Source: a virus
Length of the DNA stretch: 28,204 nucleotides
Reading direction: 5' to 3' (one strand)
Virus record (IMG/VR): IMGVR_UViG_3300045957_000033
Coordinates: 1-28,204 of that record
A model generated the notes under the pieces. That model had not been told where the DNA came from. It saw nothing but the letters and a program-made list of their open reading frames with translations, and ran no database searches. Positions 1 to 28,204 of this stretch are shown here, piece by piece (the stretch's first letter is position 1; every line of letters starts with the position of its first letter). The position numbers and the translations under genes were made by a program.

Positions 1-566
1 ATGCCCACGCCAACACCAGTGGATACAAAGCCCACGCCAACACCAGTGGATACGAGGCCCACGCCAACACCAGTGGAAACTATGCCCACGCCAACACCAA
101 TGGAGACGAGGCCCACGCCAACACCAATGGAAACTATGCCCACGCCAACACCAGTGGAGACGAGGCCCACGCCAACACCAGTGGATACAAAGCCCACGCC
201 AACACCAGTGGAGACGAGGCCCACGCCAACACCAGTGGAAACTATGCCCACGCCAACACCAGTGGATACAAAGCCCACGCCAACACCAGTGGAAACTATG
301 CCCACGCCAACACCAGTGGAAACTATGCCCACGCCAACACCAATGGAGACGAGGCTATATCCTCGGGTTTAGGATATAAAAACAGAGTATCTGCTAAAAA
401 AGGCTGGATAATACTAGTAGATTGGAGGTATAACGAAAAAGAAGGCAAGTATTACATAAATAATATCCACCGAGCGAAAGTAGGTAAACACACAATTTGC
501 AAAACGAAAATTCAGTCAGACGTGAAATACTGGTTTGAAGATGGAGAATTAAAAAGTGAGCTATGA
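1..566 (+). CDS. AHANTSG-type 9-residue repeat protein, C-terminal part (5' end outside window)
   Basis: The frame whose codons begin at base 3 is open from the window edge to a TGA at 564-566. It first encodes thirteen 9-residue units of the form AHANTSGxx (xx = YK, YE, NY or DE; Ser is sometimes Asn). About 65 non-repetitive residues follow, rich in aromatic and charged residues (GWIILVDWRYNEKEGKYY, ending WFEDGELKSEL). Proteins with short Ala/Thr/Ser/Gly repeats and a small C-terminal cap of the pattern G..NxxxAKxGxWIxLxxW are common in Bacteroidota and their phages; they are of unknown function and probably form a stacked beta structure. The frame is chosen because it runs on past the repeats and its stop overlaps the next ATG (ATGA), while the proline-rich alternative frame ends at once after the array. 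A surface or fibre-type role is inference. Confidence 0.8.
   Translation, partial: AHANTSGYKAHANTSGYEAHANTSGNYAHANTNGDEAHANTNGNYAHANTSGDEAHANTSGYKAHANTSGDEAHANTSGNYAHANTSGYKAHANTSGNYAHANTSGNYAHANTNGDEAISSGLGYKNRVSAKKGWIILVDWRYNEKEGKYYINNIHRAKVGKHTICKTKIQSDVKYWFEDGELKSEL
4..354 (+). repeat. 27-bp tandem repeat array, 13 units
   Basis: Thirteen head-to-tail 27-bp units begin cccacgccaacacca. The first 15 bases are invariant. Differences cluster in the last 12 bases, where a few variants are reused (gtggatacaaag, gtggatacgagg, gtggaaactatg, aatggagacgag and similar). The length is a multiple of three, so gain or loss of units keeps the frame. Near identity at the DNA level suggests recent expansion by slippage or recombination. 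There are no spacers, so this is not a CRISPR array. Confidence 0.95.
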
Positions 567-739
567 AATATTTCGGCGACATCAAAAATTTAACCTCTAA
601 AGAGGTAGTCGAATTACTCAGTTTAGCCGTTGAAAATTCCGAAGAAAGCGCAGAATCAGAGGGTATTATATTTCTAATAAAGGAAAAGGAAAAAAGATAT
701 GAAAAGCTTATTAAAAAATACAAAGGACAAAAAGATTAA
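563..739 (+). CDS. Small acidic/basic helical protein, unknown function (58 aa)
   Basis: The ATG at 563 overlaps the TGA of the repeat-protein gene (ATGA), a standard sign of translational coupling. The 58-residue product begins MKYFGDIKNLTSKEVVELL, has an acidic middle (ENSEESAESEG) and a very lysine-rich C-terminal half (KEKEKRYEKLIKKYKGQKD). It is probably two helices with opposite charge. No family is recognised. The downstream gene starts inside its 3' end (ATG at 699). Because the protein is short, confidence rests mainly on the ATGA coupling and the coding-like composition. Confidence 0.6.
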   Translation: MKYFGDIKNLTSKEVVELLSLAVENSEESAESEGIIFLIKEKEKRYEKLIKKYKGQKD

Positions 740-1169
740 ATGTTACGTATTAACAATATCAAAATATTTCCCTGCTACCCATCCAAGAGGGGGAGATTTT
801 ACGTTTTTTGAGTATTTTATAAAACAGAAGCTAAAAAAGCACACAATAAGATCAAATTACGATTTGTGGGCTAAAAGGATAGCAGAAATACAAGAGGGCA
901 AAGCTTATTTAAGTGTACGAGAGTGGACGTTAAAGCCTTATAAAAGCAAGCAAAAAGTTTTGTTTGAATTTTTTAAAGAGAGTGATATTGGCGTTCAAAA
1001 ATTGGAAGATCCTAGTTGCCTTATAAGTGCAAATATAAATAATGCACACCATAAGTGGTCATGGGTCGCTGAAAACGATGGATTAAAATTAGATGATTTT
1101 CAAGAATGGTTCAAGGCTCGACAAAAAGAACCTATGGCAATTATTCACTTTACAGAATTTAGATATTAA
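699..1169 (+). CDS. Conserved phage-type hypothetical protein, possible ASCH-like fold (156 aa)
   Basis: The protein reads CYVLTISKYFPATHPRGG near residue 15, then KKHTIRSNYDLWAKRI, EGKAYLSVREW, KPYKSKQ and IGVQKL. Basic residues in HTIR, followed by a Gly/Leu-rich strand and a PY motif, loosely recall ASCH/PUA-like proteins, but this is only a resemblance. The first ATG (699) lies 41 bases inside the previous gene and is preceded by purine-rich sequence (aaggaaaagg); no other ATG precedes the conserved-looking core. It is the last gene of the left (+) group, about 120 bases before a strong terminator. Function unknown; an accessory nucleic-acid-related role is a guess. Confidence 0.7.
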   Translation: MKSLLKNTKDKKIKCYVLTISKYFPATHPRGGDFTFFEYFIKQKLKKHTIRSNYDLWAKRIAEIQEGKAYLSVREWTLKPYKSKQKVLFEFFKESDIGVQKLEDPSCLISANINNAHHKWSWVAENDGLKLDDFQEWFKARQKEPMAIIHFTEFRY

Positions 1170-1291
1170 ACATCATATTAAAATCATATTAGCAATAGTT
1201 ATAATAGTAAGTGTTTGCAAGATCGTAACACTTATTTAAGAACTCCAGTTTTATAACATGAGTAAGAGTCCATATTTCTATTAGTCGATAT

Positions 1292-1333
1292 AAGTGCGTT
1301 TCAATTGTCTGGAGGTTGGAACGCACTTTTTTT
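1292..1333 (+). terminator. Rho-independent terminator
   Basis: A perfect 9-bp stem (aagtgcgtt at 1292-1300 with aacgcactt at 1320-1328), with three further CAA/TTG pairs inside the loop, is followed by a T run. It ends the left (+) gene group. The 1170-1291 stretch before it is AT-rich, with no ORF or motif recognised. Confidence 0.85.
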
Positions 1334-1343
1334 AGATATTTTT

Positions 1344-1373
1344 TTGATACAATTGTAACCTTTCGTATCTTAG
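1344..1373 (+). promoter_or_regulatory. Bacteroidota-type promoter for the 1414-2260 gene group
   Basis: TTG at 1344-1346, a 19-base spacer and TATCTTAG at 1366-1373 fit the Bacteroidota -33/-7 pattern (TTG, N19, TAnnTTTG). The box lies just after the terminator and 40 bases before the ATG at 1414. The same spacer and leader recur upstream of the gene at 27266-27586 on the other strand, which strengthens the call and suggests shared control. Confidence 0.75.
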
Positions 1374-1410
1374 TGTCGTTATATAAGTATAACAACATTA
1401 AAAAACTACT
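1349..1410 (+). repeat. Left copy of a 61-62-bp promoter/leader repeat (inverted partner at 27591-27651)
   Basis: The sequence from acaattgtaacctttcgta through tagtgtcgtt to the end of the leader (acaacattaaaaaactact) matches the minus-strand sequence of 27591-27651. There are about five mismatches and one indel in an A run. Conservation covers the promoter spacer, the -7 box and the whole untranslated leader, but not the genes that follow. Confidence 0.9.
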
Positions 1411-1413
1411 ATT

Positions 1414-1722
1414 ATGAAAACTTATAATATAACAAGCTGAAAAAGCAAAGCAGCAAAACAGCAGATAGAAAGAATTATATCTAATCACGAGAAATACAAG
1501 AAAAGTTATTTCTTTACTCCTGGGACTTCTTCAAGTAATAGAAGGTCAAATGAAAAGAAATTTTCTTTGCAAAACCCAGATGTCTCTTTTATAAAAGGTG
1601 ATGACAAAATTGAAGTAAGTATGTCTTACGAGGAATCTTGCAAAAATGTGTATTACAAGCTTTATGTAACCGTAAACGGAGAATCTAAAAACATTTCAAC
1701 CATTAAAAAATTATTATCATGA
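1414..1722 (+). pseudogene. Small gene interrupted by an in-frame TGA at codon 9
   Basis: The ATG at 1414, correctly placed behind the promoter and leader, reads MKTYNITS and then TGA (1438-1440). The same frame continues open for 93 codons (KSKAAKQQIERIISNHEKY..., later SYEESCKNVYYKLYVTV and NGESKNISTIKKLLS) to a TGA at 1720-1722 that overlaps the next ATG. A Trp codon TGG changed to TGA fits the residue pattern. No ATG lies between the TGA and the main body, so a full product would need readthrough, a non-ATG start or the absence of the mutation. Many true genes here end in TGA, several as ATGA overlaps, so TGA is not generally reassigned. Family unknown. Confidence 0.65.
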
Positions 1723-2051
1723 TATCAAAGCTAAAAATAAACGAGCTGGATAGTGCTTTCTCTAACGATTTAGAGATAAACCACGAAAAGGACAAGGTTG
1801 TAATTGGCTTTTGGATTACATCTGATCAATATTTTGAAAGACCATTTACGGAAGAAGAGTTTATAAGTTTATTGTGGGAAGATCCTTTTTTTGATAGACT
1901 ATTCCTTGAAGATGACCAAAAAAATATTTGGTCATGTATGGCAGTCGCTCATTTGGTGTCTACAGATTTTAAATTATCTCTCTTGTTTTGCAAACACCTT
2001 CTTGAAACTGTTGAAATCAATTTTGAAGACATAAACATTATAGAGCAATGA
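1719..2051 (+). CDS. Hypothetical acidic protein (110 aa)
   Basis: The ATG at 1719 overlaps the preceding stop (ATGA) and its own TGA overlaps the next ATG at 2048 (ATGA), so three genes are coupled. The product is acidic and rich in aromatic residues (VIGFWITSDQYFERPFTEEEFISLLWEDPFFDRLF), with several Cys and no membrane segment. No family is recognised. It lies in a short operon convergent to the morphogenesis genes, which suggests an accessory phage function. Confidence 0.7.
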   Translation: MISKLKINELDSAFSNDLEINHEKDKVVIGFWITSDQYFERPFTEEEFISLLWEDPFFDRLFLEDDQKNIWSCMAVAHLVSTDFKLSLLFCKHLLETVEINFEDINIIEQ

Positions 2052-2260
2052 AATACATAATACTACCAATTTTGTCCACTCTAGGGTGGACTGTTATGAT
2101 AGCAGTAATGAATCAATTCAATAAACATGGCCTTGGGGTTGAATATTATGGAGCCTTAGCTATATTTATGGCACTCTTATATAGTATTCCAATGGCTTTA
2201 AGCATTAGAACATACTATAAAGAGCAATCGGGAAGAATACCCAAAAAGTCTGGTTCATAA
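2048..2260 (+). CDS. Small two-helix membrane protein (70 aa)
   Basis: Two hydrophobic helices are visible: residues 3-21 (IILPILSTLGWTVMIAV) and about 34-54 (YYGALAIFMALLYSIPMAL). A short basic tail follows (KEQSGRIPKKSGS). The size and two-span topology fit small holins and other phage inner-membrane proteins. Its position, end to end with another membrane protein of the opposite operon, would suit a lysis role, but nothing specific proves it. The stop codon lies inside the terminator hairpin. Confidence 0.7.
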   Translation: MKYIILPILSTLGWTVMIAVMNQFNKHGLGVEYYGALAIFMALLYSIPMALSIRTYYKEQSGRIPKKSGS

Positions 2261-2285
2261 TTTGAGCCAGATTTTTTATTTTTTA
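2249..2285. terminator. Bidirectional terminator between convergent operons
   Basis: An 8-bp stem (tctggttc 2249-2256 with gagccaga 2264-2271, one G-U pair) has a 7-base loop. It is followed by a T-rich run on the + strand and, read from the other strand, by CTTTTT. It separates the small (+) operon from the end of the long (-) morphogenesis operon. The remaining bases to 2344 are AT-rich with no gene. Confidence 0.8.
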
Positions 2286-2344
2286 TCTAAACCTTTTACA
2301 ACTACCTTCGTATAACTAATAAACCATGTTAAAATAAATATGCG

Positions 2345-2710
2345 CTAATCCTCATTAGCATGATTAAGCATATCATTGGCATACTCACTTGCGTTCTTAT
2401 GGTCTTTCTCCATAAGTTCGCGCATTTTTTCAGCATGATCTTTAACTTTTAAATCGTCTTCTTTTTCTTTTAGATCTAACTCTTTAGATCTTACATCTAA
2501 CCTTAAACTTTTCACTTTGTAGAATTGAAGCATAGCGGTAAGTACAGACATAACAACGATCGAAACACAACTTATAAAGGCTGTCAGGCCGTCTCCAGTA
2601 TCCTTAAACCCTTTGGAGAAAATGCCTAAATCCAGCTCGGAAATCCACAACAAAAATGCGTTTGCAGGGATTAACAAGAAAGGGAATTTTTCAGCTATAA
2701 AATCTTTCAT
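2345..2710 (-). CDS. Holin candidate / membrane protein with charged C-terminal helix (121 aa)
   Basis: Two hydrophobic stretches (about residues 9-23, PFLLIPANAFLLWIS, and 43-63, TAFISCVSIVVMSVLTAM) are followed by a long, highly charged helix (about 70-121, rich in KELDLKEKEDDLKVKD) with coiled-coil character. It is the last gene of the morphogenesis operon, starting by ATGA overlap with the gene before it. A small membrane protein with a charged tail at the end of the tail cluster fits a holin. Against that, no endolysin is seen next to it in the window, and the long coiled coil is larger than usual for a holin. The family is not recognised by sequence. Confidence 0.7.
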   Translation of the reverse strand: MKDFIAEKFPFLLIPANAFLLWISELDLGIFSKGFKDTGDGLTAFISCVSIVVMSVLTAMLQFYKVKSLRLDVRSKELDLKEKEDDLKVKDHAEKMRELMEKDHKNASEYANDMLNHANED

Positions 2711-3621
2711 GGTCTTTTTATAATCGGCTTTATGTCTTTGAATACTATTTTAAATGCTCTCCTGTTATCTCTAGTAGAATAAGGTTTGATCTCCATACTT
2801 TCCTGGGACACTTCTGTTTTGTTATAGTTTTTGTAGTTAGTAGTGTTGTAGTCAGTAATAAATATCTGGGTCGCCATAAACTCGCGTCGGATCAACTCTT
2901 CTGATGGATTATAGGGCGTGTAGCCTAGTTCTAAAGTATATTCGAAATCCTTTCTCTTCTGGTTCTGCTGCTGAGAGAATTGCGAATTTTCGTAAAATAT
3001 ATTTTCCTCTACTATGCCCGAAAAGTTGAATTGTGCCTTGATCCTTGTTTGCTGAGGCCAAGATATCCCCGTATAGTCTTTTTCGTTCAAAATACATCCG
3101 GTCGATATAGTTTCAATTCTAACAGTATCTAAGGCCACCAGCTCACTAAAATTACACACATTAAAGATCCTCGATGTTTTAGAAGAAATTCTGCCCAAAT
3201 TATCAATTTCAATTTTTACTTGATAATCCCCATACTGCAATAATTGATTGAAAACCTTATGCCATTCAAATATGTATCCAAACTGTAAGGGCTGCTCAGA
3301 ATTAAAACTAGGCTCGAACATTTGGCCGTAATCTTCGCTTGTTATCTCAATTTCGCTGCCATCTGGAGTTATGAGATAAATCATATACAAGCTCGTATCT
3401 GTCGCAAGTTCTTCAAGTACGGAAAATTTATCATTTCTGTATTCGTCGTTCACATCTTCTAAATAGATAAATGCCGTTTCTTTATAGTCACAAGTATTAA
3501 AAAAACATGGGCATATTTCATCTACTTTAGGAGGAATAACAATTATTGGTGATTCTTGTTTACAAGAAATTCCAGCGCTTTTACCTGGTTTGATGTCTGG
3601 CAATATAGTATCTATGGGCAT
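2707..3621 (-). CDS. Putative tail-tip or virion-associated protein (304 aa)
   Basis: The protein is beta-rich and has several cysteines, including a CPCFFNTC cluster near residues 37-44. Later segments alternate aromatic, polar and acidic residues (FAYIYL-type strands, TSEDYGQMFEP, YEFGYI-like). It begins MPIDTILPDIKPGKS. It is coupled to both neighbours (start overlapping the TAA of the 3621-4073 gene, stop overlapping the holin candidate's ATG). It lies after the tail spike in the operon, where phages keep adsorption and tip accessories. No enzymatic motif is seen and no family named; the role comes from position only. Confidence 0.65.
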   Translation of the reverse strand: MPIDTILPDIKPGKSAGISCKQESPIIVIPPKVDEICPCFFNTCDYKETAFIYLEDVNDEYRNDKFSVLEELATDTSLYMIYLITPDGSEIEITSEDYGQMFEPSFNSEQPLQFGYIFEWHKVFNQLLQYGDYQVKIEIDNLGRISSKTSRIFNVCNFSELVALDTVRIETISTGCILNEKDYTGISWPQQTRIKAQFNFSGIVEENIFYENSQFSQQQNQKRKDFEYTLELGYTPYNPSEELIRREFMATQIFITDYNTTNYKNYNKTEVSQESMEIKPYSTRDNRRAFKIVFKDIKPIIKRP

Positions 3622-4073
3622 TATGCTATTGGTTGGTACCCTTGCAAACCGTCCGCAAATCTATTAGATATAAAATCTTGAATTTGTGCGTATATAGAAG
3701 TCGCCCCTCCTGTAGTTTTCCCAAAACTATTTGTGTAGTATTCAAATTCGGAAATCAAATTCGGCAACAAATCACCTGCAACATCAAAAGCGTTTTGAGA
3801 TGATACTAAATCACCAGTTGTAGTGTTTATATATACAGAGTACCCCGCGAAAATTGCTTTTTCTCCTTGTATTATTATTTGTGAATTTGAGTTTATCGGC
3901 CCTTCCATAAATTCAAAACGGATAACTTTTGGTCCATCACACATCATTTTCATTAGCACAACGAACTCTACACCTCCATTATCGAAGACTACAGCGGGTT
4001 TTACTCCGTTTACATCTTCAACATATACACTTCTACGTACTTCTCTTACATAAATATCTCTTAACTTTATCAT
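3621..4073 (-). CDS. Small tail-fibre-region protein (150 aa)
   Basis: The product starts MIKLRDIYVREVRRSVYV and is mostly short beta strands (VVFDNGGVEFVVLMKM, SQIIIQGEKAIFAGYSVYIN). It ends in a Gly/Tyr/Gln-rich segment (GLQGYQPIA). It is joined to the spike gene by an ATGA overlap. Small beta proteins after a spike gene are often fibre adaptors or intramolecular assembly aids, but no family match is recognised, so this is inference from position. Confidence 0.65.
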   Translation of the reverse strand: MIKLRDIYVREVRRSVYVEDVNGVKPAVVFDNGGVEFVVLMKMMCDGPKVIRFEFMEGPINSNSQIIIQGEKAIFAGYSVYINTTTGDLVSSQNAFDVAGDLLPNLISEFEYYTNSFGKTTGGATSIYAQIQDFISNRFADGLQGYQPIA

Positions 4074-5383
4074 AACACCATTTCGTTATATAATACAATT
4101 TTTCCAGCCCCTGCGGGGATGAATGTTTTATTGAAAAAAGGAGCAATTACCCTGATATTATTTACAAAGCCGGGGTCGTAACCACCGCCTGGCTCTAGGA
4201 ATATTTCTCCTGTTCCTGCCTCCATTCGACAATATTCGAAAAATATATCTGTAGATGTAGTTGGGGCGCCAGTAATTCTTACAGAATCTGAGGCTCCTTT
4301 TATTATACATCTAGAATAGGTAAACTCAGTATCCCAAATTCCGTTACCATTAAGTCTTACTGCGTAACTACCAGCACTTTCTATATAACATTCGTAAAAA
4401 CTATCAGAATTATTATCGACACTGCCTATAGCTATACCACTACTATTTGTAATTCTACAATTATAAAAAAAACTTGGAAGTGAACCACTATCTCTTATAG
4501 TTCCATCACTGTTAGAGCTATTAAATATACAGCTGAAAAACTTCATATTTATAGAAGAGGATAACGCAAAGCCATCTGTAGCAAAAAATTCGCAATTATA
4601 TATATTTGCATTATTTCCGTAAATACAATTACCTTGATTAATTGCGTTTACTCTTAAATTATAGAAATATTTTTGACCAGATGCGCTTCTAATACCAGCC
4701 CTTTGAGGCACTTGAATACCTCCACCATCTACATTTATAATTGCGGGGCCAAAAAGATAGCCATCAACCGACCCCTCGAATGCAAATACATTATCAGACG
4801 TCTTTGAAAATACAGAATTTGCAAGATTCATGTACACCACATTTGTTCCCGAAAAACTAAATTTCACATTCGTCCATGTGCAGCCAATTATTGCAAAGCT
4901 TAATGTATAATTGCCTGAACTGATTATAAAATCACCACTGTAAGAGCCGGGGAAAACTTTTATAGCAAGAGTTGAGTTGGCTGGTTCGGAAGTTAATGCA
5001 CTTATTAGAGCTGTAATAGTTTGGTAAGGTCGACGCATATTACCAGGTTCCGCGCTCGCGTCGTCTCCTTCATTACTTAGATAAAAGGTTTTAGTATCCA
5101 AATAACCTAAAGCATCATCTACATATTTTTTGTGAGGCCATTTTAAATCATGAACAGGGTCATTGCTCCATCCTGCTGTTGGATCTATCGAATATTCTAG
5201 CGAACCATCAATGTTGGCATCAAAATTGTCATCAATAAAATTAGGGGAAGAGGCTCCCAAATCGGCATCCGCCTGCCTTACTCGACTTGGTGTATTTTCA
5301 TTATTACCATTAACGGTAATTAAATTGTTTTCAGCCTCTGTATTGTTTGCCGTACGGCCTCTTTTAACTCCTATTTCTGCCAT
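4070..5383 (-). CDS. Tail spike / fibre with right-handed beta-helix (437 aa)
   Basis: The first ~95 residues are low-complexity and acidic and contain WPHKKYVDDALGYLDTK, a segment of the P.KKYVDDALG type common at the particle-attachment end of phage fibres. From about residue 97 the sequence reads FYLSNEGDDASAEPG...RRPYQTITAL, the usual entry to a pectate-lyase-like parallel beta-helix. It then repeats short strands with stacked Asn, Cys and aromatic residues (YNLRVNAINQGNCIYGNN, FFATDGFALS, FYNCRITNSSGIAIG, FYECYIESAG). Such spikes bind, and sometimes cleave, surface polysaccharide. No catalytic residues can be assigned by eye, so depolymerase activity is unproven. Probably trimeric at the tail tip. 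Confidence 0.8.
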   Translation of the reverse strand: MAEIGVKRGRTANNTEAENNLITVNGNNENTPSRVRQADADLGASSPNFIDDNFDANIDGSLEYSIDPTAGWSNDPVHDLKWPHKKYVDDALGYLDTKTFYLSNEGDDASAEPGNMRRPYQTITALISALTSEPANSTLAIKVFPGSYSGDFIISSGNYTLSFAIIGCTWTNVKFSFSGTNVVYMNLANSVFSKTSDNVFAFEGSVDGYLFGPAIINVDGGGIQVPQRAGIRSASGQKYFYNLRVNAINQGNCIYGNNANIYNCEFFATDGFALSSSINMKFFSCIFNSSNSDGTIRDSGSLPSFFYNCRITNSSGIAIGSVDNNSDSFYECYIESAGSYAVRLNGNGIWDTEFTYSRCIIKGASDSVRITGAPTTSTDIFFEYCRMEAGTGEIFLEPGGGYDPGFVNNIRVIAPFFNKTFIPAGAGKIVLYNEMVL

Positions 5384-5385
5384 TT

Positions 5386-7812
5386 TTAACTAAAGTCTAA
5401 GCTGAAATCACCAGAGAAATCAGCTAAATCTACTTCATCAATTTTCCTGTCAATTTCGCAACTTATCGAATAATTCGAATTGTTCAAATAAGCTGGATTT
5501 GTAAAACATTGAGCAACTAAGTTACTACCATTATTACTTAATGTTGTAAGTAATATACGGTTTTCTGTTGGCGTAGCTCTTATACTAGACGATTCGTCTA
5601 TATCATCACCTCCTTGGTTCGTTTCCTCTACTCTAATTATTGCGTAATAATCGTCAGCAGAAGGCGAAAACGGTGGGTTTGGCGTATATTCCCATTTTAT
5701 TATTAATTGTTCTGTATTTACTAAAGATGCGTTAAAGTCTTCGCCTGTTAAAGATTCTGTAGACACTTCACAACTTAACCAATTATCTTGCCCATCATGT
5801 TCTTCTTCATAATCTGCAACCTGAATAGGATTAGAAAAACACCTGTAAGGAGTCGTTACGCCATCTTTAAACACATTTACTATCACAAACGTAACAATAT
5901 CATAGTTGTTTACGTTAGAATAATTAGAGCTTTTTTTGTTAAATCCATTAAAACTTTTCGAGGTATCATAAAAAATTTCGTTGGCTGCTAAAAGCTGAAT
6001 CCATGATTGCCAATTTATTTTTATCCCGTATTGTATTGTGTAAAATTCTTCTGTAAGAGTAGAATTTACATCTTTAAATACTTTCAAATTGAATTGATCA
6101 CCTTCCGCAAGGTTATAACCTCTAGTATCCTCTAATAATACTTTTTGCCTTCCGCTTACCTCTGTAAAATCAGCGGGTAAAACTTCACTTTCAATTTTGA
6201 AAAAATCCTTTGAATCACTATTTCGCGCCCCTATTCCTATTTCAACACTTTCAATTGCTGGGTTTTCAATTGCTGGATCTAGGTCGAAATTTAAATCAAA
6301 ATCTACATTTACCAGTATGCCCGATTCATTAAAAACCTTTAAAGACGTATTCCCAACGCTTACACCCTCTTCGAAATCGTCAGGATGTTTATACAATTCA
6401 TGCTTTGTGAAATCTAAAAGTCCAGGGATATCAGGATTTTTAAAATATTGATTTACATCTAATATAAGTTGTACTCTATCGGAATTTTCGCCTAAAATTG
6501 AAAAATCTTGAATGTTGAAAGTAAGTACATAATAGTCATCATCTTGTATAAGCGTTCTTTGCTCTGTGGAGGGTGAAAAATCAAACTGCACATTCATTAA
6601 AGATGCGTCTCCACCATCAATTTCCATAGTGCAATTTATAATTGCCCCGGTGCCATTAGAGGGTGTCCCTTCTACTTTTCTATGACTTTGGAAAACCCAT
6701 AATTCACGCCAATTTAAAGTATTGATTTCGTATTCTACCCTTTTCACTACTCGACAATGACCTATCATTGCCACGTCAGAGGCGGTAAAATCTCCGTTAG
6801 TTTTTTTAATTACTGCATTTACCCTTGTTACATCAAGTACGCTAATTCTATCTAAGTCTTCGCTGGTTGCTGCATCTGAATATGAAATACTTTGAACCTC
6901 GTAATTAGAAGGAAAACCGTTAAAATTCTCGTTAAACCAACCTACAGAACCTTGCCTATCTTCAAATTCAACTGTTTTTTCTGTGTTTGGGTTGGATATT
7001 GCGCGCTGAAAAGAAGTAGAAAATACGTGTTTTAAAGTGCTTGATCCTTTAAATAAATCAGGGTTTTCAACTGGCACTAAATTTGTCGTGACCTCTCCGT
7101 CTTGAATAAAAGGAAGTACAACGAAGTCATTTGTAATTTTAAAAGCTTGAAATGTGTTGTCATTGTGAAACCTATCATAATCATAGGCTTCACCCTCGTA
7201 ATTTCCGTTTACATTCCCAGATAACCAAGCAATATTTTTGTTTGCGGGGATTCCTCCAGCAATAGGACCAGGAGGTCCTGTATGATTCATTCCAGATAAA
7301 AAGAATTTTTGATCAGTACCCGTAAGCTTTGATAGCGTATTAAAACTTTCGTCTTGTTCGATTAACCCAAACTTATATGTACATGCTGTTTGTTGACTTA
7401 TGCCTTTTAGAAATGAATTTTCGGGTATTGGATCTGTATTTGATTGTGCAGCATTAAAAGAAACTTCCATTTTATCACCTGAAATGCTTTGAATTGCGCA
7501 TATGGTAGAAGGTCCATTTGGTATAGTATCTAGAGAATAATACACTAAATCACCTTCAAAAAAAGTGTCGCGCCAATCTATTCCATCTTCTTGAAAATAC
7601 CCTTCGAACCCTACTCCATCCGTTATATGAAGGATTGCAGAGGGGCCAAATTCGTGGTACCAACCTACCGCAACTTCAATTTCTGCCCTTACCTCTTCTA
7701 AAACATTAGCCTGTAAAAATTCCGTGAACGCGCTTGTATTTGCGCTATAATCAACGTCGTTTTCTAGCTTATTAAAGAATTTTTTTGAAGTTAGACGAGT
7801 TTCGGTAGGCAT
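5386..7812 (-). CDS. Large tail-tip/baseplate structural protein (808 aa)
   Basis: An 808-residue acidic, beta-rich protein. The N-terminal 60 residues are helical (TSKKFFNKLENDVDYSAN), followed by VGWYHEFGPSAILHITDGVGFEG and a small-barrel-like region (FFEGDLVYYSLD...TICAIQSISGDKMEVSFN). A long series of Ig-like or fibronectin-like beta segments follows (for example YRVNLNWRELWVFQSHRKVEG, and repeated YYxI-type strands near the C terminus). There are no membrane segments and no recognisable enzyme motif. Position, size and composition fit the large baseplate/tip protein that carries the receptor-binding spike encoded just downstream. The exact family is not recognised. Confidence 0.7.
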   Translation of the reverse strand: MPTETRLTSKKFFNKLENDVDYSANTSAFTEFLQANVLEEVRAEIEVAVGWYHEFGPSAILHITDGVGFEGYFQEDGIDWRDTFFEGDLVYYSLDTIPNGPSTICAIQSISGDKMEVSFNAAQSNTDPIPENSFLKGISQQTACTYKFGLIEQDESFNTLSKLTGTDQKFFLSGMNHTGPPGPIAGGIPANKNIAWLSGNVNGNYEGEAYDYDRFHNDNTFQAFKITNDFVVLPFIQDGEVTTNLVPVENPDLFKGSSTLKHVFSTSFQRAISNPNTEKTVEFEDRQGSVGWFNENFNGFPSNYEVQSISYSDAATSEDLDRISVLDVTRVNAVIKKTNGDFTASDVAMIGHCRVVKRVEYEINTLNWRELWVFQSHRKVEGTPSNGTGAIINCTMEIDGGDASLMNVQFDFSPSTEQRTLIQDDDYYVLTFNIQDFSILGENSDRVQLILDVNQYFKNPDIPGLLDFTKHELYKHPDDFEEGVSVGNTSLKVFNESGILVNVDFDLNFDLDPAIENPAIESVEIGIGARNSDSKDFFKIESEVLPADFTEVSGRQKVLLEDTRGYNLAEGDQFNLKVFKDVNSTLTEEFYTIQYGIKINWQSWIQLLAANEIFYDTSKSFNGFNKKSSNYSNVNNYDIVTFVIVNVFKDGVTTPYRCFSNPIQVADYEEEHDGQDNWLSCEVSTESLTGEDFNASLVNTEQLIIKWEYTPNPPFSPSADDYYAIIRVEETNQGGDDIDESSSIRATPTENRILLTTLSNNGSNLVAQCFTNPAYLNNSNYSISCEIDRKIDEVDLADFSGDFSLDFS

Positions 7813-7854
7813 ATTATTTTAAGAAATATTTAATCAACTAGTTTCTTTTTTAAG

Positions 7855-8229
7855 TTATTTCACAAAATCTTTAATAGAATACTTTCCTTTTTTAAGATGG
7901 TCTATAACCTGCATGTACTGATTGTAGTCATTTTCTTGCAAATCATGTAACTTATCGTTTGCCTTTTTAAGATCTTCGTTTGAATTATCCTTTCTAAGAA
8001 TGTCAATATTATTTATAGCCTCTAATACACTATAGATATCATCTTTTTTCTGTGCTTGCTTTGCTTTGCTTATAATGTCACGAGCCTTTTTATACGCCTC
8101 CTTATCGCTTGACTTTAAATCTTTTATAGCGTTTTCACAATTGTTCATCACCTCAGATAGCGGTTTTGAAGCTTCTTGTATTTTATTCAGCATTCCTGCC
8201 AAATTTTTGAAGGTATTAGGGTCTATCAT
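7855..8229 (-). CDS. Small all-helical protein of the tail-tip module (124 aa)
   Basis: The protein is almost wholly charged helix (MIDPNTFKNLAGMLNKIQEASKPLSE, then repeated K/D/E/A heptad-like segments) with one Cys and no Trp. It starts by ATGA overlap with the stop of the 8226-9995 gene, so it is translated together with the tail-tip protein. It could be a chaperone or a small structural helix bundle. No family recognised. The 42 bases after it (7813-7854) are AT-rich and hold no clear site. Confidence 0.6.
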   Translation of the reverse strand: MIDPNTFKNLAGMLNKIQEASKPLSEVMNNCENAIKDLKSSDKEAYKKARDIISKAKQAQKKDDIYSVLEAINNIDILRKDNSNEDLKKANDKLHDLQENDYNQYMQVIDHLKKGKYSIKDFVK

Positions 8230-9995
8230 GCTACAAATTTAGTCTCTTCTAAGCTATTTGCATATATGTGTTTCTCTCTCCATGTTTGAGTACTTGTGTT
8301 GTTCGCGCCATTTAGAGTCACGGTATACATTTCTGAAGACTCGGACTTATAATTTACAAATTTCGTATTTTTTACCAAATCTTTTAACTCGAATATAGAA
8401 ATAGGTACATTTTGCACATTTTCATGTATGCTTTCTTGTGCATTACTATTGTTTTCTACAAAAGATTTAGAAAGGGCATGGTATTTGGTATATAAAGCAT
8501 CTGCTCCAAGTATTTGCCTATGATTTTCAGGAATGACCCCCTCTTTTAAGTAAATCAACTTTGGAACTTGTGGAGATGGACCACCAATTTTCGCAGCTCC
8601 TACCCTATTTCCTACTAACTCTTTAAACTTACCTTTCTTACCTATTTGCTTTGCTAGTTTATCCGCCGTATCTGCAAGCCCTTCAACTACTTTTTCAAGA
8701 TTATTTAGCTTATCCTTTCTATTAATAAGCGCACAATTTATTATTTCTCGATTCAAGCCTTTTATAAGATCTTCGGAAGGTTCAGACCCTTTTACGGTTG
8801 TTTTTATCTCAACTGTAGTACCCGTAAAATTTCTGATTGTGAAAGAATCTGCGATATCTGTAATAAATTCTAACGTTTGCGTGCCGACCATATCCTCATA
8901 ATTATATGTTCTGTCTAGCACTTGTCCGCCAATATCTTTTTGTTTGTATTTAGCGTTTTGGAACCAAAAAGGATCCTCTGTATTTCGTAGAATTACTTTA
9001 TTATCTATTACAGATACACGGCCGTTTACTAGCTTTCTAGCTATTTCCAACATTTCAGAAACTATAAATCCAGAATCTTGAGCGTTTGGCAGCCCCTTAT
9101 CTATAGTTGCGGGTAAGGGGTTAAAATCAATAAATAAATTTTCGGAATTGTCATACGGCTTAGAGGCCATATAATACACATCCTTTAATATTTCTAAGTT
9201 GGTTTCAAACTCATAGCCCTTATATGCGAAAGCTTTAGAGAGTAAAGAAAAAAGGCTTTGAACTTTATTTATGTATACTGGAGATATTACAAGGCTTACA
9301 AGGTCGAATACAAGTTTAATAAGTAAGGATATCAAAAGGGCTGCATAAATAGCCTGTATGACAATTACAGCAATTTGATATATTACTCCAGCAGCCGGGC
9401 CAGTAGCGCCCGCCGAACTTATACCCAGAAGCGTAGCAATATTATTTGCAAGCTCTTTAATTAAAGCTATTGTTTTTTCAGCCAAGGTGTATATGGCTAA
9501 AATTAATAGTGCGACCTCAAGCGCGTTTGCCTCCTTTTCTATTACAAATCTTAAATCTGTATAATCTTTATCTGTAAATACTTTCTTAGACTCTAAAAAA
9601 CCATAGGTTGTTCCTTTAATATAATTTGAAAATTTGTCAATTCCTGACCTATCAACAAATTTTACATTAACTGCCCTAGGGTCGTTGCCCCCTTTTATAA
9701 AAGGCCCGATTTCTCTGTAATTTTGTGTAAGATCTAAAAAACCATCGAACCGAATAGTTTCTTTATTATCCGAAAATTCCAACGCAGCACTAAGACCCTT
9801 AAAAGATCTGCCTGAACGGTGATACTTAACTACCGCATCTTTTGCAGAATCAACCAAGATAAATTCTGAAATATCTAAAAGTAAATTATTTGTATTTTCT
9901 GCACGTTGAGCGGTTATAGTTATATCTTTCCAATTTAATGGCACGGGTTTTGACAACCCATCAATGAACATTTTTACATTATATCCTAAACTCAT
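8226..9995 (-). CDS. Distal tail / tail-tip protein with internal hydrophobic block (589 aa)
   Basis: Its position directly after the tape measure is that of distal-tail or tail-associated baseplate proteins. The N terminus is beta-rich (MSLGYNVKMFIDGLSKPVPLNWKDITIT...), as in distal-tail domains. Residues about 160-172 and 186-240 are strongly hydrophobic (ALLILAIYTLAEKT, then VIYQIAVIVIQAIYAALLIS and LLIKLVFDLVSLVISPVY), unusual for a soluble tail part. A mixed domain follows, with YKQKDIGGQVLDRTYNYED, and a Lys-rich helical stretch near 430-470. The hydrophobic block may insert into the host envelope during DNA delivery (inference). It overlaps its neighbours on both sides by ATGA. Confidence 0.7.
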   Translation of the reverse strand: MSLGYNVKMFIDGLSKPVPLNWKDITITAQRAENTNNLLLDISEFILVDSAKDAVVKYHRSGRSFKGLSAALEFSDNKETIRFDGFLDLTQNYREIGPFIKGGNDPRAVNVKFVDRSGIDKFSNYIKGTTYGFLESKKVFTDKDYTDLRFVIEKEANALEVALLILAIYTLAEKTIALIKELANNIATLLGISSAGATGPAAGVIYQIAVIVIQAIYAALLISLLIKLVFDLVSLVISPVYINKVQSLFSLLSKAFAYKGYEFETNLEILKDVYYMASKPYDNSENLFIDFNPLPATIDKGLPNAQDSGFIVSEMLEIARKLVNGRVSVIDNKVILRNTEDPFWFQNAKYKQKDIGGQVLDRTYNYEDMVGTQTLEFITDIADSFTIRNFTGTTVEIKTTVKGSEPSEDLIKGLNREIINCALINRKDKLNNLEKVVEGLADTADKLAKQIGKKGKFKELVGNRVGAAKIGGPSPQVPKLIYLKEGVIPENHRQILGADALYTKYHALSKSFVENNSNAQESIHENVQNVPISIFELKDLVKNTKFVNYKSESSEMYTVTLNGANNTSTQTWREKHIYANSLEETKFVA

Positions 9996-12900
9996 GATAT
10001 AAGATTTTTAGCCCTAACTACTAACTCATCACGCTTTTTGTATTCCTCATTCACGACCCTTATAAAACCAACTTGCTCGTGTGCTTGTACAGATTGTCGA
10101 GGAATATTACGACCGATTTCAGCACCCATGGCGTAAGGGTCTATGTTGTTTTTCACTACCACAGTTTGCGCCCCTTGGCTTTTCATCGTACTTGAGTGAA
10201 TAGGACTATTTGCAAGTACATTATCATGTAGTGCATTTACTAGCTCTTTATTACTCATGTTTGCAGGAATGAGGTCATTTAAAAATGTAGGGATAACTCG
10301 CTCTCCACCATCGAGACGAGCGATATATTTATCATTTTTAACCCATGGTATATGAGGTTGTCCCATGTCTTTTTCTACCCTGGTAGTACCTTTGTAAAAT
10401 CCTTGCAAAGACCCAATAGCTGCAATGAGAACATTAATATCAGTCAAAGTACTAGTAAGTGCATTATTAGGATCTTGGCTATCTAAATTAGAAGAATAAG
10501 CTTTCACGGCAGCCAAAGCAAATTCTACCCTTTTTTGTTGAGCTATTTCTTTTTGTCTTTGTAGCTCTAGTTCTCTTTGTCGCTTGTTAAGCTCTGTTAA
10601 AGAATCGTTAGCATCTTCGTTGCCTGCTTGAACTTGTGCGTTTAATTCACTTTGTCTTTGCGTAACTGCGCTTGCTTCGTCATCAATAGCTTTAATTCTT
10701 TGTGCAAAAATTTGGTCTGCCACTTTTTCAGAGAATGTGACAAAGTCGTTTAGTTGCTTTTTTCTTTCATCTAAGTATTTTTTATCCTCTTCTTTCTGTT
10801 TTTCATTAGCTTCCTTCTTTTCTTCTAAAAGCAACTCATTTAGTTGGATTTCGAGGTTTAGACGCTCGTTTGAAAACTCTGTTAGATCATTAATTCTATT
10901 TCTTAGATTCTCCTTTTCAAGTTCTTTTCTGTCATTTTCTAGTTTTTCAAAACGATCTTTTTCCTTACTTTCTAGCGCTTGTTGTTGTAGGTCTAATTCT
11001 TTTCTAAGCTCTAAATTTTCAATGTCAGACTCTTGAATTTCTGTATTAAGCTCCTTATTAGCTTCTAATAATTCACCTCGAAGTTTTACAGACTCTTTAA
11101 GTCTTTTTTCTTCAATTTCTCCCAGATCAGCACGGCGTATAATTTGCTGAATTTCAATCTCGTTTTGCGCATTGAGTATTTCATTTAGATCAATTGCGTT
11201 GATTTTCTCTTTTGCAACCTTCTTTTCAGAATCGCTTAAATCTTCGTTTAGATCAATAGATTTTCGTGCTTGGTCTTGAATATTGAGCAAAGATCTTTCT
11301 GAAAGCGACTGAATGATGCGTTGATTATCTTCATAAGCTTTCCTTCTTTGCTCTTGTGTGCTTCTGTCGCTTGTTGCTATTTTTTCGTTTAGAGCGAAAT
11401 TGAACTCTGAAAATTCCTCTATAATATCCTGTCTTTGCTCAAAGTCATCACGCGCCGTCTTTCTATTTTTCTCAGCTTGGTCTCTGGAGAAAGCTTCTTG
11501 ATCCGCTTCTTTTTCTCTTCTTTCTGCGAATGCTTGTGTAAACTCTTGTTCGGCTTGTGAAGATATTTCAAGGGCCAACGCTCTATCTCTTAATAGAGCA
11601 TTCAATTGCTCTCCTGTAGTTATTGCCCTTAAATCTGCAATTTCAACTGCGTTAGCCCTAGCTAGTTCAATTTTTATACCTTCAATGGTTAGCCTTTCTT
11701 TATCTCTAGCAAGTTTTGTTTCTCTTCTTGCGAACTCTTCAGCAGCTTCCCGAGCTTTTTCAACTGCTTTTTCACGAGTAAGGAAACCTAAAGTATCATC
11801 GTCGCTTATATCTTGTAATCTCTGTCGCTGGATGGCCAACCCAGCAAGCTGTCTTGTCTGCCTTTCAATTGATATCTCCGTTTGTAATTGCAGATCAATA
11901 AATTCTTGAGCTAAATCTATAGCCTCCCTTGTAGTTTTCCCGATATCCTCAAAAGCTTTGGAAATTTTTGAAACTCCTTGGGCTGCCAATTCGGATACAT
12001 TACCCAAATCTTCTTGTTTTTTATTTACTTCATCAAGCGCAGATTGGTATTGCTTTGTTGCGTCAGTGGTTTTACCGAAAAACTCCGCAACACTATCTAT
12101 TGCTTTAGATATAGATACTTGTGTTGTTAAAAACCCTTTTTGAATATCTAAAAAGAAAGACTTAAAAGAATTTATCGAAGCTTGTAAAACATCCTTAAAA
12201 CCATCAAATGAATTAATTAATGCGCGGAAAAACACTTTTATGGTCTCTGTAAAATTTGCAATTTCCTTTCTAAAATCTGCACTAGTTTTCCTAGAGGTAG
12301 CAAAAGCATCGCCAAGATTTGCAAACAAACCTAATAAAAATCCGATCCCAGCAGCTTTTATTGTTGCCCCAAGCCCTTTGAAGCCTTTTTGTAGTGTGTT
12401 TTGTTTATTTTTAGTCTCTTCTAAACCTTCCCCCAGTTCTTTTACTGTTCTGGTTTGTTGTCTTAATTCTCTTCTTAATTTCCGAAATTCCTTACCACTT
12501 TTTGCGCCTTGAGATGTCGCGTTGAGATATGCCTTTTCAAGTATATCAAGCTTTTTTTTCTGATCTTCAAAACTATCTGTCAAGCCCTCTGTAGCGCTCT
12601 TATAGTTTCCTATATTTAAAATTCTCTGTTGATCTACAGAACTATTTTCGCGGAGAGAATCCGTAAGCTCATCAATTCGGTCATTTACTTCTTTTAGTTC
12701 GTCACTTCCCAAATCGAGACCGTCAGCGACAACTTTAAGTGCGGATATTTGCTCTTTTAATTCACCCTTAGATTTAATTACCTCTTTTTCTAAGGTTAAT
12801 TCCGCTTGAAGATTTTTACGTCTCTGTCTATCCTCTTTTTGTTGCTGTATCTTGTTTTTTAGTTCTTCATCTGTAAGTTTTTCCTTTTGCTTTTTACGCT

Positions 12901-13276
12901 TTATTTCTTGTTCTTCTGCCTTTTTTAGCTTTTTAGCATTGTCTATTTCTGTTTTATCATTCTGGAGTTTTAGCTTTCGTGCTTTTTCGCGCTCTTGTTC
13001 AAGCTTTGCAATTTCTTTTTCAACTTGTCCCTTTTTCCTCTGTACCTCTATAAGTTCTTTTTCAAGCTTAATTTCAGCCTGTAAAATTTGTTCTAACTTT
13101 TTTTGATCACCTACTTTGGAAACGTCAAGCGATTTTAAAGAGGTAGAAAATTGTTCGCCTAGGCCTTTAATTATACCCTCGGTCTTAATCAAAAGTGCGT
13201 TAAAATTCTCTAGGCTCTCAATCTGAGACTCAAGGAACTTTTCTTGCGTTACGTCAGAACTTTTTATTACTGCCAT
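9992..13276 (-). CDS. Tail tape measure protein (1094 aa)
   Basis: It is the longest gene in the tail module and encodes an almost continuous coiled coil, very rich in K, E, Q, R and L (long QQEE/RKEL-type runs at about 20-300 and 430-920). A Gly/Ala-rich hydrophobic patch (KGLGATIKAAGIGFLLGLF, about 300-325) is typical of tape measures. The C terminus is less charged and includes PHIPWVKNDKYIARLDGGER, a segment of the kind often found at tape-measure ends. It sets tail length; at about 0.15 nm per residue this predicts roughly 160 nm. The ATG overlaps the end of the upstream gene by 10 bases. Confidence 0.93.
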   Translation of the reverse strand: MAVIKSSDVTQEKFLESQIESLENFNALLIKTEGIIKGLGEQFSTSLKSLDVSKVGDQKKLEQILQAEIKLEKELIEVQRKKGQVEKEIAKLEQEREKARKLKLQNDKTEIDNAKKLKKAEEQEIKRKKQKEKLTDEELKNKIQQQKEDRQRRKNLQAELTLEKEVIKSKGELKEQISALKVVADGLDLGSDELKEVNDRIDELTDSLRENSSVDQQRILNIGNYKSATEGLTDSFEDQKKKLDILEKAYLNATSQGAKSGKEFRKLRRELRQQTRTVKELGEGLEETKNKQNTLQKGFKGLGATIKAAGIGFLLGLFANLGDAFATSRKTSADFRKEIANFTETIKVFFRALINSFDGFKDVLQASINSFKSFFLDIQKGFLTTQVSISKAIDSVAEFFGKTTDATKQYQSALDEVNKKQEDLGNVSELAAQGVSKISKAFEDIGKTTREAIDLAQEFIDLQLQTEISIERQTRQLAGLAIQRQRLQDISDDDTLGFLTREKAVEKAREAAEEFARRETKLARDKERLTIEGIKIELARANAVEIADLRAITTGEQLNALLRDRALALEISSQAEQEFTQAFAERREKEADQEAFSRDQAEKNRKTARDDFEQRQDIIEEFSEFNFALNEKIATSDRSTQEQRRKAYEDNQRIIQSLSERSLLNIQDQARKSIDLNEDLSDSEKKVAKEKINAIDLNEILNAQNEIEIQQIIRRADLGEIEEKRLKESVKLRGELLEANKELNTEIQESDIENLELRKELDLQQQALESKEKDRFEKLENDRKELEKENLRNRINDLTEFSNERLNLEIQLNELLLEEKKEANEKQKEEDKKYLDERKKQLNDFVTFSEKVADQIFAQRIKAIDDEASAVTQRQSELNAQVQAGNEDANDSLTELNKRQRELELQRQKEIAQQKRVEFALAAVKAYSSNLDSQDPNNALTSTLTDINVLIAAIGSLQGFYKGTTRVEKDMGQPHIPWVKNDKYIARLDGGERVIPTFLNDLIPANMSNKELVNALHDNVLANSPIHSSTMKSQGAQTVVVKNNIDPYAMGAEIGRNIPRQSVQAHEQVGFIRVVNEEYKKRDELVVRAKNLIS

Positions 13277-13758
13277 GACTTACAAAGATTGTAATAATCA
13301 ATTACACGGGTGGCTTTTGGGTCTATGTATATTTTTATGCCTTTTACTAATACTGCCCATTGTTTGCCCGCGGTGGTCTCGACCTCTGGTTTTAAGGCTT
13401 TCAACTCTTCTTTTAATGCTTCGGTCCGACCTAATAACCACAATTTTTTAGGATTTTGGAGGAAATCACAAAGAATCTCAGCCAAGCGTTTTTTTACTGC
13501 AAATTGAACACGCAAGGCTGATTCAATGCCAAATTCGTCATACAAACTTTGCAACAACCTACTATGTGCAGCGTCTAAATATTGTGCCTCTTCTAATGTC
13601 TCAATTTGCGTTCCTCGAAGTTTTTTTGAACTGTATATCTGCGTCAAATCACCCTTATCTAACATTTTATTCCACTGCTCGACATACATACTCTCGATGT
13701 CATCACGCAATTTTGGATAACTCTTTTCTGAGAAGTTTTTTAAGGGCTTCTTTGACAT
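13267..13758 (-). CDS. Putative tail assembly chaperone (163 aa)
   Basis: This soluble, mainly helical protein (ETLEEAQYLDAAHSRLLQSLYDEFGIESALRVQFAVKKRLAEIL) is encoded immediately upstream of the tape measure, where siphophages keep their tail assembly chaperones. Its 5' end overlaps the upstream gene by 56 bases and its 3' end overlaps the tape measure by 10. No slippery frameshift site is apparent, so the classical two-product arrangement is not shown. The role is inferred from position. Confidence 0.6.
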   Translation of the reverse strand: MSKKPLKNFSEKSYPKLRDDIESMYVEQWNKMLDKGDLTQIYSSKKLRGTQIETLEEAQYLDAAHSRLLQSLYDEFGIESALRVQFAVKKRLAEILCDFLQNPKKLWLLGRTEALKEELKALKPEVETTAGKQWAVLVKGIKIYIDPKATRVIDYYNLCKSWQ

Positions 13759-14170
13759 ATTGCCTATATACGTTTAAATTTTCCTCATTTAGACCAACAA
13801 CATTTTCACCCCATTCGTCAAGCAAATTTACACCACCAGGCTTGACGGGATCAACTATTATTTCAATTTCATCTATCCTAACTATAATTGTCCAAGAATC
13901 ATAAAACTCGAACGTATCCGCAAGTGTGACACGATCAAAGGGCAATCCTTGTCGCTTTTTATTTTCTACAGTGGAAGGAGCGTAGGCTCCCCCAATACTT
14001 TCTAGCGTCCTGCCTGTAGCGTCTTCGCCCTTATTGAATAATTGATCCTCTGTATTGAGCCTTATTATAAGCTCTTTCGATTCTATGCGACTATTGATGT
14101 CGAAAATTAAATTATCAACATTTTTAAAGAGAAATATAACCTCTTGTATTTTTCGCCTAGCATCGAGCAT
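13703..14170 (-). CDS. Tail completion / morphogenesis-type protein (155 aa)
   Basis: The central segment (LFNKGEDATGRTLESIGGAYAPSTVENKKRQGLPFDRVTLADTFEFYDSW) has the pattern of phage tail-completion or virion-morphogenesis proteins in Bacteroidota phages: a Gly-rich turn, a Tyr-x-Pro segment, a basic helix, and then a V-T-L-x-D-T strand before an aromatic strand. It ends in a basic helix (YRQYVKEALKKLLRKEL). It lies between tail-tube and tape-measure genes, in line with a joining role in tail assembly. The assignment is by pattern recognition only. Confidence 0.55.
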   Translation of the reverse strand: MLDARRKIQEVIFLFKNVDNLIFDINSRIESKELIIRLNTEDQLFNKGEDATGRTLESIGGAYAPSTVENKKRQGLPFDRVTLADTFEFYDSWTIIVRIDEIEIIVDPVKPGGVNLLDEWGENVVGLNEENLNVYRQYVKEALKKLLRKELSKIA

Positions 14171-14185
14171 ACAAAGAAGGGGCTT

Positions 14186-14404
14186 TTATTCTGCCCCTTT
14201 TTTATCAACCTTTTTTTCAACTATTTTCTTGACTTCCTGCTTTTTCTCAGGCTCTGATTCTTTCTGTAGAGCTTTTTGTATTTCTTTCCACTTATCTTCA
14301 AGGAAATAAAATTTTTTTCGATAGTTTAGAAAGAAATCTTCCTTAGTCATACCCTTAAAAATAGATAAGGCATATGACCCTTTGTGACCTTTAATAAATT
14401 TCAT
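14186..14404 (-). CDS. Small lysine-rich tail-module protein (72 aa)
   Basis: The protein starts MKFIKGHKGSYALSIFKGMTKEDFFLNYRKKF and ends in a Lys/Glu-rich tail (KKQEVKKIVEKKVDKKG). Its ATG overlaps the TAA of the tail-tube candidate (TAATG), so the two are coupled. Small charged proteins beside tube genes may be assembly chaperones, but no family is recognised. Confidence 0.6.
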   Translation of the reverse strand: MKFIKGHKGSYALSIFKGMTKEDFFLNYRKKFYFLEDKWKEIQKALQKESEPEKKQEVKKIVEKKVDKKGAE

Positions 14405-15357
14405 TATGCAATCAATTTTGATCTTTCAATAATTTCATAACACTTGTCAAGAGTTGTTGTTCCTCCGCTTACTGTCAGCGTTCCACTTCCCCCAGTGGTA
14501 TCGTGTGTGATCAAGTAAATACCATTAATATCGGTATCCTCTACAGAAGAAATAACCAAAGGTGAACCATTTAATTCAATAGTCCAATCAGTCGCATCAT
14601 TTAGCCCGACAGCTTTATCTATTTGCCTAGCGAGACCAAAGCAAGTATTTGCATATACTCGCGTTTCAGTGTCCGACACTATTTCAATACCATCATTTAC
14701 ACCATTGTCTTTAGGATCTACTGTAATAATTCCAGTTGCTGCCAAGAAATTGGCGTCCGTTTCTGCGTAAAGGATGTTTTCAGGTAGATTTTCGCGCCCA
14801 AACTCATATACGATTTCTATGTAAGGAACATTTGCAGCGCTAGAAGGGAACCAACGAGTTGAAAAAGACGCTTCGTCTATATATCGCGGAAATAGCTGCG
14901 ACATATCACCAATCAAATCTTGACCTATAAGCTTATTATTTTCATCTGCGAAAATAAAACCACCTCTACGGCATTTCACTAAAGCGTCAATTTTCGCTTT
15001 GTATTGTGGAGGCACATTCGAAATACGTGCATTCATCGTCATTACACCCGTAATTGTTATCGCTGTGGTGCCGTCGTCAAAACTTTCTGTCGTATTATCT
15101 CCAGGCGCTTCAACTTGGTTTTTTAATTTTCCACCTATCGGGTACAATCTAGCCAGTGGATCGGGATGTTTTTCGTAAGCATCCAAATCAGCTTGTGTAA
15201 TCCTTCCCTCACTGTCGAAATCCGAAGCCTTAAAAGAATTTAGTTCTCCAGCAGAGTTTTTTTCAGGCCAATAAAACATTTTTTCAGCCCTGTCTGCTAT
15301 ACATCTAAGTGTGGTTAACCCACTATTTGCGCCTTTCGACGCACATGCACAACTCAT
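14404..15357 (-). CDS. Major tail tube protein candidate (317 aa)
   Basis: The protein begins with a short Cys cluster (MSCACASKGANSG). It continues with a beta-rich domain (PLARLYPIGGKLKNQVEAPGD..., TTAITITGVMTMNARI, GGFIFADENNKLIG) and ends in a second beta domain that looks Ig-like (TDWTIELNGSPLVISSVEDT, GGSGTLTVSGGTTTLDKCY). Position before the tape measure, size and composition fit a tail tube subunit with a C-terminal decoration domain. This is by context and general look; no diagnostic motif is available. It could instead be a head-tail joining protein. Confidence 0.6.
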   Translation of the reverse strand: MSCACASKGANSGLTTLRCIADRAEKMFYWPEKNSAGELNSFKASDFDSEGRITQADLDAYEKHPDPLARLYPIGGKLKNQVEAPGDNTTESFDDGTTAITITGVMTMNARISNVPPQYKAKIDALVKCRRGGFIFADENNKLIGQDLIGDMSQLFPRYIDEASFSTRWFPSSAANVPYIEIVYEFGRENLPENILYAETDANFLAATGIITVDPKDNGVNDGIEIVSDTETRVYANTCFGLARQIDKAVGLNDATDWTIELNGSPLVISSVEDTDINGIYLITHDTTGGSGTLTVSGGTTTLDKCYEIIERSKLIA

Positions 15358-15358
15358 T

Positions 15359-16084
15359 TTAGTTACATTTTTTGTTAAACATTGTGTCGCAATCGCAACA
15401 ATCTTTTAAGGGGATATTTAACCTTAATTCAACTCCGCTTAATTCCTCCCCTAGAATCGAAGCAGTGTTACCTTTATTCTGTTCAAATTTACCAAACCTT
15501 ACACGATCTATGGTACTAAATCGCTCTATATCATCAACTCCTTTGTATTTGTCTAAATTATAAATGAATTGGTCGATTAATGATTTCATTGGTCCAATCA
15601 CATTAATACGATGATCCGAGTTAAGCCACTGCTGGTCCTGTGATATATCCAAGAAGAATAATCTTACTTGAGGCGTAGCAATTATCAGGCTGGTTTCATC
15701 ATTGTTGTATGGCGTTTCGAATGTTTCCAGCACCCATATAAATGGATGGTGGTCAAAGCCGTTTTGGGTCATTTGTGCCAATTCCTCATTAGCGAATCTA
15801 GGTGTATCAACTAATAATGTAGGTGGTGGCAAATTGAAATCATTTTCGATTAATGGACCACCCGACAATATTAGTTGTTTATCCTGTATAAAAGATTCAA
15901 CTCTATAAACATTGCCCTCATATTCGAATTTTGAACATTCTCGTAAGTGCTGAGTATCACATGTTTCAACTGTAAATGTGTTATCCTCATTGTCAAAAGT
16001 ATTATAAACATTGACAGTAATTGTCATGTTTTCAACTACTTTTTTTATAATGGTGACAATATCGGTTTTCTTTACACTTAGCAC
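15359..16084 (-). CDS. Head-tail joining / tail terminator candidate (241 aa, GTG start)
   Basis: The frame opens with GTG at 16084, 10 bases after the upstream stop; the first ATG (16027) would remove 19 residues of a probable amphipathic helix, so GTG is preferred. The body is beta-rich (MTITVNVYNTFDNEDNTFTV, YRVESFIQDKQLILSGGPL). A conserved-looking middle (HHPFIWVLETFETPYN, LIIATPQVRLFFLDIS, INVIGPMKSLIDQFI) and a Cys-rich end (DCCDCDTMFNKKC) follow. It lies next to the tail-tube candidate and is similar in size to proteins at the head-tail boundary. Family not recognised. Confidence 0.6.
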   Translation of the reverse strand: MLSVKKTDIVTIIKKVVENMTITVNVYNTFDNEDNTFTVETCDTQHLRECSKFEYEGNVYRVESFIQDKQLILSGGPLIENDFNLPPPTLLVDTPRFANEELAQMTQNGFDHHPFIWVLETFETPYNNDETSLIIATPQVRLFFLDISQDQQWLNSDHRINVIGPMKSLIDQFIYNLDKYKGVDDIERFSTIDRVRFGKFEQNKGNTASILGEELSGVELRLNIPLKDCCDCDTMFNKKCN

Positions 16085-16094
16085 TTATCGAATA

Positions 16095-16946
16095 TTATAG
16101 TACTTTTAACGTATTTTCATAGCCTAATTTAAAAAATTCTTCGTTTTGTTCTTTAGTTACAATAAAGTAAAATGACAATAATGTGCGTGGAGCATGTACT
16201 TTTCTAACTCTTACCCCCTGAATTGGTAAACCATCTAAATACTTTTCATCATCCACACTTACCCGAAAAAGTAACATTTGCTTGCCTAACACTAGCTTTT
16301 TAAGAGGATTTCGAGGGGTTGAAACAGGTGTGTATTTTTCTGGTCTTGCAAAAATCGCAACAATATCGTTAGTGGTTAAATATTTTTCACCTATTTCTAT
16401 TGCAAGATGTGAAGAGTAGGAGCCATCAATATAATACCGGTTATTTATTTTTACCTCTTTTGTGTATCCTGGAATTGATGCAGAAGCTCTACACCTCAAA
16501 AGCGCTTCGTTTAAATTTGTGCAATCTTTAAGATTAAAAATCACCTCTTTATTTGTGCTAAATTCGGTTGAGTTAACATATATTGGCGGTAGATTGCTGT
16601 TTATATATTTCCTCCACTGCTCTTCGGAGATGTGTTTTTTAATAAACTTATCAATTCCTTTATATCCCCAAAATTCGCCACGGCCGATGATCATATTAAA
16701 AAAAGCAACCAATATGCCCCATACGCTATATATATTTCTATCGAAAATTGTTTTTGCGTCAAAATTAAGTTTTCGGGCTTTTTCTAAGTTATTTGTAACT
16801 AAAAATAATGAAGCGTAAGCGGTACCAGATACAGCAATAATTTCTTGAGGAAATCCCCAATTTTCTATACATGCTATTGCACCTCCTACATTATGTTTTA
16901 CCTTATCTGTAGTGCCTGAAAGGAATAAACTATATTTTCTATTCAT
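16095..16946 (-). CDS. Patatin-like protein, apparently lacking the catalytic serine (283 aa)
   Basis: The layout is that of patatin-like phospholipases: an N-terminal strand-loop-helix (SLFLSGTTDKVKHNVGGAIA), a strand entering the nucleophile elbow (EIIAVSGTAYASLFLV), then RCRASASIPGYTKEVKINNR and YYIDGSYSSHLAIEIG. In active patatins the elbow is GxSxG and the oxyanion loop is Gly-rich. Here the elbow reads GTAYA (residues 41-45, Ala43 where Ser is expected) and the loop reads GTTD. The Asp-Gly of the catalytic dyad (Asp174-Gly175) and the SAS-IPG segment are kept. So the fold is probably patatin, but lipolytic activity is doubtful. It sits among virion genes, coupled by ATGA to the gene before it, so a structural or regulatory use is possible. 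Confidence 0.8.
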   Translation of the reverse strand: MNRKYSLFLSGTTDKVKHNVGGAIACIENWGFPQEIIAVSGTAYASLFLVTNNLEKARKLNFDAKTIFDRNIYSVWGILVAFFNMIIGRGEFWGYKGIDKFIKKHISEEQWRKYINSNLPPIYVNSTEFSTNKEVIFNLKDCTNLNEALLRCRASASIPGYTKEVKINNRYYIDGSYSSHLAIEIGEKYLTTNDIVAIFARPEKYTPVSTPRNPLKKLVLGKQMLLFRVSVDDEKYLDGLPIQGVRVRKVHAPRTLLSFYFIVTKEQNEEFFKLGYENTLKVL

Positions 16947-17638
16947 AATTGTGATGCGTTTACAATTGAAATTAATATTTGTCGTATGGTTGCCCCGCCT
17001 TGGGATGGTACCACGTTATCTAGCCAAGGGTAGCCAGTCAAAACGAAAATTGCGCCTTCCAATTCAGCTCTTGCATTACCTTCTATAAACCCAGTTATTT
17101 CGTCAGATAGTGACAAAGCCAACGGTTTCGCTAAGTCCTCCGCTTCTGGCACATTTGAAATAGTTCCTTTTGGCACCTCTGTTTCTATAAGCAGACCCAC
17201 CAACGAGGCTTTCACACGATCCATTACATTATGCCGGCGCCGTACACCTTCCGCGATTGCTGTAACTGCGTCATAGTGTTTTACTTTAGTAGAAATACAA
17301 ACCTCATCCCCGTTTTCTCTATAAAAACAGAATTGTTCTGTTCTACTTAAAAGACTGTTGTCTGAGCCGATTTGATAAGATATATCTATCTTCTTTATAA
17401 GATTATTATAAGCTATAGAGCGAATTAAAAACGGTTGTGCAATTGTTACTACATCATTCTCGTAAATTTCTGTAGAGATCTTAAAGCCCTTAGCATCTAA
17501 AGTGTGTTTTTCCGCAAATCTAATTGTTACATCTTTTTTGTCGTCGATAGCTAAGGGATCGAATCTGTTTACACCTTCTCTTGTAAAATTGTAAATTTTA
17601 AAGGGTGATTCTTCAATATTTTGATTTGGTAGTATCAT
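16943..17638 (-). CDS. Hypothetical structural-region protein (231 aa)
   Basis: The N-terminal half has short beta strands (MILPNQNIEESPFKIYNFTREGV, DKKDVTIRFAEKHTLDAKGF) and a hydrophobic segment ending VVTIAQPFLIRSIAYN. The C-terminal half is more helical (HYDAVTAIAEGVRRRHNVMD), with ISNVPEAEDLAKPLALSL later. It overlaps the fibre-like gene upstream and the patatin-like gene downstream by ATGA, so all three are co-translated. No family is recognised. Position between head and tail genes suggests a neck or accessory virion part. Confidence 0.65.
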   Translation of the reverse strand: MILPNQNIEESPFKIYNFTREGVNRFDPLAIDDKKDVTIRFAEKHTLDAKGFKISTEIYENDVVTIAQPFLIRSIAYNNLIKKIDISYQIGSDNSLLSRTEQFCFYRENGDEVCISTKVKHYDAVTAIAEGVRRRHNVMDRVKASLVGLLIETEVPKGTISNVPEAEDLAKPLALSLSDEITGFIEGNARAELEGAIFVLTGYPWLDNVVPSQGGATIRQILISIVNASQL

Positions 17639-18600
17639 GCACCGTAGAATACTGTGTGTCTTACGTTGTTTGTTGCTGTTCTCGCAGGCAATGTAGCGGG
17701 TAATTGTCCAGCAACTTGTATAAATTGAAAAGATGCGTTGACATCATTCAATTGATTGGCGTTTATTCTTACTATTTGTACATCGCCGTTGCCAACTTGG
17801 TTATTTATTCCACATCCTAGATAAACGCCAGTTGGAGTACTTATATTTATTTCAGCATCCGACGGGAAGGACACGGATTCATTTACAGAGCTTGAATCTA
17901 AAAGTAAATTACCTTGTGTTATAAGGGTTTCGCTTAGATCATATACGCAAGCTCTAAGTTGGTAAGATTCCAAGCCGTTCAGATCTATTTCCGTTAGTTG
18001 TATTGCGAATGTATTGTAAGTACCAGGGGGTAATATTATAAAAGAGCATTGAAATTGACCGCCTGTAGCGTCTTGATTTCCTTCTTTAGCGGAGATAGGG
18101 AATGTTTCAGATACCCCGTAAAGCTTATTCCATGCTTGGCTGTTGCCATTCCTTAGATATAAAGCCCCGTCTGCGGGAGCTTCAGGTATTCCAGGCGTTG
18201 GAATATCATCTAAAAGTGCAATGGTGCCGTTTTTGTCTTGAAAATTATAAACTCTGGATTGACTTAATAAAGTCAGGTCGAAACGGGATTTAATAGAGGT
18301 ATCCAAAGCTGAAACTACAGCAAACTCACCATCTGTAAACTGAACTTTAACGTTCAATCTTCGCCAATCCGACAAGCTGCCTGTATCAGATTCCTTTAAA
18401 TATAGTCCGCTTTGATACGTCGTATAACTCAATAAACCTAAGCCTATAGTTGTAGGTTTTTCTACTAGCCACACATCACCAATAGCTGGAGATCCTAAAG
18501 TAATAGGTAAATTTGCTCTAAATTCTACTTGACCACCCCAGCCAGTACCAGAGATCCCCCCGCCATTTTTGCCTTTGCTTAGATCTATAACAAACCCCAT
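17635..18600 (-). CDS. Fibre-like virion protein / head fibre candidate (321 aa)
   Basis: The protein begins MGFVIDLSKGKNGGGISGTGW. A segment rich in Gly and aromatic residues follows (GDVWLVEKPTTIGLGLLSYTT, SGLYLKESDTGSLSDWRRLN), then DTSIKSRFDLTLLSQSRVYNFQDKNGTIALLDD. That last pattern (S-K-x-x-F-D-L, then a strand with P/Q-D-K-N-G-T-I-A-L) is common in phage fibre and appendage proteins. The C-terminal ~150 residues form a beta sandwich (CSFIILPPGTYNTFAIQL). Its position directly after capsid and connector genes suggests a head fibre or decoration rather than a tail fibre. Function is inferred. Confidence 0.65.
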   Translation of the reverse strand: MGFVIDLSKGKNGGGISGTGWGGQVEFRANLPITLGSPAIGDVWLVEKPTTIGLGLLSYTTYQSGLYLKESDTGSLSDWRRLNVKVQFTDGEFAVVSALDTSIKSRFDLTLLSQSRVYNFQDKNGTIALLDDIPTPGIPEAPADGALYLRNGNSQAWNKLYGVSETFPISAKEGNQDATGGQFQCSFIILPPGTYNTFAIQLTEIDLNGLESYQLRACVYDLSETLITQGNLLLDSSSVNESVSFPSDAEINISTPTGVYLGCGINNQVGNGDVQIVRINANQLNDVNASFQFIQVAGQLPATLPARTATNNVRHTVFYGA

Positions 18601-18945
18601 TTAGGTATTTTTCAGGGTTAATTTAAACATAACTGTTCCGCTTCCACCGTCAGGGTTAACCACTACTCTAAGGTATAGCCCTGGTAAACTTTTGTCTTTT
18701 AATGCGTTTAAAATAGAAACATCAACAGAGTCGGTTTCGTCATAATCTTTGAAATCATTAGGGTCATTTGTATTAGATATCTGCAAAGTGTATTTAGGAT
18801 CTCCAACAATAGTCAATAATTGCACAGGAGAAAGCAACCAATCATAATTATAGCAAACTTGTAGAACATCGGTTGGGCCTGCAACACTTAAATCTATAAC
18901 ATCACTTCCCGACCGCGTAAAATATAGTTCAATTGGTTTACTCAT
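18601..18945 (-). CDS. Small beta-sandwich virion protein, capsid decoration candidate (114 aa)
   Basis: A compact beta protein with alternating strands (ELYFTRSGSDVIDLSV, YNYDWLLSPVQLLTIVGDP, KYTLQISNTNDP) and an end of the type GLYLRVVVNPDGGSGTVMF. The pattern suggests an Ig-like or jelly-roll surface domain. Genes of this size between the connector and fibre genes are often capsid decoration or stabilising proteins. Coupled to the upstream gene by ATGA. Role by position and general look only. Confidence 0.6.
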   Translation of the reverse strand: MSKPIELYFTRSGSDVIDLSVAGPTDVLQVCYNYDWLLSPVQLLTIVGDPKYTLQISNTNDPNDFKDYDETDSVDVSILNALKDKSLPGLYLRVVVNPDGGSGTVMFKLTLKNT

Positions 18946-19457
18946 AAAAAACTAGTGTATTCTATTAATTGGCCGTTGTATTCTGGGTAATCATAATCAT
19001 TATCACATATAAAATGCTGAATTGATTGATACGACTCTACTCCATTATTATAATTATCCAGCAATGGCGTTCCTGAATCTTGCACGTACTCTTGATTTTC
19101 ACCCACATTCCTTCTACCTCCTACACTAGAAAGTTGATTGCTAATCTTTCGGCCATATTCGAAATAGATAAATGATTTAAGCATATCCAAAATTCCAAAA
19201 GACTGTAAAATCGTGTCACAATCGTCATCATAGCAAAATTCATTGAATATTTTTTGGAATCTTTCAGACTGTGGAATATTGTTTTCGTCGAGATCATCTA
19301 TAAATAATTGCTCCAGCTCACAACCAAGCAACATTTGTAAATAGATTTTTTCATACCTATTTATATAAGATTGCAGGTTCTTTTCTGTAAAATCATTTAA
19401 GGGGAGTGCGAAAACACCCCCCTTATAATCTTCAATATTTGTTAGAGGATAGCCCAA
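18942..19457 (-). CDS. Head-tail connector/adaptor candidate (171 aa, TTG start)
   Basis: The first codon is TTG (19457), directly after the TAA of the upstream gene; no ATG is available until deep inside the helical core, so TTG is the best start. The protein is helical (NLQSYINRYEKIYLQMLLGCELEQLFIDDL) with ERFQKIFNEFCYDDDCDTILQSFGILDMLKSFIYFEYGRK in the middle. This matches the pattern of the short helical adaptor proteins that follow capsid genes in Bacteroidota phages: a conserved LLG near residue 43, then an amphipathic helix and a Phe/Tyr-rich helix. The C terminus is acidic. Likely forms a neck ring; inference. Confidence 0.6.
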   Translation of the reverse strand: MGYPLTNIEDYKGGVFALPLNDFTEKNLQSYINRYEKIYLQMLLGCELEQLFIDDLDENNIPQSERFQKIFNEFCYDDDCDTILQSFGILDMLKSFIYFEYGRKISNQLSSVGGRRNVGENQEYVQDSGTPLLDNYNNGVESYQSIQHFICDNDYDYPEYNGQLIEYTSFL

Positions 19458-19751
19458 TTACTTTTTCTTTTCATCGCACTCTGGACAATCTTCGCCTTTA
19501 TCTTGACAATCTTTGCATTTATCAGCTTTAGATATACCAGCTTTGGCAGCTTGAGCTATAAACGCTTTTCTTGCCTTCGAGTCTTCTGCCTTTCTCTCTT
19601 GCTGTCTTTTTAAACCTGTAGAATATTCATTTTCGTTAATTTCATCCACATAACCTTCAGCTATTAATCTAGCGCCATGAACATCATTAACTTTTTTAAC
19701 ATCATTCTCTTTAAATCCTGAGACGTGATCTTTTTTAAATTTTACTAACAT
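19458..19751 (-). CDS. Small protein with C-terminal four-cysteine knuckle (97 aa)
   Basis: The N-terminal ~40 residues (LVKFKKDHVSGFKENDVKKV, then ARLIAEGYVDEI) resemble a small beta domain found beside phage capsid genes, in which Lys/Gly-rich strands precede an ARxLIxxGxA-like helix. A charged linker follows. The last 20 residues contain CKDCQDKGEDCPEC, two CxxC pairs that could bind a metal ion, probably zinc. It sits directly after the capsid gene. A head-accessory role fits the position; the cysteine knuckle is unusual for one. Confidence 0.7.
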   Translation of the reverse strand: MLVKFKKDHVSGFKENDVKKVNDVHGARLIAEGYVDEINENEYSTGLKRQQERKAEDSKARKAFIAQAAKAGISKADKCKDCQDKGEDCPECDEKKK

Positions 19752-19752
19752 A

Positions 19753-21240
19753 TTATACTTTTTCGATTGCAGTTAAAGCTGTTTCAACATCACCACATTT
19801 CATAAATGCGTTTGCCCAGTTGTTGGGAACCAGAAAATTTAATCTTTCATAGCCTTTAAGAGTTCCGATTTCCTTCTCCCAATTATCTTTATTCTCGAAA
19901 GAAGTTTCAAGCACAAGTTGTTCACGATCAACTATTTCACCCCTAGTTGTATCCATTACATAGCACTGATTTTGAGGTACTAAAGGCGACCACATAACCA
20001 TTAATGTTCCGTTTATAAATGGAATACCATTTACAATACTAATTCTAGCATCAATATAGTTATTGTTTAAGTCCTTTCTTGATTGCACCATTGTAAACCA
20101 GTCGCAACGATTTACAACCGCCACATTTGGATTATATGCGTTTTGCTGTCCTAACTCATAAATTTGCGTATCCATGCCGATAAGCAGGTCAACTAAAGTA
20201 GGATCTTGAATTGAGGCTGATATATCACAAACTGGATTTACTGCGCTAAATTCAGAGGCTGTTGAATCAATAGAAAACGTTTCTTCATCAGCTCCAGTTC
20301 CAAGAAATATTTGCTGATCAATCTTTAGGGCTAAAGACTGGTTTAACAATCTTTGTATCCTAGACTGCATAAAACGATAATCAGACACAAAATGACGACA
20401 AAAATCTATCATATCTTTGATTATCTTCGTTTCAATTGACCTCACAATAAGCGTTTCTTTAGTAGTAGAGGTTACGGCAGCACATTTAGCAACATTTTGG
20501 GCGTTTCTATCAACTGTTTGCTGCTCTGAATACTTGAGAAATTCTGTGTTCACTGGTATTGTAGAAAACAACTGGCGAAACATTGGCATTCTAACTGGAA
20601 TATCCACTACTCCCGGTCTAAATTGCGCAAAATCTGAACCCTCCGTAATATCACCATAAGTTTGGGTAGCCTTTTGAATAATTACCTCATGACTGCTTTT
20701 TGCCTTGTTTGCCTCAGAAAATTTTGTAATATTTTCATCCCACTTTTTTCTTAGAGCATCTTTGAATTTAGGTGAATCTTTCGAAATACCCTTCTTTTTA
20801 AGCTCTGCAATTTCTTTCTCTTGAGCCTTCATAGCGTCGCGGAGGTCTTTATGTGTAGAATTGTTTATTAAAGTGATCTGCCTTTCAAGCTCTGCAATAG
20901 TTTTTGCATTGTCTTGATCACTTTTTTCTAACTCTTCAATTCTACTTTCGTAATACTCGACCTCAGCATCTTTGTATTTAAGCATTTCCGATTTCTCAAG
21001 CTTTGATACTTCTTCTGCTTTCATCTTCTTAAAATTGCCTTCTGCATCTATCCACACTAAAGTATTTAGTAAAGATGCTGATACAATTTCAGCATTTCTA
21101 GCTAAAATAAATGAGGCTACAAAACTAATTGTTATGCCAAACAAGAAAGATGCTGAGTTTCCAAATGCCGCGAATAAAACTGCACCTAGTGCAATTCCCG
21201 CAACTGTCTTAAATAATGTGCTTTTAAATAACTGTTTCAT
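19753..21240 (-). CDS. Major capsid protein precursor, HK97-like, with N-terminal membrane-like helices and coiled coil (495 aa)
   Basis: From about residue 185 the sequence reads as an HK97-fold capsid protein: a scaffold-to-core junction (QKATQTYGDITEGSDFAQF), a paired-strand region, a segment of the E..I...M-DFCRHFVSDYRFMQSRI type before a long helix, then LKIDQQIFLGTGADEET, where the family usually has D-x-Q-I-L-x-G-x-G. Residues 73-150 form a charged coiled coil (EELEKSDQDNAKTIAELERQI), likely a built-in scaffold domain removed by the protease encoded just upstream. Residues 12-27 and 31-47 are two strongly hydrophobic helices. The ATG at 21240 is chosen because it lies 16 bases after the protease stop; the longer frame start at 21330 would overlap that gene. 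Confidence 0.87.
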   Translation of the reverse strand: MKQLFKSTLFKTVAGIALGAVLFAAFGNSASFLFGITISFVASFILARNAEIVSASLLNTLVWIDAEGNFKKMKAEEVSKLEKSEMLKYKDAEVEYYESRIEELEKSDQDNAKTIAELERQITLINNSTHKDLRDAMKAQEKEIAELKKKGISKDSPKFKDALRKKWDENITKFSEANKAKSSHEVIIQKATQTYGDITEGSDFAQFRPGVVDIPVRMPMFRQLFSTIPVNTEFLKYSEQQTVDRNAQNVAKCAAVTSTTKETLIVRSIETKIIKDMIDFCRHFVSDYRFMQSRIQRLLNQSLALKIDQQIFLGTGADEETFSIDSTASEFSAVNPVCDISASIQDPTLVDLLIGMDTQIYELGQQNAYNPNVAVVNRCDWFTMVQSRKDLNNNYIDARISIVNGIPFINGTLMVMWSPLVPQNQCYVMDTTRGEIVDREQLVLETSFENKDNWEKEIGTLKGYERLNFLVPNNWANAFMKCGDVETALTAIEKV

Positions 21241-21256
21241 GATTAATTTTTCAAAG

Positions 21257-22066
21257 TTAAAGTATTGCCAATAATGTATTATCTTCTTCATCAGCAGAAT
21301 TTTCTGGCTGTTGCTCTGTGGGATCTTCACCCGGCAGACCTTTTACATTATTGTCTAAAGTTGGTGTGAGTTCGTTAGACCCGAACAACACAGCACTATT
21401 TTCAATTAATTTAATTTCTTGAACTACCCAGAAGAAACCTTGTTTATCGGCTTTTTCTTTATTTATTACTTGAGGGTAATATTTATTCCAGAAATCTAAT
21501 TCTTTTTCGTAATCTTCATCATTTATAGCTAATTCGAGCTTGACATATTGAAGTCCGATTGAATGTTGATTTATCCGACCTTGCTTGTACTGATTAAAAA
21601 CAATTTCGTTATAAGATTTTATTATATCAGTCAAAAAAATGAGAGATTCTGTCGTTCCAACTCCTGAAATCCCAAGCTCTTGTAAAGTTACATTAGTTGA
21701 AAATATATCAACTACCTCACCTACTTTTGCATCAATTCTATGAATATGGTCGTGTAGATGTGGTATGAAGCTCTTTCTTTCTTGAATTGATTTAGCCCAG
21801 CAATTTGGCAACAACATATCTAAATGAGAGTCTATCCAATTTGCAGTGTTAGCAACTACTTTTACTCTTAACCTGTCCACATCCTCTTGAACAGGTGTAT
21901 TTGACTTATTGATATCTTTTTTAGAGTGAATAATTGAAGGTGAAGAAATAAAGCTTTCTGAAAAAATTGGCATTGACTTTTTCTGAGAAATCAAAGTTTT
22001 TTTGTTCTCAATCAAATATTTATGCAGATCTTTTTTGTTATTGAAGTCGGGTAACTTTATTCTCAT
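21257..22066 (-). CDS. Prohead maturation protease (269 aa)
   Basis: Prohead serine proteases have a conserved His and a later Ser in an [S/H]-S-I-G strand. Here PHLHDHIHRIDAKVGEVVD (residues 102-120) offers the His and INQHSIGLQYVKLEL places Ser169 in the expected H-S-I-G context. The later EIKLIENSAVLFGSNE matches the E..L...A segment that closes the protease core. The first ~65 residues are basic and probably flexible. The gene lies between portal and capsid genes, the standard place, and would cleave the coiled-coil segment of the capsid precursor. It starts by ATGA overlap with the 33-aa ORF. Confidence 0.85.
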   Translation of the reverse strand: MRIKLPDFNNKKDLHKYLIENKKTLISQKKSMPIFSESFISSPSIIHSKKDINKSNTPVQEDVDRLRVKVVANTANWIDSHLDMLLPNCWAKSIQERKSFIPHLHDHIHRIDAKVGEVVDIFSTNVTLQELGISGVGTTESLIFLTDIIKSYNEIVFNQYKQGRINQHSIGLQYVKLELAINDEDYEKELDFWNKYYPQVINKEKADKQGFFWVVQEIKLIENSAVLFGSNELTPTLDNNVKGLPGEDPTEQQPENSADEEDNTLLAIL

Positions 22067-22164
22067 TTTTTCACTATTTGCGATGTTTTCAATTGCTTTT
22101 CTTTAAGCTTCTTCAACTCTTTAAGTTTTTCTACATCAATTTTATCTTTTAAATACTTGGTCAT
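22063..22164 (-). CDS. 33-residue charged helical ORF between portal and protease
   Basis: The ATG at 22164 overlaps the portal TGA (ATGA) and the stop TGA overlaps the protease ATG (ATGA), so the ORF is perfectly fitted between its neighbours. The product (MTKYLKDKIDVEKLKELKKL, then KEKQLKTSQIVKK) is a strongly basic amphipathic helix with regular Leu spacing. It may simply be a translational bridge, or a small internal head or scaffold helper. No family can be named at this length. Confidence 0.7.
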   Translation of the reverse strand: MTKYLKDKIDVEKLKELKKLKEKQLKTSQIVKK

Positions 22165-23390
22165 CGCATAACTAATTTTGTAGCATCTTCCTCATGATAG
22201 CCCCATATTTCTACTAATATACTTATTTTTTGGTTAGGGGTAACCTGAGATTCTAAAACGCGTAAAACACCATCATTCTTAATTGCATTTTTTTCAGCCT
22301 CTTTTTTCTGATCTTTTTGTAATACCTCTATACTATTTTTATCAATTACCAGTTTGACCGAATCATCAAATTTTGACCAAAAAATATTTATTTCCTCTAT
22401 AATTTTAGTGAGCTTTGGCAATACAGCATCGAGCATAAAGGCTACTTTAGCCTCAGATACATTATTAAAAGTTGTGCTTTCTGGATCGTTGAAAATTTTT
22501 GAATCAGCACCATAAATATTACATAGTTGACGTAATTTTATTGGCTGAGCTTTTAATAACTCTAAATCTTTGGAAGACATGCCGAGTTCATGCACTTCTA
22601 TTTGTGCGGTGCTGGTAAAATACCCCCCAGCCTTATGCGCTCCACCACCTCTTTTTTTAAGATTTTCGTCAAACTTATTTTTTAATTTTTCATCTCTTAA
22701 AGCGCCTGTTTTATCGGTGATTATTCCAGAAGCACCCATGTTTTTATAAAGGGAAGCCCCAGCGATTTGCAAATCATTAGAGCAACTTAGAGCCATATAC
22801 CCTGCTTGCAAAGGAGATAAGCCCGTGTGTGATTCTATACCTAAATTTGTAGGATCATAGAACTTAATATGTATCATGTATTCAGGATCTACCCTATATA
22901 CATTACTACATTCATTTACTTCATAATAGATTATTTCATCTAAGTTGTTTGTAACAGGGCATACGGTGCCAGACCTTAAAATTTTCGAACTAGTAGGGGT
23001 TTTAAAAGCAATTGGCTCATTTACTTCAATATACAAGTCGCCTGTAGCGCATAGATTAATGAGCATTTTTTCAATCCGTGAATTAATGCTCTCCCCATTT
23101 GCAAAAAACATATCATAAAAATCACCTTCTTGAATGGAATTAGTATTACCTCTATTGTTCGTTTTCTCTGTATACAAAGGTATTTCGGAGCCTTTTTCAG
23201 CGATTCTAGTAATTATAGAGTAAGCGTCTGAATTAGTGGCAAAACCTTCATTTAAAAGTTTCTCATCAGACTTACGACCAAATTGCGGAGAGTCAAAACC
23301 GAAAAAACTATACGAACCTCTTGTATAATTATACTTTTTAGAATTGCCCGTATAATTTATAACTGATTTGAGATGGTCGAATATCTTCAT
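22161..23390 (-). CDS. Portal protein, HK97 type (409 aa)
   Basis: The features are those of the phage portal family: an early S-D-A-Y-S-I-I-T-R-I-A-E segment leading to PLY, a helical stem region (LLKAQPIKLRQLCNIYGADSKIFNDP) and the typical FNNVSEAKVAFMLDAVLPKLTKIIEEIN near the end. GLSPLQAGYMAL and GASGIITDKTG are also of the HK97-portal pattern. The portal forms the dodecameric ring through which TerL pumps DNA. It follows TerL by 29 bases containing a probable internal promoter. Confidence 0.93.
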   Translation of the reverse strand: MKIFDHLKSVINYTGNSKKYNYTRGSYSFFGFDSPQFGRKSDEKLLNEGFATNSDAYSIITRIAEKGSEIPLYTEKTNNRGNTNSIQEGDFYDMFFANGESINSRIEKMLINLCATGDLYIEVNEPIAFKTPTSSKILRSGTVCPVTNNLDEIIYYEVNECSNVYRVDPEYMIHIKFYDPTNLGIESHTGLSPLQAGYMALSCSNDLQIAGASLYKNMGASGIITDKTGALRDEKLKNKFDENLKKRGGGAHKAGGYFTSTAQIEVHELGMSSKDLELLKAQPIKLRQLCNIYGADSKIFNDPESTTFNNVSEAKVAFMLDAVLPKLTKIIEEINIFWSKFDDSVKLVIDKNSIEVLQKDQKKEAEKNAIKNDGVLRVLESQVTPNQKISILVEIWGYHEEDATKLVMR

Positions 23391-23407
23391 TTTATAAGAT
23401 TATTTAC

Positions 23408-23439
23408 CAAATATACAAATTAATCAACATAATGTTCAA
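23408..23439 (-). promoter_or_regulatory. Internal promoter before the portal gene
   Basis: Read on the minus strand: TTG at 23439-23437, a spacer of 21, then TATATTTG at 23415-23408, an exact -7 consensus (TAnnTTTG). The portal ATG follows 17 bases later. It overlaps the end of TerL. It could let head genes be transcribed independently of the terminase. Confidence 0.55.
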
Positions 23440-25864
23440 AGCTACATTTTTCAATAACTCCTGTTGCAACATCCGCGATGTCATGGAATTTAGCGCGACC
23501 GTTTCTAGGATATTTGGTTAAGTGTGCGTAAGCTTCAGGCCATCGAGTATCCCATCCTTGGGGAAACAGTAACCTTCTTTGAACTACTGCCGAATTGGTA
23601 TAAATGCGAGCGAACTTGTTTTCACCTTGATGAAACCAATCACAATAAATACCATCATTTGACAACTTTTCTACATTTCTTGCGTAGGCCTTCCCACCGT
23701 TATTGCTTTCTACGTCGTTTATAGAAGGTTTATGGAGGTTGAAAGCTTCGGCAACTTTTAACTCGCTAGTTTCGGCAGATTCTTGTGTATAAACAATATC
23801 TAAGATATAGATAAAAGGGTTGTTTTCGTCTTCTGGAATACCATAAATGAATGTACATAAATAATCATCGCCTTGGTCTGCTACATCTGTGTATGACTTT
23901 ATAACGCGAAATTTAGGTAAAGTAGAGTAAGTACCAAACCCTTTGTACATTCGCCCCTCTTTATTTTCTGGGTTGCCTTGGTAGAGGGAATCAAACTTTA
24001 TAGGGTCGAGTTCTTGTATTTCTTTAAGCTTCTTTAGGCTGTGCCTTTCTGGGTAAAGTGGCTCGCCTGGTTCTCGCGGATCCATCCATGTTGGAGGACC
24101 TTCTTTTATTGCTGGAAAATTTATCTTTAAATATTTTTCGTCTCCACAAGCTTCCAAGGCAAGCTCTAAACTTTCGAAATCTGAGGCATTTATCACATGC
24201 CCCTTTTGCTCCAGCCTTCCAACAATGTCATTATCATCCCATCTAGTGAAGACAATTAATTCTTGAGAATCGTTATGCCCACGTGTTTTTGACACTGTGA
24301 CGAACCAATCCCATACACGTTCCGAAATAGTTGGGCTAGTCGCTTCCTTCCAGTCTTTGTATAGATCGTCCATAATTTGAACATCTATTGTTTCACTAGT
24401 CAGATCTCCACCTACCCCAACCGCTTTTACCTTACCGTGGCTATCTATTACCTCAAATTCTGCTTGAGTATTTATCCAACCACTGGATGTTACAACGTTT
24501 TTAGAGTTTATGCGAGTTTCTGGAAATATGGCTGAATATGCACTTTGATTTATAGTTCGCTTTATATCTCGATTGAACTTTTCTGCAATTTTCCCTTTGT
24601 ATGAAGCTATGCCTATTTTTTTGTTTTTATCCCTACCTAATATGTAACTAGGTAGTTTCCTGGTACTCCCCTCCGAGTTATGAGTAGGAATTAAATCATA
24701 ACCAGCTAAATACATACCCCCTTCAACATGTATGCAATTTCCTTTAACTATTTTTGGTTCACCTCCAAAACTTTTAATGAAAAATTTTCTTTTATCATCT
24801 CGATCTTTTGTACTCTTATTAGATAGACGATATTGCTTTCTTTCAAGGTTAAATACTTTATCATCTCTATTAGGGTTAAAACCTATCCTAACCTTTTTGC
24901 CTACACATTTTTTATTTAGATAAGCATCATAAATCTTATATCTACTCTTGTATCCTAGTGATCTGATTAATACATGAACATCTTTGGCTAATTGCGACTT
25001 TTTTTGACTAAACTCACAATTACCCCTTTTATCTACATATCCGTCTGTATCCATCAAGCCCCGTAAAAGCTCAATCCTTTGATCATGTGAGGATAGCAAG
25101 TATTCTATTGGTATGTGCTTATTTTGTATTAAACCTGATATCCTCAATCTCTTTGAAAGACCTTCAATAAGAACTCTGTATACTCCTGGTTTTACCTCCT
25201 TGTGAGAGCCTAATTTTTTAAAGTGTTCAATATCTTCTTTTCCTACTGTTAAAACACCTTGCCTAGAATGGCCATCTCCAAGCCAGCAACCTAAAATGTA
25301 TGGATCTATAGGCAATTCTTTTTGTTCAATATCAAGTGAAGGAGAAATATCTATACTTGGGCTTCTTCTGTTTCTCTTTTCAAAAATATCACCTGCTTCT
25401 AACGTTTTCTTTACCCTTCCTTTCTTATCATCATAATCTACATTTATACTCCATAAATGCTCCTTTGAACACAATATTTTATTTCCATCATTAAAAGTCA
25501 TTTCTTGAACACTCCAATCATAAATACCAGTATTCCCTAAGACTCTTTTAGGCTTACCATCCTGTCCAAAAACTATATCTTTAGTGGTTAAATCGCCATG
25601 GTTTTTCCATCCTTTAGTGGTTAAAACAGGAGTATTTGAAGGTAATAATTTCCCGTGCTGAGGTGGGACCGTGATAATAAGCTTTTTGATTACCCCCTTA
25701 GCGAAAAGATCGAGTATCTTATAATATTGCTTGTGAAACTTAGAAAGAACTAACTGCCCATCTGTCCAAGTGTCTTCAATAAAGTATTGAAAATTATGTT
25801 TAGCTGCTGCAAAAAGTTGATTGTAAAGCAGATTTTCAAGATTTCTCACATCACTTCCCAGCAT
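23420..25864 (-). CDS. Terminase large subunit interrupted by an intein (814 aa precursor, about 490 aa after splicing)
   Basis: The ATG at 25864 overlaps the TerS end; a TTG nine bases upstream is also possible. Residues 67-72 (PPQHGK) plus Ser397 form the Walker A loop, cut after the Lys by a 324-residue intein. Walker B is IMDD (Asp499/Asp500), followed by VFTRWDDNDIVGRL, the C-motif/coupling segment of the family. The RNase-H-like nuclease has Asp660 (YTDVAD), Glu719 (DVESNNGG) and Asp795/Asp798 (KFHDIADVATG). After splicing the P-loop reads PPQHGKSEGSTRKLP, a normal TerL sequence. The protein packages DNA with TerS and the portal. Confidence 0.93.
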   Translation of the reverse strand: MLGSDVRNLENLLYNQLFAAAKHNFQYFIEDTWTDGQLVLSKFHKQYYKILDLFAKGVIKKLIITVPPQHGKLLPSNTPVLTTKGWKNHGDLTTKDIVFGQDGKPKRVLGNTGIYDWSVQEMTFNDGNKILCSKEHLWSINVDYDDKKGRVKKTLEAGDIFEKRNRRSPSIDISPSLDIEQKELPIDPYILGCWLGDGHSRQGVLTVGKEDIEHFKKLGSHKEVKPGVYRVLIEGLSKRLRISGLIQNKHIPIEYLLSSHDQRIELLRGLMDTDGYVDKRGNCEFSQKKSQLAKDVHVLIRSLGYKSRYKIYDAYLNKKCVGKKVRIGFNPNRDDKVFNLERKQYRLSNKSTKDRDDKRKFFIKSFGGEPKIVKGNCIHVEGGMYLAGYDLIPTHNSEGSTRKLPSYILGRDKNKKIGIASYKGKIAEKFNRDIKRTINQSAYSAIFPETRINSKNVVTSSGWINTQAEFEVIDSHGKVKAVGVGGDLTSETIDVQIMDDLYKDWKEATSPTISERVWDWFVTVSKTRGHNDSQELIVFTRWDDNDIVGRLEQKGHVINASDFESLELALEACGDEKYLKINFPAIKEGPPTWMDPREPGEPLYPERHSLKKLKEIQELDPIKFDSLYQGNPENKEGRMYKGFGTYSTLPKFRVIKSYTDVADQGDDYLCTFIYGIPEDENNPFIYILDIVYTQESAETSELKVAEAFNLHKPSINDVESNNGGKAYARNVEKLSNDGIYCDWFHQGENKFARIYTNSAVVQRRLLFPQGWDTRWPEAYAHLTKYPRNGRAKFHDIADVATGVIEKCSFEHYVD
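24677..25648 (-). other. Class 3-type intein with LAGLIDADG endonuclease motifs inside terminase
   Basis: This 324-residue insert spans residues 73-396 of the 814-aa precursor and lies exactly between GK and S of the Walker A loop. It begins LLPSNTPVLTTKGW, so position 1 is Leu rather than Cys/Ser, and ends IPTHN before Ser397. The class 3 signature is present: Trp138 in block B (CSKEHLW, two residues after His136), Cys377 in block F (GNCIHVE) and Thr394 in block G (PTHN). Two LAGLIDADG-like motifs, LGCWLGDGH (about 191-199) and LLRGLMDTDG (266-275), each with acidic residues (Asp197; Asp272, Asp274), indicate a homing endonuclease domain. Whether splicing is efficient cannot be seen. Confidence 0.88.
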
Positions 25865-26435
25865 GCCGTTCAATCATTTTTTGATACAATATGCTTATTT
25901 GCTCGAAACGCTCTTTTTCGCTTAATCCGTCACCATGATCTTCTTTTGGAGGCAAAAGCCTATCCAGTAAATTATTTATAGCACTAACTTTATTGTGAAA
26001 TTTCAGCTTTGTAATTGTTTCGCCGTCTCGATTAGTTTTTACGTCGATCTCAGAGATTGCATGCCTAGTGAGTTTTGGCATATTCGTAACATGTAATATC
26101 TTTTTGTTGTCGTCAAAAAGCGTTGCAGGATCAAAAACAGCTATTGCATTAAGTTCCTTTAGTAGTCGGGTATAGTCAATTACCATATCGTCAAAATTAT
26201 CTGCTTCTATATGGTGTTTTGATCTTACCACCACATCTCCATTATCCTGGAGAACAGCATTTAGCGTGCCTCTACTAATATCAATGTGTTCTTTTACCTC
26301 TGGATCCTTTAAAAGTTTGTTTGCTGTTCGGTATGCGGAGGATTTAGAATATCCCACCTCTATTGCTGCTTTTGTTTTATCAAGCCCTTTTGCTATCAGT
26401 TCAGCAAATTTTTTTCTTTTGTAATTTAGAGCCAT
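25851..26435 (-). CDS. Terminase small subunit (194 aa)
   Basis: The N-terminal helix-turn-helix segment (FAELIAKGLDKTKAAIEVGY, then KSSAYRTANKLLKDPEVKEHI) is the standard TerS DNA-binding pattern, with A-A-I-x-V-G-Y-S and a later L-L-K-D-P-E-V. The middle contains ISEIDVKTNRDGETITKLKFHNKVSAINNLLDRL, also typical of this family. The first frame start is TTG at 26441 but ATG at 26435 is more likely. TerS recognises phage DNA and guides TerL, whose gene overlaps it by a few bases. Confidence 0.93.
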   Translation of the reverse strand: MALNYKRKKFAELIAKGLDKTKAAIEVGYSKSSAYRTANKLLKDPEVKEHIDISRGTLNAVLQDNGDVVVRSKHHIEADNFDDMVIDYTRLLKELNAIAVFDPATLFDDNKKILHVTNMPKLTRHAISEIDVKTNRDGETITKLKFHNKVSAINNLLDRLLPPKEDHGDGLSEKERFEQISILYQKMIERHAGK

Positions 26436-26438
26436 ATA

Positions 26439-26480
26439 CAAATATAAGCCTTTTAGGACTTTTTAGGGCTTTTAAAAGCC
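26439..26480 (-). promoter_or_regulatory. Late-operon promoter -7 box with upstream 14-bp palindrome
   Basis: TATATTTG (26446-26439, minus strand) exactly matches the -7 consensus and ends only three bases before the TerS ATG, implying a nearly leaderless message. No TTG is found 17-23 bases upstream. Instead, a perfect 14-bp palindrome (ggcttttaaaagcc, 26467-26480) lies where the -33 element would be, as expected of an activator-dependent promoter or an operator. Confidence 0.45.
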
Positions 26481-26549
26481 TTTTTGTTGCGATCCTGTAT
26501 TTTACGCATTAATATACAGGTATTTAAAAATGCCTTTTTAGGACTTTTT
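26448..26549. repeat. Direct repeat gcctttt(t)aggacttttt, two copies, upstream of TerS
   Basis: Copies at 26448-26464 and 26532-26549 differ by one or two T residues and are 84 bases apart, with the palindrome between them. Such iterons next to a TerS gene could be terminase or regulator binding sites; this is inference. Confidence 0.6.
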
Positions 26550-26570
26550 TCAAAAAATAGTGCTACACCA

Positions 26571-26603
26571 AAATAAAAACCCCCTTAAATTTCTTCAAGA
26601 GGG
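26571..26603 (-). terminator. Rho-independent terminator before the late operon
   Basis: On the minus strand an imperfect stem (ccc-t-ctt with aag-ggg, one bulged base) with an AT-rich loop is followed by gtttttatttt. It would stop transcription from the small genes at the right before it reaches TerS, leaving the late operon under its own promoter. The stretch 26604-26858 between it and the next gene is AT-rich and I see no gene or clear site in it. Confidence 0.6.
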
Positions 26604-26858
26604 CCAACCTTTAACTACTAATATAAATGAAACACTAATTTAACATTTTAGCCTCCAAAAAGCAATCTTTTTAATCGAATTTATAAACCAGTTGGTATAA
26701 TGTTTTATCTCTGCTTTCAAAGCTGAAACTACACCTCTTTTAAATACTAACATCTTTGAATAGTTTAATAAATTTAAGTATAAGTAGGCGTTTTTTCTTG
26801 CCAACCTATAAAATAGTACAATTTAAATCCCCTTCTCAAAATGAAAAGAGGCTGTTTT

Positions 26859-27224
26859 TTATGTGTTTTCTGATACGTGGTACATTACTTGATAAAAAAT
26901 ATCCCGTATTTTAGAACCAACCATAGCCACATACGCAAAATGCGTAATCAATTCAGGTTCCTTTTGTATCTCGATCTCCAGCATTGAAAACCTATATATT
27001 ATGGTTTTCATAGATGGTATAAAGCTTTCTGGGCTCTTAATAGCCTCTTGAACCGCTAAAGAAGTGATAACGTCAAATTCCTCTTTACGAAAATTAAATT
27101 CATCGAAGAAATTAGCATTAGCCTTATTAAATAAAGCGTGTTCACCCGTTTCAATGGCTTCCTGGTACATCTCCAAAAACCTTTGGCATGCACTCATTAT
27201 TATTTGAAAGTTTTCGCTTTTCAT
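26859..27224 (-). CDS. Hypothetical helical protein (121 aa)
   Basis: The frame is open from 27350, but the ATG at 27224 (MKSENFQIIMSACQRFLEMYQ) is preferred, since it removes an odd basic N terminus and the overlap with the 27266-27586 gene. The protein is helical and moderately acidic (FFDEFNFRKEEFDVITSLAV, EIEIQKEPELITHFAYVAMV). No catalytic motif is seen and no family named. It lies between the terminator that precedes the late operon and a GNAT-like gene, apparently driven by the right-hand copy of the repeated promoter. Confidence 0.65.
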   Translation of the reverse strand: MKSENFQIIMSACQRFLEMYQEAIETGEHALFNKANANFFDEFNFRKEEFDVITSLAVQEAIKSPESFIPSMKTIIYRFSMLEIEIQKEPELITHFAYVAMVGSKIRDIFYQVMYHVSENT

Positions 27225-27265
27225 ATCAACAATTTTTTGTCTTGTAAGTATGTGTGTAGCGATTA

Positions 27266-27586
27266 TTAAACTAAAGAGAATTCTAGTACTCCTTTTGAAT
27301 TTAATTCTATAAGAATTTCGTCTGTACATTCTAACTCTTTTCCAACCCATCTTTCATATATGTAGTCGTTGTTGCCGTTTCTGTTGTTAGAATACAAATG
27401 ATCTCTTTCACCAGAAGATATAAGAAGGGTTAAAATTCTTCTGTAGTACCCTTTACCTCTGAAATCTGACTCTATTGTGACAGTACCTAAATACTCATCT
27501 TCCATTTGCACTTCTGCAACTAGATCCTTTCCTTGGTAGATTTCGTATTCTTGACAATCTGTTTTTTCTAATCTTAAAGATTCCAT
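27266..27586 (-). CDS. Short GNAT-like protein (106 aa)
   Basis: The segment VTIESDFRGKGYYRRILTLL looks like the acetyl-CoA pyrophosphate loop of GNAT acetyltransferases (R-G-K-G, the R/Q-x-x-G-x-G/A motif, followed by a helix), preceded by a beta strand. A later NNDYIYERWVGKE could be the family's C-terminal strand and turn. With 106 residues it is much shorter than normal (about 150), so activity is uncertain. It lies 3' of the right-hand copy of the repeated promoter/leader. Ordinary look-alike helices could also explain the match. Confidence 0.5.
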   Translation of the reverse strand: MESLRLEKTDCQEYEIYQGKDLVAEVQMEDEYLGTVTIESDFRGKGYYRRILTLLISSGERDHLYSNNRNGNNDYIYERWVGKELECTDEILIELNSKGVLEFSLV

Positions 27587-27590
27587 TTTT

Positions 27591-27651
27591 AGTAGTTTTT
27601 AATGTTGTTATACTTGTTTAACGACACTAAGGTACGAAAGGTTACGATTGT
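27591..27651 (-). repeat. Right copy of the promoter/leader repeat (partner of 1349-1410)
   Basis: Minus-strand sequence acaatcgtaacctttcgta through ccttagtgtcgtt to the leader end, about 90% identical to the left copy in inverted orientation. Both copies end just before a start codon. Confidence 0.9.
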
Positions 27652-27657
27652 AGGCAA
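27626..27657 (-). promoter_or_regulatory. Bacteroidota-type promoter for the 27266-27586 gene
   Basis: On the minus strand: TTG, a spacer of 20, then TACCTTAG, a near-consensus -7 box, followed by the leader shared with the left promoter. The ATG at 27586 lies about 40 bases downstream, the same distance as in the left copy. Confidence 0.7.
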
Positions 27658-27661
27658 GTAT

Positions 27662-27868
27662 TTACAAAGAATCTTTAAATTTTTTGTAACTCTGGCTTTT
27701 AGCGTGTTTTTGGCAAGCTCTTAAAACTTCCGAAGCGGGCATATTTAATGCATCGAAAGCATCTTTCATTTCTGGAGATTCAAATAACAAATTGCTTTGT
27801 CGCTTCTTTCTCTTGTGGTAACAAGCTCTGTTAATCTCGTTATGTTTTTCTTTATCTTTTACTGGCAT
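27662..27868 (-). CDS. Small basic protein (68 aa)
   Basis: The protein begins MPVKDKEKHNEINRACYHKRKKR and is strongly basic for 25 residues. A helical part follows (SPEMKDAFDALNMPASEVLRACQKH). Small basic proteins in early operons often bind nucleic acid; no family is recognised. Its start lies inside the 3' end of the upstream membrane-protein ORF, and its stop is immediately upstream of the right-hand promoter. Confidence 0.6.
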   Translation of the reverse strand: MPVKDKEKHNEINRACYHKRKKRQSNLLFESPEMKDAFDALNMPASEVLRACQKHAKSQSYKKFKDSL

Positions 27869-28025
27869 CTTTACTTTTTTTATGAAATATCAATATGTTT
27901 TCCGCCACTTGATTTAGCATGTCTTTTAATGCTGTTGGATCTATCACACATATTACCGCGTAAAATGGCGATATGATGATTAAGCAGGGGGCTACAAAGA
28001 AGAGTCGAAATATTAGAGAGTGCAT
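27852..28025 (-). CDS. Small one-helix membrane protein (57 aa)
   Basis: The ATG at 28025 overlaps the TAA of the gene at the right edge (TAATG) and the stop overlaps the start of the 27662-27868 gene by 17 bases. The product has one hydrophobic helix (residues 4-28, LIFRLFFVAPCLIIISPFY plus AVICVI) and then a charged tail (NILIFHKKSKDASKR). It is probably an inner-membrane protein or peptide of the early operon; function unknown. Confidence 0.65.
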   Translation of the reverse strand: MHSLIFRLFFVAPCLIIISPFYAVICVIDPTALKDMLNQVAENILIFHKKSKDASKR

Positions 28026-28204
28026 TAATCTAAGTATAAATATGTATTTGTGTCAATATCGTCTGTATCATCATCCTTATTGTTGTTTTTTGATGATGTA
28101 TGCACTCCAGTAGAACCCATTTTAGAAATTATCTTATGAATTTTTTCAGCCCTTTCTTTGGGGGGGGGTAAATCTTGAGGGTTATATTTCTCGGCTCTGT
28201 ACCT
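28025..28204 (-). CDS. C-terminal end of an unidentified early-region protein (start outside window)
   Basis: The frame is open from the right edge to the TAA at 28027-28025. The visible 59 residues contain RYRAEKYNPQDLPPPKERAE, then KIHKIISKMGSTG, and end in a hydrophilic Asn/Asp tail (NNNKDDDTDDIDTNTYLYLD). The PPP is encoded by a run of nine C on this strand (nine G at 28160-28168 on +), a possible slippage site. The family cannot be recognised from the tail. Confidence 0.7.
   Translation of the reverse strand, partial: RYRAEKYNPQDLPPPKERAEKIHKIISKMGSTGVHTSSKNNNKDDDTDDIDTNTYLYLD

Follow-up and report, generated by a model that had tools for sequence, protein, structure and literature searches.

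The 283-residue protein encoded at positions 16095–16946 (minus strand) of the window, i.e., the whole 28,204-nucleotide stretch of the metagenomic virus record IMGVR_UViG_3300045957_000033, is by sequence comparison and structural modeling a member of the Patatin family (PF01734) with a patatin fold, and its nucleophile position is probably occupied by Ser40. We propose that it is a divergent, late-expressed and membrane-active patatin, probably still catalytic through Ser40 and Asp174, that would serve in lysis, or in entry should it be packaged, a proposal to which we give about an even chance. The intact ORF, the position in the operon, the patatin fold and the retention of the Asp-Gly pair are directly established, and the gene is a real and divergent one, whose interest so far lies in its variant active site rather than in any pseudoenzyme status.

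The family assignment made in the preliminary description is borne out by a Pfam match of 35 bits, against a curated cut-off of 27.7 (E = 2.2e-8), and by the AlphaFold2 model (mean pLDDT 80.9, pTM 0.82; input alignment of 13 sequences), for which Foldseek searches of the PDB returned CapV, CapE, PlpD and patatin-17 (Pat17) with E-values down to 7e-12 and query TM-scores of 0.54–0.70, CapV and CapE being the best matches. The BFVD matches are viral patatin-like proteins, the best of them from an uncultured Caudovirales phage (TM-score 0.83). An AlphaFold model computed without an alignment was unusable (pLDDT 36), and PHROGs returned no family for the protein. The sequence landmarks that had been read from the ORF, i.e., SGTTDK, GTAYA, SASIPG and YIDGS, are all present in that order.

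The gene lies between head and tail genes on the same strand, which upholds its earlier placement inside a virion operon. The terminase-to-tail genes of the 28.2-kb record are all on the minus strand, and run from the small and large terminase, portal and capsid genes through several connector-like proteins of unknown family to the patatin-like gene, followed by unknown proteins, a tail protein and the probable tape measure. The major capsid protein (19753–21330, minus strand; Pfam Phage_capsid, 6e-11) is encoded upstream of the patatin-like gene in this run, and the phrog_6195 tail protein (13703–14170, minus strand; 2.4e-20) downstream, as is the probable tape measure protein (9992–13276, minus strand; 1094 residues), which is assigned by its length, its position and a weak TMP_2 match (0.0024) below the cut-off of that family. 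The ATG of the patatin-like ORF, whose coordinates include the stop codon, overlaps the stop of the gene at 16943–17638 (minus strand, no family match) by four bases (ATGA), and the gene at 15359–16084 (minus strand, no significant family match) begins with GTG 10 bases past the patatin stop. Because of this overlap, the short downstream gap and GC3 close to that of the neighbors, as is also the overall GC, we regard the gene as an integral part of the run; a recently acquired foreign gene with its own promoter is not favored, given the neighbor-like GC3 and the start that overlaps the upstream gene. In the capsid ORF, the HK97-type domain is preceded by a long N-terminal extension that includes a hydrophobic segment and a stretch resembling a coiled coil, and the true start of the ORF may be further in. 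A two-copy 41-base tandem repeat lies between two tail-region genes at 7814–7896.

The host is probably a member of the Bacteroidota, since the protein of 8226–9995 is similar to one found in Flavobacterium phages, among them phage 1/32, and the closest counterparts of the large terminase come from a human-faecal phage and from phages of Porphyromonas, Bacteroides and Elizabethkingia. The large terminase gene (23420–25873, minus strand) contains an intein of about 324 residues with a LAGLIDADG domain at 24677–25648, which splits the Walker A motif (PPQHGK|S). Position 1 of the intein is a residue other than Cys, and a Cys stands ahead of the C-terminal block, which suggests a class 3 intein; an apparent insert occupies the same Walker A place in the terminase of a further phage (L081). 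At the record end, a 27-base repeat that encodes (M/K/R)PTPTPV(D/E)T occurs 13 times within positions 1–347, and this array would be either the end of an assembly or a linker of low complexity.

The preliminary description took the GTAYA stretch (16812–16826, minus strand) for the GxSxG site and concluded that Ala replaces the catalytic Ser. The stretch is present, but most alignments, the posteriors and the spacing favor a Ser three residues earlier, in the predicted nucleophile elbow A38-V39-S40-G41-T42 (16821–16835, minus strand; Ser40 codon 16827–16829), and the substitution is probably a register error. A literal GxSxG is absent from both registers, which read AVSGT and GTAYA, respectively. 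Ser40 falls in the nucleophile column when the protein is aligned with its two jumbo-phage relatives (alignment A1), with a Lutibacter patatin added (A3) and with nine further viral patatins (A4), and likewise in four MAFFT modes with 43 patatins. Posteriors were obtained by a purpose-written forward-backward calculation, in which the alignment is forced from near the profile start to near the profile end. They amount to 0.978 for Ser40 and 0.016 for Ala43 with 78 patatins, to 0.966 and 0.017 with the phage patatins alone, and to 0.97 for Ser40 with the two jumbo-phage proteins as profile; across phage and broad profiles the range for Ser40 is 0.94–0.98, with Ala43 at 0.05 at most. Because aligners reward any Ser, the calculation was repeated with the nucleophile column made neutral, which gave 0.58 for Ser40 versus 0.31 for Ala43 (78 patatins), 0.62 versus 0.18 (phage patatins) and 0.83 versus 0.03 (jumbo-phage pair).

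In all 70 scorable patatins, the catalytic Ser follows the first G-loop Gly at a distance of 28–31 residues; Ser40 lies at 29 and Ala43 at 32. The chance of finding a Ser somewhere within the permitted four-residue spacing is about 1 in 4, as estimated from residue frequencies. In the model, residues 35–39 form a strand, 40–41 a turn and 42–50 a helix, i.e., the layout of a nucleophile elbow for Ser40, although the model does not constitute independent support, since its input alignment already had Ser40 in register. The earlier suggestion of another nucleophile near GTAYA thus holds insofar as a candidate exists, but this is Ser40 and not, as then supposed, Ser46, which is rejected because it sits within the model helix 42–50.

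Beyond the nucleophile, Asp174-Gly175 aligns with the catalytic Asp column with a posterior of 0.999–1.0, so that the Asp-Gly pair is intact as first described. In the motif D174-G175-S176 (16419–16427, minus strand; DGG or DGA in patatins) the Asp and first Gly are invariant in 41–43 relatives, and the second Gly is replaced by Ser only here. The ASASIPG motif (residues 154–160; 16467–16487, minus strand) is conserved, with Pro159 belonging to the invariants of alignment A4 together with G11, Ser40, Asp174, Gly175 and Gly275. The G-loop/oxyanion region S10-G11-T12-T13-D14-K15 (16902–16919, minus strand; SGGGxK/R in patatins) is eroded, as had been noticed: the second and third Gly are missing, and G11-T12-T13-D14-K15 departs from the Gly-rich GGGx(K/R) loop. 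In the favored register, four near-invariant positions are scored as altered, and every one of them is otherwise a Gly: G12T (Gly in 41/41 relatives), G38A (39/42), G42T (42/42) and G176S (43/43). The elbow replacements, Ala and Thr, are both small, and the second elbow Gly is dispensable in the superfamily, since the elbow consensus of cytosolic phospholipase A2 is GXSGS (PMC5485470); loss of the second and third G-loop Gly is harder to reconcile with normal catalysis. With several active-site glycines replaced, the protein may be either an atypical enzyme or a former enzyme. Its tip branch, by far the longest in the tree, is about six times the median (3.21 versus 0.53 changes per site), as expected under relaxed or changed constraint. 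A strongly hydrophobic segment, VWGILVAFFNMII (residues 75–87; 16686–16724, minus strand), has a mean Kyte-Doolittle value of 2.32 versus 0.6–1.9 in the relatives examined, and is modeled as a helix (residues 75–86) in a region of low confidence.

Single-sequence scans of IMG/VR with the patatin-like protein and with the portal gave no relative, and profile scans gave only two jumbo-phage types on few contigs. A terminase scan of IMG/VR recovered 26 related phages, none of which carries the patatin or its neighbor genes; searches of phage collections with the proteins of 16943–17638 and 14404–15357, which belong to the same gene run, returned nothing, and the patatin-like protein as sole query had no match in 250 flavobacterial-family genomes at a threshold of 1e-7. 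In 36 of 395 Bacteroidota genomes, a three-row profile detected a chromosomal clade (L082–L096) of patatins of about 300 residues whose motifs are intact; these are kin of the jumbo-phage patatins and at times form tandem pairs (L094). A scan of IMG/VR that used just the C-terminal halves as queries, and thereby kept the nucleophile out of the selection, yielded 28 loci. In these and the earlier loci, the nucleophile column holds a Ser flanked by Gly on both sides in 38/38 scorable phage rows, and DGG is present in 41/41, counts in which a few contigs are entered twice, so that independent phages are somewhat fewer. Since the scorable phage rows all keep GxSxG and DGG, the glycine loss is peculiar to the window. 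The loci L097–L124 delineate a phage patatin family of about 286 residues with GxSxG intact where scorable, several members of which lie beside or near tail sheath, fiber or spike genes. Tail-adjacent phage patatins are found next to tail sheath and tail fiber genes (L116), a tail sheath gene (L117), tail fiber genes (L098 and LR756500) and a tail-spike-like gene (L119); the patatin of L113 lies among replication genes.

The replaced glycines are also what would be expected if the patatin fold had been retained in a non-catalytic role, be it in the virion, in assembly or as a scaffold, with an active site that is decaying with or without Ser40, an explanation that we consider possible, if somewhat doubtful. 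The exceptionally long tip branch, the tight embedding of the gene between head and tail genes and the lack of a close homologue in our searches are in line with it, whereas the retention of both Ser40 and Asp174 despite divergence over most of the protein, and the small size of the residues introduced at the elbow, speak against it. Furthermore, GxSxG is present in every one of the roughly 38 phage patatins that could be scored, the majority of which were chosen independently of the nucleophile, and inactive patatins are therefore not a recurrent phage theme. That catalysis has been lost and the fold recruited as a structural or assembly part of the neck or tail of the virion is, taken by itself, unlikely. 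One form of the non-catalytic explanation, whose probability overlaps with that of the whole, places Ala43 of GTAYA at the nucleophile position and makes the protein a true Ser-to-Ala pseudoenzyme. GTAYAS does resemble GTSAGA and GTSTGS by eye, and, at variance with most homologue alignments, which put a conserved Ser at the nucleophile position, one MAFFT run with the chromosomal flavobacterial clade chose Ala43, as did profiles built from that clade only (Ala43 0.63, Ser40 0.17). This register, however, requires an insertion ahead of the elbow, a deletion behind it, a spacing that is unseen in the 70 patatins and a nucleophile-position residue inside the model helix, and its posterior is low with phage and broad profiles; we regard it as quite improbable.

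It is highly improbable that the protein is a counter-defense decoy, i.e., a degenerate patatin of the CapV/CapE type by which the CBASS phospholipase effectors of the host are poisoned or mimicked. CapV and CapE are its best fold matches in the PDB and CBASS lipase models give weak matches to the jumbo-phage relatives, but the window protein itself matches no PADLOC or NCBIfam CBASS model, the core is common to all patatins, and the gene lies in a late virion operon, not among early genes. No CD-NTase was found among the neighboring genes in the family searches run, Pfam and PHROGs included.

The proposal of a divergent but active patatin draws on the register of Ser40 and Asp174, the fold, the invariants that are kept, the tail-adjacent patatins of other phages, and the GC/GC3 values and gene overlap; it is weakened by the four replaced glycines, the long tip branch, the flavobacterial-clade profiles, the possibility of a chance Ser and the dependence of the model on its input alignment. 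A patatin-fold protein co-expressed with head and tail genes would here present the elbow A-V-Ser40-G-T, of the form A/G-x-S-G-(S/T) and similar to the GxSGS of cytosolic phospholipase A2, with Asp174 as the dyad partner of Ser40, and would most likely act as an acyl hydrolase on membrane lipids with a rebuilt oxyanion loop (SGTTDK). Its action, the timing and substrate of which we infer, would come late, in lysis or egress as proposed for the phage WO patatin, or in entry if the protein is carried in the virion. Phage patatins have hardly been studied, and that of phage WO has been proposed to replace an endolysin. If an A-x-S-G-T elbow without the usual oxyanion glycines is active, it shows how far the patatin site can be rebuilt; if it is inactive, the protein is an example of an enzyme turned virion part. 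The phage patatin family collected here, with several tail-adjacent members and intact motifs where scorable, makes a role in lysis or entry testable.

Among known proteins, the jumbo-phage patatins LR756500 and LR756504 (L021/L022) are the best phage sequence matches (22–25% identity overall). They belong to the same length class and share with the window protein the SG..xK loop and the YYxDG and IF(S/A)RPE motifs, and in LR756500 the patatin gene comes after tail-fiber genes; unlike the window protein, they retain GTSAG/GISAG, SGGSTK and DGG. The IMG/VR phage patatins of about 286 residues likewise consist of the patatin domain alone and are similar in length and C-terminal plan, but differ in that GxSxG, GG and DGG are intact in every scorable member, at about 20% identity to the window protein. 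PlpD, CapV, CapE and patatin-17, which have the canonical GxSxG, share the fold and differ in architecture and role. In cytosolic phospholipase A2, as in the window protein, Gly and then a small hydroxyl residue come after the Ser (SGS versus SGT); that enzyme is, however, only a remote fold match (Foldseek E = 3e-3), and the window protein is not a member of that family. Although a marine megaphage paper presents its own patatin as the first from a phage (PMC9723777), that of phage WO had already been described (PMC5062602). In phage WO of Wolbachia, the patatin gene lies directly upstream of the tail module and has been proposed to encode a lytic enzyme or to form part of a lytic cassette (PMC9203015). 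It differs from the window gene in its adjacent holin-like gene and its host, and resembles it as a phage gene near tail genes (PMC9203015), the likeness being one of gene position.
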